Assembly: GCF_026625605.1 (NCBI RefSeq)
Contig: NZ_CP113054.1
Span: 4,774,001-4,838,000 of the forward strand
DNA from: Luteolibacter sp. SL250
Lineage (GTDB): Bacteria > Verrucomicrobiota > Verrucomicrobiia > Verrucomicrobiales > Akkermansiaceae
Direction: 5' to 3'
DNA: 64,000 nucleotides
Position numbers and translations under genes: made by a program
Shown: piece after piece, positions 1 to 64,000 of the stretch
How the letters are laid out: every line of letters begins with the position of its first letter
Numbering within the stretch: position 1 is the first letter of the stretch
Notes under the pieces: generated by a model
Seen by the model: only the letters and a program-made list of their open reading frames with translations
The model's database searches: none
Told to the model about the DNA's origin: nothing

Positions 1-518
1 CGGCCCAATCCACCTGAAATCAGGATGGCTTCATAAACGCCGAGGGATCTGCCCTCCGGGAGCGTGAGCATGTGCTGCCCGGGCTTCACGACAGCACCTG
101 TCATATAAACAAGCATTTGCCGGGCACCGGACAGCGGAGATTTTTTCGTCGTGCTGCTGGTACGATCAAGAATCACCGTAGCATTCTTGATCTGTCCCTT
201 CTCAATGTAGCTCTCGACGCGGCGCTCCGCGGATTCGACATCCATACCGGCAACCGGGATGCGGCCGATATCCGGAATGATGATGTCACCCCGCTCGCGG
301 ACACGGTAAGTACCGTTGAAAACAGCGTCTTCTTTTACGAAGACCTCCAGTTCATCACCGATACCAATGGTGTTGCTCTGGCTCTGCTTGACAATAGGCG
401 GCGCCGATGCGGCGGGAACATCCCCGGAAGGGGATGGCCCGCCCGAACAACCGACTCCAGCCAGTAGGGCAACCGCAAGAACCGCAGGCTGCAACAACAG
501 GAAAAGCTTTCTGATCAC
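1..518 (-). CDS. Wza/KpsD-like polysaccharide export lipoprotein (partial)
   Basis: The reading frame starts at a GTG whose codon lies at 516-518 and stays open to the window edge; an in-frame TGA lies 11 codons upstream, so GTG is the only plausible start. The N-terminus is hydrophobic (MIRKLFLLLQ...) and ends in GVGC, with Cys24 as a possible lipidation site. Residues about 50-110 match the poly-export domain of outer-membrane polysaccharide exporters (IGIGDELEV, then DIIIPDIGRIPVAGM). About residues 134-170 begin an SLBB-type repeat (VYMTGAVVKPGQH). Such proteins form the outer-membrane exit pore for capsule or exopolysaccharide. The gene follows two other minus-strand envelope genes (588-3265), suggesting one export operon. 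The C-terminus is outside the window. Confidence 0.8.
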   Translation of the reverse strand, partial: MIRKLFLLLQPAVLAVALLAGVGCSGGPSPSGDVPAASAPPIVKQSQSNTIGIGDELEVFVKEDAVFNGTYRVRERGDIIIPDIGRIPVAGMDVESAERRVESYIEKGQIKNATVILDRTSSTTKKSPLSGARQMLVYMTGAVVKPGQHMLTLPEGRSLGVYEAILISGGLG

Positions 519-587
519 TGCGTTACAGAGTGTGGCGGATTGGGGCCATCATGGAGTTCCGAAGAGGAGAGTTTCCTGAAACCCACC

Positions 588-1439
588 TCAGCGGATCCAT
601 ACGCCTTCAGCGTTGTTATTGATGAAATCCTTTTTCGCCGGCTGCGACCTGACCGTGAAGAGCATGTGGTCGAAGCTGGTGCGGAAGGGCTTCAGCAAAG
701 TCTTGCGGCTCTCGGCATAGCTTTGCGCCGTGCTTCCGTGCGGCCGGAAGGAAACGGTGGTGAGAAGGCGGACGTCACCGGTGAACTCACCGGAAGGACG
801 GACACCCTCAACATAGAAGGTGCGGGGAACCACTCCAGGAAGGTTCGCAGGATACTGGGAGGCATCCATGATGAACTCGTGGACCAACCTGTCCGATTTG
901 CCGGAGTCAACCAGGAGCACGCTCTTGGAAGCATCTTTCCAGACGCGGATACGTCCAGTGGACGCCTGCTCATCCTCGAAGGTTTCGAAGGTGCCGGTCT
1001 TCGATGCGCGGTTGATGCCGGCGACCTCGAGGGTCACCACCACTTCACCTTCGAAGTCAGCGCGGTAAGGGGCGAGACGGAGGACCAGCTTGGACATTTC
1101 ACCCACACCGAGAACCAGGCCGGGAGGCGTTCCTTCAAAGGCGCCATTGTCACCGGGATCGGTATTGGAAACCACGCCATCGTAGTTGAGGTCGCCGTCC
1201 ACGTCGATCTTGGCGATCTTCTTTTCAGCGTCCTTGTAGTGGTTGGCGTTCTGGCCATAGTACTTATGGAAAGTCGTCGGGAGATCCATCTCGGTCTCCG
1301 CACCCCGCTGTTCCGCAGCAGGGATTCCGCCTTTAGCGGACTCGCCCGCAAAAAGGACACTTCCAAGACCACCGACAGCGAGGATCGCGCACACGGAAGC
1401 TGCGGTGGGTGAGATTGAAACGCTTGTGTTTGTTTTCAT
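588..1439 (-). CDS. Secreted protein with EF-hand/dockerin-like loop, function unknown
   Basis: The 283-residue product has an N-terminal hydrophobic segment (about residues 15-31) that reads as a signal peptide. Residues 79-90 (DVDGDLNYDGVV) have the spacing of a calcium-binding EF-hand or dockerin loop; the rest has no family I can name. A leading AAGAGAAT just before the ATG could serve as a weak ribosome site. It lies 75 bases after an outer-membrane barrel gene and 69 bases before a Wza-like gene on the same strand, so a role at the cell surface in polysaccharide export or attachment is inferred from context only. It is not a glycosyltransferase or chain-length regulator. Confidence 0.7.
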   Translation of the reverse strand: MKTNTSVSISPTAASVCAILAVGGLGSVLFAGESAKGGIPAAEQRGAETEMDLPTTFHKYYGQNANHYKDAEKKIAKIDVDGDLNYDGVVSNTDPGDNGAFEGTPPGLVLGVGEMSKLVLRLAPYRADFEGEVVVTLEVAGINRASKTGTFETFEDEQASTGRIRVWKDASKSVLLVDSGKSDRLVHEFIMDASQYPANLPGVVPRTFYVEGVRPSGEFTGDVRLLTTVSFRPHGSTAQSYAESRKTLLKPFRTSFDHMLFTVRSQPAKKDFINNNAEGVWIR

Positions 1440-1513
1440 GATATTCTCTTGCGCCTATTTTGGATGCTTCGTGAAAAATTTTAAAGACTCAATTCAACAA
1501 TGCTGGATGATGA

Positions 1514-3265
1514 TCAAAAGTATTTCCGGATGCTTGTTCCGAACACCTGTTCGTTGAAACTCCGGAAGCCCGAGGATTCCTCATACTGGTAGAAGATCTC
1601 CCCGTAAGTGCGGGAGAAGAAGTTCTGGGTGTAGCTCAAGCGGCCAAGCCAGCGGTCGCCGCTTCCTCCCGGCGCTCCGTTGCGGTGCTCGTAGGCTCCG
1701 CGCAACTGGATCGCACTGGAATTTCCGTTGAACAACGCCCACCGGAGGATGGCGGTGACATTTGTCCGCTCACCGTCGAACGATCTTCCTTCGTCTTCCG
1801 AGTATTGGACCCACGCCAATCCGGTGAACTCCTTGCTGAAGGCATGGTTGATCCTGTAGCGGACATAGTCCGACACCGTGGAGTCACCCGTTATATCGTA
1901 GCTGAAGTAATCCCGGCCGGCGGAAATCGAGTGGGTCGTATACCTGGACAACTCATGGGTGAGGTCCACGGAGTAGAGATAACCATCGTCATAGTCATCA
2001 CTTCCGCTCATCCAGAGGTAACCCGCCCTTGCTTCAAGCCGGAGATTTTCCGTGAGCCGTCCCCTGAGGGTGAGATAGACGCGGTTGGTGAGCGTGGAGT
2101 CACCACCATTCGGATACTCATAGTGATCCAGATAGTATTCAAGGGCCGGCGAGAAACCGACTTCATGGCCATTGTAGCCGATGCGGGAGAACAGGGAATT
2201 ATGGGCGAGATGGTCCTCGAACTCCAGGCTTCTCCAGGTATCCGCACGCTTCGCGGAGAGCCAGAAACGCCAGTCTTGCCCGACCGGTGTGGTCGAATCG
2301 AATCCAACCGTATTGGTGAAGTAGGCGTTGTCCCCGTCATACATTTCACCGGTCCGGTGGGCATCACGGAAACCGAAGCTGTAGCGCCCGGCCTGCTGGA
2401 AGCCTTCATCATCAAGACCGGCGAACACGTCGTATCCGTAGCCCGCGAAGAAGGTATCATAGAGACGGAAGTCCCAGTCTCCCTTTTCGAAACGGTAGTC
2501 GAGGGTGAGACCGGCTGTCGGGGAGCCACCAGCGCCGAGACGGAAGCCCACATCATTCTCAAGAGGAAGATAGACCAGCGTGGCCGCAAGACTGAGGTAG
2601 AACTGGTCGGTGAACTGGACGACACCGCGGAGGCCGAACTCGATCCCCATCAGCCAGCCATCGTCGTTGTCGCCGGAGAACACTTGGTCCCCTTGATAGT
2701 CCGAGTGCAATACGGTCATCCCGACGAACAACAGGTCGAAATAGGCCGGACCCGCCTTCACCATGGCCCGCTCAGGATTGAATTCCCTCACCAGAAGCGG
2801 AAAGGCAGAGTCGAATTCGATGCTGGCGCCCCGTGGCCACATGCCGTTGTCCTCGGCCACCAAAGCTTGATGGGACTCGAAGAAACCAAGAAAAGGATTG
2901 AGCGGGGAAAGCGGCTCCGCCCATGGCGCCTGGTAGGTTTGGCCAGGGTAGGGAGGAGGAGTAAGACCTTGCGCACGCTGGTTCCGACCATCGGTCACCT
3001 GGTTGCTGGTCCCCATCCGGAGATAGTCCCCTCCGAGAAGCATGGTCTCCTCGATGGTCGGATAGTACCCCCCATCCTCCGTCGGCACGGGCTCAACCGG
3101 GCCGGTTCCGTAAAGGGGATCATCAGCCACATCGGAAGCCACCGCGTCCGCATCTGCGGGCTGGGCGGCACGAACTTCCGCGCCACCCAAGACCAAAGCG
3201 GCAGCAACGCCGGAAATGACCAGATGTAACGGAGAGTTATATCCACAGCGAAGCCTAGGTATCAT
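1514..3265 (-). CDS. Outer-membrane beta-barrel protein of polysaccharide locus
   Basis: The 583-residue product has an N-terminal hydrophobic segment (about residues 15-33, GVAAALVLGG) with a likely cleavage after VRA, then a proline- and acid-rich stretch, then many alternating aromatic strands (for example WRFWLSAKRADTW, RVYLTLRGRL). It ends in Lys-Tyr-Phe; a terminal Phe is the usual outer-membrane assembly signal. This fits a large beta-barrel of the kind found beside Wza-like exporters in Verrucomicrobiota. It is the first gene of the minus-strand group 3265-1. No substrate can be assigned. The start codon follows a long AT-rich leader. Confidence 0.75.
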   Translation of the reverse strand: MIPRLRCGYNSPLHLVISGVAAALVLGGAEVRAAQPADADAVASDVADDPLYGTGPVEPVPTEDGGYYPTIEETMLLGGDYLRMGTSNQVTDGRNQRAQGLTPPPYPGQTYQAPWAEPLSPLNPFLGFFESHQALVAEDNGMWPRGASIEFDSAFPLLVREFNPERAMVKAGPAYFDLLFVGMTVLHSDYQGDQVFSGDNDDGWLMGIEFGLRGVVQFTDQFYLSLAATLVYLPLENDVGFRLGAGGSPTAGLTLDYRFEKGDWDFRLYDTFFAGYGYDVFAGLDDEGFQQAGRYSFGFRDAHRTGEMYDGDNAYFTNTVGFDSTTPVGQDWRFWLSAKRADTWRSLEFEDHLAHNSLFSRIGYNGHEVGFSPALEYYLDHYEYPNGGDSTLTNRVYLTLRGRLTENLRLEARAGYLWMSGSDDYDDGYLYSVDLTHELSRYTTHSISAGRDYFSYDITGDSTVSDYVRYRINHAFSKEFTGLAWVQYSEDEGRSFDGERTNVTAILRWALFNGNSSAIQLRGAYEHRNGAPGGSGDRWLGRLSYTQNFFSRTYGEIFYQYEESSGFRSFNEQVFGTSIRKYF

Positions 3266-3790
3266 TGAAAATTTTATGGTTGTGTTACTCCGTTAGATTA
3301 ACACGGCCTAGTTTCCCCCAAGCCGTCGAGCAGGATCGCGTTAAACCCTAACATGCCGCAAAATGCAAGGAGTAAAAATTTGAAACACTCTGCAGAGAGC
3401 CGAAAATCCCTCACTTCCAGCTATCTATCAGCGAGATAGAAAAATATCTCAAGATCTAACGAGCCTCCGGATAAAGTGCGATTCGCCCATCACAGGTTGC
3501 GAAATCCGGCAATTTGATTTCCTGAAGTTCCGAAAATTATCGATTTGAGGAATTCTAAAAATTCCGCAACAGACACCGGAAAAGCAATATTCCGCATTCA
3601 TTTCCAACCGCTCTGGGCGAAAAGCGCGGAAAAAGCCGAGGACTTTGCAGGATTCTTCGAAAATGCGGAATTTATTTCAAGTTTGGCGCATAATTCGCAC
3701 CTGCATGACATGATGAATAACAAGAGCGCCTTGCATTTCCGCCATTTTTCGTCATTCGGGTGATCTCCGTCGGACGACCTGATTGACCGT
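3266..3790. promoter_or_regulatory. AT-rich intergenic leader with overlapping hairpins
   Basis: This 525-base stretch is clearly richer in A/T than its surroundings and lies between the minus-strand envelope operon and the 3' end of the VTT gene. It contains CTATCT(3421-3426)/AGATAG(3434-3439) overlapping GAGATA(3433-3438)/TATCTC(3445-3450), so the two stems cannot form together. It also has GGAATT(3549-3554)/AATTCC(3560-3565) and the inverted 9-mers ATTCCGCAT(3589-3597) and ATGCGGAAT(3663-3671). I read it as the promoter and untranslated leader of the polysaccharide export operon. A 72-codon plus-strand frame here has no recognisable features and was not called. Confidence 0.45.
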
Positions 3791-4462
3791 TCACTTGGGC
3801 CTCATCCTGCCCCTGATTTTCTGCACCAAGACTGATCCGGCGACCAAAAACGCCACTCCTGCCACCAAGGGCATCCAGTTCCGGTCGGCCAACCCCGCCG
3901 CACCAAGGACCACTCCGACGGAGAGAATCCCGTTGCAGGCCAATGAAACCCCGAGATACAGGCGGAAGGGCACCCTCAGCAGGCCCAGCACATAGTTCTG
4001 GACGAAAAATGGAAATCCAGGGGTCAGACGGACCAGCAGGATGATCCAGAGTTGGTTGTCCTCATGCAGGTCCGGCACCTTCATCCCCATCCAGGCCAGC
4101 AGCCGGATGATGAGCCTCCTGCCAAAACCCGCCGCCAACCAGTAGGTCCAGCTCATGTTGAGGGCGAGGGCAACCAGACAGATCAGACAGGCAGCAACAG
4201 GTTGCTCCCTCCATACGGTTCCCGCCAACAAAAGCAGGAGGCCCGTGGGAATAGGCAGGGCGGGCAGCACGACCAATGCCCCGAAGAGCAACCATGGGCG
4301 CGGTGCCAGGAAGTTCTCAAAACCCTTCCAAGCCGACTTCACCGTAGGTCCGTCCAAGCCCAGCTTCCAGGCCAGAAACACTCCGGCCATCCCCGCAACC
4401 AGTGCTCCAACTCCAAGATATTGAAGCCGCCTGTTCGCCAAAATTCTGGTCAATCCTGCCAT
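3791..4462 (-). CDS. VTT-domain (TVP38/TMEM64, DedA-like) membrane protein
   Basis: The 223-residue product has about five to six hydrophobic segments and the family's typical glycine- and proline-rich core: FGALVVLPALPIPTGLLLLLAG, then GRRLIIRLLAWMG, and the signature RLTPGFPFFVQNYVLGLL. These match the SNARE-associated/VTT family of inner-membrane proteins, some of which act in phospholipid scrambling or membrane homeostasis. The length is normal for the bacterial TVP38 branch. It is transcribed alone, tail-to-tail with nothing on the left and head-to-head with an epimerase gene on the right. The exact substrate or role cannot be read from sequence. Confidence 0.85.
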   Translation of the reverse strand: MAGLTRILANRRLQYLGVGALVAGMAGVFLAWKLGLDGPTVKSAWKGFENFLAPRPWLLFGALVVLPALPIPTGLLLLLAGTVWREQPVAACLICLVALALNMSWTYWLAAGFGRRLIIRLLAWMGMKVPDLHEDNQLWIILLVRLTPGFPFFVQNYVLGLLRVPFRLYLGVSLACNGILSVGVVLGAAGLADRNWMPLVAGVAFLVAGSVLVQKIRGRMRPK

Positions 4463-4621
4463 CGGAGGCAGGCACCCTGAACACCACCCGGCAAACGTAA
4501 ATTCCCAAATCCACCCACTCCGCTTTCATTCTGCAGGAACCCCAAACGTCTGATCACTCCGCACCTCTTATGCGGTTTATTTATCCTTGAACCCTTGGCC
4601 TCCGCTCCCACCCTCCGGGGC

Positions 4622-5566
4622 ATGCGCATCCTCGTCACCGGTGGTTCCGGCTTCATTGGCAGCCATCTTGTCGAACACTTCCAGGGTTCCGCCGATATCA
4701 TCGTGCTTGATGATCTCAGATCCGGGTACCGCCACAATCTCAATGGCCTTTCCCATCGCTTCATCGAAGCAAGCGTGACGGACCGGACCGCGGTGGAAAG
4801 CGCGATGGAGGGGGTGGACGTGGTGTTCCATCTGGCGGCCATGATTTCGGTCCCCGAGTCGATGAACGCCCCGTGCCGGTGCGCGGAGATCAACGTGATG
4901 GGGTTGCTCAATGTCCTGGAGGCCGCCACCGCCAACGGAGTGAGGAAAGTCGTCTTCGCCAGCTCTGCCGCGATCTACGGCGACGATCCGACCGTGCCGA
5001 AGATCGAGTCGATGATGCCACTTCCCAAAAGCCCTTACGCCATCACGAAGCTGGACGGGGAATACTACCTGGAGATGTACCAGCGCGAGGGGAGGCTCAA
5101 TACCGCCGCCATCCGGTTCTTCAACGTCTTCGGACCTCGCCAGGACCCCAACAGCGCTTACGCCGCGGCGGTCCCCATCTTCATCCGGAATGCCCTGGCC
5201 GGAAAGGACATCACCATCTTCGGCGACGGGGAACAGACCCGCGACTTCATCCATGTGAAGGACATCGTCGCCGCTCTCGTCCACGCCGCGGAAAATCCTG
5301 CAGTCCACGGCACGTTCAATGCGGGCTACGGCACCAGCATGACCATCAACGATCTGGCTTCCCGGATCGTCCGGCTCGCAGACTCCACCTCGAAGGTCAT
5401 CCACCTGCCCGAGCGCCTGGGGGACGTCAAACACTCCCGGGCCTCGATCGACAAGCTGCTCGCCACGGGTTTCCGTCATGTCAGCTCCCTGGAGCGGGGC
5501 CTTGAGGAGACCATGGCCTACTTCCGCAACCACCAGGACCCACCTCAACACCCTCCTTCCCCATGA
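4622..5566 (+). CDS. NAD-dependent sugar-nucleotide epimerase/dehydratase (extended SDR)
   Basis: The product begins MRILVTGGSGFIGSHL, a Rossmann nucleotide-binding loop (GGSGFIG). It has the catalytic Tyr139-x-x-x-Lys143 (YAITK) preceded by ASSAAIYG, and the sugar-binding stretch RFFNVFGPRQDP seen in UDP-glucose/UDP-GalNAc 4-epimerases of the WbpP/GalE type. I prefer this ATG over a TTG nine codons upstream because the Rossmann strand starts immediately after it. The product is 314 residues, full length for the family. It probably supplies a nucleotide sugar for surface polysaccharide. Its stop overlaps the next start by four bases (ATGA). Exact substrate is not determined. Confidence 0.85.
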   Translation: MRILVTGGSGFIGSHLVEHFQGSADIIVLDDLRSGYRHNLNGLSHRFIEASVTDRTAVESAMEGVDVVFHLAAMISVPESMNAPCRCAEINVMGLLNVLEAATANGVRKVVFASSAAIYGDDPTVPKIESMMPLPKSPYAITKLDGEYYLEMYQREGRLNTAAIRFFNVFGPRQDPNSAYAAAVPIFIRNALAGKDITIFGDGEQTRDFIHVKDIVAALVHAAENPAVHGTFNAGYGTSMTINDLASRIVRLADSTSKVIHLPERLGDVKHSRASIDKLLATGFRHVSSLERGLEETMAYFRNHQDPPQHPPSP

Positions 5567-5757
5567 ACGAACTGAAGGAACGCCTCAAGGCCCTCGGCCT
5601 GAGCGACGAAATGACCGACAAGGCCCTTGCCACCATCGCGGACTTCGCAAAGTCCAGACTCCCGCGCGCGCTCCATCAACCCATCGATGATGTTCTGGCG
5701 GGGAAGTCCCCGGACTTGGGCAGCCTGCTGGGCGGCTTCGGTGGATTTTTCAAATGA
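5563..5757 (+). CDS. Small protein translationally coupled to the epimerase
   Basis: This 64-residue protein starts in an ATGA overlap with the epimerase stop codon, a typical sign of translational coupling. It is mostly helical by composition (ELKERLKALGLSDEMTDKAL) and ends in a glycine/phenylalanine tail (LGGFGGFFK). No signal peptide or membrane segment is visible. I do not recognise a family. The coupling and the balanced codon use argue that it is real; its function is unknown and a link to nucleotide-sugar metabolism is only positional. Confidence 0.6.
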   Translation: MNELKERLKALGLSDEMTDKALATIADFAKSRLPRALHQPIDDVLAGKSPDLGSLLGGFGGFFK

Positions 5758-5776
5758 CCGGCGCGCGGTGAAAAGA

Positions 5777-5794
5777 CCGGCGGCCGGCCGCCGG
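5777..5794. terminator. Perfect 18-base palindrome between convergent genes
   Basis: CCGGCGGCC followed directly by GGCCGCCGG forms a perfect GC palindrome between the stop codon of the small protein (5757) and the stop codon of the histidine kinase (5797). There is no T-run on either strand, so it would be a factor-dependent or structural 3' end for either transcript rather than a classical intrinsic terminator. Confidence 0.45.
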
Positions 5795-5796
5795 GG

Positions 5797-7176
5797 TCAG
5801 CTTTCGGCTCCACCCAGCGACGCGGCGGGATCCCGCCGCCCATCCTTTGTGAGGGCCGCCTCCAGCGAAACCCTGGTACCTACCCCGGCCCGCAAGGAAA
5901 AGCTGCCGCCCATTTCCTCCATTCTCCGGCGCATGTTCCCCATGCCCCGGCCCTGCCCGCTGGTGACGGAAATGCCCCGGCCGTTGTCAAAGATCACCAT
6001 CGACAGGTGATCCTCGCCGAAGACGACGTGGATCCCCCCTTCCTTCGCGCCTGAGTGGCGGACCATGTTGTGGGCCGCTTCAAATGCCACCTTCATCAGG
6101 GAGGCCGCGGACTGCGCGTCGTGGATGATGCCGTCAGGAACCGGACCTTCCACCTTCCAGTCGAAGGAGATGCCGGCCATCGTCATGATCTTGCGGGAAT
6201 AACTTTCCAGATCACGCAGCCAGTCCGGCCAACGGAACACCTCATGTTCCACGGAGGTCATCAGACCTTGGATCTCCCGGCTGCCCTTGAGGGCCATTTC
6301 CTCGAAGTTCGAGAAAATCTCCGAAATCTCCCCTTCCGCCTCGACCCGGCCCAGGCTGGCCAACATCGCCATGGTCGCTGTGATCCCGCCGATCCCGTCG
6401 TGCAGCTCCCTTGCGACGATCTCGCGCACGCGCCGTGCCTTTTCCCGATCGATCTCATGCCTGGCCTCCAGGAGTTGCTGCTCCATCGCGTGGCGCTCTT
6501 CGCTCCGCATGGCCACCTCGCGGATGTGGTATTGGTTCACCAGGAACAGGACGCTGAAGATCCAGAGGAAGGTCATCGCCAAGGCGGCCAATGCCAGCGA
6601 GGCATTCTCCCAGGATGTGCCGGAAACCCAGGACTGGAGCGGCTGGCGCACCCAGGTGAACATCCGGTAGCCCATCCCGGCCCCCGCGATGGCGAAACCC
6701 AGCGCGGCCATCCTGGTGGAAAAACGCATCCCTTCCCGCCGGTCCCTCCAGATCAGGACCGCCGTCACCAGATAAACCGCCGCCGCCCAGGCGCTGGCCA
6801 CTTTCACCCGGATCGCCTGGTTGTCCTCCACGAACAAGTACCAGAAAATCACGGAAAGTGGGATCACCCCTGAAATGACGAGCCATCTCCAGCGGACCTG
6901 CTTCTCCCGGAACTGGATGACACCGGTGAGGTAACAAAGAATGGCGGAGCCATGGAGGACATTCGGCAGGACATGGGTGATGAGCCGGTTCTCCAGCAGA
7001 CCCTGGAAAAGGAACAGGGGAAGTCCCAGACAGGTGAAGATAGCCCCCAGCGTCCAGATTCCCACACCGGGGACCTTCCGGTTCGCCATCCATACCACCG
7101 AAATGGCGATCACGTTGACGAGGCACGCGACGGAAACCGCCACAAAGAGGGTGCGCACATCCATCGTCATGGGCAC
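5797..7176 (-). CDS. Orphan membrane sensor histidine kinase, NarL/DesK type
   Basis: The 459-residue product has about six to seven membrane segments in residues 8-215, a linker helix, and a HisKA_3 dimerisation helix with the phospho-acceptor His259 in ARELHDGIGG. The catalytic domain shows an N-box (EAAHNMVRHSG), a G1 box (DNGRGI) and a G2-like GRGMGNMRRR. These are the hallmarks of the NarX/DesK kinase group, which normally pairs with a LuxR-type response regulator. No response regulator is encoded next to it, so its partner lies elsewhere. The membrane region has no recognisable ligand pocket. It faces the epimerase pair tail-to-tail across a GC palindrome. Confidence 0.85.
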   Translation of the reverse strand: MPMTMDVRTLFVAVSVACLVNVIAISVVWMANRKVPGVGIWTLGAIFTCLGLPLFLFQGLLENRLITHVLPNVLHGSAILCYLTGVIQFREKQVRWRWLVISGVIPLSVIFWYLFVEDNQAIRVKVASAWAAAVYLVTAVLIWRDRREGMRFSTRMAALGFAIAGAGMGYRMFTWVRQPLQSWVSGTSWENASLALAALAMTFLWIFSVLFLVNQYHIREVAMRSEERHAMEQQLLEARHEIDREKARRVREIVARELHDGIGGITATMAMLASLGRVEAEGEISEIFSNFEEMALKGSREIQGLMTSVEHEVFRWPDWLRDLESYSRKIMTMAGISFDWKVEGPVPDGIIHDAQSAASLMKVAFEAAHNMVRHSGAKEGGIHVVFGEDHLSMVIFDNGRGISVTSGQGRGMGNMRRRMEEMGGSFSLRAGVGTRVSLEAALTKDGRRDPAASLGGAES

Positions 7177-7300
7177 AAAAAAAGCGTCCCACCGCCCCCT
7201 GTCGATGGCCGAATTCGGGGATCATCCGCCGATCCGCTGTATTTCCAGAAAGTTGTATGTGGAAGCCGGATCCGGGGGCAGGCCAGGAACTCGGAAAAAA

Positions 7301-8521
7301 TCACCGTCCACTTCCCCCGGCACCTTTCAGTTGCTCCATGATCGCCGAGGCCAGATCGTCACCGAACGCCCTTGAACTCTCCGCGTTGACCTCCTCCCCC
7401 CGTGCATTCGCATAAGGAAGTTCAAAGGTGGCGGCCACATCCACTCCGGGAATGGAGGCGGCCCAACGGGAGCCACTGGTGCCCGCTTTGTAGTTGGCGG
7501 CGGTGTTCCAGGACGTGCCGAACGGGACATTCCCTGACACCATGTATGGGAGGGAGCCCCTGCGATGTTTCTCCAGCAGTCCGCAGAAAGCCGTTTGTTT
7601 CGCGAACATCGCCGGTGCTTCATGGCCCACCAGATAGATTTTCTCATTCACCTCCCCGCGGATGTGGGGGCAGTGGAGATCCAGCGCGATCCGCAGCCTG
7701 CTTCCCGCCCAAGCCGGAACGGTCCGCAAAAGGGCCTGGGTTTCCGGATAAAGCCCGCCGGGATCATAGTCCCTGTTGTGGTCATGCGGGCTGCGGTTCT
7801 TCCCTTGGTCACCTTCCTCCACTCCGTCCTTGTCAACGAATGGAACCACCATCATTTCGACATTCTCCCGGAACCAGGAGCCCCGCCCATCCTTGGCCAG
7901 CACCGCCTGGATGATGCCTTCCACCGTGTAGGACATCATCATCTCACAGGCATGCGAGCGTGCGGTGACCAGCACCCTGTGGCGGGGTTCCCCATCGATC
8001 CTGCCAATCCTGAGCCGCTCGACATCCCGGCCCTTCCGGCTCTTGCAGAGCACCTCCCTCGACAGTGCCGGATCCGTTCCGAATCCCTCCAGAAACCGAT
8101 CCAGGTGCGCCTGGGTATAGGGCATCCCGAAGGAGAAGCGGATCTTATCCGCCCCTTCCGGGAACGTGTAGGTGAAGGACTTCTGATCCGCATCTTCCGT
8201 TCCGAGCCAACGCCAGGTCACGCCTTGGTCCGTGGATAGGGCGGGACCACGGACACCGACCGGTTTGTCCCGGGTGAAGTTGAAGGTCAGCGTCCTGCCC
8301 GCCGCCCCGCTCACCTGGAAGTACCAGTAGAACCAACCGCCCTTCGTGTCCCGCAAGTCGGGCCTGAGATTCACCGTATCCCCGGATACGCCCTCCACGA
8401 CGATGTTGCCTCCGGGGAAGCCGGAATCGATCTTCAGGCTGCCATCATCCGCCGCCGACATCGCGGTGGCTGCGAGACAAACAGCAAGGACTGGCATCGG
8501 GAGCTGGGATTTCGGGTTCAT
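7301..8521 (-). CDS. Secreted M14-family zinc carboxypeptidase
   Basis: I place the start at the ATG at 8519-8521 (MNPKSQLPMPVLAVCLAATAMSA), which opens directly on a signal peptide; the frame stays open further upstream but without a credible start. The 406-residue product has an N-terminal beta-rich domain of the cytosolic-carboxypeptidase type (residues about 25-150), then an M14 catalytic domain. Zinc ligands are His190 and Glu193 (SHACE) and His283 (DLHCPH); the Asn-Arg pair of the substrate pocket is in HNRDYD, and the likely catalytic Glu367 is in ATFELPY. All key residues are present. It should remove C-terminal residues from peptides in the periplasm or outside. Confidence 0.85.
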   Translation of the reverse strand: MNPKSQLPMPVLAVCLAATAMSAADDGSLKIDSGFPGGNIVVEGVSGDTVNLRPDLRDTKGGWFYWYFQVSGAAGRTLTFNFTRDKPVGVRGPALSTDQGVTWRWLGTEDADQKSFTYTFPEGADKIRFSFGMPYTQAHLDRFLEGFGTDPALSREVLCKSRKGRDVERLRIGRIDGEPRHRVLVTARSHACEMMMSYTVEGIIQAVLAKDGRGSWFRENVEMMVVPFVDKDGVEEGDQGKNRSPHDHNRDYDPGGLYPETQALLRTVPAWAGSRLRIALDLHCPHIRGEVNEKIYLVGHEAPAMFAKQTAFCGLLEKHRRGSLPYMVSGNVPFGTSWNTAANYKAGTSGSRWAASIPGVDVAATFELPYANARGEEVNAESSRAFGDDLASAIMEQLKGAGGSGR

Positions 8522-8657
8522 GTTCCACCCAGTGTAGTTCGCCGCGCCCCGGAATCCCACCCCGGAATGACAACCGGAAGCCACGGTCCCGGGCTGCACG
8601 CACTCTGCTGAATAAGGAGGTGACATCCCCGGTGGATATGACATTCCAGACGGACCG

Positions 8658-9568
8658 ATGAAAACCCACCCCCATCCGCGGCACCTCGCCGCCGTCGCTT
8701 CCTGATTGCTCCTCGCCACGCTTTGCCCTGCGGGCGAGAAAAAGGAGCTGACCGACACGCAAGGCAGGAAAATCCAGGCTGACGTCGAGGAACTGACGCC
8801 GGAGGGCGTGCTCAAGGTCCGGGTGGCGGGCAAGGCATTCAACATCCCGCTCGGGAATCTGGTGGAGGAAGACCAGAAGTGGGCGAAGGACTGGGAGGAG
8901 GACCGGAAGGCCGCCGCGGAAGGACAGGAATATGCGAAGGTTCTCTTCGAAGACGACTTCGCCAAAGATGGATTCGGCGAACGGTGGGGCCACTACAAGA
9001 GCGGCAGCGTGGTGAAGGACGGCGTCCTCCAGGGCATCTCGCCCAATGTGGCCGACCATGCAGCGGTGGACAACGTGAAGATCGAGGGCCAGAGCGACAT
9101 CGAGGTGACCGTGAAATTCCGTTTCGCAGGGGAAAAGGCCAAGCAATTCGACATCTGGATGGATGACTGGGCTACAAAGGATCCCACGCCGGCCATATCT
9201 GCCTCGTATCCGTGGGACGCAGCTACGTCTCGATGATGGATGCCAAGGATGGTTTCTTCCGGAAAGACATCTGTGAAAAAAGGGATGCCGGAGTGGAACT
9301 CGACAAGGAAACCCAGAAGATGCTGAAAGAAAAGTCCGCTAGGTTCGACCTGAAGCTGCGGAACCCCGAAGAATGGCACACCCTCACTGTCCGGACCGCC
9401 GGTGACAGCCTCACCGCGCTGGTGGACGGCAAGAAGATCGGCACGCTCCAGGCATCAGGCATCGCCCACGAGACAAAGACGCTGGTCAGCCTGACCACCA
9501 ACGAAGCGGACATCGACTATGATGACTTCGTCATCCGTGGAAAACGCGGCTCCGGACGGAAACGCTGA
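8658..9568 (+). pseudogene. Broken SHD1 plus LamG/DUF1080-like secreted protein gene
   Basis: An ATG at 8658 opens a signal-peptide-like start (MKTHPHPRHLAAVAS) that hits TGA at 8703-8705, and the same frame then continues LLLATLCPAG. Residues after it form an SLA1-homology (SHD1) domain (TDTQGRKIQADVEEL, IPLGNLVEEDQ) and the first half of a jelly-roll domain (DFAKDGFGERWGHYKSG). At 9169-9171 the frame shifts by minus one: DIWMDDW must continue as GYKGSHAGHICLVSVGRSYVSMM, which fits a missing G in a GGG run. The second half then runs to 9568. Two independent lesions suggest a decaying gene, unless one or both are sequence errors. Confidence 0.75.
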
Positions 9569-9660
9569 GCGCCATCACCCCGCCTTCGGGCAACCCGCCA
9601 CTCCAGCAGCCACCATCATCATTGGATGGGTTCCTGACTTCCGGAGCGCGACCTGACAGG

Positions 9661-10407
9661 TCAACGCCAAGCCAACACATCCGTGGGGCCCACATCACAC
9701 TGGTAGCCGTTCTCCCGCAAAAGATCCAGGGTGGCGGCCAGTTCCGCCTTGGGCAGCAGCTTGTGTTCGAAGATCACCGTGTTCGGGTTCCACGCGGTGA
9801 AGTCGATCTGCCGCACGACTTCCGCATCATACCCTTCCGTGTCGATGATGATGACATCCACTTTCTTCGGATCGGCTCCGCCGAGCATCCGGCCCAGCGG
9901 GGAACAGGGCACCTTCATGCAGCGCAACCGCTCATTCAACCGCGGGATCTCACCCATCAACGATTCCACCTGCGAGCGCTCGAATGATCCCACTCCCTTG
10001 GCGTAGGGAGGAAGAGGGTCCTCAGGGGTGTCTTCCAGGAACCAGAAGTCGAGGCTTTCCGCGGTGGCATGCACCGCCGCATTGAGGCAAGTCACCGGCC
10101 AGCCATTGTAGTGCTTCTGCAATTCATGGAAATACTGTGGCACGGGCTCCACCGCGGTGCCTTTCCAGCCATGCCGGATCACAAATGGATAGAGATGATC
10201 GTCGGTAACACCATCATTCGCACCAATGAGCAGAAAAGTCTGCGGCCCCTTCCTGCCAAGACGGGAAAGATGGTCATGGATCATCTGTTCCCCCCTCATC
10301 CATGGCGGCAGCCTCAGGAAAGCGTCACGCAGCCGCCGCTTCACCCGTGGATGCCGGTTCAGCCGGTGACTGGCCTGGCGGGCCAGGGAACGAAGGGGAT
10401 TAGCCAT
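9661..10407 (-). CDS. FkbM-family methyltransferase
   Basis: The 248-residue product has a Rossmann S-adenosylmethionine-binding core: FLLIGANDGVTDD (motif I, residues about 58-70), AVEPVPQYFHEL (the conserved E-P-x-P of the FkbM family) and VDVIIIDTEGYDAEVV (the D-T-E-G motif). These are the three landmarks of FkbM methyltransferases, which methylate sugars or polyketides. The N-terminal 45 residues are very basic. It is the last gene of a minus-strand group with a glycosyltransferase and a second methyltransferase, so methylation of a surface sugar is the likely job. Start is the first ATG; the preceding gene ends 25 bases upstream. Confidence 0.85.
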   Translation of the reverse strand: MANPLRSLARQASHRLNRHPRVKRRLRDAFLRLPPWMRGEQMIHDHLSRLGRKGPQTFLLIGANDGVTDDHLYPFVIRHGWKGTAVEPVPQYFHELQKHYNGWPVTCLNAAVHATAESLDFWFLEDTPEDPLPPYAKGVGSFERSQVESLMGEIPRLNERLRCMKVPCSPLGRMLGGADPKKVDVIIIDTEGYDAEVVRQIDFTAWNPNTVIFEHKLLPKAELAATLDLLRENGYQCDVGPTDVLAWR

Positions 10408-10432
10408 GCGCGATGACTAGAATTTTCATGAC

Positions 10433-11749
10433 TCACCGGCAACTGCTTTCCAAGAGATCCCTTGGAATGACGGATGGAAATCTTTCATGAAGTTCCTGAT
10501 AGGCCGGCCGCAGACGCTCCCGGTCCTCAGCATTTACGAGGACGGGATACGGCCGCCAGTGCGGCTGGGCCAGATCACCCGTCCATGGTCGGCCCTGGCC
10601 GACGGCAGATGTCCTGATGGCAGCCTGGATCTTCTCCAGTGTGACCTGGCTGGAGACATTCTCCACCGCCCAAGCGGCCGAATCCAGCCCCGGCCCTCGG
10701 CTCATCAGCTCGGACAGATCTTCCGCAATCCTCCCCGGACGCAGCAGCATGCCCGTGCGCGCGTTGATATGTGCGGCGGATCCGATGCAGGCATCCGAGC
10801 GCACTGCGGTCGCGCAACCCGCGAACAATGACTCAACCACCGCCACACAGCCACCTTCGCGCCGGCTGATCACCAGGGAAATCCTCGAATCACACTGAAG
10901 GGCCGTCACTTCATCGATCGGGAGCGATTCATGAATCTCCAGCTCCTGGGGCACCCCCATCTCACCGGCCAGGTTCCGGATGGTGGCAGCGGTATTCCTT
11001 CCCTCGTTCTGACCCACCAGCACGATGCGCCAATCAGGGGGAAGCTTCGTCAATGCGCCGAAGAAATCCCAGTGCCTCTTGAACGCACCCCAGTTCGCCA
11101 CCATCAGGATATCCACCCGCCGTTCACCCCATGGTTTGGCCTGTTGGTAGAACACCGGATCCACCCAGTCACAGGCCAGTCCCGGCAAGCAGCGGATCTT
11201 CGGATGCACCGCCGTGATCCGGTCCCTTTCACGGTCATTGGCCGGTTGCACCCACAATCCATCCGGCAAACTTTCCGCAGCCAGGCCCAGCAGAGCGTAG
11301 TCCGTCGGGCACCAACTCGCGGCGAAGAGGATTTCATAGTGCGCGGACAGCCATGCCAGATCCTCCTTGGACAGAGTCAACAGGCGGGCCAGATTGTACT
11401 CGAAATACGTCAGGAGCACCCCCTTCTCCCCATTCGCCCGCGGCTCCTTGAGGATCACGCTGCGCGTCAGCAAGGGTTGTTTCCTGATGATGCCGGGCAA
11501 CCGGGATCTTTCCAGCAATGCTTCCCGCCAGACGCCGGCATCCGCTCCGGTTGACGCGGACCGGAGATCCTTCATGATGCCCCGCCATGCAGGCTCGCGG
11601 TCACAAAGGCTGACTGCGCGCGCCAGAAAGGCCATCCGCTTCGGCCCGCGTGCCAGATGCGCCCTGACCTGCATGCACCGGCCCAGCGCTTCACGCGACC
11701 ACTCCGCGTAGCGCACTTCGTCCTTCAGAGACCGCAACCACCCACTCAT
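10433..11749 (-). CDS. Glycosyltransferase, GT4/group 1-like
   Basis: I choose the ATG at 11747-11749 because it overlaps the upstream methyltransferase stop as ATGA; a start 14 codons earlier would extend into that gene. The 438-residue product has a divergent N-terminal half and a C-terminal GT-B nucleotide-sugar domain: DWRIVLVGQNEGRN, then the acidic signature region ISRREGGCVAVVESLFAGC, then NARTGMLLRPGRIAEDL. This arrangement is typical of retaining GT4-like enzymes. Neighbours (two methyltransferases, an acyltransferase) point to assembly and decoration of a cell-surface glycan. Donor and acceptor are unknown. Confidence 0.8.
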   Translation of the reverse strand: MSGWLRSLKDEVRYAEWSREALGRCMQVRAHLARGPKRMAFLARAVSLCDREPAWRGIMKDLRSASTGADAGVWREALLERSRLPGIIRKQPLLTRSVILKEPRANGEKGVLLTYFEYNLARLLTLSKEDLAWLSAHYEILFAASWCPTDYALLGLAAESLPDGLWVQPANDRERDRITAVHPKIRCLPGLACDWVDPVFYQQAKPWGERRVDILMVANWGAFKRHWDFFGALTKLPPDWRIVLVGQNEGRNTAATIRNLAGEMGVPQELEIHESLPIDEVTALQCDSRISLVISRREGGCVAVVESLFAGCATAVRSDACIGSAAHINARTGMLLRPGRIAEDLSELMSRGPGLDSAAWAVENVSSQVTLEKIQAAIRTSAVGQGRPWTGDLAQPHWRPYPVLVNAEDRERLRPAYQELHERFPSVIPRDLLESSCR

Positions 11750-12480
11750 GCCGGATTCCCGGATTCGGGTTTCTCTCCGAGGAAATTCCAACCCTGGGTG
11801 TTCAGAGGGTCCGGGTCACAGCGATCCAGCCGGATCAGGATCACCTTGAAAAGAAAGCCGAAGCAGGCCTGCCAGAAAAGGATCAGCGGCTTCTTCAACA
11901 CCCCGGGCAATGACAACCCCCTGAGGACGTTCAACGTCCAATGAAGCTGATAGGCCAACAGCGTGAAATGCCCGCCTTGCGCCTGCTCCTTGACGACCTT
12001 CAATCCCGCAGTGTCAAACAACAACCGAAGCCCCAGATTGGTGAAGTTGAAAAAGTTCCAGGGCAGATTGTGCAGAGGTGACGACTGCGGCGTGGTCAGG
12101 AACAGCTTTCCTCCCGGTTTCAGAACCCGCGCCATCTCGCTGACCACCTTCTGCGGATCCATGACATGTTCCAACACCTGGGTGGACAGTACGATGTCAT
12201 AACTGGCGGCCTCGAAAGGCAGATCGGACACATCCGCGACAAAGTCCACTCCGGGTCCTTCGCAGAAGTCGCATGTATGCAGGGTGGCTCCGGTCGCCAG
12301 CAGTTCCTTGCGCAGATATTGCTCCTGCTCCCGTCCGGATCCGGCATCGAGCACCTTGATCCCGGGCTTCATCAATGGCATCGCCTCCTTGCGGATGAAT
12401 TCATGGACGTGCCAGCGCTCAACCTGCATGCGTTCGTGAAACGAATCCGGCAGAAGAAGAGAACCCAAAGATTTGTTCAT
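11746..12480 (-). CDS. Class I SAM-dependent methyltransferase (Methyltransf_11 type)
   Basis: The start is placed at ATG 12478-12480 (MNKSLGSLLLPDSFHERM); a further ATG 15 codons upstream is less likely because it adds a Cys/His/Arg-rich stretch without family character. The 244-residue product has motif I VLDAGSGREQEQ, motif II DFVADVSDLPFEAASYDIV, and the post-motif STQVLEHVMDP followed by MARVLKPGGKLFLTTP. These are standard for small-molecule and glycan methyltransferases. The C-terminal 70 residues are hydrophobic (LLFWQACFGFLFKVILI) and may associate with the membrane. It is translationally coupled to the glycosyltransferase that follows. Confidence 0.85.
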   Translation of the reverse strand: MNKSLGSLLLPDSFHERMQVERWHVHEFIRKEAMPLMKPGIKVLDAGSGREQEQYLRKELLATGATLHTCDFCEGPGVDFVADVSDLPFEAASYDIVLSTQVLEHVMDPQKVVSEMARVLKPGGKLFLTTPQSSPLHNLPWNFFNFTNLGLRLLFDTAGLKVVKEQAQGGHFTLLAYQLHWTLNVLRGLSLPGVLKKPLILFWQACFGFLFKVILIRLDRCDPDPLNTQGWNFLGEKPESGNPA

Positions 12481-12637
12481 GAATAAAGCGTGGACGGCTC
12501 GACCCCTATAGTGGCCGCATTGCATCCGTCAAGCCATCCCCGACAAAGGCACGGGGGGGCCGCCATACAGACGGCCATCCGCTATCTAACAGAAGCATCG
12601 CAGCGTTTCCGGAAAATTCCCCAACCAGACCAAACGA

Positions 12638-14668
12638 TCAATCCGGGCCTGCCGCGTCACCGGAAAACGCCCGCCCCATTTTCTCCCTCAGCAGCGGCAG
12701 GAGGACCAGACGCGTGCCACGGGTGGTCAGATGGTTGCCATCGAAATAGAGCGATACACCATCCTGGGTCGCCCTGTAATGGATGCCATCCGGCTCCAGG
12801 AGATCCTGGGCGGGATCCAGAAAGGTCGCGGGCAAGTTACGTGCGGCCAGCCGTTCGAGCACCCTGTTTTCCCGGAGGTGCCGCTCCCTGGTCTGTCTCC
12901 ACTCTCCACGGGGACCCCATGAAAACCGCCCTTGGGATCCACCGATGAGGCGTGGAACCACGGCGCGGAAATCCGGCACGTCCTGCAGAACCCAGACACG
13001 GCAACCCATCCGCGACAGGTGCAGGATGGTATCCTGCAAGGACGTCTCCAGCAGGTCCTCTTCCGCAGGGGTTTCCGTATAGATGTTCCACCTGGCAGCC
13101 AGAATGACATCCTTGATCCCTGAAGATTTGATGTGCCCGATGGCGGTGTCCGCCCATGCGAGACCATCATAATTATACGTCTTGCTGATCCCGAAGGACG
13201 CCCCCATCACCGGCGGGGTCGCGTTCTGGGCGATCATTTCCGCGACGATGCCATGTTCACGGCAAAACGAATCGAGGGCACCCACCGCATGCATGGCATG
13301 GCTGTCCCCCCACAGCAGGATGCGGGGAGGAAGGGAAGCATCCGGGACACCGAAACGGGGGATCCTTCCCTCCAGGACATCCGCAGCCCGGAGATCCTCG
13401 TTGAAGCCCTTGTCGCCCAAGGCGGCGTTGTTCAGGCGTCCATGCTGGTCCATACGGGAGGGGAACCCGTCCGACACCACCACCGCCCCGGCGATCATGA
13501 CAAGCAATGCCGTGGCGACCCCGGCCAGCCGGAAAATTCCCCGCCGTGTTCCAGCAATCCGCTTTGTGCGGAACGGGGTTTCAATCCAGCGCCATGACAA
13601 CACGGCCAATACCATGGACACAGCCACCTGGATCCAGGCCTCACCCGCTGATGCCGCGGTGCCGTCACGGGCGCCATAATTCCCGAACACCAGCACCGGC
13701 CAATGCCACAGATAGAGCGAGTAGGATATCAATCCGATGAACACCAGCGGCCGCAACGCGAGCAAGCGCCCGGGGATTGTCAGCTTCCAATCCGCCGAAG
13801 CACCGTTCGGGGTATTCGCCCAAATGATGGCTGCCGCACCCAAACATGGCAGCAGCGCCGCAAGGCCGGGGAAGGCCATCCCTCCGTAATACCGATGTAC
13901 GGGCAGCAGCACGCCCGCCAGGCCTGCCCAAGCGGCCACCTCCCTCACCCATCGGGGCGATGCCATGCATGCCGCCGGCAACGCCGCCAACACCGCGCCG
14001 ATCAGCAGTTCCCAGGCCCGTGTCGGCAGAAGGTAGAATGTGGCGGAGAGAATGAAGTCCGAGCGCTCATGACCACGATGCACCCCCAGCGTCGCCAGAA
14101 CGAGACTGGCCAAAGTCGCCGCCAACAACCACCAGACCAGTTTGATCTGCCGCTGCGCCTGCCTGAACCGGTAAAGCATCCACAATCCGAACGGAAAGAA
14201 GATGTAGAACTGCTCCTCCACCGCCAGCGACCACATGTGCAGCAAGGGCTTGAAAGAACCCTCGGCGAAATACCGGTCAGACGGCCAGAAATAGAAATTG
14301 GCCGCCATCGCCGCTTGTGCGAGCGCCGACTTGGCGAGTTTGACGAAATCGGCTGTCAGAGGAAGGAACAAGCCGGCAGCCAAGGTGACGAGAATCACTG
14401 CGGCGCATGCCGGAAAGATCCGCCTCGTCCGGCGCTCCCAGAATGTGACGAACGAGAATGTACCCGCCCTGATATCCCTCATCAACAAGGCGGTGATCAG
14501 ATAGCCGGAGATGACGAAAAAGACATCCACACCGACAAAGCCGCCCGGGCACCCAAGCCCCGCATGATAAAACACGACGACAAGCACCGCCACCGCCCGC
14601 AGCCCGTCAATATCGGGCCGGTACGCTAGATGCGCGGGCTTCCGGGCTTCAGAATTCCCGGGACTCAT
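12638..14668 (-). CDS. OafA/YrhL-type acyltransferase with C-terminal SGNH domain
   Basis: The start at ATG 14666-14668 (MSPGNSEARKPAHLAYRPDIDGLRAVAVL) is preceded by GAGGAACAAGGCC and places the family motif R-x-D-x-x-G-L-R-A close to the N-terminus. The 676-residue product has about ten to eleven membrane helices (residues 20-400), including PGGFVGVDVFFVISGYLI and HMWSLAVEEQFYIFFP, the active-site landmarks of acyltransferase 3. A periplasmic SGNH-hydrolase-like domain follows (LLWGDSHAMH, with DGIHYRATQDGVSLYFDGNHLT near the end giving the Asp/His). Such fusions O-acetylate surface polysaccharide. It heads the minus-strand glycan cluster. Confidence 0.9.
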   Translation of the reverse strand: MSPGNSEARKPAHLAYRPDIDGLRAVAVLVVVFYHAGLGCPGGFVGVDVFFVISGYLITALLMRDIRAGTFSFVTFWERRTRRIFPACAAVILVTLAAGLFLPLTADFVKLAKSALAQAAMAANFYFWPSDRYFAEGSFKPLLHMWSLAVEEQFYIFFPFGLWMLYRFRQAQRQIKLVWWLLAATLASLVLATLGVHRGHERSDFILSATFYLLPTRAWELLIGAVLAALPAACMASPRWVREVAAWAGLAGVLLPVHRYYGGMAFPGLAALLPCLGAAAIIWANTPNGASADWKLTIPGRLLALRPLVFIGLISYSLYLWHWPVLVFGNYGARDGTAASAGEAWIQVAVSMVLAVLSWRWIETPFRTKRIAGTRRGIFRLAGVATALLVMIAGAVVVSDGFPSRMDQHGRLNNAALGDKGFNEDLRAADVLEGRIPRFGVPDASLPPRILLWGDSHAMHAVGALDSFCREHGIVAEMIAQNATPPVMGASFGISKTYNYDGLAWADTAIGHIKSSGIKDVILAARWNIYTETPAEEDLLETSLQDTILHLSRMGCRVWVLQDVPDFRAVVPRLIGGSQGRFSWGPRGEWRQTRERHLRENRVLERLAARNLPATFLDPAQDLLEPDGIHYRATQDGVSLYFDGNHLTTRGTRLVLLPLLREKMGRAFSGDAAGPD

Positions 14669-14865
14669 GGCCTTGTTCCTCAAGTGACAGGAAATCCGCG
14701 ATGACCACCCGGGCTTGTTCGCCCGGGAAGAGGCTGATGCTCTCATCTTCGCTGGATCCCTTGCTTTTCATGGTTTGGTCGTGTGCAGCCAGATCAACCT
14801 GGGTTCCCGCGTCCGGGAATCACTCCGGTTCCCGGAGACCGGATGATCGGCCAAACCCCCGGAAG

Positions 14866-14937
14866 TACCCCCGCCGTGAATCGAACACGGATCTAGAGTT
14901 TAGGAAACCCTCGTTCTATCCATTGAACTACGGAGGC
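14866..14937 (-). tRNA. tRNA-Arg (anticodon CCT)
   Basis: The minus strand folds as a cloverleaf. The acceptor arms are GCCTCCG and CGGGGGT with a G-U first pair. The D stem is GTTC/GAAC, and the anticodon stem is AGGGT/ACTCT around loop TTCCTAA. The T arm is CCGTG-TTCGATT-CACGG. The anticodon CCT reads AGG. The discriminator is A and the 3' CCA is not encoded. It sits between pabB and the acyltransferase gene, immediately downstream of pabB on the same strand. Confidence 0.9.
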
Positions 14938-14963
14938 GTCCGGAAAGGCATTGGGATAGAGTG

Positions 14964-16256
14964 TCAGCCGTCCGGGTGCAAGCTTTGCCAACGCTGGACC
15001 GCCAATCGGATGCCGGCGGCCTTGTGGAGCGTTTCCTCGTACTCCTTTTCCGGATCGGAATCCGCCACGATGCCGGCCCCCACCTGATAGGTCAGTTGGT
15101 TTCCGTCGCGGATGAGCGTGCGGATGGCGATGTTGAAGGAACTTTCCCCGTTGAAGCCCAGCCAGCCGATGGCACCACAGTAGATGCCACGGGGTGCGTC
15201 CTCCAGCTCGCGGATGATCTCCATGGCGCGCTTTTTCGGGGCGCCGGTGATGCTCCCTCCCGGGAAGCAGGCGGCCAGCGCTCCGACGGCGGAGATTTCC
15301 GGGCGGAGGGTGCCCTCCACGGTGGAGACGAGGTGGTGGACCTGGGCCAGGGTTTCCAGGCGCAGCATCCCGGAAACCGACACGCTGCCGAATCCGCAGA
15401 CCTGCCCCAGATCGTTCCGCAGCAGGTCGGTGATCATGACCAGCTCCGAGATCTCCTTGGCGGAGGTCTGCAGTTCGTAGGCGGAGCGCCGGTCCTCGTC
15501 CGGATCCGGGAAGCGGGGGCGCGTGCCTTTGATGGGCTGGGTCTCGATCCCACGCCCGGAGATCTTCAGGAAGGTCTCCGGCGAGGAGCTGAGCACCTCC
15601 CTCCCGTCCAGCGAGAGCCAGGCGGCCATGGGCGCGGGGGAGGCCTCCCGCAGTGATCCATAGAGATCGAACAGCGAGCCGCCGGAAATCTCCGCCCTGA
15701 ACGCTTGGGAAAGATTCACCTGATAGATGTCCCCCGCCGCGATCCATTCCTTCACCCGCTGCACCCCCCCGATGAAACGCTCCCTGCCGGTGAGGGCAGC
15801 GAAATTTCCGATCACGGGTGCGTCTTCCACCCTTCCTTCATCGCGGAGCTCGGACGACAGGCCGCCGGTTTCCCACCAACTGTCGTCATCGTGGCAGTGG
15901 ACCAGCATTTCCCGGTACTCCCCGAAAACGAACCGCCCTTCATAGTCCACCCACCCGCACAGCCCGCCGAGCGGGAAGCCGTAGTCCCGCGCGAAGCCGG
16001 TGCCAGCGGCGTGGGCCTTTTCCAGGATCTGCCGGTCCTGCGGAGAATGGATGCTGCCCTTGAGGATCCTGAGCGGCCGGGCGGCGATGACCGAGATCGT
16101 CCGCCTGCCGCCAAAGGGCATGTGGCCCGCGGAGTCGAAAAAGACCATGCCGGGCAGATGGCGCAGCCGCCGGGCGACCTCCACCGGCGGAAGTCCGTCG
16201 AGGCGCCGCAGGCGGTCCAAAGGTCCGATCAATGATTCCTCCATCCCTGTGCGCAA
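14964..16256 (-). CDS. pabB: Aminodeoxychorismate synthase component I
   Basis: The 430-residue product is a chorismate-utilising enzyme. The decisive residue is Lys243 in PIKGTRPR: this Lys is typical of PabB, whereas anthranilate synthase TrpE has Ala there. Other family blocks are present: GDIYQVNLSQAFRAE, LSSSPETFL, SAKEISELVMITDLLRNDLGQV, HHLVSTVEGTL, PGGSITGAPKKRAMEII and YCGAIGWLG. It makes 4-amino-4-deoxychorismate for folate synthesis using ammonia from a PabA glutaminase, which is not encoded nearby. An internal start four codons in (MEES) is possible. It is a single-domain form, without fused PabA or PabC. Confidence 0.9.
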   Translation of the reverse strand: MRTGMEESLIGPLDRLRRLDGLPPVEVARRLRHLPGMVFFDSAGHMPFGGRRTISVIAARPLRILKGSIHSPQDRQILEKAHAAGTGFARDYGFPLGGLCGWVDYEGRFVFGEYREMLVHCHDDDSWWETGGLSSELRDEGRVEDAPVIGNFAALTGRERFIGGVQRVKEWIAAGDIYQVNLSQAFRAEISGGSLFDLYGSLREASPAPMAAWLSLDGREVLSSSPETFLKISGRGIETQPIKGTRPRFPDPDEDRRSAYELQTSAKEISELVMITDLLRNDLGQVCGFGSVSVSGMLRLETLAQVHHLVSTVEGTLRPEISAVGALAACFPGGSITGAPKKRAMEIIRELEDAPRGIYCGAIGWLGFNGESSFNIAIRTLIRDGNQLTYQVGAGIVADSDPEKEYEETLHKAAGIRLAVQRWQSLHPDG

Positions 16257-16304
16257 AGGAAGACGGGCGCCCCCATGGGTGGCAATTCCGAATTTTTCCC
16301 ACTC

Positions 16305-17192
16305 TTACTCTGCGATGACCGGGAAATAGTCCGGAAACACCGCAACCCGGAAGATCCCTACGGAGCTGGAAAGGGGCGTGGTGAAGACGTGCCGCCCCGG
16401 GCCGGTGATGAAGGTCTGTCCGGGCACGTCCGACCAAGTGAACGGGGCCGTCGTCGTCATCCGCTGCAGATCGGCGGAAAGTCCGGGTGCGGGGGTGAAG
16501 GCGATCCGGAAATCCGACGCGGTGTGGCTCACGTCGAGCCGGGGCGGCGTGACCTTTGGTTCCAACACGAAGTTGTCCATGCCGACCCGCATGTTGAGCG
16601 TGGAACCCTCCACCGGAAAGAAGGTGATGGCCACTCCCTCCACGGACCGGAGGAATTGCTCGTCCGCCAGGATGGTCACCGGCTCGGCATCGTCGAAATG
16701 GGTCCAGGTTTCCTCCATCCCGAAGCGGACGAACTCCTGCCAGCCCTCCGCGGAGAAATCCGCCCACGTGTAGGGCACACTATAATACCACCGCTTCACC
16801 CCGTCCGGCCCCTTCGTGAAGATGCCGCAGTCCACTTTTTCGAATTCATCCAGATCCTCGATGAAGAGGTCCACGGTGATGGAATCCACGTTCGCCGCCA
16901 CGAAATCCCCGACATAGGCACCATCCGCCGTGACCTGGTCAGCCGAGAATTCCAAGACGGCATCCCCGTCGTGGTAGAACCAGATATGCTCCTGGTCCGC
17001 CGTGGAATCCCACGACGGCAGGTAGTAATCTTCCCTTCCCCAGTCGTAGACCAGCCATTCATCCGCATTTTTCTTGGTTGGAAATTGCTCCCAAGCGGCG
17101 GAAACCGCGGCTTCCGCGAGGGTTCCGAAGGTGACGAAAATGATTCCCGCCAGCCATCTCGCTCCGGAAAATCCTCTGGTTCCGACTTTCAT
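16305..17192 (-). CDS. Secreted protein of unknown function
   Basis: I start this gene at ATG 17190-17192 ([28 protein letters not shown]), because it begins directly with a signal peptide and avoids overlap with the fusA promoter region; the open frame extends upstream only because of high GC. The 295-residue product has beta-rich, aspartate-rich sequence ([36 protein letters not shown]) that resembles a carbohydrate-binding jelly roll, then a C-terminal segment ([18 protein letters not shown]) like the short beta modules common at the ends of verrucomicrobial secreted proteins. No catalytic motif is visible. It is divergent from fusA. Confidence 0.65.
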
Positions 17193-17361
17193 CAGGGGTG
17201 GGACGGACGGGCGGCCGGGTTTATTCGATCCGATTTCCGCCATCCACGGGCGGAATCCGGGTAAAATCCGCGAGTTGGGGATTGCCAAATTCTCTGCCTC
17301 GACTAAGCAGTTCCGCCCCGGCGCGAAAACCGTCGCCCCGCCAACCGAAGCCACCAAACGC

Positions 17362-19452
17362 ATGAAGGACCTCTCCAAATACCGCAACATCGGCATTTTC
17401 GCCCACGTGGACGCGGGCAAAACCACCACCACTGAACGGATTCTGAAGCTCACCGGCAAGATCCACAAGATCGGTGAGGTGCACGACGGTGCTTCCACGA
17501 TGGACTTCATGGAGCAGGAAGCGGAGCGGGGCATCACCATCCAGTCCGCCGCCACCACCTGCTTCTGGCAGGGCCACCAGTTCAACGTGATCGACACCCC
17601 CGGCCACGTTGACTTCACCATCGAAGTCTATCGTTCCCTGAAGGTTCTGGACGGCGGCATCGGCGTGTTCTGCGGCTCGGGCGGCGTTGAGCCCCAGTCC
17701 GAAACCAACTGGCGCTACGCGAACGACTCGAAGGTCTCCCGTGTCATCTACGTCAACAAGCTCGACCGTATCGGCGCTGATTTCTACCGCGTCATCGGCC
17801 AGGTGAAGCGCATCCTGGGCGCCACCCCTCTGGTCATGGTCCTGCCGATCGGCACCGAGTCCGACTTCGTCGGCGTCGTGGACCTGCTCACCCGCAAGGC
17901 CCACATCTGGGACGATTCCGGCCAACCGGAGAACTTCAAGATCGAAGACGTGCCCGCCGACATGGTGGACAAGGTCGAGGAATACCGCGCCGCCCTCATC
18001 GAAACCGCCGTCGAGCAAGACGATGAAGTGATGGAAGCCTATCTGGAAGGCACCGAGCCGGACATCGACACCATCAAGCGCTGTATCCGCAAGGGCACCA
18101 TCGACCTCGCGTTCTTCCCGACCTATTGCGGTTCCTCCTTCAAGAACAAGGGCCTGCAGCTCGTCCTCAACGCCGTCGTGGACTTCCTTCCTTCCCCGAT
18201 CGAAGTGAAACCTCTCCCGGAAGTGGACGCCGAAGGCAACGAGACCGGCGAATTCGCCGTTTCCGATCCTTCCAAGCCGCTCCGCGCGCTGGCGTTCAAG
18301 ATCATGGACGACAAGTTCGGCGCCCTGACCTTCACCCGGATCTACTCCGGCACCATCAAGAAGGGTGACACCATCCTCAACTCCTTCACCGGCAAGACCG
18401 AGCGCGTCAGCCGGATGGTGGAAATGCACGCGGATGACCGCAACGAAATCGAATCCGCCCAGGCAGGTGACATCGTCGCCATCGTCGGCCTCAAGAACGT
18501 GCAGACCGGTCACACCCTCTGCGACGAGAAGAACCCGGCCACCCTGGAGCCGATGGTGTTCCCTGAGCCCGTCATCTCCATCGCCGTTGCTCCGAAGGAC
18601 AAGGCGAACGCCGAGAAGCTGGCGACCGCCATCGGCAAGATGGTCGCCGAGGACCCGTCCTTCCGCGTCGAAACCGACGAGGAAACCAACGAGATGATCC
18701 TCAAGGGCATGGGCGAGCTCCACCTCGACATCAAGATCGACATCCTCAAGCGGACCCACAAGGTCGAGGTTGCCGTCGGCGCCCCGCAGGTCGCCTACCG
18801 CGAAACCATCACCAAGCCGGTCAACGACAGCTACACCCACAAGAAGCAGTCCGGTGGTTCCGGCCAGTTCGCGAAGATCGACTACACCATCGAGCCCGGC
18901 GAGCCAGGCACCGGCTTCATCTTCGAATCGAAGGTGGTTGGCGGCAGCATCCCGAAAGAGTTCATCCCGGCCGTCGAAAAAGGCTTCAAGACCTCCGTCG
19001 ACAAGGGACCGCTTGCGGGTTATCCTTGCTTGGACTTCAAGGTCATCCTCAACGAAGGTGGTTTCCACGCCGTTGACTCCAGCAACATCGCGTTCGAAAT
19101 CGCTGCCAAGGCGGCCTACCGCCAGACCATGCCGAAGGCTGGCCCGCAGATCCTTGAGCCAATGATGAAACTCGACGTCTTCACTCCTGAAGAAAAAGTC
19201 GGTGACGTCATCGGCGACCTCAACCGCCGCCGCGGCATGATCCAAGGCCAGGAGCCGACCCCGGGTGGTGTCCGCATCAAGGCAGAGGCCCCGCTGTCCG
19301 CCATGTTCGGCTACATCGGTGACCTCCGCACCATGACCTCCGGCCGTGGCCAGTTCTCCATGGAGTTCAGCCACTACGCACCTTGCCCGAAAAACGTCTC
19401 CGACGACGTCATCGCCAAGGCCAAGGCCCGCGAGGAAGCGCTGCGCAAGTAA
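17362..19452 (+). CDS. fusA: Translation elongation factor G
   Basis: The start is ATG 17362 ([23 protein letters not shown]), which sets the G1 loop AHVDAGKT at residues 14-21 as in other EF-G proteins; the longer open frame upstream has no EF-G sequence. The 696-residue product shows G2 RGITI, G3 [10 protein letters not shown]4 NKLD, then domain II ([14 protein letters not shown]), domain IV ([13 protein letters not shown], with PLAGYP) and domain V ([18 protein letters not shown]). It catalyses GTP-dependent translocation on the ribosome. It stands alone, without rpsL, rpsG or tuf, and ends at a strong intrinsic terminator. Confidence 0.98.
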
Positions 19453-19493
19453 TCACGGAGCGCGGACTTCCGTCCGTCTCCCCCTTCCCAAAG

Positions 19494-19528
19494 CCCCGGC
19501 GGCCGCAAGGTCGCCGGGGTTTTCATTT
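19494..19528 (+). terminator. Intrinsic terminator of fusA
   Basis: CCCCGGCG (19494-19501) pairs with CGCCGGGG (19512-19519) around a ten-base loop and is followed by TTTTCATTTT. It lies 41 bases after the fusA stop codon. Confidence 0.9.
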
Positions 19529-19601
19529 TACCTCCGCAAAGGCTCCGTCGCCCCCATTTCGCGCTTGTGAGCCCGCCCGGGCGATTCCACTCTCCCGCCA
19601 C

Positions 19602-20603
19602 ATGAGTGAAGCGTCGTCCGCCATCGAAGTCTGCATCGCCGGCACCGGCAGTTACGTCCCGGAGAAGGTTCTGACCAACGATGAGCTTTCGAAAATCGTC
19701 GATACCACGGATGAGTGGATCTTTACCCGCACCGGCATCAAGGAACGGCGGGTCGCCGCGGAAGGCGAGTTCACCTCCCACATGGCCACGAAGGCCGCCG
19801 AACGCGCCCTGGAGCAGGCAGGCCTGGCGGCTGCCGACATCGAACTGATCATCGTCGCCACCATCACCCCGGACACCTTCACCCCTGCGACCGCGTGCTA
19901 CGTCCAGCAGAACCTGGGCGCCCACCGGGCCGTCGCCTTTGACATTTCCGCCGCTTGCTCCGGCTTCCTTTACGCGATGAAGCTCTCCAAGCGGCTGATC
20001 TCGGACGGCGCGTTCAAGAACGCCCTCATCATCGGCGCGGAAAAGCTCTCCGCCTTCGTGAACTGGGAGGACCGCACGACCTGCGTTCTCTTCGGTGACG
20101 GGGCGGGCGCCGCCGTCCTCCGCCGTGCGGAGCCGGGCGAAGGTTCCATCATCGCCACGGAAATGGGCACGGATGGAAATCTCACCCACCTCCTCAACAT
20201 CCCCGGCGGTGGCTCCGCCTGCCCCATCACGCCGGCCAATGCGGGGCTCCACCTCGCCACTCTGGCGATGCAGGGCAAGGAAGTCTTCAAGCACGCGGTC
20301 AACCGCATGAAAGAAGCCGCGGAAAAGGTGATCGAGCGCGCCGGCCTCCAATCGGAGGACATCGCGTGCGTCATCCCCCACCAGGCGAACCTCCGTATCA
20401 TCGACGCCATCGCGGACCGGCTTACGGTGCCGAACGAGCGCGTTTTCGTGAACCTCCACAAATACGGCAACACCTCCGCCGCCGCGGTGGCCATCGCACT
20501 CGATGAAGCGAACCGCGAAGGGAAATTCAAGCGCGGGGAGCACATCGTGCTGGTGGTCTTCGGCGCGGGCCTGACCTGGGCCGCCGCCGCCGTCCGTTGG
20601 TAA
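19602..20603 (+). CDS. fabH: Beta-ketoacyl-ACP synthase III
   Basis: The start is ATG 19602 (MSEASSAIEVCIAGTGSYVPEKVLTN), which gives the normal FabH length of 333 residues; the open frame upstream overlaps the fusA terminator. The catalytic triad is complete: Cys119 in SAACSGF, His260 in IPHQANLR and Asn290 in KYGNTSAA. The substrate-entry motif DEWIFTRTGIKERR is also present. It condenses acetyl-CoA with malonyl-ACP to start type II fatty-acid synthesis in the cytoplasm. It is not in a fab operon here; the neighbours are fusA, behind a terminator, and a secreted hydrolase-like gene. Confidence 0.95.
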   Translation: MSEASSAIEVCIAGTGSYVPEKVLTNDELSKIVDTTDEWIFTRTGIKERRVAAEGEFTSHMATKAAERALEQAGLAAADIELIIVATITPDTFTPATACYVQQNLGAHRAVAFDISAACSGFLYAMKLSKRLISDGAFKNALIIGAEKLSAFVNWEDRTTCVLFGDGAGAAVLRRAEPGEGSIIATEMGTDGNLTHLLNIPGGGSACPITPANAGLHLATLAMQGKEVFKHAVNRMKEAAEKVIERAGLQSEDIACVIPHQANLRIIDAIADRLTVPNERVFVNLHKYGNTSAAAVAIALDEANREGKFKRGEHIVLVVFGAGLTWAAAAVRW

Positions 20604-20665
20604 CGGAAAGCAGTCCTCCGGACTTGTGCCGGAATGCCGGATGCGGATAGAAGCGGATTGCCCGC

Positions 20666-22192
20666 ATGTCCCGCTCCCGTGCATTTCCATCACCAATGTG
20701 CGCCTGGCTCACCGCCATGGCGCTCTTTTCCTCCATGGTGGCTGCGGAGGAGGCACCGCCGACCTTTCAGGCAAAAGCCAAGGCCCACCTTGAGTTGGTG
20801 CTGAAGGAAGGCACGGACCACTACGGCGCGACGTCCACCCCGCTGTGGATGTCCAGCATCGACACCCGGACAGGACGCTACCCGGAGGATGACACCCGGC
20901 ATCCCGACTATCCCTCCCGGGTCTATCGCCTGATCGCCGCGCCGAAGGGCTCGAATCCCTATTGGGATCTGCCGCAGATGGCAGCAGCCGCGGATCTTTC
21001 CAAAAGGACCGGAGATCCATCCTACCGGAAGGGGGCTGATGACAGCCTGGACTTCATTTTCTCCCACCTGATCGACGGGCCGAGCGGCCTCATCCTGTGG
21101 GGGAACCACTATTACTATCACGCCTACCAGGACGAGATCCTGTTCTTTCTGGATGAGAAGAACGTCACCCCCTACGGGAAAAACCCGGCCGGGAACGAAG
21201 GCAAATACCACGAGGCCCGGCCGGTGCCGATCCCGTGGGACCTGCTGTGGGAACGGAGTCCGGAAAAGACGGAGCGCTACATCCGCGCGATGCTCGACCG
21301 CCATCTCACCGACGCCACCACCGGTGAGTTCAACCGCCACGCCACGCCGAAGGGCCAGCAGCATGCGTTCATCGAGTCCGGCGGACTGCTCGTCCACGCG
21401 GCGGCATTCCTGTTCAGCAAGACGAAGGACCCTACCCTGCTGGAGCGGGCGGACCTTTTCATCCGCTACACCTTGGCAGCGGAGAACCCGGCCACGGGGC
21501 TGGTCAGCAACTGCCCCAACTCCCCGGTGAAGAGGTGGGACCGCTCGATCAGCACCACGGAGATCGGACTGTGGGCGGGATCGCTCATCGCCGCCTCCGC
21601 CCATGTTCCGGCCGGGACGCGGGATGCCTGGCTGGCACACGCCGACCGCGTGACCTCCGCGTGGCTGAAACACGCCTGGAGCGAAAAGGACCGGAAATTC
21701 CATGGCAACCTCCGCATCACCGACGGCACTCCCGTCACCGAGCGGACCACCACTTATCAGCCGGGGGCTTTCAGCAGCCTGTGGGAGCCGCAGTTCCCGA
21801 ACCACGACTACCCGATGGCGATGGCAGAGACCTGCCTGCGGCTCCACAAGATCACCGGAAAGGAAACCTACCGCACCGCCTGCCAGCGGTGGATCACCGT
21901 GATCCGGGAATCCCTCCCGGCCAGGGACGGGAAAGGCGGCTATGCGGAGCACTACGGCCGCGTGATCCACTTCCTGCTGGGCTGCCACCGTGACCTGAAG
22001 GATCCGGCGTGCCTCGATCTGGCAAAGCAGGTGGCCGCCGAGGCGGACCGCTTCCTGTGGGCGGGTAAGGCGTTCCGCAGCCATCCGGTCGAGAACCGCT
22101 GCGACAGTGTGGACGGGATGGGCTACCTGCTGCTCGCGCTCGGCTGGCTGGAGTCCGGCAAGGAACCGGACTACCACGGGTTTTTCTTCTGA
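20666..22192 (+). CDS. Secreted (alpha/alpha)-barrel protein, possible polysaccharide lyase or glycoside hydrolase
   Basis: The 508-residue product has a signal peptide (residues about 1-27, ending MVAAEE). Repeated helical blocks with conserved aromatic and His residues (WGNHYYYHAYQDEILFF, HAFIESGGLLVHAAAFLF, EIGLWAGSLIAASAH, YPMAMAETCLRLHKITG, RCDSVDGMGYLLLALGWLE) suggest an (alpha/alpha)6-7 toroid, the fold of several polysaccharide lyases and six-hairpin glycosidases. I cannot assign a CAZy family, so the activity stays open. The gene lies 62 bases after fabH and ends 18 bases before a perfect hairpin. Start chosen at the first ATG with a usable signal sequence. Confidence 0.65.
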   Translation: MSRSRAFPSPMCAWLTAMALFSSMVAAEEAPPTFQAKAKAHLELVLKEGTDHYGATSTPLWMSSIDTRTGRYPEDDTRHPDYPSRVYRLIAAPKGSNPYWDLPQMAAAADLSKRTGDPSYRKGADDSLDFIFSHLIDGPSGLILWGNHYYYHAYQDEILFFLDEKNVTPYGKNPAGNEGKYHEARPVPIPWDLLWERSPEKTERYIRAMLDRHLTDATTGEFNRHATPKGQQHAFIESGGLLVHAAAFLFSKTKDPTLLERADLFIRYTLAAENPATGLVSNCPNSPVKRWDRSISTTEIGLWAGSLIAASAHVPAGTRDAWLAHADRVTSAWLKHAWSEKDRKFHGNLRITDGTPVTERTTTYQPGAFSSLWEPQFPNHDYPMAMAETCLRLHKITGKETYRTACQRWITVIRESLPARDGKGGYAEHYGRVIHFLLGCHRDLKDPACLDLAKQVAAEADRFLWAGKAFRSHPVENRCDSVDGMGYLLLALGWLESGKEPDYHGFFF

Positions 22193-22210
22193 CGGCCTGT
22201 TAGAAGAACC

Positions 22211-22237
22211 GTGGCTGCTGCGGGACGCAGCAGCCAC
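22211..22237 (+). terminator. Perfect 12-bp GC hairpin after secreted barrel gene
   Basis: GTGGCTGCTGCG (22211-22222) pairs perfectly with CGCAGCAGCCAC (22226-22237) around loop GGA, 18 bases after the stop codon. ACATTT follows, not a true T-run, so termination would be inefficient or factor-assisted. Confidence 0.55.
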
Positions 22238-22284
22238 ATTTACGGTCATGGACCACGTCTCCGATTTCCCCTAGACTGACGGCC

Positions 22285-24126
22285 ATGGCGCACCGCAGCA
22301 CCCCGCTGGAAACCGACAAGATGCCGCCGGGCATCCCCTACATCATCGGCAACGAGGCGGCCGAACGGTTTTCCTTTTACGGGATGCGGACCATCCTGGT
22401 CGTGTTCATGACGCAGTACCTGCAGTTCATGGACAACACGGGCGGCACCTCCATCTCCGGCACGGAGGCCGTCGGTTACTTCCACCAGTTCGCGGGATGG
22501 GTGTATTTCACCCCGTTGATCGGCGCGCTGCTCTCCGACATCTTCCTCGGGAAATACCGCACCATCCTTTTCCTCTCCCTGTTCTACTGCCTGGGCCACG
22601 GCGCGCTGGCGTGCATGGGGCTGGTGGGGGAGTCGAAGTGGTGGCTCATCACCGGGCTGTCGCTCATCTGCATCGGCGCGGGCGGCATCAAGCCGTGCGT
22701 CTCCGCCCACGTGGGCGACCAGTTCGGCAAGCTGAACCAGCACCTGATCACGCGCATCTACAACTGGTTCTACTTTTCCATCAACTTCGGCGCGATCTTT
22801 TCCACGTTGCTCACCCCGTGGCTGCTGGAGCACTACGGGCCGCACTGGGCGTTCGGCGTGCCTGGTGTGCTGATGGCCATCGCCACGTTCATGTTCTGGC
22901 TGGGGCGGCACCGCTTCGTCCACATCCCTGCGTCCGGCTGGGGCTTCTTCCGCGAGGCGTTTTCCTGGGAGGGTTTCGCCGCGTTGGCGAAGCTCATCCC
23001 GCTGTTCGTGTTCATCGCCGTCTTCTGGTCGCTCTATGACCAGACCGGCTCCTCATGGGTGCTGCAGGCGAAGCAGATGGACCTGAACTTCCTCGGCGTC
23101 ACCTGGCTGGAGTCCCAGATCCAGGCGGTGAACCCCATCCTGATCCTCATTTTCATCCCGCTGTTCACGCTGGTGCTCTATCCGGCGATCAACCGGGTCT
23201 TCCGGCTCACGCCGCTGCGGAAAATCGGCATCGGCCTGTCGCTGCTGGTGGCGACCTATGTGCTCACCACCGTGGTGCAGTCGTGGATCGACGCAGGCCA
23301 GCGGCCCTCCATCGGCTGGCAGATGCTTTCCTTCATCCTCATCACCGCGGCGGAGGTGATGGTGGCCATCGTCGGGCTGGAGTTCGCCTACACCCAGGCA
23401 CCCCGCGCGATGAAGTCCTGGGTGATGTCGCTTTTCTGGCTCGCAGTGTGGCTGGGCAACTATTTCACCGCAGAGGTGAACCGTTTCATCTCCACGCCAT
23501 CCGCCGCGCGACTCCAGTTCACGGAGGCGATCTCCCGCCTCCCGGAGGACTGGAAGACGTCCCCCCGGAACATCGTGCTGCCGGGATACGACGGCATCAC
23601 CGGCACCGCGGACGACTTCATCGCCCGCTGCCGCCAGGGCCGGCTGGACTCCTTTGAGATCCCCGGCCGCGACCTTTACTTCTCCGCCGCGGAGAGGATC
23701 GAGCAGGCTTCCGCGGAGAAATTCCCCGCCAAGGAGCAAGGCAACCTCCTTCTGCAGGGGATCAAGGATCCGTGGGGGAATGCCATGAGATACGAGGTGA
23801 TCGACTCCTCGCACATCCGCATCTCCAGCAAGGGACCGGGGGAGAAGGAAAAGTCCGAGTGGAGCCTTGGCCTGGTCATCGGGAAAACGGAAGGCGAAGC
23901 CGTGGCTCCGAAGGACACCTGGCTGGCCCGCCGGAAGATGGAACTCGGCATCCGGGAAAAGGCCACACCGGGTGGATTCGAGCGGACGGAGTTCTCCGGC
24001 GGGGAGAGCAAGCTGGAGGGCGCGGCCTACTTCCGCTTCTTCACCTGGCTGATCCTGGGCGCGCTGGCCGTCTATCTGCCATTCTCACTGATCTACCGCC
24101 CGAAGACGTACCTGCATGAGTCGTAA
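22285..24126 (+). CDS. POT/PTR2-family proton-peptide symporter with large insert before TM12
   Basis: The 613-residue product has the POT signatures NEAAERFSFYGMR (residues about 21-33) and RIYNWFYFSINFGAIFSTL (TM5), and twelve membrane helices by inspection. POT proteins import di- and tripeptides with protons across the inner membrane. TM11 (from about residue 376, MKSWVMSLFWLAVWLGN) and TM12 (from about residue 583, RFFTWLILGALAVYL) are separated by about 175 hydrophilic residues. That loop contains GYDGITGTADDF (about residue 432) and DPWGN (about residue 495), motifs otherwise typical of GspG pseudopilins. By topology it would be periplasmic. The stop codon TAA is part of a palindromic repeat. 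Confidence 0.88.
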   Translation: MAHRSTPLETDKMPPGIPYIIGNEAAERFSFYGMRTILVVFMTQYLQFMDNTGGTSISGTEAVGYFHQFAGWVYFTPLIGALLSDIFLGKYRTILFLSLFYCLGHGALACMGLVGESKWWLITGLSLICIGAGGIKPCVSAHVGDQFGKLNQHLITRIYNWFYFSINFGAIFSTLLTPWLLEHYGPHWAFGVPGVLMAIATFMFWLGRHRFVHIPASGWGFFREAFSWEGFAALAKLIPLFVFIAVFWSLYDQTGSSWVLQAKQMDLNFLGVTWLESQIQAVNPILILIFIPLFTLVLYPAINRVFRLTPLRKIGIGLSLLVATYVLTTVVQSWIDAGQRPSIGWQMLSFILITAAEVMVAIVGLEFAYTQAPRAMKSWVMSLFWLAVWLGNYFTAEVNRFISTPSAARLQFTEAISRLPEDWKTSPRNIVLPGYDGITGTADDFIARCRQGRLDSFEIPGRDLYFSAAERIEQASAEKFPAKEQGNLLLQGIKDPWGNAMRYEVIDSSHIRISSKGPGEKEKSEWSLGLVIGKTEGEAVAPKDTWLARRKMELGIREKATPGGFERTEFSGGESKLEGAAYFRFFTWLILGALAVYLPFSLIYRPKTYLHES

Positions 24127-24168
24127 GGAGGGTGGACATAGCGGCTCTGCCGCAATGTCCATCCTCCT
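24124..24168. repeat. REP-like palindromic element, intact copy
   Basis: Bases 24126-24145 and 24149-24168 form a 20-bp hairpin with one mismatch and one G-U pair around loop TCT. The left end TAAGGAGGG begins with the stop codon of the transporter gene. The right end finishes two bases before the stop codon of the convergent aminopeptidase gene. A 36-base section recurs inverted at 27797-27832 (33 of 36 identical by eye), and the left half recurs at 45526-45546. Confidence 0.75.
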
Positions 24169-24170
24169 CA

Positions 24171-25271
24171 CTACCCATTCAGCTTCGCGAGCTGCTTCGG
24201 CAGGAAGACGCCGTCCTTGCGGATGAGCTTGCCGTCGAACCAGACCTCGCCGCCGCCGTAGTCCTTGCGCTGGATGTTCACCATGTCCCAGTGGACCTGG
24301 GAGCGGTTGCCGTTGTCGGCGATCTCGTACGCCTGACCGGGCGTGAAGTGGAAGGAACCGGCGATCTTCTCGTCAAAGAGGATGTCCCTCATCGGCTCGC
24401 GGATGACCGGGTGGAAGCCTAGGGCGAACTCACCGATGAAGCGGGCACCTTCGTCGCTGTCGAGGATCTTGTTCAGTGCCTTGGTCTTCGCACCGGCCTC
24501 GGCCTTGACGATCTTGCCCTTGGAGAACTCCAGGCGGATGGTGTCGAAGCCGATGCCCTGGTAGATGGTCGGGGCGTTGTAGGTGATGTGGCCTTCCACG
24601 GAGTCACGCACGGGGGCGGTGAACACCTCGCCGTCCGGGATGTTGAAGTTCCCGCCGCAGATGACGGCAGGGATGCCCTTGATCGAGAAACGCAGGTCGG
24701 TGCCCGGCCCCTTGAGGTGGACCTGGTCGGTTGACTCCATGAGCTTTTTCAGCGCGTTCATCGCCGGGACGAGCGCCTTGTAGTCGAGCAGGCAGACTTT
24801 GAAGTAGAAGTCCTCGAACGCCTCCGTGCTCATGTTCGCCTGCTGCGCCATGGACGGGCTGGGCCAGCGGAGCACGCACCAGCGGGTCTTTTTCACGCGG
24901 TGGTCCAGCACCGGGCGCATGTGCTTCATCGCGAGCTGCATCTTGTCCGCGGGAACGTCGGAGGTTTCCGCGATGTTGTAGCCGCCACGCACGGCGATGT
25001 AGGCGTCCATGTCCTTCATCTCCGCCAGCAGGTGCTTCGCGATGACGGAATACTGGCCGTCCTCCGCGCCCTTCAGCATCTCCCGGCTGAGACGGGACTG
25101 GTGGATGCGGATGAATGGCAGCGCGCCCTTTGCCCTGGCCTCGCGGATCAACGCCAGCCCGATGGAGTCCGGCACGTCGTAGAGATCGATGAGGACTTTC
25201 TCGCCTTTTTTCAGGGCGGTGGAGTAGCGGACCAACTGCTTTGCGAGGGCGTCAATGCGGGCGTCGTGCAT
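24171..25271 (-). CDS. M29-family metallo-aminopeptidase
   Basis: The start is ATG 25269-25271 ([32 protein letters not shown]), matching the usual N-terminus of AmpS/AmpT/PepS-type enzymes; the extra open frame upstream lies in the divergent promoter region. The 366-residue product carries the metal-binding C-terminal blocks of family M29: [13 protein letters not shown] (Glu), [17 protein letters not shown] (Glu and His) and [11 protein letters not shown] (His-x-Asp). The N-terminal half has [16 protein letters not shown], also typical. It should release N-terminal residues from peptides in the cytoplasm, which suits its position facing a peptide importer. It ends at the palindromic repeat. 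Confidence 0.9.
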
Positions 25272-25368
25272 GCCATGGACGTTAGATGTCCCGCCGCCGT
25301 TGTCCACGCGGCAATATGGGGAAAAACAATAAACTTGGCATCCCTCCCCCACCCCCTACACCAAGCGC

Positions 25369-25947
25369 ATGGTCCTCGGCATCCTCGGTTCCGGCTCCGG
25401 CTCAAACATGCAGGCGATCCTCGATGCGATCGCGGCGGGCACGCTCGACGCCCGCATCGCTCTGGTCCTGTCGGACAACCCGGACGCGTACATCCTTGAA
25501 CGTGCGGCCAAAAACGGCATTCCGTCCGGCGTGATCGACTGCCGGGGGTTCAAAACGAAGTTCCCTGAAGAGGCACAGGCGGAGACCGCCGCCCGGCTGA
25601 AGGATGCCGGGGTGGAGCTGGTCTGCCTGGCTGGCTTCATGCGGCTGGTGAAGCGTCCGCTGCTGGACGCCTTTCCGGAGCGCATCCTCAACATCCACCC
25701 GTCCCTCCTTCCGGCCTTCCCCGGCATCGCTGCGTGGAAGCAGGCAGTGGACGCCGGAGTTTCCGAAACGGGTTGCACCGTCCACCATGTGGATGATGGT
25801 ATGGATACCGGCCCGGTCATCCTCCAGGAAAAGATCCCCGTCCTCCCGGATGACACCGACAAGACGCTCCACGCCCGTATCCAGTTGGTAGAGCACCGGC
25901 TTTATCCGGAAGCGATCCGCCGCCTGGCGCAGACCGCATTGCGGTGA
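25369..25947 (+). CDS. purN: Phosphoribosylglycinamide formyltransferase
   Basis: The 192-residue product starts MVLGILGSGSGSNMQAIL, a normal PurN N-terminus with the phosphate-binding G-S-G-S-N. The catalytic residues are Asn108 and His110 (LNIHPSLLPAFPG) and the Asp of HHVDDGMDTGPVI. It transfers a formyl group from 10-formyltetrahydrofolate to GAR in purine synthesis. No other pur gene is adjacent. The PBP gene starts 16 bases downstream on the same strand, so the two may be cotranscribed. It is divergent from the aminopeptidase gene. Confidence 0.95.
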   Translation: MVLGILGSGSGSNMQAILDAIAAGTLDARIALVLSDNPDAYILERAAKNGIPSGVIDCRGFKTKFPEEAQAETAARLKDAGVELVCLAGFMRLVKRPLLDAFPERILNIHPSLLPAFPGIAAWKQAVDAGVSETGCTVHHVDDGMDTGPVILQEKIPVLPDDTDKTLHARIQLVEHRLYPEAIRRLAQTALR

Positions 25948-25963
25948 GAGTTGTTCCCTGAAG

Positions 25964-27676
25964 ATGTCCACCTGGCGTCCCATCTCCCGACCCTCCTGGT
26001 GGCAGCGCCTGTTGCCAGAGTGGCTGCACGCACCCGTGCGGTGGCTGTTCTGGCTAGGGGTGGCCGGGCTGGTGGCGTTCGGCGGTTTCGTCTTTTTCTA
26101 CTTCATCCTCGCGATGAAGTTCGACCTGAAGGAAGTCGCCGGGTTGCCGGAGGCGAACCACTTCTACGACAAAAACGGCATCGAGATCGACGCACCGATC
26201 AGCGGCGGACAGAAGCTTGCCAAGCGGGAGGACATCCCGGACTTCCTGGTGAAGGCGCTGCAGGCGCGGGAGGATGCACGGTTTTTCGAACACGTGGGCG
26301 TGGACTTCCGCGGGCTGGCACGTGCGACGGTCCGCAATCTGAAGGACGGGGACTTCACCCAGGGGGCGTCCACACTCTCGATGCAGCTCGCCCGGAACAC
26401 GTATGAGATCCGCGCGAAGTCGATGCACCGGAAGTTCCTGGAAATCGCCCTCACGCTCCGCATCGAGGCCCGCTATTCGAAGGACGAGATCCTGACCCAC
26501 TACCTGAACCGGATCTACTTCGGCTCCGGGGCGCAGGGCATCGAGCAGGCCGCGCTGACTTACTTCGGCAAGCCGGTCCGCGAGCTGGATGAAAACCAGT
26601 GCGCGATGGTCGTGGGCATCATCCGCGGCCCACATGTCTTCTCCCCGCTGAGAAACCCGAAGGGGGCGCTGGAACAACGGGACCAGACGCTCAACCGGAT
26701 GGTGGCCATGGGCTTCATCACCGATGAGAAGCGGGACAAGCTGGAAGCAACCCCGATCAAGCTGGCCAGCGAAAACGAGGACCGTGCCCAGCGTTCCTAC
26801 GCCTTCCAGGCGATCCGCCGGGAGCTGGAGAAGATCCTCGAAACCCACGACATCCGCTCCGACGGTCTCTACGTCCACACCACCCTCGACCTGGGGTGGC
26901 AGCAGCGGCTGGAGATCGAACTTTCCAAGGCCGTCGCGGACCTGGAGAACGAGAAAGGCTGGCGCTATGGCACCTACTCCGACCACACCCCGGGGGCGGA
27001 GCCGAAATACATCCAGTACGCCGCCATCACCACGGAGACGAAAAGCGGCGGCATCCTCGCGCTGATCGGGGGACGGGATTTCGCCCACTCCCGCTTTGAC
27101 CGGACGCGCTCCCGGCGTGACCTGGGGTCGGCGTTCGAGCCGTTCATCGCCGCAGCCGCCGCGGAACGCGGCAAGCTGGTCCTACCGGGCAAGCCGGTGC
27201 TGACCGGGCGCCAGATCGGCCCGGCGGAGGTCGAGCGGCTGGCGAAGCGGTGCGGCCTTTCCGGCCCGTTCCTGGACACGGAAGATCTTTTCCGCGGCTC
27301 CGTCGCCGCCACCCCGCTGGAAATGTCCATCGGCCTCTCCACCCTCGGGAACGCTGGAAAACGGCCGGATCCGTTCGTGATCCGGGAGATCCGGGATTCC
27401 TCGAAGAAGGTCATCTACAAGGCCCAGCCACGGCTTACTCCCGCACTCAGCAGCCAGGCGGCTTCGGAAGCGACCACGGTGCTGGCAAACCACGCCGGCA
27501 CCCGGACCTTCACCGGTGCCACTGGTTCCGAAAGGGATGCCTGGACCCTCCGCCTCGGCCCGAAAGGTTCCACCGCCATCTGGATCGGCTTCGACCAGCC
27601 CGCGGCAATCGCCCGGGACGCACGGGTGAAATCGCTGCTGGATGAATTCGTCCGGCGGCTGGGGAACAGTGAATGA
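25964..27676 (+). CDS. Class A penicillin-binding protein with intact GT51 but degenerate transpeptidase domain
   Basis: The 570-residue product has a cytoplasmic tail, one membrane anchor (about residues 30-50) and a GT51 transglycosylase domain with catalytic Glu103 (QAREDARFFEH), QGASTLSMQLARN and YLNRIYFGSGAQGIEQAAL. It should polymerise lipid II into glycan strands. The C-terminal penicillin-binding fold is recognisable but altered. The usual SxxK is GSAFEPF (Ser389, Glu392 in place of Lys), and the usual K-T-G-T/S is F-T-G-A-T (516-520). A Ser without the general-base Lys should not acylate, so I infer a glycosyltransferase-only enzyme. Length is short for PBP1. It follows purN closely. 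Confidence 0.85.
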   Translation: MSTWRPISRPSWWQRLLPEWLHAPVRWLFWLGVAGLVAFGGFVFFYFILAMKFDLKEVAGLPEANHFYDKNGIEIDAPISGGQKLAKREDIPDFLVKALQAREDARFFEHVGVDFRGLARATVRNLKDGDFTQGASTLSMQLARNTYEIRAKSMHRKFLEIALTLRIEARYSKDEILTHYLNRIYFGSGAQGIEQAALTYFGKPVRELDENQCAMVVGIIRGPHVFSPLRNPKGALEQRDQTLNRMVAMGFITDEKRDKLEATPIKLASENEDRAQRSYAFQAIRRELEKILETHDIRSDGLYVHTTLDLGWQQRLEIELSKAVADLENEKGWRYGTYSDHTPGAEPKYIQYAAITTETKSGGILALIGGRDFAHSRFDRTRSRRDLGSAFEPFIAAAAAERGKLVLPGKPVLTGRQIGPAEVERLAKRCGLSGPFLDTEDLFRGSVAATPLEMSIGLSTLGNAGKRPDPFVIREIRDSSKKVIYKAQPRLTPALSSQAASEATTVLANHAGTRTFTGATGSERDAWTLRLGPKGSTAIWIGFDQPAAIARDARVKSLLDEFVRRLGNSE

Positions 27677-27875
27677 TGTAAGGAGGGGAAAGTTTCAGTA
27701 TTCAGTTTTCAGGGCAGAAAAGATGAAGCCGAAGATGGAATGCAGCAATGGCTCCGTGTTCCCATTGCAGCCGGGGGACAGGAATGGGAGCGAAGCGGAC
27801 ATTGCAGCAGAGCCGCCATGTCTACCCTCCTTTCTCCTTGAAACGCGGTGGCCGATGGGGCAGGTTTCCCACCCC
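27677..27875. repeat. Intergenic region with REP-like element, inverted copy
   Basis: After the PBP stop codon the sequence has GTAAGGAGG (27678-27686) and a hairpin GCAATGG (27745-27751)/CCATTGC (27762-27768) whose loop carries CTCCGTGTTC. An inverted copy of the palindromic element follows at 27795-27832 (GGACATTGC ... CCCTCCTT). GGCTCCGTGTTCC (27750-27762) recurs exactly at 45499-45511, also beside an element copy. I see no gene in this stretch. Confidence 0.65.
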
Positions 27876-28310
27876 ATGCAGGCCGTTCAGTTCGAACAAT
27901 CCGTCGCCGCCATCCTGAAGCGGGACCGCCGTTTCGATCCGGGCGCCTACTTTTTCCTGAAGGACGCGCTGGATTTCACGCTGAAGCGGATCAGTGACGG
28001 AAACGGCGGCCAGTGCCGCCACGTTTCGGGACCGGAGCTGCTGAATGGCTTCCGGGATCATGCGCTCCAGCAATACGGCCCGATGTCCGCCACCCTGATG
28101 AACGAGTGGGGCCTGCGGAAGTGCCAGGATGTCGGGGACATGGTGTTCCACCTCATCGAGGAGCAGGTGTTCGGAAAACAGGATTCCGACCGCCGGGAGG
28201 ACTTTTCGGAAGTTTTCGACTTTCAGGAGGCGCTGACGCTTCCATTCCTGCCCAAGAAGCGCCGCCAGACGCCGCGCAGGCAGGCCCACGCCCAGCGGGC
28301 GGTGGGCTGA
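27876..28310 (+). CDS. Minf_1886-type protein
   Basis: I start at ATG 27876 (MQAVQFEQSVAAILKRDRRFDPGAYFFLKDAL); the frame is open further upstream but runs through the repeat region. The 144-residue product matches, from memory of the family, the Minf_1886 proteins of Verrucomicrobiota and relatives. The matching features are an N-terminal D-x-R-F-D-P-x-A-Y-x-F-L-x-x-A-L block, then HVSGPELLNGFRDHALQQYGP, then GLRKCQDVGDMVFHLIE and REDFSEVFDFQEAL. No enzymatic motif is visible and the function is unknown. The C-terminus is basic (KKRRQTPRRQ). It converges on the next gene with a gap of 15 bases. Confidence 0.85.
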   Translation: MQAVQFEQSVAAILKRDRRFDPGAYFFLKDALDFTLKRISDGNGGQCRHVSGPELLNGFRDHALQQYGPMSATLMNEWGLRKCQDVGDMVFHLIEEQVFGKQDSDRREDFSEVFDFQEALTLPFLPKKRRQTPRRQAHAQRAVG

Positions 28311-28325
28311 CCACCACTCCCCACC

Positions 28326-29279
28326 TCAGGTCGGTAGTGCCGGTGGTGTCGGGGTGTTGGCCACCGGCGGCTTCACCCATTTCGGGGCCTTTGGTGAGAC
28401 GTCCAGCCTCAAGGACACCAGCGCCATCCCCAGCAACCCGACAAACCCGCCGAAACTCCAGGTGATGGTCGTCACCATGCCAATGGCGAACGGCATGCAA
28501 ACCAGCAGCGCGATCACCATCCCGCTCGGCTTCACTTCATAGGCCAGGACCACCAGCCGCAGGCGGGAGCGGGCCAACGCCAGTCCTGTCGAGACGTAGC
28601 AGATGACAGCCGAAAAGGCGGTCAGATGGTAGAAGATCCCGCAGCCTTTCGTCACGGTCGCGGAAAACGCCAGCGGGATGCCGCAACCGGCGAGCATCGA
28701 AATCAGGAACAGCAGGAGCATCGCGACCCGCCCGGCGATCGTCTTGAACGCCGATGCGCCGATGACCCCCGCGCAGACCAGCGCGGAACCGCCGACCACC
28801 GTGGTGGAACAGGCCAGTTCATACCACCACTCCACCTCACCAAGGGCATAGCGGACCACCACGAATGGCAGGAGAGAGACAAAGGTGAGGGTGCAAAGAC
28901 CCCACAGGGTGAGGAATTTCCCGAGGACGATCTTCCACCGGCCCAGCTTGGTCAGCAGGAGCAATTCATGGTTCCCCTCCTCCAGTTCCTGCCCCATCAG
29001 GATGATCCCGCCCAACGGCATCACCACCACGCAGACAGCGCCCACGATGGCCCAGAACGGCCCGGACTCCACCAGCAGCATGACGTTGAGCATACCGACC
29101 CCGTCATCGATCCTGTACACCTCTCCGCGCTGGAACTCGAAAACGGTGGCGAGGATGGCGAGGAGCTGGATCAGCAGGAAAGGAAACACGAAGCTCCCCC
29201 GCCGCATGTTCTGCCGCAGTTCCTTCGTCGTCATCGGCCCGAGCAACTCGGGCAGGTCGTTTTTCCAAACCGTCTGCAA
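28326..29279 (-). CDS. ABC-2-type permease-like membrane protein
   Basis: The 317-residue product has an amphipathic N-terminus ending in GPMTTKELRQNMRRGS and then about six to eight membrane segments. This 'T-K-E-L-R' entry followed by a long first helix (FVFPFLLIQLLAILATVF) is typical of ABC-2 permeases in Verrucomicrobiota and Planctomycetota, as is MGQELEEGNHELLLLTKLGRWKIVLGKFL. No ATP-binding subunit is encoded beside it, so a partner must lie elsewhere, or it acts alone. The tail is proline-rich and cytoplasmic. It follows the ThuA gene on the same strand after a perfect hairpin. Confidence 0.65.
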   Translation of the reverse strand: MQTVWKNDLPELLGPMTTKELRQNMRRGSFVFPFLLIQLLAILATVFEFQRGEVYRIDDGVGMLNVMLLVESGPFWAIVGAVCVVVMPLGGIILMGQELEEGNHELLLLTKLGRWKIVLGKFLTLWGLCTLTFVSLLPFVVVRYALGEVEWWYELACSTTVVGGSALVCAGVIGASAFKTIAGRVAMLLLFLISMLAGCGIPLAFSATVTKGCGIFYHLTAFSAVICYVSTGLALARSRLRLVVLAYEVKPSGMVIALLVCMPFAIGMVTTITWSFGGFVGLLGMALVSLRLDVSPKAPKWVKPPVANTPTPPALPT

Positions 29280-29302
29280 TCCGGATTGAAACTAGATGCA
29301 AA

Positions 29303-29333
29303 TCCGGCGGATCGCCGAGAGCAATCCGCCGGA
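29303..29333 (-). terminator. Perfect 10-bp hairpin between ThuA gene and permease gene
   Basis: TCCGGCGGAT (29303-29312) and ATCCGCCGGA (29324-29333) are perfect complements around an 11-base loop. On the minus strand it follows the ThuA stop codon by about 40 bases and is followed by TTTGCATC, so it may attenuate read-through into the permease gene. Confidence 0.5.
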
Positions 29334-29370
29334 GCAGGTTGAAATTTTCAGGACCCGTCCCGGGGGCGGA

Positions 29371-30309
29371 TCATTTCTTGTCGAGATTCGCAGTCATCTC
29401 CTCATCGGTGGGTGTCTTGTTCGGCACACCGCCATCCGGCACGGGCAGTCCGGCGATCCAGGCAATGGAGTTCAGGACGACCTTCCGCTGGTCATCCTGC
29501 GCCCAGTTCTTGTGGAAATGGCCGCCGGTGAAGCCGAACGCCCTGCCACCCCCCAGCGCCGCCGGGCGTTCATAGGCCCACATCACATGCTGGGGCTCCT
29601 TGCGCTCCAGCACCGAGGCGCGGACATGCGGATTGCCGGAGTGGGTGCCGTCCGGACGGCTGAGAGTCTCCGCGGACGGAAGATCGGAGAGGATCGGGGT
29701 AACGCCCTCCATGTTCTTGCGGAACCGCATGTGGTAGTACCACTCGTCACGGATACCGAAATCCTTCACACCCTTGGTGACCTCATGGGTGGCGATCTTG
29801 AACTTCGCATCCCAGTGCGGGTTCACCGACCAATCGGTTTCGAAATAGCCACCGAGAACATCGAGGAACGTGTTGCCACCGTCACCCTTCGGCACTTCCA
29901 CCGCATAGTGGATGCAGCCGACGCCCACGCCGGCCTCCGCCATTTTCCGCAGGTCGGCGAGCTGTTGCATGGCAGGGTGCCTGCCGCCACCGTCCGCGTA
30001 GATCACCACCGCCGCGGCGCCGTCGAAGACGGACTTGTCCGCCGGCCAGCCGTCCGTGACCACCACGGCCTCCACCGGCAGGCCGCTCTTGTTGATCTGG
30101 TCCGCCAGCAGCATGCAGCCGGCGCGGTGCTCATGCTCGCCCGGCTTGTGGCTGGGCTTGCCCGCCACGAAGACGATCTTTTTCTTGGCCGCGGGCTTGT
30201 CCTGCGCCACCGCACGCTCCCCTCCGGTCATCATGAAGAGGATCAGCGCCGTCACGGCGCAGGCGAAGGTCACGAGGAGTGAACTGGAGACTCGGAAAGG
30301 TCGGTTCAT
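29371..30309 (-). CDS. Secreted ThuA-domain protein
   Basis: The 312-residue product has a signal peptide (residues about 10-36, ending RAVAQ) and a ThuA fold, a class I glutamine-amidotransferase-like Rossmann domain. The visible blocks are KIVFVAGKPSHKPGEHEH, DGAAAVVIYADGGGRHP, GVGVGCIHYAVEVP and RAFGFTGGHFHKNWAQDD. The nucleophile position typical of amidotransferases is occupied by Cys in GVGCIHYAVE, as in many ThuA proteins. ThuA proteins are implicated in sugar use and are abundant, often secreted, in Verrucomicrobiota and Planctomycetota. The catalytic role is not established. The gene has its own 5' region after a pilin gene's terminator. Confidence 0.85.
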   Translation of the reverse strand: MNRPFRVSSSLLVTFACAVTALILFMMTGGERAVAQDKPAAKKKIVFVAGKPSHKPGEHEHRAGCMLLADQINKSGLPVEAVVVTDGWPADKSVFDGAAAVVIYADGGGRHPAMQQLADLRKMAEAGVGVGCIHYAVEVPKGDGGNTFLDVLGGYFETDWSVNPHWDAKFKIATHEVTKGVKDFGIRDEWYYHMRFRKNMEGVTPILSDLPSAETLSRPDGTHSGNPHVRASVLERKEPQHVMWAYERPAALGGGRAFGFTGGHFHKNWAQDDQRKVVLNSIAWIAGLPVPDGGVPNKTPTDEEMTANLDKK

Positions 30310-30374
30310 GGATTTCGATTTTGAGCAGAGTTATTACCAATGGGAACCGGAAAATCTTGCGGTGCCACCCTACG

Positions 30375-30410
30375 AAAAAACCCGCCCTGCGGCATGCGCG
30401 GGACGGGTTC
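30375..30410 (-). terminator. Intrinsic terminator of GspG-like pilin gene
   Basis: Read on the minus strand, ACCCG-CCC-GCG pairs with CGC-GGG-CGGGT (two single-base bulges, five-base loop) and is followed by TTTTTT. It starts 27 bases beyond the pilin stop codon. Confidence 0.85.
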
Positions 30411-30436
30411 GTGGAAATTCACTCCGGAAGGCCAGG

Positions 30437-31018
30437 TCACCAGGTCTTCACGTCATCGGCGGTGCCGATCTTCTTGTCCTGACCGGCGCTGTAGACCGCG
30501 CAACGGCGACCGTTGAGGGTCTCCTGCTTCTTGCTCGGCTTGAACTCGAGACGCTCCGCATAGTCCGTGTCGAGGACGATGAAAAATGGATTCCCCCATG
30601 GGTCGAACATTCCGGACACTTCCTTACCGCTCTTGTTGAAAACGAGACCGCCCTTTTTCTTGCTCTTCGCTTCGGGGACATCGAGATATTTCACCTTCTT
30701 GGTGTTGATTTCGTCTTCCAAGCCGAGTAGGATGTCCAAAATTTTGAGTCCGTCACCGGATTCGGTTCCAAACGTGGTGCCACCCTGGGTGGAGGCTGTT
30801 CCCGTAGGAACCGGCATCGCTGAGTAGTCCGCATAGAAGCTGTTGACCGCATGGACGACGTTGCGGGCGGCCGATTCGGCGACCTGTTTCCTTGCGGTGT
30901 TCTGAACCTTCATGCCCACGCCGAAACCGGCGCTGGCCAGCACCGCGATGATGGCGATGACGACGAGAAGTTCGATCAGGGTGAAACCGCTTCGGCGGTG
31001 AATGGATTGGGTTTTCAT
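30437..31018 (-). CDS. Type II secretion GspG-like pseudopilin
   Basis: The 193-residue product has a type IV prepilin leader: MKTQSIHRRSG cut before FTLIELLVVIAIIAVLAS, with Glu5 of the mature form present. The C-terminal domain has DPWGNPFFIVLD and ends SAGQDKKIGTADDVKTW, the GspG order of a D-P-W-G-N loop followed by a calcium-site-like G-x-x-D-D tail. Major pseudopilins build the periplasmic pseudopilus of type II secretion. No other gsp gene is near, so it is an orphan or part of the expanded pilin set of this phylum. It has its own terminator and a divergent promoter region shared with rnr. Confidence 0.85.
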   Translation of the reverse strand: MKTQSIHRRSGFTLIELLVVIAIIAVLASAGFGVGMKVQNTARKQVAESAARNVVHAVNSFYADYSAMPVPTGTASTQGGTTFGTESGDGLKILDILLGLEDEINTKKVKYLDVPEAKSKKKGGLVFNKSGKEVSGMFDPWGNPFFIVLDTDYAERLEFKPSKKQETLNGRRCAVYSAGQDKKIGTADDVKTW

Positions 31019-31192
31019 AAATTCTGAAATTCAGGTTCGGAGCTTCACTCCACATCAAAATCCGTCCTCCGGCAAGCCGCCGGGAGGACAAATCTCAACC
31101 AACACACCTACCCCAGCATGCCTCCGCATCAACCCTTTTCTCGAAACAAACACGCCCCATCCCGGAAACCCCGCGTTTCCTTCGTTGCCCCC

Positions 31193-33604
31193 ATGACAAA
31201 TACCCCCCAATCTCCTGACATGCCCGCTGACAAGCTGCGTTCGTCGATGATGGAATTTTTCGGCTCCACCGACTACCGGCCGATGACGAAATCCGAGATC
31301 GCCCGCAGCCTGAAGGTGCCGCCCTCCGTCCGCTCCGCCTTCCGCGCCACCCTGGACGCTTTGGTCGAGGAAGGCGTCCTCACCTTGGAAAAGAAAGGCC
31401 TCTACCGCCTCCGTTCCAGCGGCGGAAAGAACCAGCTCACCGGCACCCTCAAGTTCCACCCGAAGGGGCACGGCCTGTTTTTCCCGGATGCGTCCGATGA
31501 ACAGAACATCGCAACCGGCATCGACCTGGTGGCGAACTCCCGCCTGCACGTGAACCGCCGGGACACCGGCACCGCGCTGGATGGCGACCGCGTGCTCGTG
31601 TCGCTGAAACAACCCAGCCCTCGCCGCCAGTTCCGCATCCGCAGCGAGATGGAGGAGGAACCGGAGGTGCGCGCCGTGGTGGAAAAAGTCCTGTCCCGCC
31701 GTTCCGGCAGGATCGTGGGCGTCTTCCAGAGCAAAGGCGGCTTCGCCTGGGTGGATACGGATGACAAGTCCGTGGAGGGCCGGGTGGAAATCATCGCGGA
31801 CTCCACCGCAGAGACCGGGCAACTGGTGGTGGTGGATGTCGGCCAATGGAAGGATCGCTACGAGGTGCCGCGCGGCCGCGTCATCGAGGTGCTCGGCTGG
31901 CCCGGAGACCCCGGGGTGGACATCATTTCCGTGATCCACCGCTTCGGCCTGCGCACGTCCTTCCCGGAAAACGTCCTCAACGAGGCCCGTGCCGTTCCGG
32001 AGGACCCGGAGCCATCTGAAATCGCCCGCCGCAAGGACTGGCGGGACAAGCTGGTCATCACCATCGACCCGGCGGACGCGAAGGACCATGACGACGCCAT
32101 CTGGTTGGAAAAAACGGCCCGCGGCTGGACGCTGGCCGTCCACATCGCGGACGTCTCCCACTACATCAAGCCGGGCAAGCCGATGGACAAGGAAGCGTCC
32201 GAGCGTGGCAACTCGACCTACCTGGTGGACCGCGTGCTGCCGATGCTGCCGACGGAGCTTTCCAACGGCATCTGCTCGCTCAAGCCGAACGTGGACCGAC
32301 TGACGAAGTGCGCGCTGATGGAGATCTCCCACGACGGACGTCTCGAAAGGGCGACGTTCTTCGACGCGGTCATCCACTCCCGCGCGAAACTTTCCTACGA
32401 ACAGGCACAGATGATCCTCGACGGCCTGCCCGCGCCGGAGGGATCCGATCCATATCTGGTGCCGCTGGTGAAGGAAGGCTGGGCGCTGGCTTCCACCATG
32501 CGCCGCCGCCGCTTTGCCAACGGCGCGCTCGATCTGGAGATGCCGGAGATCAAGGTGCGGCTGGACAGCAAGGGCCGCGCCGCCTCCGCGGAGCCGGTGG
32601 TCCACACGGAAAGCCACCAGCTCATCGAGGAATGCATGCTCATCGCCAACGAGGCGGTCGCGAAGCTGCTGCGCGAAAAGGGCAAGCCATCCGTCTTCCG
32701 CATTCACGAGGATCCCGATCCGTCGCGCCTGATGGACTACACGGAGACCGCGAAGCTCCATGGCTACAAGCCGGGGGACCTGACGAACCGCGACCACATC
32801 CAGAAGTTGCTCGATGAATCGAAAGGCAGCCCGGAGGAGCACGTCATCAAGCTGGGCCTGCTGAAGTCGCTGAAACGCGCCGCGTATTCCGCGGAACCGC
32901 TCGGCCACTACGGCCTCGCGAAGACGGACTACACGCACTTCACCAGCCCCATCCGCCGCTACTCCGACCTCATCGTCCACCGGTCGATGCAGCCCTATCT
33001 GGAGAACCCACCGAAGCCGGTGGACCGCACTCCGTCCCAAGCGGACCTGCGCGAGATCGCCCGCCACATTTCCGACACCGAGCGCACCTCCGCGGAAGCG
33101 GAGAGTGAGACGAAACAGATCAAGTTGCTGGAATACCTCGCCCGCGTCGCCAAGGAAGAGGACGGCCAGCTTTTCGACGGACTCATCACTGATGTCCGTC
33201 CAATGGGCCTGATGGTCGAGATCCCGGACATGGGTGTGCGCGGCGTGGTGAAGCGCGAGGAACTACCGTCCGGCAGCCGCTGGCGCTTCGAGGGCCACCG
33301 CAAGGCATGGGTTTCCTTCGACGGGAAAGTCATCCAGCTCGGCATGCGCATCCCGCTGCGGGTGGCGGCCATCGACATGGAAAAGCGTTTCGTCGATTTC
33401 AAGATCGCCGGGAAGCCGACCAGCGAAGGCACCCGCCCGCTGAATGCCCCTCCCCATCCGCCCACCCGCAAGCACCAGAAGCCGCAAACGAAACCCGCCG
33501 CCAAGGCAGGCCCGCCCAACAAGATCCGGAAGACGGATGGCGAGCACAAAAAGAAGCGGTTCTCCGGCGGAGGGAAGAAGGCTGGAAAGAAAAAGCGCGG
33601 ATGA
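31193..33604 (+). CDS. rnr: Ribonuclease R
   Basis: I start at ATG 31193 (MTNTPQSPDMPADKLRSSMMEFF); an earlier ATG at 31118 adds 25 residues of no family character, and MPADKL nine codons later is an alternative. The 803-residue product has an N-terminal winged helix (RPMTKSEIARSLKVPPSVR), two cold-shock domains, the RNB catalytic domain and an S1 domain (GLITDVRPMGLMVEIPDMGVRG). The RNB domain carries the metal-binding Asp cluster IDPADAKDHDD, near residues 292-302. A Lys-rich tail (KKRFSGGGKKAGKKKRG) is typical of RNase R. It degrades structured RNA 3' to 5' in the cytoplasm. Confidence 0.93.
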   Translation: MTNTPQSPDMPADKLRSSMMEFFGSTDYRPMTKSEIARSLKVPPSVRSAFRATLDALVEEGVLTLEKKGLYRLRSSGGKNQLTGTLKFHPKGHGLFFPDASDEQNIATGIDLVANSRLHVNRRDTGTALDGDRVLVSLKQPSPRRQFRIRSEMEEEPEVRAVVEKVLSRRSGRIVGVFQSKGGFAWVDTDDKSVEGRVEIIADSTAETGQLVVVDVGQWKDRYEVPRGRVIEVLGWPGDPGVDIISVIHRFGLRTSFPENVLNEARAVPEDPEPSEIARRKDWRDKLVITIDPADAKDHDDAIWLEKTARGWTLAVHIADVSHYIKPGKPMDKEASERGNSTYLVDRVLPMLPTELSNGICSLKPNVDRLTKCALMEISHDGRLERATFFDAVIHSRAKLSYEQAQMILDGLPAPEGSDPYLVPLVKEGWALASTMRRRRFANGALDLEMPEIKVRLDSKGRAASAEPVVHTESHQLIEECMLIANEAVAKLLREKGKPSVFRIHEDPDPSRLMDYTETAKLHGYKPGDLTNRDHIQKLLDESKGSPEEHVIKLGLLKSLKRAAYSAEPLGHYGLAKTDYTHFTSPIRRYSDLIVHRSMQPYLENPPKPVDRTPSQADLREIARHISDTERTSAEAESETKQIKLLEYLARVAKEEDGQLFDGLITDVRPMGLMVEIPDMGVRGVVKREELPSGSRWRFEGHRKAWVSFDGKVIQLGMRIPLRVAAIDMEKRFVDFKIAGKPTSEGTRPLNAPPHPPTRKHQKPQTKPAAKAGPPNKIRKTDGEHKKKRFSGGGKKAGKKKRG

Positions 33605-33701
33605 GCCGGTGATCCCTCATCTCACAATCCATATCTAACGGAGAAAGCCAAATCCGATTGACATATGACAGGGGAGCCCATTCAGTTTTCCCGGAGTCAT
33701 T

Positions 33702-35275
33702 ATGACAAACCGGTTCCCTCCCCTCGTCCTTGCCACCCTCATCGCCTGTTCTCCCGCCCTCTCATGGGCAGACACGCTCGATGATCTCCTGAGCCCGAAG
33801 ACCGATGTCTCATCCCTGAGGGACGGGATGCCGCGAAGGCATGGAATGAAGTCGTGGATGCGTTCCGCCGCAATGACATGGCCGCCGCCGCCAGCCTGGG
33901 CCAGAAGTTCCTGGAGCAGGATTTCAAGGCGACCCCCTATCAGATCCTGGGGGTGAAGATCATGATCAACCTCGCCGATGAAAAGGCGCACGTGACCTCA
34001 TCCAACAAGGACTCGAAGGGCAGCCTCGACATCGTCATGGCGGAGCGGGCGCAGATCACCGCGAAATACCAGGCGCTGCTTGAGACTATCCGCGCGGCGG
34101 ACGCCGTCATCGACCGCCTCACCTACCGCCGGACCCAGCCCGTCCAGGAAGGCACCGCCGCCTACCGTGAGTGTGTGCGGAACGCCAGCATCATCGAGCG
34201 CGCCAACGCCGAACTGGAGATCCTCAAACCCCAGATCGAGCGGAACAAGCAGGCCGCCCTGGAAGTGAATTCCAAGCTGACCACGGAGACCAAATCCGAC
34301 ATCCTCAGGCTGCTGGACATGCTGCTGGAGGCCGATGAGCTGGAGGCCGCATTCGCCATCACGAATGTCTATCTGCGCAAGGCGGGGCAGGATCTCGACG
34401 TGGCGAAGCGGCAGCAGGATGTGATCCGGCTGAGGGAAGTCCATGAGAAGGCAGTCAAGATCGCAGCCGCCATCCATGAGCAGCAGCGGCCGCTCTTGTC
34501 CGGGAAGAAATACTGGGCGGCAAGGGACACGCGGGAGAAATCACTCGAGAAGGTCAGGCAGCAGGCCGGGGATGAAGACCTCATCCGGATGGTGGTCCGC
34601 AGGGTTTCCCTGGACGAAGCCGGGGTCGATGCCGCCATCAGCCGCGCCGAGTCCGAAACCAAGGTCCTGCTGGAACTGGCCGCCGTCGATCCGAAGAAAG
34701 CGGAAGCGCAGCTCGCCATGCTGGCGGCCGAATACCCCGACCACCCCGAACTCAGCACCCTGAGGACCAGGATCTCCATTTCCGACTCCGTGGCCATGAA
34801 GGGGAAGATGAGCGACCTGCTCGCTTCGATCGAGGCACTTGCCGAAAGTGATCCCGACCAGGCTCTCACGCTTTTGGCCGGTATCCGTGAAGACCACATG
34901 GATGAAATCGAGAGAGCCAGCATTTCGGCCCGGATCGCCGCCGCTGCCAACAAGGCCATCACGGCCTGCCTCGTCCGCGCCGAAAGATCCCTCGAGGAAG
35001 TGAAGGCAAAGGTCGGCGGTGAGGTCGCGGAAGTCGTGGCCGCTGAAATGGCGAAGGTGAGAAACCAGGACGGGGATTTCGTCGAACTGACTTCATCCGG
35101 CATCATCCGCGCCAGGATCGACCGGTCCGCGGATCTCCCCGAGGCGAAGGCCACGCTCGAAGGGGTTTCCAGGAGCCTTGCCCTGATCTCCGCCCAGAGA
35201 ACCTCCACCCAGCAGCGAATCACGCTGGAAGCGCTCCGGACCGAAACCCGCCTCTTGCTCGCGGCCCTGAAATGA
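33702..35275 (+). pseudogene. Secreted coiled-coil protein gene interrupted by a frameshift
   Basis: CGGAGTCATT precedes ATG 33702, which opens a clear signal peptide (MTNRFPPLVLATLIACSPALSWA). After DVSSLRDG the frame must shift at the GGG run 33825-33827 to continue as DAAKAWNEVVDAFRRNDMAAAASLGQKFLEQ and stay open to 35275. Restoring one G joins both parts into one product of about 524 residues. The rest is helical and heptad-like (ERAQITAKYQALLETI, IERANAELEILKPQIERNKQAALEV) with no named domain. A GTG at 33854 could start a shortened cytoplasmic product. It may be an intact gene with a sequencing error. Its stop overlaps the next gene's start as ATGA. Confidence 0.7.
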
Positions 35276-35700
35276 CGATCATCCGGGAAACCAACCCGCT
35301 CCGGCTACTCCCGATGATCGATACCTACTACGAAGCTTTCAATGCGGGTGACCGCGAGAAGATGTTCTCCCTGCTCACGGACGATGTCGTCCATGACCTC
35401 AACCAGGGTGGCAGCGAAACGGGCATCGGTGCGTTCCGCGCGTTCATGGAGCGCATGGACCGCTGCTATCAGGAAACCCTGGAGGACATCGTGATCTTCG
35501 AAGGCCCGGACGGCACCCGGGCCGCCGCCGAGTTCAACGTGCGCGGCAAGTACCTGGCCACGGACGAGGGACTCCCGGAAGCGAACGGCCAGACCTACCT
35601 GATCCCAGCGGGGGCGTTCCTCACCCTCCGCGACGGGAAGATCTCCCGGCTGACGATGTACTACAACCTGCAGGAATGGCTGAGGCAGGTGGGGGCGTGA
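35272..35700 (+). CDS. NTF2/SnoaL-like (ketosteroid isomerase-related) protein
   Basis: The 142-residue product matches the SnoaL-like fold of polyketide cyclase and ketosteroid isomerase relatives: MIDTYYEAFNAGDREKMFSLLTDDVVHDLNQGG at the N-terminal half, then FRAFMERMDRCYQETLEDIVIF and LTLRDGKISRLTMYYNLQEWL. These proteins form a cone-shaped pocket and bind small hydrophobic ligands; many are uncharacterised. The start overlaps the preceding stop as ATGA, implying coupling with the secreted coiled-coil gene. An internal Met (residue 15) is an alternative start. No catalytic residue can be assigned with confidence. Confidence 0.8.
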   Translation: MTIIRETNPLRLLPMIDTYYEAFNAGDREKMFSLLTDDVVHDLNQGGSETGIGAFRAFMERMDRCYQETLEDIVIFEGPDGTRAAAEFNVRGKYLATDEGLPEANGQTYLIPAGAFLTLRDGKISRLTMYYNLQEWLRQVGA

Positions 35701-35725
35701 TCAGGAGGAGCGCACGCCGCTCCAT

Positions 35726-36526
35726 TCATCCCTTCCGTTTGTCCTTTTTCAGTGCAGCCGTCCGCCCACCGGCGATGATCACCTGCACGCCCTGTGCCTC
35801 GAATCTCGAGACGAGTTCCGGAGAGGCGGCGGTGTCCGTGACCAGGATGTCGATGTCCTTCACATCCGCGAAGCGGTAGGCGCTGCGCGCACCCAGCTTC
35901 GTGCTGTCAGCCAGCACGATCACGCGGTCCACACGCTCCAGCAGGCGCTCCTTCAGCACACCGTGGCCATGGTTCACATCCATCGCGCCACGTTCAGGAT
36001 CCAGCGCATCCACACCTAGGAATGCGCTGCGGATGACGAAGCGTTTCGAGGCATCCTCCGCCATCGCTCCGGTGTAGCTGCGTGACTGGTTCTCATAGGT
36101 GCCGCCGGTGCAGACCAGCGTGAGATCCGTGCGGGTGGCCAGAGTGACCACGATGTGATGGGCGTTGGTGACGACCGTCAACGGCATCGGCGGCAGGTGA
36201 TCCGCCAACCGCAGCACCGTGGAACTAGCGTCCAGGAAGATGGTTTCGCGGGCTGAGATCAACTGGGCCGCCGCCGTGGCGATGACATCCTTCTCAGTCT
36301 CATTGATGGCGGTGCGCTCCGGCAGCGGCAGGTCGAACCGGTCCGGCTCAGGCCGCACCGCTCCGCCATGGGTCCGCAGCAGACGGCCCAGCCGCTCCAG
36401 CGCCGTCAGATCCTTACGGATGGTCTCATCCGAGACGCCGAATTCCTCCACCAGATCAATGTTCCGGACAGAGCCTTCCGTCTGGACCCGGTGGAGAATC
36501 TTGTGCTGGCGTTCCGTGACGAGCAT
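35726..36526 (-). CDS. glpR: DeoR/GlpR-family repressor, probably of glycerol genes
   Basis: The start is ATG 36524-36526 (MLVTERQHKILHRVQTEG), the standard DeoR N-terminus; the upstream frame adds 14 residues from the operator region. The 266-residue product has a DeoR helix-turn-helix (NIDLVEEFGVSDETIRKDLTALERLGRLLRTHGGA) and a sugar-phosphate-binding DeoRC domain (FLDASSTVLRLADHL, VVTNAHHI, CTGGTYE, ADSTKLG). It is divergent from a porin-glpF-glpK-glpD operon, so glycerol-3-phosphate is the likely inducer. The name is inferred from this context, since DeoR proteins for different sugars look alike. The 274-base gap between the starts holds several repeats. Confidence 0.85.
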   Translation of the reverse strand: MLVTERQHKILHRVQTEGSVRNIDLVEEFGVSDETIRKDLTALERLGRLLRTHGGAVRPEPDRFDLPLPERTAINETEKDVIATAAAQLISARETIFLDASSTVLRLADHLPPMPLTVVTNAHHIVVTLATRTDLTLVCTGGTYENQSRSYTGAMAEDASKRFVIRSAFLGVDALDPERGAMDVNHGHGVLKERLLERVDRVIVLADSTKLGARSAYRFADVKDIDILVTDTAASPELVSRFEAQGVQVIIAGGRTAALKKDKRKG

Positions 36527-36800
36527 TTGGGTGACGAAAACGTAAACTTTTTTCCCAATGATATCCAAGCCAAAACATTGGATTTAACGTTCCCAAGATT
36601 GGGCATGCTTGGTTTTCGCGCCTCATCCGCCGTTCCGTCGCAAGGATGTTGGTTTTTATTGGATTAACGAAATCGCAATCAACTCATTATCAACATTTTA
36701 CGATTGCGGACGGAAAAATGATGGAGCTTAGTTGACCCAACGATCCCGGAAGTTGATTCCGCCGTTCCCACCAATCCCCATAACTCCAAATCCGAAATCC
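36527..36800. promoter_or_regulatory. Divergent glp regulatory region with candidate operators
   Basis: Several repeats lie between glpR and the porin gene. CCAATG (36555-36560) pairs with CATTGG (36576-36581), and ATCCAA (36563-36568) with TTGGAT (36578-36583). CCCAAGATTGGG is at 36592-36603, and CGCAATC (36674-36680) pairs with GATTGCG (36702-36708). A near-direct repeat TTGGATT(T)AACG occurs at 36578-36589 and 36659-36669. These are the natural candidates for GlpR binding on both promoters. I do not see a convincing sigma-70 -35/-10 pair. Confidence 0.5.
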
Positions 36801-37535
36801 ATGAAACCCAACCTGACCCTCCGCCACCTGCTGCTTGGCTTCTTCGTCCCCTGTGCCGCCTTCGCGGGAACGACCGAGCCGGCGGTGACTCCCACCCTGC
36901 ATTCCTCCGGCACCGACTCCTGGTGGAAAGCCTCCCTCAACGTCGGCTATGAGACTCTCCACGTGTATCGCGGCGTGGATTCCTCCGCCGGCAACGCGAA
37001 CATCTGGGAGAGCCTGGATGTCGATATCGCCAATTTCTTCCACTTCAACCTCTACAACGGGAACTCCCTGAACGGCGAATACGGCGAGCTGACCCCGAGC
37101 TTCTATTTCTACAAGGACCTCGGTCCCATCACCGCCGCCGCCGGGATGATCTGGTACCACTTCCCCGGTGAGGACGGCGTGGACAGCGAGGAATACTACA
37201 TCCAGCTCAGCCGGGAGCTGGGCGCGGGATTCTCCGCCTCCGCGTGGTTCTCCTACAATGCCCGCAGCGAAGGCTGGTACCATGAACTGAAACTCTCCCA
37301 CTCCCTGCCGATCAACAACACGGTGAGCGTGGAGAGCCAGGCCGCCCTCGGATACTCCACCAGCTACCGCACCGGTGGCAACGGCCTGGACAACCTGACC
37401 ATCGGCGTGGGCGTCCCGATCAAGCTGACCGAGAGCCTGACCCTGAAGCCGTCCCTGGGCTACGCGTTCGCGCTGGATGCCTTGGACAGCGGCGACGAAG
37501 GCTGGGCGGCCCTCACGCTTTCCTATCGCTTCTGA
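36801..37535 (+). CDS. Outer-membrane porin-like protein, first gene of glp operon
   Basis: The start is ATG 36801 (MKPNLTLRHLLLGFFVPCAAFA), which begins a signal peptide cut near AFA-GT. The 244-residue product is beta-rich with alternating aromatic residues (SLNVGYETLHVYRGVDSS, ELTPSFYFYKDLG) and ends in SYRF with terminal Phe, so it should be a small outer-membrane barrel. The opening strand with 'Y-R-G' resembles TorF/TIGR02001-type putative porins, though I cannot confirm it. It lies 43 bases before glpF and shares its strand and probable promoter. That suggests it passes glycerol or a glycerol compound through the outer membrane. Confidence 0.75.
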   Translation: MKPNLTLRHLLLGFFVPCAAFAGTTEPAVTPTLHSSGTDSWWKASLNVGYETLHVYRGVDSSAGNANIWESLDVDIANFFHFNLYNGNSLNGEYGELTPSFYFYKDLGPITAAAGMIWYHFPGEDGVDSEEYYIQLSRELGAGFSASAWFSYNARSEGWYHELKLSHSLPINNTVSVESQAALGYSTSYRTGGNGLDNLTIGVGVPIKLTESLTLKPSLGYAFALDALDSGDEGWAALTLSYRF

Positions 37536-37578
37536 CAGAAAACAGTCACAGATTACCAAACCCTGAAAATCCAAATCC

Positions 37579-38331
37579 ATGAATCCCTATCTCGCTGAAT
37601 TCATCGGCACCGCCATCCTGATCCTGCTGGGCAACGGCGTGGTGGCCAACGTGGTGCTCAACCGCAGCAAGGGCCAGAACGGCGGCTGGATCGTCATCAC
37701 CGTCGGCTGGGGCCTCGCGGTCGCCATGGCGGTGTATGCCGTGGGCCGTATCTCCGGCGCCCATCTGAACCCTGCCGTAACCATCGGACTCGCTTCCATC
37801 GGAGGCTTCCCCTGGGAGAAAGTGCCCGGTTTCATCGCCGCCCAGGTGGCTGGTGGTGCGGTCGGGGCGACCCTCGTCTGGCTGGCCTACCTCGCCCACT
37901 GGGGTGAAACCCCGGACAAGGGCGCGAAGCTTGCGTGCTTTTCCACGGCTCCGGCCGTGAGGAAGATCGGCCCGGCGATCATCACCGAGGTCATCGGCAC
38001 CGCGATGCTGGTATTCGGCGTACTGGCCATCGGCAGCGTGAAGGCGGGCATCGTGGATCCCGATCTCCAGTCCGTGGCCGGGGTGGTCGCCAACTGGTGG
38101 GGACCGATGCTGGTCGGCCTGCTGGTCGTATCCATCGGCGTGTCACTCGGTGGCCCCACCGGCTATGCCATCAACCCCGCCCGTGACCTGGGACCGCGCA
38201 TCGCCCACCAGCTCCTGCCGATCGCCGGCAAGGGCGGCTCCGACTGGGCCTACGCCTGGGTGCCCATCGTGGCCCCCATCATCGGCGGCGTGACCGGCGC
38301 CCTCCTCCACCGTGCGCTCTTCGGCGCGTGA
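37579..38331 (+). CDS. glpF: Glycerol facilitator (aquaglyceroporin)
   Basis: The 250-residue product is a six-helix MIP channel with both half-helix motifs: [10 protein letters not shown] (first NPA) and [12 protein letters not shown] (second NPA). The Asp after NPAR, seen here as NPARD, is characteristic of glycerol facilitators rather than water-only aquaporins. The N-terminus ([20 protein letters not shown]) is also typical. It lets glycerol diffuse across the inner membrane, where GlpK traps it. It lies between the porin and glpK on the same strand, with a 41-base gap to glpK. Confidence 0.95.
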
Positions 38332-38372
38332 TCCATCCAACTCCAGATAAACACCGAACACCTTTCAAACCC

Positions 38373-39869
38373 ATGAGCTCCGAAAAATTCATCATGGCCC
38401 TGGACCAGGGCACCACCAGTTCCCGCACGCTGATCGTCAACCACGCGGGCAAGGTCATCTCCGTCGCCCAGATGGAGTTCAAGCAACACTACCCGAAGCC
38501 CGGCTGGGTGGAGCATGACCCGATGGAAATCTGGTCCAGCCAATCCGCCACGGAGGCGGAGGCGCTGAGCAAGGCGGACCTCCGGCACCGCGACATCGCC
38601 GCCATCGGCATCACCAACCAGCGGGAGACCACCGTGGTCTGGAACAAGAACACCGGCAAGCCGGTCTACAACGCCATCGTCTGGCAGGACCGGCGGACCG
38701 CCGACTACTGTGCGAAGCTGAAAGAGCAGGGACTGGAGCCGAAATTCACCGAAAAGACCGGCCTCCGCCTGGACCCCTATTTCTCCGGCACCAAGTTGCG
38801 CTGGATCCTGGAGAACGTGGAAGGGGCACGGGCGGAGGCGGAAGCGGGCAACCTGATCTTCGGCACCATCGACAGTTGGTTGGTCTGGAAGCTCACGGAC
38901 GGAGCCGTCCATGTGACGGACGCCACCAACGCCTCCCGCACGCTGCTTTTCAACATCCACACCGGCGACTGGGACAATGAAATCCTGGAGATCCTGGACA
39001 TCCCGCGCAAGATGCTGCCGGAGGTGAAGGGCTCCAGCGAGGTGTATGGCAACAGTACTAAGAACGTGCCCATCGCGGGTATGGCGGGTGACCAGCAGTC
39101 CGCCCTCTTCGGCCAGGCATGTTTCGAGCCGGGCATGGCGAAGAACACCTACGGCACCGGTTGCTTCATGCTGATGAACACCGGCGAAAAGGCCATCCCG
39201 TCGAAGAACAACCTGCTCACCACGGTGGCCTGGAAGATCGGCGGCAAGACGGAGTACGCGCTGGAAGGCTCGATCTTCGTCGGTGGTGCGGTGGTCCAGT
39301 GGCTGCGCGACGAACTGAAGATCGTCTCCAGCGCGGAGGAGTGCAGCAAGCTGGCCGCCAGCGTGCCTGACGCGGGCGGCATGTATCTGGTGCCCGCCTT
39401 CGCCGGACTCGGCGCGCCGCACTGGGATCCCTACGCCCGCGGCCTCTGCATCGGCATGACCCGCGGCACCAACCGGGCGCACTACTGCCGGGCCGCGCTG
39501 GAGGGCATCGCTTTCCAGAGCGCGGACCTCATCGACTGCATGACGAAGGACAGCGGCATCGAGATCAAGGAGCTGCGTGTCGATGGCGGGGCCTCCCGCA
39601 GCGAGCCGCTGATGCAGTTCCAGTCCGACCTGCTGGGCGTGAACGTGGTCCGCCCGGACAACGTGGAAACGACCGCCATGGGCGCGGCCTATCTGGCCGG
39701 ACTGGCCGTGGGCTACTGGGAAAGCAAGGAAGACATCGTCTCCCGCTGGAAGGAAGACGCCCGCTTCAAGCCGTCCCGCGAGCAGGAGGAAATCAAGAAA
39801 CTGGTCGCCGGATGGAACCGTGCGGTCGATCGGGCGAAAGCCTGGGAACAACCCGACAACGAATCATGA
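38373..39869 (+). CDS. glpK: Glycerol kinase
   Basis: The start is ATG 38373 ([22 protein letters not shown]), placing the ATP-binding DQGTTSSR near residue 10 as in other GlpK proteins. The 498-residue product shows [78 protein letters not shown] and [17 protein letters not shown], all hallmarks of glycerol kinase within the FGGY family. It makes sn-glycerol-3-phosphate from glycerol and ATP. Its TGA stop overlaps the glpD ATG by four bases, so the kinase and dehydrogenase should be made together. Confidence 0.97.
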
Positions 39870-41431
39870 AACGCGAAATCCATCTCAACGACATCCGCAC
39901 CGCCACGGAACCCTTCGATTTCTGCATCGTGGGCGGCGGTGCCACCGGCCTGGGCGCGGCGGTTGACGCCGCCTCCCGCGGCCACTCCGTCGTCCTGATC
40001 GAGCAGGCGGACTTCGCGAAAGGCACGTCCTCCCGTTCGACGAAGCTGGTCCACGGCGGCGTGCGCTACCTCCAGCAGGGGAATGTTTCCCTGGTTCTGG
40101 AGGCGCTGCGCGAGCGCGGCCGGATGACGCGGAACGCGCCGCACCTGGTGCACGACCTTTCCTTTGTCATCCCCAACTACAGTTGGTGGGAGGGTCCGTT
40201 CTACGGCATCGGCATGAAGGTCTATGACCAGCTCGCCGGGAAGCTGGGCCTCGGCCCCAGCAAGTGGCTGTCCAAGGAGGAGACCGTCGAACGCATCCCC
40301 ACCGTGGAAACGGAGAATCTCACCGGCGGCGTGATGTACCATGACGGCCAGTTCGATGACTCCAGGCTGGCGGTCAACCTCGCCCAGACCGCGGCGGGCC
40401 TCGGCGCGAAGATCGTCAACTACACGAGATGCACCGGCCTGTTGAAAAAGGACGGGCTGGTCAGCGGAGTGGAAGCCATGGACCTGGAAAGCTGCGAGCC
40501 TTTCCAGATCCACGCCCGGTGTGTCATCAATGCCACGGGTATCTTCGTGGATGACCTCCGGTCGAAGGATGAAGGCCATGCCAAACCCATGGTCACCGTC
40601 AGCCAGGGCATCCACATCGTCCTGCCGAAGGAATTCCTGCCCGGCAATGCGGCGATCATGATCCCGAAAACGGCGGATGGCCGCGTCCTGTTCGCCGTGC
40701 CGTGGCATGACTGCGTGGTGGTCGGCACCACGGACACCCCGCTGCCGGAAAAGTCCATGGAGCCCCGCGCGCTCGCCTCGGAGGTGGAGTTCGTGATGGA
40801 ACACGCCGCGAAGTACCTGACGAAAGATCCCCGCCCGGAGGATGTGCTGAGCATTTTCGCCGGACTGCGGCCGCTCGTGAAATCCGGCGATGATACGAAC
40901 ACCGCCGCCATTTCCCGGGACCACACCATCCTCGTCAGCAACAGCGGCCTGATCACCGTCACCGGCGGAAAATGGACCACCTACCGGAAGATGGCGGAGG
41001 ACGTCATCGACCAGGCGGAGATGGTCTCCGGAGTGGACCAGCGGCGCTGCGAGACGGAGACCCTCCAGATCCGCGGCTGGACCCACACGCCCATCCCGGA
41101 GCCGAACCTGCGGCCCTACGGCGCGGACGCCGCCGCCATCCGGGCGCTCGGCGGGTCGGAAAGGATCCATCCGGACCTGACGATCACCGCGGCCGAAGTC
41201 CGCTGGCATGTCCGGGAGGAAATGGCCCGCACGGTGGAGGATGTCCTTTCCCGCCGCTCCCGCTGCCTGCTGCTCAACGCCCGCGCCAGCATCGAAGCCG
41301 CTCCCACGGTCGCCGCCATCATGGCGGAGGAGCTGGACAGAGGCCAGGATTGGGTGACCCACCAGCTCGAAACCTACACCACCCTCGCCAAGGGCTACGT
41401 TTTCGGGGATCCGGCCAGCATCGGCGGCTGA
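39866..41431 (+). CDS. glpD: Aerobic glycerol-3-phosphate dehydrogenase
   Basis: The start is ATG 39866, in the ATGA overlap with glpK; 18 extra codons upstream lie inside glpK. The 521-residue product has an FAD-binding Rossmann loop [20 protein letters not shown], then the GlpD blocks [27 protein letters not shown] and [20 protein letters not shown], and a C-terminal cap domain ([22 protein letters not shown]). It oxidises glycerol-3-phosphate to DHAP at the inner membrane and passes electrons to quinone. A perfect 12-bp hairpin follows the stop. Confidence 0.96.
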
Positions 41432-41443
41432 ATCCGCAAATTT

Positions 41444-41476
41444 CCGCCGGTGGCATTTTCCTGTTGCCACCGGCGG
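41444..41476 (+). terminator. Perfect 12-bp hairpin after glpD
   Basis: CCGCCGGTGGCA (41444-41455) pairs perfectly with TGCCACCGGCGG (41465-41476) around a nine-base T-rich loop, 12 bases after the glpD stop. No T-run follows, so it may protect the 3' end or terminate with a factor. Confidence 0.55.
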
Positions 41477-41531
41477 CCCCCACCCGTAGCCTCCGCGCCC
41501 CTCCCTGCGAAATCTCAAACCACATCCCGCG

Positions 41532-41687
41532 ATGTCCAAGCACAACAGCCTCAAAGCAAGCGCCACCGTCGGCGGCAAACGCTCCGTCCTCAAGCGCTTC
41601 GAGCGCGTCAAACTCCTCAAGGAGCGTGGCGAATGGAAAGCCGGCCGCAGCCCTGTCGGCCTGCCAAAGACCAAGCACGAAGGTTGA
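41532..41687 (+). CDS. Small basic protein shared by Chlamydiae and Verrucomicrobiota
   Basis: ATG 41532 to TGA 41685-41687 encodes 51 residues beginning MSKHNSLKASATVGGKRS and continuing VLKRFERVKLLKERGEW, then SPVGLPKTKHEG. About a third of residues are Lys, Arg or His. The pattern (S-L-K, V-G-G-K-R-S-V-L-x-R-x-E-R, L-L-x-E-R-G-x-W, G-L-P-K-T-K) is that of the 'small basic protein' family I know only from the PVC group, thought to bind nucleic acid or ribosomes on composition alone. It has its own intrinsic terminator, so it is expressed as a short monocistronic message or from the end of the glp transcript. Confidence 0.85.
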   Translation: MSKHNSLKASATVGGKRSVLKRFERVKLLKERGEWKAGRSPVGLPKTKHEG

Positions 41688-41714
41688 TCCCTTCACGCAC
41701 GGTTTTCCCGATCC

Positions 41715-41748
41715 GCGTGGAATCCCAGAGTGGGTTCCGCGCTTTTTT
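41715..41748 (+). terminator. Intrinsic terminator of small basic protein gene
   Basis: GCGTGGAATCC (41715-41725) pairs with GGGTTCCGCGC (41732-41742), including two G-U pairs, and is followed by TTTTTT (41743-41748). It ends 21 bases before the next start codon. Confidence 0.88.
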
Positions 41749-41769
41749 CGCTGAAAATTTCCCACTCCC

Positions 41770-42480
41770 ATGAACGACGGCACCCGCCTCAACAAATACC
41801 TCGCCTCCTGCGGCATCGGCTCACGCCGCGCCTGTGATGAACTCATCCAGACCGGGCGGGTGGAGGTGAACGGCTCGCCGTGCCTGAACATGGGGACCCG
41901 TATCGGCCCCGGTGACCATGTGAAGCTGGACGGAAAGCGCGTGGTGCCGAATGACGTGGCCATCCTCGCCTTCCACAAGCCGCGCGGCTTCGTCTGCACC
42001 CGCGAGGACGAGCTGGGCCGGGAGACGATCTACGATTTCCTCCCTCCGACCCTGCACAGCCTGCACCACGTCGGCCGCCTTGACCGGGATTCCGAGGGGC
42101 TGCTGATCCTCACCAACGACGGTGACCTGTCCCAGCGGCTGATGCACCCGTCGAAGTCAGTCGAGAAGGAGTATCTGGTGACGTCCAACCAGGCGTTCGA
42201 GAACCACCACCTCGACCAGTTCCTGGAAGGCATCTATACCGAGGGCGGGAAACTGAAGGCGAAAGCCATCGAGCGGCTCTCCCCGCGCCGGATCAAGATC
42301 GTCCTCGACCACGGCGCGAAACGCCAGATCCGGGTCATGTTCGAGGCGCTGGGCTATCAGGTGACCAAACTGCTCCGCATCCGCATCGGCTCGCTGTGGC
42401 TGGGCGATCTGGAACCCGGCACCTACGCCTTCCTCAACTCGAAGGAAGTCGAGTTGCTGATGAAGAATCCGAAGGCCTGA
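41770..42480 (+). CDS. RsuA/RluB-family pseudouridine synthase
   Basis: The 236-residue product has an N-terminal S4 RNA-binding domain (TRLNKYLASCGIGSRRACDELIQTGRVEVNG) and the catalytic block HHVGRLDRDSEGLLILTNDG, where the Asp of GRLDRDS is the nucleophile. KEYLVT and GAKRQIRVMFEALGY are also conserved. It isomerises uridine to pseudouridine in rRNA. The family includes RluB, RluE, RluF and RsuA, which differ in target site, and sequence alone does not settle which this is. It starts just after the terminator of the small basic protein gene. Confidence 0.92.
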   Translation: MNDGTRLNKYLASCGIGSRRACDELIQTGRVEVNGSPCLNMGTRIGPGDHVKLDGKRVVPNDVAILAFHKPRGFVCTREDELGRETIYDFLPPTLHSLHHVGRLDRDSEGLLILTNDGDLSQRLMHPSKSVEKEYLVTSNQAFENHHLDQFLEGIYTEGGKLKAKAIERLSPRRIKIVLDHGAKRQIRVMFEALGYQVTKLLRIRIGSLWLGDLEPGTYAFLNSKEVELLMKNPKA

Positions 42481-42493
42481 GCGGCCCCACCCC

Positions 42494-42521
42494 CCGGGAA
42501 TCCGGGCGTGAGATTTCCCGG
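42494..42521 (+). terminator. Weak hairpin after pseudouridine synthase gene
   Basis: CCGGGAA (42494-42500) pairs with TTCCCGG (42515-42521) and is followed by ATTTCGTT. It lies 13 bases after the stop codon and is a plausible but weak terminator. Confidence 0.45.
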
Positions 42522-42620
42522 ATTTCGTTGAACTGGCGGCTTGCCCCGCGCCATGTGGATTTCTAGTTTCCGCAACGTAGATGCGAAAATACGCGTCGCT
42601 TTCCAGAGATCCCAAAATCC

Positions 42621-44579
42621 ATGAGCAAGTCATCGAAGGTCAAACCCACGCCCGAAGTCATCCACAAGCCCTCGAAGGAATTCTCCGCCAAGGCCCGCAT
42701 CCCTTCGATGGCGGCCTACAAGAAGCTCTACAAGGAGTCGATCGACAAGCCGGAGAAGTTCTGGGCCAAGGAGGCGAAGGAACTCACCTGGCAGAAACCA
42801 TGGTCGAAGGTCCTGGACTGGAAGGCCCCTTTCGCCAAGTGGTTCGACGGCGGCAAGCTCAACGTCTGTGAGAACTGCGTGGACCGCCATGCTTTCGGCG
42901 CGCGCAAGAACAAGGCCGCCATCATCTGGGAGGGCGAACCCGGCGACCGCCGCGTGATCACCTACGGCCAGCTCCACAAGGAGGTCTGCCGCTTCGCCAA
43001 CGTCCTCGAGAAAAACGGCATCAAGAAGAACGACCGCGTTCTCATCTACATGCCGATGGTGCCGGAGGCGGCCATCGCCATGCTGGCCTGCGCGCGCATC
43101 GGCGCGGTCCACAACGTGGTCTTCGGTGGCTTCGCCTCGGAGGCGATCCTGGACCGTCTGGAGGATTCCGGTTCCGTCGCGGTGATCACCGCGGACGGCG
43201 GCTGGCGCCGCGGCAAGGTCATCCCGCTCAAGCCCGCGGTCGATGAGGCCCTCTCCCGCTACACCGCCGCGAAGATCAAGCGCGTGATCGTGCTCAAGCG
43301 GACCGGCAACGACATCAAGATGGTTTCCGGCCGCGACTCCTGGTGGCACGAGGAGGTCACCGAGGTGTCGAACAAGCATGTCGCGAAGCCCTTCGACTCC
43401 GAGCACCCGCTCTTCGTCCTCTACACCTCCGGTTCCACCGGAAAACCGAAAGGCATCCTCCACACCTCCGGCGGCTACCTCACCGGCACCTACGCGACCT
43501 GCAAGTACATCTTCGACATGCGGGATGAGGACGTCTACTGGTGCACCGCCGATGTTGGCTGGATCACCGGCCACTCCTACATCGTCTACGGACCGCTCGC
43601 CAATGGCGCGACCCAGGTGATGTATGAAGGCGCGCCGAACGAGCCGGACTTCGGCCGCTTCTGGAAGATGATCGAGGAATACGGCGTGACCATCTTCTAC
43701 ACCGCGCCCACCGCCATCCGCGCCTTCATCAAGGCGGGCGATCATTTCCCGGCCGGCTACGACCTTTCCTCCCTCCGCCTGCTCGGCTCCGTCGGGGAAC
43801 CGATCAATCCCGAGGCCTGGAACTGGTACCACAAGCACATCGGCGGCGGGCGCTGCCCGATCGTCGATACCTGGTGGCAGACGGAAACCGGCGCGATCCT
43901 CATCTCACCGATCCCCGGTGCGACGCCCTGCAAGCCAGGCACCGCCACCCATCCGTTCTTCGGCATCGACGCCGCCATCCTCGATGACGCCGGCAAGGAG
44001 TGCAAACCGAACGAGGACGGCCGCCTGGTCATCCGCAAGCCATGGCCGTCCATGACCCGCACGATCTACGGCGACAAGGCGCGCTTCAAGAAGACCTACT
44101 TCTCCGACTACCCCGGCCTCTACACCGCGGGTGACGGCGCCCGCAGGGACAAAGACGGCAACTTCTGGATCATCGGCCGTCTCGACGACGTACTGAACGT
44201 CTCCGGCCACCGTCTCGGCACGGCGGAGATCGAGAGCGCGCTGGTCGCCCACCCTGCGGTGGCGGAGGCAGCCGTCGTCGGCCGCCCGGATGACATGAAA
44301 GGCCAGGCCGTCGCCGCGTTCGTCACCCTCAAGAGCGGCTTCCAGGAGTCGGAGCACCTCATCATCGAGCTGCGCAACCACGTCGGCAAACTCATCGGCG
44401 CCATCGCCAAACCGGACGACATCTATTGCACCCCCGGCTTGCCGAAAACCCGTTCCGGCAAGATCATGCGCCGCCTGCTGAAGGAACTGGTCACCAAGGG
44501 AGAGATCAGCGGCAACATCACCACCCTGGAGGACTACAACGTCATCACCGCACTCCAGGAGAAGGTGAAGAAAAAATAG
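42621..44579 (+). CDS. acs: Acetyl-CoA synthetase (AMP-forming)
   Basis: The 652-residue product has the full Acs architecture: the N-terminal block ([20 protein letters not shown]), AMP-binding P-loop [37 protein letters not shown] and the hinge [21 protein letters not shown]. The C-terminal [13 protein letters not shown] carries the catalytic Lys that is regulated by acetylation in this family. It activates acetate to acetyl-CoA through acetyl-AMP in the cytoplasm. The usual length is about 650, so it is complete. A coiled-coil gene follows after 16 bases and may be cotranscribed. Confidence 0.97.
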
Positions 44580-44595
44580 GTTCCAGCCCATCTTC

Positions 44596-45474
44596 ATGAC
44601 GCCCACACGCTATTTCCTCTCACGCATCGCCCACACGCTGGGCATCCACCGGCGCAACCAGCGCATGAGCGATGCCGCGAGTGAGACCCATCTGCTGCGT
44701 GATGCGGAGGCTTACCTTGGAGCGATGGTCTGGAGGAAGGTGGAGGACATCGAATCCCTTTCCTCCAGCTACTGGAACCTGCGGAAGCTTTCCCAGGAGC
44801 AGGAAGCGATCTCCACCGGGATCGCCTCCTGCCAGGAGAAGCTGAACAAGGCCCATGAAGACCGTGCCGCGTTGCTCAACACCGTCTCCGAACCCGAGCA
44901 AAAGCTCCTCACGGAGAAGGCAGGGATCGTGGCGGAACTCGGCACGCTTTCCACCAGACGGGACGAGATCGTGGCTGCCGCCAAGGAGATCCGGAAGTCC
45001 TACGAAGGCCTGAAGGTGAAGTCCGAAGTGCTGGCCAACCAGACCGGCGACACCAAACCGGCCGCCGCCGAGATCGACAAGCTCAACACCTCCCTCAGCC
45101 AACTGAAGGAACGTTTCACCTCATTGAAAGAGGAGCGGACACGGATCAGCGAGGACATCATCAAGGGAGACCAGAGAATCAACGAGCTGGCTGAGAAGAT
45201 CCAATCCTTCAGGAAATCCCAGCATGACAACGCCTCGAAGGCGATCCAGTCCATCGGTGACGCGAACAAGGACATTTCCTCTCTGCGGGCGGAGTATGGC
45301 ATCCTGGACACCAGGATGTCCCAGCTCCACGCGGAGATCGGCAAACACGTGAGCCGCAATGCATACGGTGACCCGGCCTGTGCGGAAGCGGTGAAGGATC
45401 ACCGGGGGCTCGTTGATGTGATGCAGGCATTGAGGAAATCCATCACCCTCAACTATCGCCTGGCGGATATGTAA
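44596..45474 (+). CDS. Cytoplasmic coiled-coil protein of unknown function
   Basis: The 292-residue product is almost entirely helical. Residues about 60-250 are rich in Glu, Lys, Gln and Ser with heptad spacing (IASCQEKLNKAHEDRAALLNTV, LSQLKERFTSLKEERTRISEDI). No signal peptide or membrane helix is visible. The short conserved C-terminus (YGDPACAEAVKDHRGLVDVMQALRKSI) looks like a distinct module. I do not recognise the family. A second possible start is the ATG at 44668 (MSDAASETHLL). It follows acs by 16 bases, and its TAA stop is the first triplet of a TAAGGAG repeat motif. Confidence 0.65.
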   Translation: MTPTRYFLSRIAHTLGIHRRNQRMSDAASETHLLRDAEAYLGAMVWRKVEDIESLSSSYWNLRKLSQEQEAISTGIASCQEKLNKAHEDRAALLNTVSEPEQKLLTEKAGIVAELGTLSTRRDEIVAAAKEIRKSYEGLKVKSEVLANQTGDTKPAAAEIDKLNTSLSQLKERFTSLKEERTRISEDIIKGDQRINELAEKIQSFRKSQHDNASKAIQSIGDANKDISSLRAEYGILDTRMSQLHAEIGKHVSRNAYGDPACAEAVKDHRGLVDVMQALRKSITLNYRLADM

Positions 45475-45546
45475 GGAGCGGAGGGATGATGCGTGATCGG
45501 CTCCGTGTTCCGCTTCAAGCCGTGGTAAGGAGGGCGGACATTGCGG
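45472..45546. repeat. REP-like element, partial copy between convergent genes
   Basis: TAAGGAG occurs at 45472-45478, where TAA is the stop codon of the coiled-coil gene. GGCTCCGTGTTCC (45499-45511) exactly repeats 27750-27762. TAAGGAGGGCGGACATTGCGG (45526-45546) repeats the left half of the intact palindrome at 24124-24144 with two changes. The right half of the palindrome is missing; the next three bases are the stop codon of the convergent EF-hand gene. Confidence 0.65.
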
Positions 45547-45858
45547 TCAATGGGTGTGATCGGCACGCTGCTCGGCCTCATCAAGGCGCTTGAAGCCACG
45601 CTGCGCCTCACGCAGGGAGATGGTCCGGCTCTTGTCCCGGTCATAGAAATCAATAATCTCCGAAGGAGGATGGCCGGTGGATTTCTGGGCAGCCACCAGT
45701 TCGCCGGAATCCAGCTCACCGTCACCATTCAAGTCATACCGGTCGAACTTCTCCAGCAGACCGATCATCTGCTTCTCAACCTTGGTTTCAGGAACGATGG
45801 GCCCTGGTCCGGAACATGCGGCAATCAGCGGGAGAACAAGGAGAGGTGCGAACTTCAT
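45547..45858 (-). CDS. EF-hand lipoprotein
   Basis: The 103-residue product starts MKFAPLLVLPLIAACSG, a lipoprotein signal with Cys15 after Ala-Ala. Two EF-hand loops are visible: DLNGDGELDSGE (residues about 42-53), complete, and DRDKSRTISLRE (about 73-84), with the usual D-x-D/N-x-S spacing. It probably binds calcium at the outer or inner membrane face. The C-terminus is acidic and His-containing. No partner is evident; it converges on the coiled-coil gene and is divergent from rlmH. Small EF-hand lipoproteins are common in this phylum. Confidence 0.8.
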   Translation of the reverse strand: MKFAPLLVLPLIAACSGPGPIVPETKVEKQMIGLLEKFDRYDLNGDGELDSGELVAAQKSTGHPPSEIIDFYDRDKSRTISLREAQRGFKRLDEAEQRADHTH

Positions 45859-45911
45859 GCAGGAATGAAGTTGGCGTATGCCACAGCGCCGGGCAAGCTC
45901 CGAAGCATTCC

Positions 45912-46355
45912 ATGCAAGTCCGGATCATCGCCGCGGGCAAACCCGCCCTCGCCTTCGCCAAAGCCGGGGTTGAAGAGTACCTGAAGCGCCTTTCCCGCTT
46001 CGGAAGCCATGAGCTGGTGATCATCAAGGCAGGCTCCCAGGATGATGTCTCTTCCCGCCTGCTGGAGCGCTCGGAAGGCTCATTCAGGATCGGACTGGAC
46101 GAACGCGGAAAAGCCCTGGCAACCCGCGCCTTCCACCAGCAACTGGAGACATTGGAACTCCGCGGGGACGTGAAATCCGTCTCCTTCCTGATCGGCGCGG
46201 CGGACGGACACAATGAAACCCTGCGGAAGAGCTGTGATCTGCTGATCTCCGTCTCTCCGTTCACCCTGCAGCACGAGCTGGCCCTGGTGATCCTGCTGGA
46301 GCAGCTCTACCGGGTCGCCTCACTGAAGGCGGGCATGCCCTATCACAGGGATTGA
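45912..46355 (+). CDS. rlmH: 23S rRNA pseudouridine-1915 N3-methyltransferase
   Basis: The start is ATG 45912 (MQVRIIAAGKPALAFAKAGVEEYLKRL); the longer frame upstream overlaps the divergent lipoprotein gene. The 147-residue product has the SPOUT knot of RlmH: SFLIGAADGHNE (motif corresponding to I-G-G-A-x-G), SVSPFTLQHELALVILLEQLYRVASLKAG and the terminal PYHRD. The consensus second Gly of IGGA is Ala here. It methylates pseudouridine 1915 in helix 69 of 23S rRNA using SAM. The length is slightly under the usual 155. Confidence 0.93.
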   Translation: MQVRIIAAGKPALAFAKAGVEEYLKRLSRFGSHELVIIKAGSQDDVSSRLLERSEGSFRIGLDERGKALATRAFHQQLETLELRGDVKSVSFLIGAADGHNETLRKSCDLLISVSPFTLQHELALVILLEQLYRVASLKAGMPYHRD

Positions 46356-46372
46356 GCGGAACTCCGCGCGCC

Positions 46373-46561
46373 TCAACGGCGGTAGCGGTTCTGCTCCATC
46401 ATCCCGAACTGTCCCTGGCCTTGTCCGGCGACCGGGGTGTTCCATGGAATCTGGCTGCTCTGGCTGCCTGGAGGCGGAGTGGGCTTCTTCTCCACTTCCT
46501 TGAGGCAGGAAACCAACCCGAGCGAGGAGGCTGCAACGGCAAGTGTGATGATGACACGCAT
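46373..46561 (-). CDS. Small lipoprotein
   Basis: The 62-residue product begins MRVIITLAVAASSLGLVSCLKEVEKKP, with a lipoprotein signal and Cys19 after Val-Ser. The mature part is Pro-, Gln- and Gly-rich (PTPPPGSQSSQIPWN, GQGQGQFGMMEQNRYRR) and probably unstructured. No family is recognised. It is convergent with rlmH and lies just beyond the terminator of the next minus-strand gene, so it must have its own promoter in a short space. The clear lipobox is the main reason for calling it. Confidence 0.6.
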   Translation of the reverse strand: MRVIITLAVAASSLGLVSCLKEVEKKPTPPPGSQSSQIPWNTPVAGQGQGQFGMMEQNRYRR

Positions 46562-46572
46562 GGACAGAGCGT

Positions 46573-46610
46573 AAAAAAAGCTCCGCGGCTGGCAAGCCTG
46601 CGGAGCTTTT
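46573..46610 (-). terminator. Intrinsic terminator of coiled-coil gene 46631-47440
   Basis: AGCTCCGC-GGCT (46579-46590) pairs with AGCC-GCGGAGCT (46595-46607, one bulged T), and the minus strand continues with seven T (46573-46579). It could also work weakly on the plus strand because TTTT follows there. Confidence 0.85.
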
Positions 46611-46630
46611 AAAATTCAGACGGCCTGGCT

Positions 46631-47440
46631 TCAGTTGGCGGCAGGCTGGGCGACGATCACCCGGTCACCCGGCTGGATGCGCACGCCGGGAGCGAGGCTT
46701 TCAAGCTCGATGTCGGCGATGGTCTGGGTGGCTTCGATCGAGGTGGGCTTCACACGGCCGATGAACTGGCCGTCGCGCTTCACCAGCAGGCTGGTCTGCG
46801 GGGTGAATCCGGAGTTCGAACCGGCACCGATGACGAGGAATCCCCAGTCCTGGTTGACGGCGGTCACCACGGCTTCCATCGCGTTGCGGCTGATGCGGAC
46901 GCTGCTTTCCACGGCACGGTCGCTGAGGCGCTTGGACTCCCCGCGGGTGGAGGTGATCTTCTTCTGCGCGCCGTCGATGAGGGCGGTCAGCTCCTCCATG
47001 CGGGCCTTCTTCGTTTTGACGTTGGCTTCGATCTTGGCGACTTCATCACCAATGTTGTCGATGTTGACGTTGGTGCCGATGTCCTTGAGCAGCTTGTTGA
47101 GCTCATCCACCGCCTTGTTGAGGTCGGCGAGTTCCTGCTGCTGGGTGGCGAGGGTGGTGTCGATCCCGGCGATGTCACGCTTGATGGAGCTTTCGGAAGC
47201 CTTCAGGGCCGCCAGGGCGCTGTTGACGTCCTCACGCTTCTTGTTGGCGTCGGTCAGGGCCGTGCGCTCGTTGTCGCGCTCCTTCTCGGTCGCGGTGGCT
47301 TCGGCGCGGACCTTCTCCTCTTCCGCTTTCTTTTCGAGGCGGATGCTTTGCTGGTCGGCGAATTTCTGGGACTGGGCGAAGGAGAAAAACGCGGCGGCGC
47401 CAGCGGCCAGAATCAATAGAACGTTAGAGACAACTTTCAT
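46631..47440 (-). CDS. Membrane-anchored coiled-coil protein with C-terminal beta domain (paralogue B)
   Basis: The 269-residue product has one N-terminal membrane helix (MKVVSNVLLILAAGAAAFFSFAQ), a long coiled coil (residues about 30-185, rich in Glu, Lys, Ala) and a compact beta domain of about 70 residues (NQDWGFLVIGAGSNSGFTPQTSLLVKRDGQFIGRV ... GVRIQPGDRVIV). The beta domain aligns by eye with that of the upstream neighbour 47488-48318, so the two are tandem paralogues. It recalls the FlgT C-terminal or MreC-type barrels, where G-x-x-x-G-D-x-V ends a strand. The domain should lie in the periplasm. Function unknown; it ends at a strong terminator. Confidence 0.7.
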   Translation of the reverse strand: MKVVSNVLLILAAGAAAFFSFAQSQKFADQQSIRLEKKAEEEKVRAEATATEKERDNERTALTDANKKREDVNSALAALKASESSIKRDIAGIDTTLATQQQELADLNKAVDELNKLLKDIGTNVNIDNIGDEVAKIEANVKTKKARMEELTALIDGAQKKITSTRGESKRLSDRAVESSVRISRNAMEAVVTAVNQDWGFLVIGAGSNSGFTPQTSLLVKRDGQFIGRVKPTSIEATQTIADIELESLAPGVRIQPGDRVIVAQPAAN

Positions 47441-47487
47441 CGGGGTTCTTTGGAGAGTTTTTTTGGAAAAAGGGTTTTTTCGTCGAT

Positions 47488-48318
47488 TCAGTTGGAAGGA
47501 GCCGGGACCGTTCCCTTGGAAGCGGCGCCAGGCGTCGCAGGCGGCGTCACCTTGGCACCCGGCACCACCAGATCACCGGGAGAAAGGGTGACATCCTCCT
47601 TCATGGTGTCAGGAATGATGCTCGCGGAGGAGGTGTTGCGCTCGACAGCGGTCACCAGGAGTTTGGCGATGACCTCGTCATCACGGACAACGTCGAGGGT
47701 GGAGTTGGTGATGACACCGGCGGTGTTGCCGGAGGAAAGGGTCACGAAGCCCCAGTTCGGATAAACCGCGCTGACGCGTGTGCGGAGGTTCGGGAAGGAC
47801 TCACCCTTGGAACGGAGTTCGACCTGCTTGCGCTGCTCTGCGACCTGTCCTTCAACCCGGGTGTTCTCAGCGGTGAGGTTGGCCAGCTTCGCTTCGGAGG
47901 TGGCGACGGCGTCGTCGAGTTCCTTGGACTCGTTGATCATGGTGCCGAGCTTGCTGGCGAGGTCACGGATGTTGCCGAGGGAGTCGGTCTTCTCACGGGC
48001 CTGGTCGAGCTTCGCCTTGTTGCCTTCAGCTTCCGCGGCCTTGGTTTCCTTGGCCTTGGTCAGTTCCTCGTTGGCCTTCTGCTGCTCGTCGCGCTGGGCT
48101 TCGACTTTGGGAATTTCAGCAAGAACGGCTTCTTTCTCAGCCTTGGTTTCATCCCGATCCTTGATGGCGGCATTTTTGCGTGCCTCCGTCTTCGCAAGGG
48201 CCGCCTCGGCCGCCTGCCGGTTCTCGATTTCAACTTTGTAGGCGTTCTTGTTTTTCAGACCGATAAAGGCGGCGATCGCCAACGTAACGAGTGTGAGGGT
48301 TCCGAAGATTTTGGACAT
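47488..48318 (-). CDS. Membrane-anchored coiled-coil protein with C-terminal beta domain (paralogue A)
   Basis: The 276-residue product has an N-terminal anchor (MSKIFGTLTLVTLAIAAFIGLKN), a coiled coil (residues about 28-180, for example EKEAVLAEIPKVEAQRDEQQKANEEL) and a beta domain (YPNWGFVTLSSGNTAGVITNSTLDVVRD ... VTLSPGDLVV). N/D-W-G-F near the domain start and S/Q-P-G-D-x-V near its end are shared with the next gene. A Pro/Ala tail follows. The pair lies 47 bases apart and is presumably cotranscribed. Possible roles are a periplasmic scaffold or a partner of the cell-wall or export machinery; nothing in the sequence decides this. Divergent from an ABC exporter gene. Confidence 0.7.
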   Translation of the reverse strand: MSKIFGTLTLVTLAIAAFIGLKNKNAYKVEIENRQAAEAALAKTEARKNAAIKDRDETKAEKEAVLAEIPKVEAQRDEQQKANEELTKAKETKAAEAEGNKAKLDQAREKTDSLGNIRDLASKLGTMINESKELDDAVATSEAKLANLTAENTRVEGQVAEQRKQVELRSKGESFPNLRTRVSAVYPNWGFVTLSSGNTAGVITNSTLDVVRDDEVIAKLLVTAVERNTSSASIIPDTMKEDVTLSPGDLVVPGAKVTPPATPGAASKGTVPAPSN

Positions 48319-48471
48319 GGGGTTTTATTGTGAAACTTTGGATTCCGCGTGTGGGCAAAACATTAGGAGTTCCCTTTTCCCCACGGCAATCCAAATTTCC
48401 GCGTGCCGCGGCAATAATTTAGCGCGGATTCACAAAGTAATCACATCAGACAGCCCACCCCGCCGTCTTCC

Positions 48472-50208
48472 ATGCAGTCCATTTTCCGTGTTTTCCTCTA
48501 CCTCCGGAACTATCCGGTCCTTGCATCCGCCCAGCTTTTTTGTGCGGTGGGGATGACCGCCGCGGTTTTCGTGTTCCCGAAAGCGACCGGCTATGTGGTG
48601 GACCACATCATTCCGGATGCTTCGCGGCATGGTGAATTTTTGTTTTGGATCTGCGTCGCGCTCTCCGGCTTCCTCGCCCGGGAAGGGCTGAATGCATTGC
48701 GCATTCTCCTGAACAATGTGTTCGAGCAGAAGGTCATCTACGACATCCGGTCGGACCTTTATGAAAAGATCCAACGCCTGCCCCTCCAGTGGTTCGACAC
48801 CCGGCGGACGGGCGACATCATGACCCGCGTGGTGGAGGACGTGACGAACATGGAGCGGGTCCTCATCGACGGCATCGAGCAGGGCCTCATCGCCCTGCTG
48901 CAGGTGGTGGGAATCGGCGTGGTGCTTTTCATCCTCAACCCCGGGGTCGCGGCGTGGGCCACCCTGCCGGTGCCGCTGCTCGCCGTGGGAGCCTGGATTT
49001 ACTCGACGCAGGGCCGCGACCGCTACCGCAACCAGCGGGATGCGGCATCCGACCTCAACGCCCTGCTGCACGACAACATTTCCGGCGTCCGCCAGATCAA
49101 GGCGTATGCCGCGGAGCGGGAGGAGCATGCCCGGTTCAACCACTACTCGGACGCACTCCGCACCGCCTCCCTGCGGATGATGAAATGGTGGGCCATCTAC
49201 TCGCCGGGCATGTCCTTCGTACGGATGACGGGCTATGTCCTGGTGCTGGCGTTCGGCGGCGCGAAGGTGATGGACGGAACCATGACCATCGGAGCGTTCA
49301 CCCAGTTCCTGCTCTACCTCTCGCTGTTCTATGAGCCGATCGGCCAGCTCAACAACCTGACCCAGATGCTGCTCTCCGGCCGCGCCGCCGCCGATCGCGT
49401 CTTTGAGATCCTCGACTCCGGGGATGAGCCGAACTCCACCGATGGGGATGAGCTGCCCGCACACATCCGGGGCACCGTGAGGTTCGAGGGTGTTTCCTTC
49501 GCCTACCAGGAACAACCGACGCTCCACAGCGTGGATCTGCTGGCATCCGCCGGACAGACCGTCGCCCTGGTGGGGGCCACCGGCGCGGGGAAGACCACCG
49601 TCCTTTCGCTGCTCGCACGTTTCTACGAGACCACCGCCGGCAGGATCACCATCGACGGCGTCGATATCTCCACCCTGGCGAAGTCCAGCCTGCGGGACCG
49701 GCTGTCCTACGTGACCCAGGAACCCTTCCTCTTCAACGGCACCGTCCGGGAAAACCTGCTGCTGGCAAAGCGGGACGCCACGGAAGCGGAGCTGTGGGAG
49801 GCACTGGAGGCCGCGCACGCCGCGCCCTTTGTCAAAGGACTGCCCGAGCTGCTGGACACCAACGTCGGGGAGCGGGGGGTGAAGCTCTCCGGCGGGGAGA
49901 AGCAACGCCTCTCCATCGCCCGCGCGCTCCTCAAGAACGCGCCAATCCTGCTGTTGGATGAAGCGACCGCCTCCGTGGATTCCGAGACGGAGCGGCTCAT
50001 CCAGGACGCGCTCGACCGGCTGATGGAGAACCGCACCGCCTTCGTCATCGCGCACCGTCTTTCCACCATCCAGAACGCGGACCGGATCTATGTCCTGGAG
50101 AAAGGGAACGTCATCGAGGAAGGGACTCACGATGAACTGCTGGCACGCGAGGGGAAATACGCCGCCTTGTGCCGGAAGTCCTTCCTCCCGGGAGGACCGA
50201 TGTTCTGA
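48472..50208 (+). CDS. MsbA-type ABC exporter (fused membrane and ATPase domains)
   Basis: The 578-residue product has a six-helix ABC transmembrane domain (residues about 10-320) and a C-terminal ATPase. The ATPase has Walker A GATGAGKTT, Q-loop VTQEPFLFNG, signature LSGGEKQRLSIARAL, Walker B ILLLDEATASVD and the H-loop IAHRLSTI. This layout is that of MsbA and other homodimeric lipid or drug exporters of the inner membrane. The substrate is not predictable. A lipoprotein gene follows on the same strand after 62 bases, and a second exporter of the same type converges from the right. Confidence 0.9.
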   Translation: MQSIFRVFLYLRNYPVLASAQLFCAVGMTAAVFVFPKATGYVVDHIIPDASRHGEFLFWICVALSGFLAREGLNALRILLNNVFEQKVIYDIRSDLYEKIQRLPLQWFDTRRTGDIMTRVVEDVTNMERVLIDGIEQGLIALLQVVGIGVVLFILNPGVAAWATLPVPLLAVGAWIYSTQGRDRYRNQRDAASDLNALLHDNISGVRQIKAYAAEREEHARFNHYSDALRTASLRMMKWWAIYSPGMSFVRMTGYVLVLAFGGAKVMDGTMTIGAFTQFLLYLSLFYEPIGQLNNLTQMLLSGRAAADRVFEILDSGDEPNSTDGDELPAHIRGTVRFEGVSFAYQEQPTLHSVDLLASAGQTVALVGATGAGKTTVLSLLARFYETTAGRITIDGVDISTLAKSSLRDRLSYVTQEPFLFNGTVRENLLLAKRDATEAELWEALEAAHAAPFVKGLPELLDTNVGERGVKLSGGEKQRLSIARALLKNAPILLLDEATASVDSETERLIQDALDRLMENRTAFVIAHRLSTIQNADRIYVLEKGNVIEEGTHDELLAREGKYAALCRKSFLPGGPMF

Positions 50209-50270
50209 GGCCGGCGGCGTCCGCCCGTTCCGCGTTGACTCTTCCACAAACTCCTGACTGATATGGGAGT

Positions 50271-50675
50271 ATGAAGAAGAAATGGCTCCTCATGCCTTTG
50301 GCCGCCGCCGCATTCGCATCCTGCGAGAAACAGGAGCAGGCCATCCCTCCCGCCGCACCGACAGCGGAACGGAAGACTCCGGCGCCAAACAAGATCGAAC
50401 CGGTGGCGGAGACAGCACCGACAACACCACCGGCCCAGGCGGAGAACTCCGCCCCCGGAGCGGATACGGCGTCAGATCCCGGCGACACCCCTGCCCCTTC
50501 CCGGCCTGCCGTTGACGGCATCCCCGTTGCGAAGGTCGTCGAGGGCAAGCCCGGCTTCGTCTTCAGCCCCTTCAATGACAAGGTGGTGGATGTGCGGAAC
50601 CTGCCGCCCGGCACACTGGTGGCGGATCCGACTTTCCCCGCTTCCGAGAAAAAGCACTTCCGCCTTCCGCCCTGA
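50271..50675 (+). CDS. Proline-rich lipoprotein
   Basis: The 134-residue product has a lipoprotein signal (MKKKWLLMPLAAAAFASC, Cys18 after Ala-Ser). A low-complexity Pro/Ala/Thr linker follows (residues about 25-82). The conserved-looking C-terminal module VAKVVEGKPGFVFSPFNDKVVDVRNLPPGTLVADPTFP resembles a recurrent short domain in verrucomicrobial lipoproteins. The layout suggests a surface tether with a small folded tip. No enzymatic residue is seen. Its stop is one base from the end of the convergent ABC exporter gene, so the two transcripts must overlap. Confidence 0.7.
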   Translation: MKKKWLLMPLAAAAFASCEKQEQAIPPAAPTAERKTPAPNKIEPVAETAPTTPPAQAENSAPGADTASDPGDTPAPSRPAVDGIPVAKVVEGKPGFVFSPFNDKVVDVRNLPPGTLVADPTFPASEKKHFRLPP

Positions 50676-50676
50676 T

Positions 50677-52473
50677 TCAGACGGCGTCCACCATCAACTG
50701 GCTGTTGATCATCGAGCGGTAGGTCGGGTCATCCGCCTGCAGCAAATTCTCATGGCTGCCATCCGCAACGATGCGGCCTTTCTGGAAGACCAGGATCCTG
50801 TCCGCAATGGTAATGGTGCTGAAGCGGTGGGCGATGATGAAGGTGGCGCGGCCTTTCACCAGCTCGGCGAGCGCCTGCTGGACCTTATGCTCGCTTTCGG
50901 AATCCAGCGCGCTGGTCGCCTCATCGAGAATGAGGATCGGCGCGTCGCGCAGGAACGCGCGGGCGATGGCGATGCGCTGCCGCTGGCCGCCTGAGACGAG
51001 TTCGCCACGCTCCCCCACTTCCGCCTGATATCCGTGTTCCTGGGCGACGATGAAGTCGTGGGCGAAGGCCTTTTTGGCCGCTTCCATCACCTCCTCATCC
51101 GTCGCATCCAGCCTGCCGACCCGGATGTTTTCCGCGATGGTTCCGGAGAAGAGAGCGGGCATCTGCGGCACCACCGCGATCTGGGAACGGAGGTCTTTTT
51201 TCGCATATTCGCGGATATCAACGCCATCAAGGGTGATGCGCCCTTCAACCGGATCATAGAACCGCGGGACCAGGTGGGCGAAGGTGGACTTTCCGGCACC
51301 ACTGGGGCCGACAAGCGCAACCACCTGGCCGATGGGCACCTCGACATCGATGTGGCTGAGCACCCGTTCTTCCTTGTAGGCGAATGAGACATCCTCGAAA
51401 CGGATGCTCTGCCTGGGCCGTCCGAGCCGGGATGGCGAAGGGGATTCCGGAAGACGGTCCGGCTCGTGCAGGATGTGCTCGATCCGCTCCACCGCCGCCT
51501 CACCCTGCTTGAACAGGGAATGGATCATCCCCAGCTTTTTCACCGGCTCATAGGCCATATAGAGGGTCATTCCCAGAAAGGTGAAATCCTTGAGGGTCAT
51601 GCCGCTCTTGACCCCGAAATAGAGGGCGAAGGCAAAACCGGCCGCTGCCACCACCTCGATCGAAGGTGAGATGGCCTGACGGTAGCGCACCACCTTCATG
51701 CTGAGTCCTAGCATCTTGCGCACCTTGTCGCGGAAAATGGATGTCTGGCGCTGTTGCAGGTTGTATGCACGGATCTCCAGCGGTGCCTGCAGACTCTCGG
51801 ACAGGGTGGCGGTCAGATCCCCCCCTTTGTATTGGAGTTGCCTCGCGCGCCGGGCGAGTTTCTTGCCGATCCCACGGATGACCGTGACGCACAGTGGCAC
51901 GCTGAGGAGGGCGATGATCGCGGGGGCGAACCGCTTGTCCGTGAACGCCTGGCTCGCCAGGACCGAAACCGCCGCGATGAGTGTGGCAGGCTGCTTGATC
52001 AGATCGCTCGATGTCTGGGCGAGCACCTGGCGGAGCAGCTCCGTGTCGCTCATCAGACGGGCGAGCAGGTCCCCGGAGCGGTTGGATTTGAAAAACGAGA
52101 GGGGGAGGGACTGCAGCTTGACGAAAAGGTCGGTCCGGATGCCTTCCGAAACCCGCAGACCAACGTAGTTGATCAACACGGAGTTGGTGTAACCGGCCAA
52201 CGCCCGGATGAGGAAAATGAGCGGGATCCAGAGACAGGTCAGCAGGAGCAACTGGTTCTGCTCGACTCCGACCAGCTTCGACTCGAGCCAGAGCTGCCAC
52301 CAACTGGTCCCCTTGTCCTCTTCGGTACGGAAAAGGATGGGAAAGACGACCTTGGTCATCAGCGGCAATCCCGCGCCCGAAGCAAGCGCGTAGATCAGGC
52401 CCGCGATCACGCCACCGGCGAAGATCCACTTCACGGGCAGCAGGTGGCGGTAGTATGGAAGGAACTTTTTCAA
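50677..52473 (-). CDS. MsbA-type ABC exporter
   Basis: The 598-residue product has an ABC type 1 membrane domain (residues about 15-335) and an ATPase with Walker A GPSGAGKSTF, Q-loop PQMPALFSGTI, signature VSGGQRQRIAIARAF, Walker B ILILDEATSALD and IAHRFSTI. A cytoplasmic insertion after the second helix (FRTEEDKGTSWWQLWLESK) is characteristic of one MsbA-like subgroup. It probably flips a lipid, LPS precursor or drug across the inner membrane. It is only distantly similar to the exporter at 48472-50208, which converges on it, so the two are not a recent duplication. Confidence 0.9.
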   Translation of the reverse strand: MKKFLPYYRHLLPVKWIFAGGVIAGLIYALASGAGLPLMTKVVFPILFRTEEDKGTSWWQLWLESKLVGVEQNQLLLLTCLWIPLIFLIRALAGYTNSVLINYVGLRVSEGIRTDLFVKLQSLPLSFFKSNRSGDLLARLMSDTELLRQVLAQTSSDLIKQPATLIAAVSVLASQAFTDKRFAPAIIALLSVPLCVTVIRGIGKKLARRARQLQYKGGDLTATLSESLQAPLEIRAYNLQQRQTSIFRDKVRKMLGLSMKVVRYRQAISPSIEVVAAAGFAFALYFGVKSGMTLKDFTFLGMTLYMAYEPVKKLGMIHSLFKQGEAAVERIEHILHEPDRLPESPSPSRLGRPRQSIRFEDVSFAYKEERVLSHIDVEVPIGQVVALVGPSGAGKSTFAHLVPRFYDPVEGRITLDGVDIREYAKKDLRSQIAVVPQMPALFSGTIAENIRVGRLDATDEEVMEAAKKAFAHDFIVAQEHGYQAEVGERGELVSGGQRQRIAIARAFLRDAPILILDEATSALDSESEHKVQQALAELVKGRATFIIAHRFSTITIADRILVFQKGRIVADGSHENLLQADDPTYRSMINSQLMVDAV

Positions 52474-52575
52474 CGGGCGGCCCCGCAGCCTCTCCGGCTT
52501 ACCCCCTCACGGCAAGCGCGTTTCCGCATCCCCGTGCTGGACAATCCGCCCACGCACCCCGAATCATCCCGCACC

Positions 52576-53568
52576 ATGCGTTTCCTGAAATCCGAAGCGG
52601 GTGCCGTCGTTGTGTGGCTCATCGGAACCATCGTGCTCGCCGCAGGCCTCTTTCCATGGATTTACGCCGCGGGGCAAGCCCTCGCCGCCCACGCCGCCGG
52701 CCGGGAACTCGCCCCGATCTGGGAATCCATCGGCAGGTCGGCGGAACGTGCGGATCTGGGAACGTATTTCTCACGCTCGCTCTACGCGGCGGTTCTGTTG
52801 CTGCTGCCGTGGCTGATCATCCGGATGAGAAGGATCCGGAACCAATCCCGGGCGGCGGCACCGCCGGACGCGCCGCAACGCATGCCGTGGAAAACCCGGC
52901 TGGTCCATCTGGCATCCGCCATCGTCCTCGCCGCTGGCATGCTGTGGCTGCTGGGGGGCGCGCTGCGGATGGCCGGAGCATTCGCCGCGGACCCGGATCC
53001 CGCCAGCCTGTCCCGGATCATTTCCAAGGCGCTGGCCCCCGCGTTCTTCGCCGCGGTGATCGAGGAATGGCTGTTCCGCGGGCTGCTGCTGGGCATCTGG
53101 CTGCGCATTCTCCGCCCCAGGAGAGCCCTGCTCACCGTTTCATTCATCTTCGCCTTCGTCCATTTCCTGGCTCCACCGGATGGCTCGGACATCGCGGATC
53201 CGGCGGCTCCACTCGCAGGCTTCCGGATGCTCGGTCTCATCTTCGGACATTTCCTGGACCCACGGTTCATCGCCGCGGAGTTCCTGGCACTGTTCACCGT
53301 CGGCCTTATCCTGGGAGCGACCCGGCTGCGCACCGGTTCCCTGTGGTTCCCCATCGGCCTGCATGCCGGATGGATCTTCGCCTTCAAGAGCTTCAACATG
53401 GTCCATATCGAACTGGAGTCCCCGCTGCGCCCGCTCTGGATCGGTGACAGCCTGCGTTCCGGCCTGCTGCCCCTGGCTACCCTTCTGGTTACCGCCATGA
53501 TCTGTCATTTCACTTTGCGCCGCACGAAAGGCGGGGATGATGGCCCACGTAACCGACAAACCATATGA
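52576..53568 (+). CDS. CPBP-family intramembrane metalloprotease, catalytic motifs intact
   Basis: The start is ATG 52576 (MRFLKSEAGAVVVWLIGTIV); a much longer open frame upstream is antisense to the ABC exporter and was rejected. The 330-residue product has about eight membrane helices and the CPBP (Abi/CAAX protease-like) motifs: Glu163-Glu164-x-x-x-Arg168 (EEWLFRG), His196 (FVHFLAPP) and His263 (GLHAGW). It should cleave a membrane substrate within the bilayer. The substrate is unknown; CPBP members act on prenylated, peptide or anti-sigma substrates. The stop overlaps the DUF1080 gene start by four bases. A degenerate paralogue lies at 54913-55890. Confidence 0.85.
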   Translation: MRFLKSEAGAVVVWLIGTIVLAAGLFPWIYAAGQALAAHAAGRELAPIWESIGRSAERADLGTYFSRSLYAAVLLLLPWLIIRMRRIRNQSRAAAPPDAPQRMPWKTRLVHLASAIVLAAGMLWLLGGALRMAGAFAADPDPASLSRIISKALAPAFFAAVIEEWLFRGLLLGIWLRILRPRRALLTVSFIFAFVHFLAPPDGSDIADPAAPLAGFRMLGLIFGHFLDPRFIAAEFLALFTVGLILGATRLRTGSLWFPIGLHAGWIFAFKSFNMVHIELESPLRPLWIGDSLRSGLLPLATLLVTAMICHFTLRRTKGGDDGPRNRQTI

Positions 53569-54161
53569 AAACCCTCCTCTTCTCCCTTCTCGCCGCGGCA
53601 TCCCTGCACGCAGCCCCGCAAGCCATCTTCGACGGCAAGTCCCTGGAAGGCTGGAAAGTCGAGGGCGGCCCCTATTGGACGGTGAAGGAAGGCGTTCTCG
53701 TGGGCGAAAGCGACAACTCCGAGCACAAGAAGAAGGGATCCAACCTCTGGACCACCAAGGAATACAAGGACTTCACCATCGAGCTTGAGTTCCGCTACAC
53801 CAGCAAGAACGTCACCGACGAGCGCGTGGACTCCGGAGTCTTCCTCCGCAACTCCAGCGACCAGATCCAGATCGGCGTGTCGGGCTCGAAGAAGATCGAC
53901 CTCACCGGCTCCCCCTACATCGGCGCGAAGAAGGGCTACCCGATCCAGGCCGAAGGAGTCGAAGAAGCAATGAAGGCCGGTGAGTGGAACAAGATGAAAA
54001 TCACCGCCAAAGGCCAGGTCTACACCGTCGAGATCAATGGCAAAAAGGTGAGCGAATACACCTCCGAGAGTGCCAGCGAGAAGGGCCCCATCGGCCTGCA
54101 GGTCCACGGCGGCACGCTGATGAAGGTGGAGTTCCGCAACCTGTCCGTCGAGGAACTGTGA
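53565..54161 (+). CDS. Secreted DUF1080 (3-keto-disaccharide hydrolase-like) protein
   Basis: The 198-residue product has a signal peptide (MKTLLFSLLAAASLHAAPQ) and a single DUF1080 jelly roll: AIFDGKSLEGWKVEGGPYWTVKEGVLVGE, FTIELEFRYTSKNVTDERVDSGVFLRN, and the closing LQVHGGTLMKVEFRNLSVEEL. This domain is very abundant in Verrucomicrobiota and Planctomycetota and is annotated as 3-keto-disaccharide hydrolase in characterised cases; activity here is not proven. It is translationally coupled (ATGA) to the CPBP protease gene, which may mean that the protease processes or regulates an envelope process involving it. It converges on comF. Confidence 0.88.
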   Translation: MKTLLFSLLAAASLHAAPQAIFDGKSLEGWKVEGGPYWTVKEGVLVGESDNSEHKKKGSNLWTTKEYKDFTIELEFRYTSKNVTDERVDSGVFLRNSSDQIQIGVSGSKKIDLTGSPYIGAKKGYPIQAEGVEEAMKAGEWNKMKITAKGQVYTVEINGKKVSEYTSESASEKGPIGLQVHGGTLMKVEFRNLSVEEL

Positions 54162-54173
54162 GCGGCGGCGCGG

Positions 54174-54926
54174 TCAGCCGCGCATCACGGTCAGAACGAG
54201 AACGCTCCTGAAGCCGGCCTTCCGGAGCGCTTTCGCGCAGGCATCCACCGTGGAGCCCGTGGTGAACACGTCATCCACCAGGATCGCCCCCTCCTTCCGC
54301 GGCCAGTCCGCACCGCCCCCCCGGACGTCGAAGGCCCCTCGGAGATTCTTGAGACGCTGGGCGCGGGTGAGGTGGGTCTGGGCCTCGGTCATGCGCACCC
54401 GTCTCAGCGCCCGCAGTACCGGCAGACCGGAGATCTTCCCCACGGCGCGGGCGATCTCCTCCGCCTGGTTGAAGTGACGCCACGCCTGCCTGCGGGCGTG
54501 GAGCGGCACGGGGACGAGCGGCCATTTTTCCTCCAGCGCCCTCTGGAACCGGGGATCCTCCAGCCCCTCGGCCGCCAGCCTGCCCAGCTCCGCCGCCAGA
54601 TGGATGCCCCTGCCGTATTTGAGCCGGTGGATCATCGTACGGGTGCGCTCGTCCAACATCATGGCAGGACGGGCGAACTCGAAGGAAAACTTCAGGTTAC
54701 TGCAGTTCGGACAGGTGAACTCCCCGTCGATGCTGCCTTCGAAATGCTCCCCGCAACGGGAGCAGAACGGCGGCACCAGCCTGGGCAGCTCCGCGTCACA
54801 CGCTCCGCACAGCGCCCGGCCTCCGCGCTGGACCTCATCGCAGACGGCGCAGACGGAGGGATACAGCCAGTCCAGCACGTGCCCGAACCACCACGCCGCC
54901 CGCCGCCGCGACTCAGGCCCCGCCAT
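54174..54926 (-). CDS. ComF-family phosphoribosyltransferase-like protein
   Basis: The start is ATG 54924-54926 (MAGPESRRRAAWWFGHVLDWLYPSVCAVC), overlapping the upstream CPBP-like gene by 14 bases. The 250-residue product has a four-Cys zinc-ribbon region (CAVC, CGAC, CSRC, CPNC) and a PRTase domain with PVPLHARRQAWRHFNQAEEIA, and the PRPP-binding loop AILVDDVFTTGSTVDACAKAL. ComF proteins are needed for DNA uptake in competent bacteria, but the family is near-universal and its reaction is not known. No other com gene is nearby. Length matches the family. Confidence 0.9.
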   Translation of the reverse strand: MAGPESRRRAAWWFGHVLDWLYPSVCAVCDEVQRGGRALCGACDAELPRLVPPFCSRCGEHFEGSIDGEFTCPNCSNLKFSFEFARPAMMLDERTRTMIHRLKYGRGIHLAAELGRLAAEGLEDPRFQRALEEKWPLVPVPLHARRQAWRHFNQAEEIARAVGKISGLPVLRALRRVRMTEAQTHLTRAQRLKNLRGAFDVRGGGADWPRKEGAILVDDVFTTGSTVDACAKALRKAGFRSVLVLTVMRG

Positions 54927-55890
54927 CCAGCGTCTCCTCCTTTGGGTCCGTGACGAAATAAACCAACGCCCCGACCACCAGCACACCGGCCAGCGGAATG
55001 AAGCCGTGCATGAGGGAATCCCCCGCCATCAGGCGGGCCAGCGGATCCACCCGCGGGACCGGCCTGGTCGCCGCCTGGAACAGGACATTCGCCAGGATCC
55101 ATCCCATCTGCAGCCCCACCGGCAGCCACAGGGAGGCGGTGCGCCACCGCGCGTAGCCCAGCACCCAGCCCGCCGCCAGCAGTGGCAGGACATTCCCCAA
55201 CAGGACCGCCGGATCCGCCAACCTGCGGGCCATCAGCCCCAACAGCTCGAACCCCACACCGGAGGCATCCGGATCCGCGATCCGCAGATCCGCCGGAGGA
55301 GAGAGGAACGCCACCACCGTGAACAGGACCGCAGCCATGGAAATGGCGGCGATGGGTTTCATCGCCCGCAGGAAAATGCCCAGCGCCACGCCACGGAACA
55401 ACCACTCCTGGAGCACGACACCGGCGACCAACCAAGGCAGCGCACCCTGCAGCAGCCTCAGCGGCTCCTTTGGCGGCCCCTCCCACACGAAGGACCCCGT
55501 CGCCACCAGACCATACCCCATCAGCAGGAACAGCCCAGCCGCCAGCAGCAGCCCCGTCCCCCACTCCAGCACCCCTCCCCTCTTCGCCTGCAGCGGCTGG
55601 CCGGTCTCCCTGCCCCGCGCCTCCCGCTTCATCGACAACCACTCCGCGAACGGAATGAAAAGCACCAGCGCCATACCGATGACAGAGACCAGGAAAAACA
55701 TCCGGAAGTCCGCGCCCTCGCAGATGCGCCCCATCCATTCCAGAAAGCCGTTGGTCCGCTTCACGGAGGTGATTTCCCCCAGCGCCTTCCCCGCGTCATA
55801 GAGGACAGGGGACACCCATGCCCCCGCAGCCACCACGGCCGCGGCATAGATCCAGACTTTCAGCACATCGCGGACGGCGCCACCTCTCAC
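54913..55890 (-). CDS. CPBP-like membrane protein lacking catalytic residues
   Basis: The 325-residue product is a clear paralogue of the protein at 52576-53568: it shares W-L-F-R-G, the stretch IADPDASGVGFELLGLMARRLADP and the C-terminal GDSLMHGFIPLAGVL. However, the active-site positions are changed: Gln161-Glu162 in place of Glu-Glu, Ala194 (FTVVAFLSPP) in place of the motif-2 His, and Gln261 (GLQMGW) in place of the motif-3 His. The fold with about eight helices is kept. It is therefore probably a pseudo-protease. It overlaps comF and points the opposite way to its paralogue, with the DUF1080 gene and comF between. Confidence 0.8.
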   Translation of the reverse strand: MRGGAVRDVLKVWIYAAAVVAAGAWVSPVLYDAGKALGEITSVKRTNGFLEWMGRICEGADFRMFFLVSVIGMALVLFIPFAEWLSMKREARGRETGQPLQAKRGGVLEWGTGLLLAAGLFLLMGYGLVATGSFVWEGPPKEPLRLLQGALPWLVAGVVLQEWLFRGVALGIFLRAMKPIAAISMAAVLFTVVAFLSPPADLRIADPDASGVGFELLGLMARRLADPAVLLGNVLPLLAAGWVLGYARWRTASLWLPVGLQMGWILANVLFQAATRPVPRVDPLARLMAGDSLMHGFIPLAGVLVVGALVYFVTDPKEETLDGGA

Positions 55891-55977
55891 ATCGCGGAGA
55901 CTGCCGGATTCCCGTAAAAATGGAAGCCTTCCCTATTGAATCTTGCATCCCCCGCCCCCGCTCCTGACTCTCCCGCC

Positions 55978-56232
55978 ATGGAAGCCCACGAATGGAACGA
56001 GCGCACGGATGAGGGCAAACGCTTCTACCGCGCCACCTGGCACGCCGATAAGTGGACCATCATCACCACCCTCAAGCACGAGCCGCTCTGGAACACCCTG
56101 GAGGAAGTTCCGGAGGAAGTCTGGCGCGAGCTGCGCGACATCGTCTGGCGGAAATACCAGCGCAAGCGCGTGCCATGGGAACGCGTCGCGGAGATCGACC
56201 GGATCCTGGGTGACGAGCCGCCGGAGAACTGA
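55978..56232 (+). CDS. Small conserved-looking protein of unknown function
   Basis: The start is ATG 55978 (MEAHEWNERTDEGKRFYRATWHADKW); an in-frame start 14 codons upstream adds only low-complexity Pro/Ala. The 84-residue product is compact, with many Trp, Arg and Glu (EEVPEEVWRELRDIVWRKYQRKRVPWERV). No signal peptide or membrane helix is present. The pattern reads as a single-domain cytoplasmic protein. I do not recognise a named family. It is divergent from the CPBP-like gene and convergent with the DUF4230 gene. Confidence 0.65.
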   Translation: MEAHEWNERTDEGKRFYRATWHADKWTIITTLKHEPLWNTLEEVPEEVWRELRDIVWRKYQRKRVPWERVAEIDRILGDEPPEN

Positions 56233-56245
56233 CCCGTCCGCTTTT

Positions 56246-56896
56246 TCAGGGAATCTGCTGCTCCACGGACACATCATCCACCCCCATCAGATCCCGCAAC
56301 CGGGTCCGCAGGGTGGACTCCACCGTTTCCAGCATGCCGCTGTGCCGGGCCTCTTCACGCATCTGCTCCCGCAGTTCCCGCAGGATCTGAGCGCGGTCCG
56401 CGGGCTGGACCTTGTTCAGCCAGCCGCTCTCCTCGCTCAGCACGTCGAAGTCCACCAACTCCACCGAAAGGATCTCCGGCTTCGGGAAGGCCGCCACCGG
56501 CCTGCCACGGTCCATCCGCAGGGAAACACCCGGCGTCAGGCGATAGCCGCCCTTCACCTGATAGTGGCCGCGGACGATCAGCTTCTTCGTCCCCAGCGGC
56601 AGCACCGCGAACTTCTCGCTCCGCTCGATCGTCCGCGTCGCGCTCATCCGCATCTCCAGCAGGGAAAGCTCCGAAATTTCCGTGGTCTCCACGATCTCCG
56701 CCCGCCCCTCCACGATCCGCGTGTCCTGGTTGGTGACGGCCCCCAGCACCGTCTCCAGATTCCGCTGGAGGCTCGCCTTCGTCCCGGATACCGCCCGGGT
56801 GATGGGCATGACCACCAGGAAATACGCCCCCGCGATGACCGCCACCACGGTCACCAACCGGCGGATCGTCTTCCACATCTCGACGCGGTGGGGCAT
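56246..56896 (-). CDS. DUF4230-type membrane-anchored protein
   Basis: I start at ATG 56894-56896 (MPHRVEMWKTIRRLVTVVAVIAGAYFLVVM); MWKTIRR six codons later is also possible. The 216-residue product has one N-terminal membrane helix and an extracytoplasmic domain with the DUF4230 pattern. An early stretch sets apart E-T-T-E-I-S-E-L-S-L-L-E-M, then GTKKLIVRGHYQVKGGY and a core ending PKPEILSVELVDFDV, followed by a helical C-terminus (ILRELREQMREEAR). Function of this family is unknown. It stands alone between a small unknown gene and a tRNA. Confidence 0.7.
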   Translation of the reverse strand: MPHRVEMWKTIRRLVTVVAVIAGAYFLVVMPITRAVSGTKASLQRNLETVLGAVTNQDTRIVEGRAEIVETTEISELSLLEMRMSATRTIERSEKFAVLPLGTKKLIVRGHYQVKGGYRLTPGVSLRMDRGRPVAAFPKPEILSVELVDFDVLSEESGWLNKVQPADRAQILRELREQMREEARHSGMLETVESTLRTRLRDLMGVDDVSVEQQIP

Positions 56897-56999
56897 GTCA
56901 GACTCTATAACGCCCCCGCCATCCGCCAACTGTCTATTTTCCCCTCTCCCCGCCGCCGGGCAACCATCGGCAATTTCCGAAAAATCCTTTCCGAAATTC

Positions 57000-57028
57000 T
57001 TGACACCCGGCCGAAAACCGGGCTTCTT
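57000..57028 (+). promoter_or_regulatory. Possible promoter of tRNA-Arg(ACG)
   Basis: TTGACA at 57000-57005 is a perfect -35 element. A -10 is not clear; TTCTTT lies at about the right distance (57024-57029). A small hairpin CCCGG/CCGGG (57007-57021) lies in the spacer. The tRNA starts at 57051. Confidence 0.35.
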
Positions 57029-57050
57029 TCCGGCCCGCGCTTACCGCAAC

Positions 57051-57127
<77 letters not shown>

Positions 57128-57136
57128 CTCTTTCCG

Positions 57137-57169
57137 CCCTGCAATTCGACACGAGTTGCAGGGTTTTTT
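57137..57169 (+). terminator. Intrinsic terminator of tRNA-Arg(ACG)
   Basis: CCCTGCAA (57137-57144) pairs with TTGCAGGG (57156-57163) around an 11-base loop, followed by TTTTTT (57164-57169). It lies ten bases after the tRNA CCA. Confidence 0.92.
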
Positions 57170-57191
57170 GTTTTCCTCACCCTGCCAAGAC

Positions 57192-58148
57192 TCAACCCCG
57201 GGAAACGGCGATGAACTTGGAATACTGATAAGAGTTCTTCTGCACGAAGCTGATCCGTTCATCCACGGAAAGGAACCCGCGGCGCCTCATCTGCTCGATC
57301 CCGAAGTCGGTGAGGATGGTCATGGAGATGGAAACACCAGAGAGCGTTCCCGCGGCAAACGCTTCGGCGCTGACATCCCCCCTGGAAGAGATTCCGGCTT
57401 CGAGCCTGTTGCCGAACACGCCGAACTCGGGAACTGACGCCGGTCCGCCGCTACGACCGACCTGGACGGGGATCTGGAGCGTCCGCTTCTTCTTCGCCCG
57501 GTCCACCACATCGACATGAAAGGTGACGGTGAACTGGTAGACATTCTCGCAGACGAAGTTCTGCAGATCCCCCATCCTGCCGGCATGGCCCTGGAACGCC
57601 TCCGGCAGGTCCGTCCTGCCGAGCAGATCCTTGAAGGTGTCGTCCGGGTTCACGATCTTCCGGTTGAGGACGAAGGACGCGAGATCCCCGTCGCGGCCGC
57701 CGACGGTGGGATCCCTGTACTGGAGTTCATAAGCGATGGTGGAGATGTTTCCTTCCTTGCGCGCACCGGGGACGCCCGGCTTCCCATCGTACCGGTCCAT
57801 GGCGGCGGAGAAGAAAATGAGGCGCGCGGCGTTCGGGCTCAGGCTCGCGCCATTCGGACCTTCATCCGGCACCTTGGCCTCGGCGAAAAGCCACTGGAAG
57901 GCATTCCCATCCCGCATCACCAGCGCGTCCAGGTCACGGCTCATCGCTTCCGTCATCGCCTTCGCCTGTTGCGAAGCGCGGACCTCGGAGCGGCTGCGGC
58001 TCCAGGTGTCCAGTGCGACACCGGAGACCGACACCATCACGACGACGATGAGGCTGGTGACGGACATGGCGGCCATCAGCTCGACAAGGGTGAAGCCCTT
58101 GCGGGTTCCCGCGCCACCACCACGCTGCATGGCATCCGGCAGGATCAT
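57192..58148 (-). CDS. Verru_Chthon cassette protein C (pilin-like)
   Basis: The 318-residue product has a prepilin leader (MILPDAMQRGGGAGTRKG) followed by FTLVELMAAMSVTSLIVVVMVSVSGVAL, with the mature Glu5 present, so a prepilin peptidase should process it. The long C-terminal part has LIFFSAAMDRYDG, STIAYELQYRD and a SAAMD/YELQYR pattern that I associate with Verru_Chthon cassette protein C of Verrucomicrobiota. It is like a minor pseudopilin (GspJ/PilW) in layout. Its start overlaps the stop of the secreted protein at 58145-58855 (ATGA), and it is last in the block that begins with PEP-CTERM genes. Confidence 0.82.
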   Translation of the reverse strand: MILPDAMQRGGGAGTRKGFTLVELMAAMSVTSLIVVVMVSVSGVALDTWSRSRSEVRASQQAKAMTEAMSRDLDALVMRDGNAFQWLFAEAKVPDEGPNGASLSPNAARLIFFSAAMDRYDGKPGVPGARKEGNISTIAYELQYRDPTVGGRDGDLASFVLNRKIVNPDDTFKDLLGRTDLPEAFQGHAGRMGDLQNFVCENVYQFTVTFHVDVVDRAKKKRTLQIPVQVGRSGGPASVPEFGVFGNRLEAGISSRGDVSAEAFAAGTLSGVSISMTILTDFGIEQMRRRGFLSVDERISFVQKNSYQYSKFIAVSRG

Positions 58149-58855
58149 GGATTCCCGGCGGTTTCAGGTTGCAGCACCGGCTGGAAGTAGCGGCGGATCG
58201 TGAGGAAATCCTTCTCCGTTTTGCCTGGCATCAGGAAGACAGTGCCGCGCTGGCTCTCCCGGTGGCCCCAGATGGAGCTGTAGACGAGCTGCTTTCCTTT
58301 CGCGATCTGAACCGGCAGGTCACGGACGTCATTGCGCTTCGCGGGCCGGACGATGGTGGTTCCGGATGCCTTGATGGAAATCACATCCCGGTCGAACGCG
58401 GCGGAATAGACCTCCTTGGTCATGTTCACCACCCGGTAGCCGCCAGCCGGGAGGTTCGTGATGGAGTTGTCCATCACCTCGACCCTCCAGGAGGCCGGGC
58501 TGGCGGGGTTCTCCACGAAGATGAGGAGGACCTCGCCGCCGTCCGCGGGCAAGGTGGCGACGGCAACCGGCTGCGGCCGCTTGTCCGGCGGCAGGTCCAG
58601 CTCGCCGCGGGCCCTGTGGAAGGCGATCCGCCGCGGGCCGACATAGCTTTCCGCCGCGGTGAATCCCCGCTCATAGGCTTCCAGCGTCTTCGGCCCGTCC
58701 TTGGTGGCGAACCAAAGGGCATCCACTTTCCCTTTCCAGCTCAGCGTGACGATCTGGGCCTTGAGAGCTTCCTCCTCCTGCGCGGCGGCCATTCCGGAGA
58801 GCAGCAGCAGCGCCGCGAGCCCTCCGTGGATGAATGATCTGATCAATGATTTCAT
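58145..58855 (-). CDS. Secreted protein within Verru_Chthon block, function unknown
   Basis: The 236-residue product has a signal peptide (MKSLIRSFIHGGLAALLLLSGMAAAQEEE) and no prepilin motif. The mature part is beta-rich (AQIVTLSWKGKVDALWF, PQPVAVATLPADGGEVLLIFVENPA, GGYRVVNMTKEVYSAAFDRDVISI). No named domain is recognised. It starts 12 bases after protein A and is coupled by ATGA to protein C, in the position where other cassettes carry additional pilin-like members. The tight spacing strongly suggests a joint function with A and C; what it does is open. Confidence 0.75.
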   Translation of the reverse strand: MKSLIRSFIHGGLAALLLLSGMAAAQEEEALKAQIVTLSWKGKVDALWFATKDGPKTLEAYERGFTAAESYVGPRRIAFHRARGELDLPPDKRPQPVAVATLPADGGEVLLIFVENPASPASWRVEVMDNSITNLPAGGYRVVNMTKEVYSAAFDRDVISIKASGTTIVRPAKRNDVRDLPVQIAKGKQLVYSSIWGHRESQRGTVFLMPGKTEKDFLTIRRYFQPVLQPETAGNP

Positions 58856-58867
58856 GGGGACAGTGGG

Positions 58868-61800
58868 TTAGATTTCGTCACGGCGGAGCCAACGGAACCC
58901 CGTCAGCACGAACTTTCTTCCGAACCTGCGGTCGTTGTCCGCCAGGTCCACGGACGGGTCCATGGGCTCCGGCACGCGCTGGACCACGGCCTCACACCAT
59001 GCCTGGGCGGTGATCTTTCCATGGCGGTCCCTCGCGGTGCCGGTGGTGCGGATGGTGAAGGTGTCCGAGCGCACGGCCAGCACCGGAGCCAGTGCCTGGA
59101 GGATGTCTCCCTGGAGGATGAATCCGGCATAGCCCGCACCCTTCGACTGGCTGCCGAGGATCCTTTCGAAATGCTGGCCCTGGAGATCGGCAGCTTTGCC
59201 CGCGAACCCGGCGAACCGTGAGTTCACCCCGGCTTCCCCGCTATCCAGCGCCGTCTGCAAGGCACCGCTCAACCGGATGTCCGGCCCCTTGTATTCATCG
59301 CTGGCCGGGGTGCCACCGGCTTCCTTCAGCGAACGGTTGACGAAGTCCCCCATGCTCCGGAAAGGACCGCGTGCCCGCACCTGGTTGACGATCTCCCGGG
59401 AAAGGGCGTCCAACTGGTCGTCGTCGAGTTTCTGGAACCCCTTCCAGACATCTCCCTGTCCACCCGGGTTGTTCGAAAAGCGGCTGAACACCACGCCGTC
59501 GGACTTCTCCCAGTTCCTTGTATTCGTCGCGGGATCAAAGACCGGCAGCTTCAGATCCGCCATGCCGGCCAGCACCGCACGCCATGCAGGCACCGAGGTG
59601 GAGTTCACGTTGAACGCCCCATCGATCGCCAGATGCCCGGCGATTTCATCCGACGCCTTTTCATTTCCGGGATCGAGGACGTCCTTCTTCTCCAGATGGG
59701 CGTCGAGGAGTTTCACCCGCGCGTTCGGGGCGGAGATCTCATCCCGTGCGATTTTCCTGAAATCGCTGGCGGAAAGCAGCCTGTCGTCCGCGGACAGGCC
59801 TGAAAGGAAATAGCGGTCCCAGATCTGCTCGTTGACCAGATAGGAGATGTCAAAGGTCCGCAATCCGACATCCCCGTTCCCGCCGTCAGGACCGAGGAAG
59901 CGGGTGTTCACCTTCTGGTCCAGCGGAACACGGATGTCCGCGTAGGAATTTCCGACAACAAAGCTGGGCTCGTGGTTGTAGCGCGCGAGCACCGCGTGCT
60001 GGAACTGCCCGAGCGACAACGGCCTGGAGTGGGGCAGGTCGAAGCAGGCGACGTAGGGCTGGCGTCCGTCGCCATGCCACATGGCATAGCGGAAGACGTC
60101 CGACGGAGGCTCCGGTGGAACGCCCGCCATGAGGAGGCCGCGGCCGTTCGGACCCTCACCCCTGAACGGGCTGACGACATTCATCCCCATGCCGCCGTGG
60201 GATCCGTCCCAGCGGCTGTTCATGTTGGCGGCCCTGACGTTGGAGTCGATCAGGTTGCGGATGTTCTGGCCGGGCTCGCCCTCGGTGGAGCGAAGGGAGA
60301 ACACCCATGAACCGAGGGGTTGGCTTGCATTCCGGAGGCTCTCCGCGGGCATCGGCGGGATATCCTCGATCGGCTCCGGCGCCATCAGCGGGGCTTCCGG
60401 CTGCCAGATGCTGGTCGAACGGGAGGTGCCGACCATGCCGGTGCCGGGCTTGAAGCTGAACCAGTTCCCCGAGGTGTCCGTCCAGCCCCGTTGGTTGTAA
60501 GTCTGGTCGCTGAGCGACAGCGAAATGACACGAATCCTCGCGGATCCGGCGACGTCCAGCCTCTGGAACTTTGCATTCACGGCGGGCGGCGAGCTCGCCT
60601 GCCGGGGCAGCGCCATCTGGAAATATCCATCCTCCCCCCACGCGGACTCCAGGGTGTAGTTCAGCGACGCGGAGGCACCCCCACGGAAGTTCCGCGATGG
60701 GATGGTGGCTTCCTCCTTCAGGGAGAAAATCCTCAGTTCCCCGGGCCGGAGATCGACTTCATTCGTGAAGAAGGTGAGCAGGTCGCTGTCGTCGGAGCGG
60801 CCATACCAGCCGGTCATGTCCACCTCCATGTTGAACGGTCCGCCGGGGAATGTCGTCCGGTCGTCGATCTCGACCTTCAGGATCGGGGACATCTCCCACT
60901 CCACCCGGTAGCGGTGATGGCGGAAGGTGACGTTGTAGGGATTCCAGATGCCGATGACCGGCTTGAACTCGAGGATGATGGAGTAGGAACGCTGGCCGTC
61001 CGGACGGACCCCGACGAGTCTCGACTTGAGTCGGTAAGCCACCTGGAACCGGCCCGGGACGGGGGCAACGTAGTTGTTGTTGTGCTGGAGATCGGAAGTA
61101 TAGATGGGATCCAGCGAGCCGGACGTGTCGATGTATTCGGTATAGGGATCCCAACTGCTGCGGCGCGCCTGGATGTTCGCCGGAGGATGGGGCAGGATGA
61201 ACGGGAACGAATCCGCCTGGGTCTCCACCTGCTTGTAGAGGTTGTAGTAGTGGCAGAGGATGCCCCAGTTCGGGCCGGAGTCCTTGTTCCGGTAGTTCCT
61301 GAACTCATCAGAGATGTAGAACTTCTCCGAGGAGGGCCCCTGACCGCCGACGGTATGCTGGTAGCCGCCCTCCGTGGTCACGACGACTCCGGTGACGCTT
61401 GCCGCGGGTGTAGTCTGGGTGGCCTGCTTGCGCCCGAACCAACGCTCGAACACACCCTCGTTCTCGAAAGCGAGGGTGAGATCCCGTTTCAGCCCGCCTT
61501 TCTTCGCATCCGTCAGCAGACCGCGGCTGTGGGCGGTGAGATCATGGAAATACTGGCGGTGGAAGTCCGGGATCCCTAGATCCAGCAACCCCGCCTGCTC
61601 CAGGGAAAGAAGATGGCCGAACTTCGAATCATCCCCCGGCCAGTTTCTTTTCAGATCCGAGGAAGCATGACCGATGGAGTTGCTCTGGGCGACCCCCGCC
61701 GCGAGATACAGTTCCCTGTCCCCGCTTGCGTTCCTGTACGGATTCTTCAGGTCGATGCGGGCTTTCACCCCTTCATCCGCAACCCAGAAAGCATAGCTTC

Positions 61801-62281
61801 CTTTTTCCTCCCCGTTGAGATGCACCGTGGGAGCGAACACCTGCCGCTCCGCGGGAAGCTCCGCTCCAAAGAGCAGGCTGCCATCCTCCTTGGCCAACTG
61901 CTTGCCGGGCAGGTGGACTGACGCCCCTCCTTTCCCGGAGCTGTTCCCGCTGACCAGATAGACCGGATCCCCACCTTCCGAATCCCACACCGCGGTCCAC
62001 ATCGGATTCGCGACGGAGCTGTCGGTGACGTCCGCCCGTCCGGTGACCCTCTGGTCCGGTCCGGCATGCTTCTGCAGGTCCGCGAGGGCGATGGAGAGTG
62101 CCAGCCGTGCGTTCGCCTGGGCCACGGACATCGCATGGCCTTGCTGGGACGACCGTATGGTGACCGCGCTCAACGAAAGCACCCCCATCACCAGCACGGC
62201 GAGCAACGCCATCAGGGTGATGACGGTGACGAGTGCGAAGCCGGGATGCGGGGCGCCTTTGGGTTTGGCGGCGTGTTGCAT
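58868..62281 (-). CDS. Verru_Chthon cassette protein A
   Basis: The 1137-residue product begins MQHAAKPKGAPHPGFALVTVITLMALLAVLVMGVLSLS, a class III-like pilin entry with one membrane helix. A conserved ANARLALSIALADLQKHAGPDQRVTG follows, and a very large extracytoplasmic region. Recognisable blocks include YAFWVADEGVKARIDL, NVNSTSVPAWRAVLAG (cassette A landmark to my knowledge) and FTIRTTGTARDRHGKITAQAWCEAVVQR near the end. The size and opening resemble GspK, the large minor pseudopilin, but the protein is several times longer. It may cap or organise a pseudopilus. It is the central gene of the minus-strand block. Confidence 0.85.
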   Translation of the reverse strand: MQHAAKPKGAPHPGFALVTVITLMALLAVLVMGVLSLSAVTIRSSQQGHAMSVAQANARLALSIALADLQKHAGPDQRVTGRADVTDSSVANPMWTAVWDSEGGDPVYLVSGNSSGKGGASVHLPGKQLAKEDGSLLFGAELPAERQVFAPTVHLNGEEKGSYAFWVADEGVKARIDLKNPYRNASGDRELYLAAGVAQSNSIGHASSDLKRNWPGDDSKFGHLLSLEQAGLLDLGIPDFHRQYFHDLTAHSRGLLTDAKKGGLKRDLTLAFENEGVFERWFGRKQATQTTPAASVTGVVVTTEGGYQHTVGGQGPSSEKFYISDEFRNYRNKDSGPNWGILCHYYNLYKQVETQADSFPFILPHPPANIQARRSSWDPYTEYIDTSGSLDPIYTSDLQHNNNYVAPVPGRFQVAYRLKSRLVGVRPDGQRSYSIILEFKPVIGIWNPYNVTFRHHRYRVEWEMSPILKVEIDDRTTFPGGPFNMEVDMTGWYGRSDDSDLLTFFTNEVDLRPGELRIFSLKEEATIPSRNFRGGASASLNYTLESAWGEDGYFQMALPRQASSPPAVNAKFQRLDVAGSARIRVISLSLSDQTYNQRGWTDTSGNWFSFKPGTGMVGTSRSTSIWQPEAPLMAPEPIEDIPPMPAESLRNASQPLGSWVFSLRSTEGEPGQNIRNLIDSNVRAANMNSRWDGSHGGMGMNVVSPFRGEGPNGRGLLMAGVPPEPPSDVFRYAMWHGDGRQPYVACFDLPHSRPLSLGQFQHAVLARYNHEPSFVVGNSYADIRVPLDQKVNTRFLGPDGGNGDVGLRTFDISYLVNEQIWDRYFLSGLSADDRLLSASDFRKIARDEISAPNARVKLLDAHLEKKDVLDPGNEKASDEIAGHLAIDGAFNVNSTSVPAWRAVLAGMADLKLPVFDPATNTRNWEKSDGVVFSRFSNNPGGQGDVWKGFQKLDDDQLDALSREIVNQVRARGPFRSMGDFVNRSLKEAGGTPASDEYKGPDIRLSGALQTALDSGEAGVNSRFAGFAGKAADLQGQHFERILGSQSKGAGYAGFILQGDILQALAPVLAVRSDTFTIRTTGTARDRHGKITAQAWCEAVVQRVPEPMDPSVDLADNDRRFGRKFVLTGFRWLRRDEI

Positions 62282-62339
62282 GGGGAATTTCGATCAGATC
62301 GGGTTTTACCAAAATCTCCCTTTGGCGGGGTGGGACCGG

Positions 62340-63092
62340 CTATCTGCGGCGCCGGGAAATCCCAGCGAACAATCCGGCTGCCGCGAGGAGGGCTGCGGAA
62401 GGTTCGGGAATGGCACGGACCTGGAAGGCATTCAGCAGGGCGACGTTGGCAGTGGGTGCGGCAAAGGCATCGAAAACGAAATCCTCGCTGGTGCCGGTCG
62501 CGGTGAACGTCCCGACCACATACTGGCCCAGATTTCCCGCCGCGTTCCCGACATTGTAGTCCACAAGTGGACCACCGGCCCCACGGTCGAGGTGCCCGAG
62601 GCCCAGAAGCGCGGGATCAAGGTTCCGGCTGTCGCTGATCCAGACCTGGACCTCATAGACGCTCCCAGCCGTCAGACCGCTCAGGGTGAGCGCGTAGGCA
62701 TTGAACGCCGAGTCATTGGCGGCGCCCGCGCCCGACCCGCCCGTGGAGCGGATGGATTGACCGAGCAGAGCCTGGTAGGAACTGCTCAATGCACTGAACT
62801 GCCCTCCGTTGAAACTGGAGTCAGAGGCGGTCGCCCGGCCCGTGCTGGGGCTCAGAAAGTCGAAGGTGTACGCCCCCGTCACCGAGAACGTGTTGGAGTT
62901 GGTGAACCCCACCCCGTTCACCGTCGTGGTGCCGGCCGCCGTAGTGAAGTTGTAGGCGTAAAGGGAGGTTCCGTTGGTGGAGACATTGGAATCACCGGTG
63001 ATGTTCTGCGCGGATTGCCAGGTGATCGCACCTTGGGAAACGGATGCGAGCGACAGGAGACAGGCGGACAGGACTGCGGTTCTGATTTTCAT
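62340..63092 (-). CDS. PEP-CTERM secreted protein (second of tandem pair)
   Basis: The 250-residue product has a signal peptide (MKIRTAVLSACLLSLASVSQG) and a C-terminal sorting signal: IPEPSAALLAAAGLFAGI followed by SRRRR, that is Pro-Glu-Pro, a hydrophobic helix and a basic tail. This should be processed by an exosortase, which is not in the window. The mature region (ITWQSAQNITGDSNVST, YEVQVWISDSRN, LGLGHLD, GQYVVGTFTATG) aligns along its whole length with the gene at 63138-63911, showing tandem duplication. It resembles a lectin-like beta sandwich. It sits 58 bases before protein A. Confidence 0.88.
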   Translation of the reverse strand: MKIRTAVLSACLLSLASVSQGAITWQSAQNITGDSNVSTNGTSLYAYNFTTAAGTTTVNGVGFTNSNTFSVTGAYTFDFLSPSTGRATASDSSFNGGQFSALSSSYQALLGQSIRSTGGSGAGAANDSAFNAYALTLSGLTAGSVYEVQVWISDSRNLDPALLGLGHLDRGAGGPLVDYNVGNAAGNLGQYVVGTFTATGTSEDFVFDAFAAPTANVALLNAFQVRAIPEPSAALLAAAGLFAGISRRRR

Positions 63093-63137
63093 CTGAGGCT
63101 TTATTTTTATGTGTTTGGGGAGAAAGGGAGCGACCGC

Positions 63138-63911
63138 TCAATGGCGGCGGCGGAAGGCGAGGCAGGACAGCCCGAGGAGGCCGAAAATGGCGGCGGAAGG
63201 CTCCGGCACCTGACGGACCTGGAATGCGTTTAGCAGCGCGACGTTGTTCACTTCGGCAGCCGCGGTGGTGAAATCGAACGTCTGGGAAGTTCCGGTGGCC
63301 ACGAACTCGCCTACCACATACTGGCCGATGCCTCCGGCCGCATCGCTCGTGTTGTAGTCGACCAAGACACTTCCATCCAGGTGGCCGAAGCCGAGGTAGG
63401 CGGTGTTCGTGTTCCGGCTGTCGTTCAGCCAGATCTGGACCTGGTAGGCCGCGCCATCCGTGAGGCCGTTCAATGTCACGCGGTATCCGTTGTAGTAGGC
63501 GTCATCCGCCGCGCCGACACCCCCGCTGCTGGGCCCTCCGGTGGTCCCGCCCCCGGTCCGGATCTCCCGGCCGATGAGACTCTTGTAGGAACCATCCAGC
63601 CCGTTGTATGCCCCCGAGGCAAGGGATACATCGGTGCCGACGGTGATCGTGGTGCTGGGAGACAGGAAGGCCACACTGTAGGCCCCGGCCACGGAGGTCG
63701 TGTTCGTGTTGGAGAAAGCGACCGTGTTGATGGTCGTGGACCCCGTGTTCACATTCGAGAAACTGTAGGCATACACCAGGCTGCCGGTGGTGGAGATCTG
63801 GGTGACGTCGTTGGCGATGTCCTGGGGCGTGTTCCAGGTGATCGCTCCGGAGGCCACGGAAGCGAGCGCGAACGATGCGACGATCGGTTTCAGAATGCGG
63901 TTCATTTTCAT
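63138..63911 (-). CDS. PEP-CTERM secreted protein (first of tandem pair)
   Basis: The 257-residue product has a signal peptide (MKMNRILKPIVASFALASVASG) and a PEP-CTERM tail VPEPSAAIFGLLGLSCLAF then RRRH. The mature domain shares ITWNTPQDIANDV, YQVQIWLNDSRN, LGFGHLD and GQYVVGEFVATGTS with the downstream paralogue. Ser/Thr/Asn/Gly are abundant, which fits a glycosylated surface or matrix protein, as proposed for PEP-CTERM substrates in general. It is the first gene of the minus-strand block that continues into the Verru_Chthon genes, 45 bases ahead of its paralogue. Confidence 0.88.
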   Translation of the reverse strand: MKMNRILKPIVASFALASVASGAITWNTPQDIANDVTQISTTGSLVYAYSFSNVNTGSTTINTVAFSNTNTTSVAGAYSVAFLSPSTTITVGTDVSLASGAYNGLDGSYKSLIGREIRTGGGTTGGPSSGGVGAADDAYYNGYRVTLNGLTDGAAYQVQIWLNDSRNTNTAYLGFGHLDGSVLVDYNTSDAAGGIGQYVVGEFVATGTSQTFDFTTAAAEVNNVALLNAFQVRQVPEPSAAIFGLLGLSCLAFRRRH

Positions 63912-63949
63912 CGGTTGGGGTTTGTGAATTTTGCCTGGCGGCAGAATGC

Positions 63950-64000
63950 TCAGAGCAGGTAGAGGGGGTTTCTTTTCTCGGTGAGGGGGAACGTGACCCG
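63950..64000 (-). CDS. Possible C-terminal end of a gene running off the window
   Basis: On the minus strand the last 51 bases read RVTFPLTEKRNPLYLL followed by TGA. This resembles the short beta-strand endings of secreted verrucomicrobial proteins, but 16 codons are too few for a firm call. If real it would precede the PEP-CTERM pair by 38 bases. Confidence 0.3.
   Translation of the reverse strand, partial: RVTFPLTEKRNPLYLL

Follow-up and report, generated by a model that had tools for sequence, protein, structure and literature searches.

REPs that lie near stop codons can affect translation in E. coli, and an inverted pair of REPs that moves as one unit is known as a REPIN. A 2013 account of GTAG REPs reports that they donate stop codons to flanking genes, and that the verrucomicrobium O. 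terrae is rich in GTAG repeats (PMC3733652). Most REPs in the descriptions given by PMC6006769 and PMC8266576 carry GTAG or GTGG as a guide, and the former also describes atypical structures (subclass 2.6, and a class 3 with the foot CnGA) and says that REPs have been implicated in the regulation of translation. In many cases the REPs are very close to, or immediately downstream of, the stop codons of RAYT genes (PMC2817692).

The hairpin at 24124-24170 of the window (the whole stretch of DNA analysed, 64,000 nucleotides) resembles the GTAG REPs and BIMEs as outlined in PMC3733652, where a 5′ tag precedes a palindrome, copies are numerous, dimers occur, and the repeats lie near the 3′ ends of convergent and co-directional genes with the tag giving the stop. 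It departs from that outline in its tag, (A)GTAAGGAG, which carries TAA and not TAG, and whose AAGGAGG is complementary to the 16S tail. As in the RAYT (TnpA-REP) systems presented in PMC2817692, PMC6006769 and PMC8266576, a Y1 transposase gene stands between oppositely oriented REPs; unlike those systems the tag is not GT[AG]G, and in several species the stop codon of the RAYT-like gene is itself within the REP tag. We consider it very probable that the hairpin belongs to a REP/BIME family with units made of a tip and a hairpin, with a probable cognate RAYT-like Y1 transposase gene at C1:3699981-3700580, and that the TAA of the tip has been adopted as a gene stop. What is new is a tag with TAA, which recurs although the hairpins diverge and encloses the RAYT stop, together with evidence from orthologues for takeover of a stop. 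In a literature search conducted mostly outside subscription sources a TAAGGAG REP tag was not found among the matches listed; those listed for TAAGGAG itself included none on REPs by title. The matches listed for REPs at inversion breakpoints, and for REPs with stop codons and trans-translation, similarly included none on point by title.

An M29 peptidase gene (24171-25352, − strand) converges on a POT-family gene (22285-24126, + strand), and the features found here and elsewhere in the window are collected in Table 1. A preliminary description made from the letters alone had proposed a 20-bp hairpin with a TCT loop at 24126-24168. Hairpin and loop are present, and the arm comprises 20 positions of which 19 form pairs, one of them G.T. 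Folded as single-stranded DNA, this segment has 14 pairs, one A.A mismatch and five pairs closed by the loop, at −20.1 kcal/mol, and none of 200 shuffled sequences folds as well. The RNA fold of the hairpin with its flanks gives −38.9 (z = −9.0). The arms of the compact form are unequal (GGAGGGT and GGAGGAT), and on the M29 side the sister species (G202) has a REP with the GGAT variant; for these reasons two adjacent REPs have probably fused to give the compact form. One G202 locus (C3:924060-925030, L182) has an additional reading frame, which is situated between its POT and M29 genes and ends at a REP TAA.

The inverted 36-base copy noted earlier at 27797-27832 was confirmed by eye (33 of 36 identical), and is part of a longer decayed repeat. 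The half copy at 45526 is present as it was described, and to the copies already listed we add the truncated left end at 27679, which follows a gene encoding transglycosylase and transpeptidase domains. TAAGGAG at 45472 does overlap a real stop; it was rejected as a REP copy, having no REP sequence behind it. The half-site pattern has four matches in the window where 1.42 are expected, and 7 of 100 shuffles reach four. It is not striking within the window alone, but it is striking genome-wide.

Table 1. REP copies and associated stop codons in the window
Feature	Position	Strand	Context
Compact REP, two left ends head to head (TAAGGAGGGTGGACATAGCGGC TCT GCCGCAATGTCCATCCTCCTCA)	24124..24170	+	Between convergent genes
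TAA, first triplet of the REP and stop of the POT-family transporter gene (22285-24126, +)	24124..24126	+	
TGA, first triplet of the opposite REP end; adjoins the TAG stop (24171-24173) of the M29 peptidase gene	24168..24170	-	
Truncated REP left end TAAGGAGGGG	27679..27688	+	2 nt past the TGA stop (27674-27676) of gene 25964-27676
Decayed long-form REP, first triplet AAA	27773..27833	-	
TAAGGAG at the stop of gene 44596-45474	45472..45478	+	Not counted as a REP
REP left half only (TAAGGAGGGCGGACATTGCGGTC)	45526..45548	+	

Genome-wide counts were made on the genome of origin (G000; one contig, 4,916,937 bases). The half site TAAGGAGGNNGGACA occurs 190 times with up to one mismatch, compared with 16 for the reversed control pattern, and chance similarity was rejected as the source of the repeats on these numbers. 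The count is also far above the handful of further copies below which the preliminary description would have abandoned its REP-like reading. The longer pattern GGAGGGCGGACATTGCGG occurs 82 times with up to three mismatches, against 10 when reversed. There are 178 half sites in G202 (control 9), and the long-form pattern has any match in only three of 38 other relatives, with one or two in each. As in a REP/BIME family, the element is a short palindrome of high, species-specific copy number.

The 171 REP ends analysed come from 1.08 Mb of G000, which outside positions 1-400000 and the window was mostly picked because REPs were there; ends with two mismatches were kept only where REP-like context followed. 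They are mostly intergenic, 20 of the 171 being flagged inside a called gene, and they occur in inverted pairs with the tips outward (52 of 99 clusters have the orientation '+−' and one has '−+'). Just over half of the clusters are thus simple inverted pairs, as in REPINs; unlike REPINs, single ends and fused compact forms are frequent here. Three forms are found, namely a short hairpin (TAAGGAGGGNGGACACTCYTGTCCNCC), a longer two-part form (TAAGGAGGGNGGACATTGCGGC-loop-GCCGCTATGTCCGCTTCGCTCCCATTCYTGTCCNCC) and the compact palindrome of two left ends, the last at seven places in the examined parts of G000, the window copy among them, and two in those of G202. A tail such as GGCGGCATTGGCGAA often follows both the long and short forms. 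Complementarity between the variable stem base N and N′ is seen in 124 of 127 short copies and in all 32 long ones, and AT, TA, GC and CG all occur, in both forms alike. Nested tips such as TAAGGAGGAGTAAGGAGGG are seen at C1 2224418, 2254846, 2540709 and 3028469 of G000, and look like one REP inserted into another at its tip.

Genes were called with a purpose-made codon-usage caller. A gene stop is faced by 116 of the 171 REP ends; the remainder are 33 facing a gene start on the other strand, the 20 inside called genes and two with neither. Eleven of the 33 have one and the same overlap offset, and probably reflect miscalled starts. Among the 116 stop-facing ends, 96 have the stop between −60 and +12 of the tag and 79 at an offset of −12 to 0, and in 49 it is exactly the first triplet of the REP (44 TAA, four TGA, one TAG), the next commonest offset after 0 being −4 (n = 7). 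The supply of a stop codon that had been proposed for the POT gene is thus a general property. Frame selection can account for part of the excess at offset 0, as translation would run past a tip lying out of frame. In 464 kb of unselected sequence (positions 1-400000 plus the window) there are 28 REP ends, of which 18 face stops and seven do so exactly (eight stops if counted from the gene side), and 8 of 45 called TAA stops are REP tips.

The 99 clusters divide into 43 between convergent genes, 50 between co-directional genes and six between divergent genes, compared with 121, 339 and 114 respectively of 574 background intergenic gaps, which include the gaps holding REPs. The convergent excess (P = 6 × 10^-6) and the divergent deficit (P = 5 × 10^-4) give the preference for gene 3′ ends whose absence was to have counted against a REP. 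For the related hairpin in five other genomes, 28 entries (26 distinct places, some being RAYT stops themselves; four of 30 loci gave no entry) have a stop offset of 0 in seven and of −3 to −11 in 10, and 11 have no called stop within 40 nt.

Orthologue comparison shows that such a repeat can take over the stop of a conserved gene and trim the tail of its protein. This is shown best by a gene that we take to encode MnmG from its sequence. In G000 the protein ends ERER at a REP TAG; in G202 the site has no REP and the frame reads on. Among the relatives (19 loci fetched, 30 matched), 17 of the 19 extend 1-18 residues beyond the G000 end and two (L252 and L254) end at the same residue, and the REP tip is present in none. 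On this evidence the REP gave MnmG a new stop. A REP-supplied stop is likely for the gene at 165745, which ends GEE-TAA at the REP in G000 and GEEEP-TGA in G202, the four closest other relatives ending AMED or AME. The POT protein of G000 ends YLHES followed by the REP TAA. Its 29 relatives comprise 14 ending YLHD with TGA, four ending YLQD or YLQN (two TGA, one TAA, one TAG), seven that end one residue earlier and four that run on, and TAAGGAG is found in none. The REP probably supplied the POT stop. The TAA may be older than the REP, because L098, one of the four that run on, has YLHEG TAA one residue later without a REP; G202 has the same GAGTCGTAAG, TAA included, and then a different repeat tail. 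The Ffh end KFPF is kept in the eight loci matched (two alike) with the REP tip 0, 3, 4 or 7 nt away, and since the end is unchanged the REP there took over or joined the stop without altering the protein. These ends were sought with one tblastn query, which missed L133, whose upstream sequence resembles an Ffh end (RFKF).

The outer flank of 62 G000 ends was found in G202, with a REP there in 38 and none by pattern in 24, several of the latter sites being decayed or rearranged; 110 ends were without a counterpart in the G202 sequence examined. At the shared sites 66509, 188598 and 516319 the interior of the element has changed form between the two genomes and the tip has stayed. A two-flank search of G000 against G202 gave no clean empty REP site. 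It flagged only 167195 and its G202 counterpart, which have the same sequence and a weak pattern match, and this was taken for a coding match and not a REP.

Could the stops be native, with the transposase targeting TAAGGAG sequences that already existed at stops or ribosome sites? The retention of KFPF by Ffh at every tip distance fits with this, as does the POT TAA, being common to G202 and present in L098 without a REP. Yet there is no TAAGGAG at the G202 junctions corresponding to 165745, 367546 and 414860 (at the last a TAAG lies ~9 nt on), nor in the relatives shown for two of these genes, and only 10 of the 156 occurrences of TAAGGAGG in the sequence examined lie outside REPs, four of these at called stops. 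Insertion only at ready-made TAAGGAG sites was rejected on the G202 junctions, and we regard a native origin of the stop as unlikely.

A Pfam Y1_Tnp search of G000 gave four genes, three over the cut-off and one below. The gene at 3699981-3700580 scores 24 bits against a cut-off of 23, lies between REP ends and has a REP TAA as its stop; its neighbours are presumably ffh and miaA, from their sequences. In this it is like RAYT genes, being a Y1 transposase gene with REPs of its own genome on either side. Compared with NF047646 (REP-associated tyrosine transposase) it has E = 2.4 × 10^-15 and 56.7 bits, under the cut-off of 80, and for that reason we call it RAYT-like. Two other G000 Y1 genes pass NF047646, with 90.7 and 84.2 bits. 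Given that other Y1 genes exist in G000, it is the adjacency that makes this gene the probable partner of the REPs. Further Y1 genes (L031, L032 and L034) gave no match to the two REP patterns in their loci of ~3 kb, and may serve other repeat families. Relatives at E = 10^-20 or better are present in 81 of 195 genomes of the family, its own included; one from a contig search is not independent, as its RAYT, flanks and Ffh end are the same as those of L128. Copy number, inverted pairs, the preference for gene 3′ ends and a RAYT-like gene between copies all bear out the REP-like reading, and the search for a RAYT that it called for found this gene.

Of the 171 tags, 151 start with TAA and 159 have a G before the triplet. 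The tag is GTAAGGAG in 142, GTAG in two and GTGG in none, and this places the family outside the GTAG superfamily, where the foot of the hairpin carries GTAG or GTGG. The hairpins adjacent to RAYT genes differ across 30 loci (own, G202 and 28 others, these being best matches and not a random draw), with cores such as GGGGACACTCCTGTCCCC, GTCGACGTTCCGTCGAC and GGGCTGGTCTCCAGCCC. The RAYT stop reads TAAGGAG in 12 of the 30, TAGGGAG in three and TGAGGAG in three. Under a strict criterion for the stem, 17 of the 30 loci, own included, have a hairpin beginning no more than 9 nt from the RAYT stop, compared with none of 29 POT orthologues (P = 6 × 10^-7) and 9 of 317 other G000 stops (P = 9 × 10^-15). 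The 13 loci missed by this criterion include tagged, imperfect stems (for example L132, L137, L144 and L146) and loci without a tag at the RAYT stop (for example L145, L148 and L149).

Recognition by the transposase would explain why the tag recurs at differing hairpins beside the RAYT genes of other species. Since known REPs mostly have GTAG or GTGG, with atypical cases, and since the tag recurs here as the hairpins diverge, TARGGAG (here TAAGGAG) is best read as a transposase tag, by analogy the version in this clade of the GTAG guide. RAYT-like systems would then use more tags than GT[AG]G alone, and this clade would be one in which the evolution of tag and hairpin can be separated. One may speculate further that TARGGAG is doubly selected, for reading by the transposase and for stopping translation, making the REP a portable stop cassette, and that the RAYT could recognise or stall on the end of its own transcript and so regulate itself. 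We hold this extension to be unlikely.

The preliminary description had also suggested that the tag acts on ribosomes through its anti-Shine-Dalgarno complement. In a fuller version TAAGGAGG would pair with the 16S 3′ end and, with the hairpin, stall, recycle or restart ribosomes, and the repeats would be kept for that purpose. The 16S gene (RF00177, 1510 bits) does end GGATCACCTCCTTTCT, complementary to AAGGAGG, and the 49 exact REP ends are themselves stops. But TAAGGAGG is intact in 41 of those 49 and in 105 of the 122 others, a weak test given that nearness to the tag governed the choice of both sets, and for 33 of the 171 the feature faced was called as a gene start, even if 11 are probably miscalls. 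Since tags that serve as stops are not more often intact than the others, we do not favour a role on the ribosome, which seems to us improbable; the REP and its supply of a stop are what stand of the original interpretation. Least probable, and rejected, is a bidirectional intrinsic terminator, since, for all that the hairpin is stable, lies between convergent genes and belongs to a family enriched there, it has no T run after it and so is not the GC hairpin plus T run of such terminators, it was not listed in a terminator scan of 22000-30000, and 50 of the 99 clusters are between co-directional genes.

Returning to the REP/BIME reading, the repeats have probably been spread by the transposase of the same genome. 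The unit would be a fixed left tip, (A)GTAAGGAGG, plus a hairpin, with the tip serving as a guide tag read by the enzyme, as GTAG is in E. coli REPs. Units are often inverted pairs with tips outward, and copies near gene 3′ ends would persist. If a tip lands at the old stop or slightly ahead of it, in the reading frame of the gene, the gene adopts the TAA (or a TGA or TAG variant) as its stop, and the protein end shifts by a few residues or none (MnmG is the best case, POT and the gene at 165745 are likely ones, and Ffh keeps its end). The compact form at 24124-24170 may have arisen by joining of two left ends after loss of the middle of an inverted pair. In RNA the hairpin is probably only a generic 3′ structure.

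Comparison of C1 1-400000 of G000 with C2 of G202 (loci L035-L054, L161-L180, L192 and L193) placed five of ten synteny or inversion breaks at REPs. The overlap expected is 0.25 at random and 0.68 with breaks placed between genes, and in 20000 simulations five was reached in none and 0.04% respectively; the breaks were listed by hand, and one of >3 kb was left out before the test though it has REPs inside. One block of ~92 kb, rearranged internally, has REPs at both ends. At C1 190111, 252172, 2023758 and 3948696 of G000 (L044 and L093) the REP breaks off at the same point with a mobile element next to it. Two of these four elements were examined and have a near-identical open frame for an integrase-type transposase, which we take to be IS3-like.
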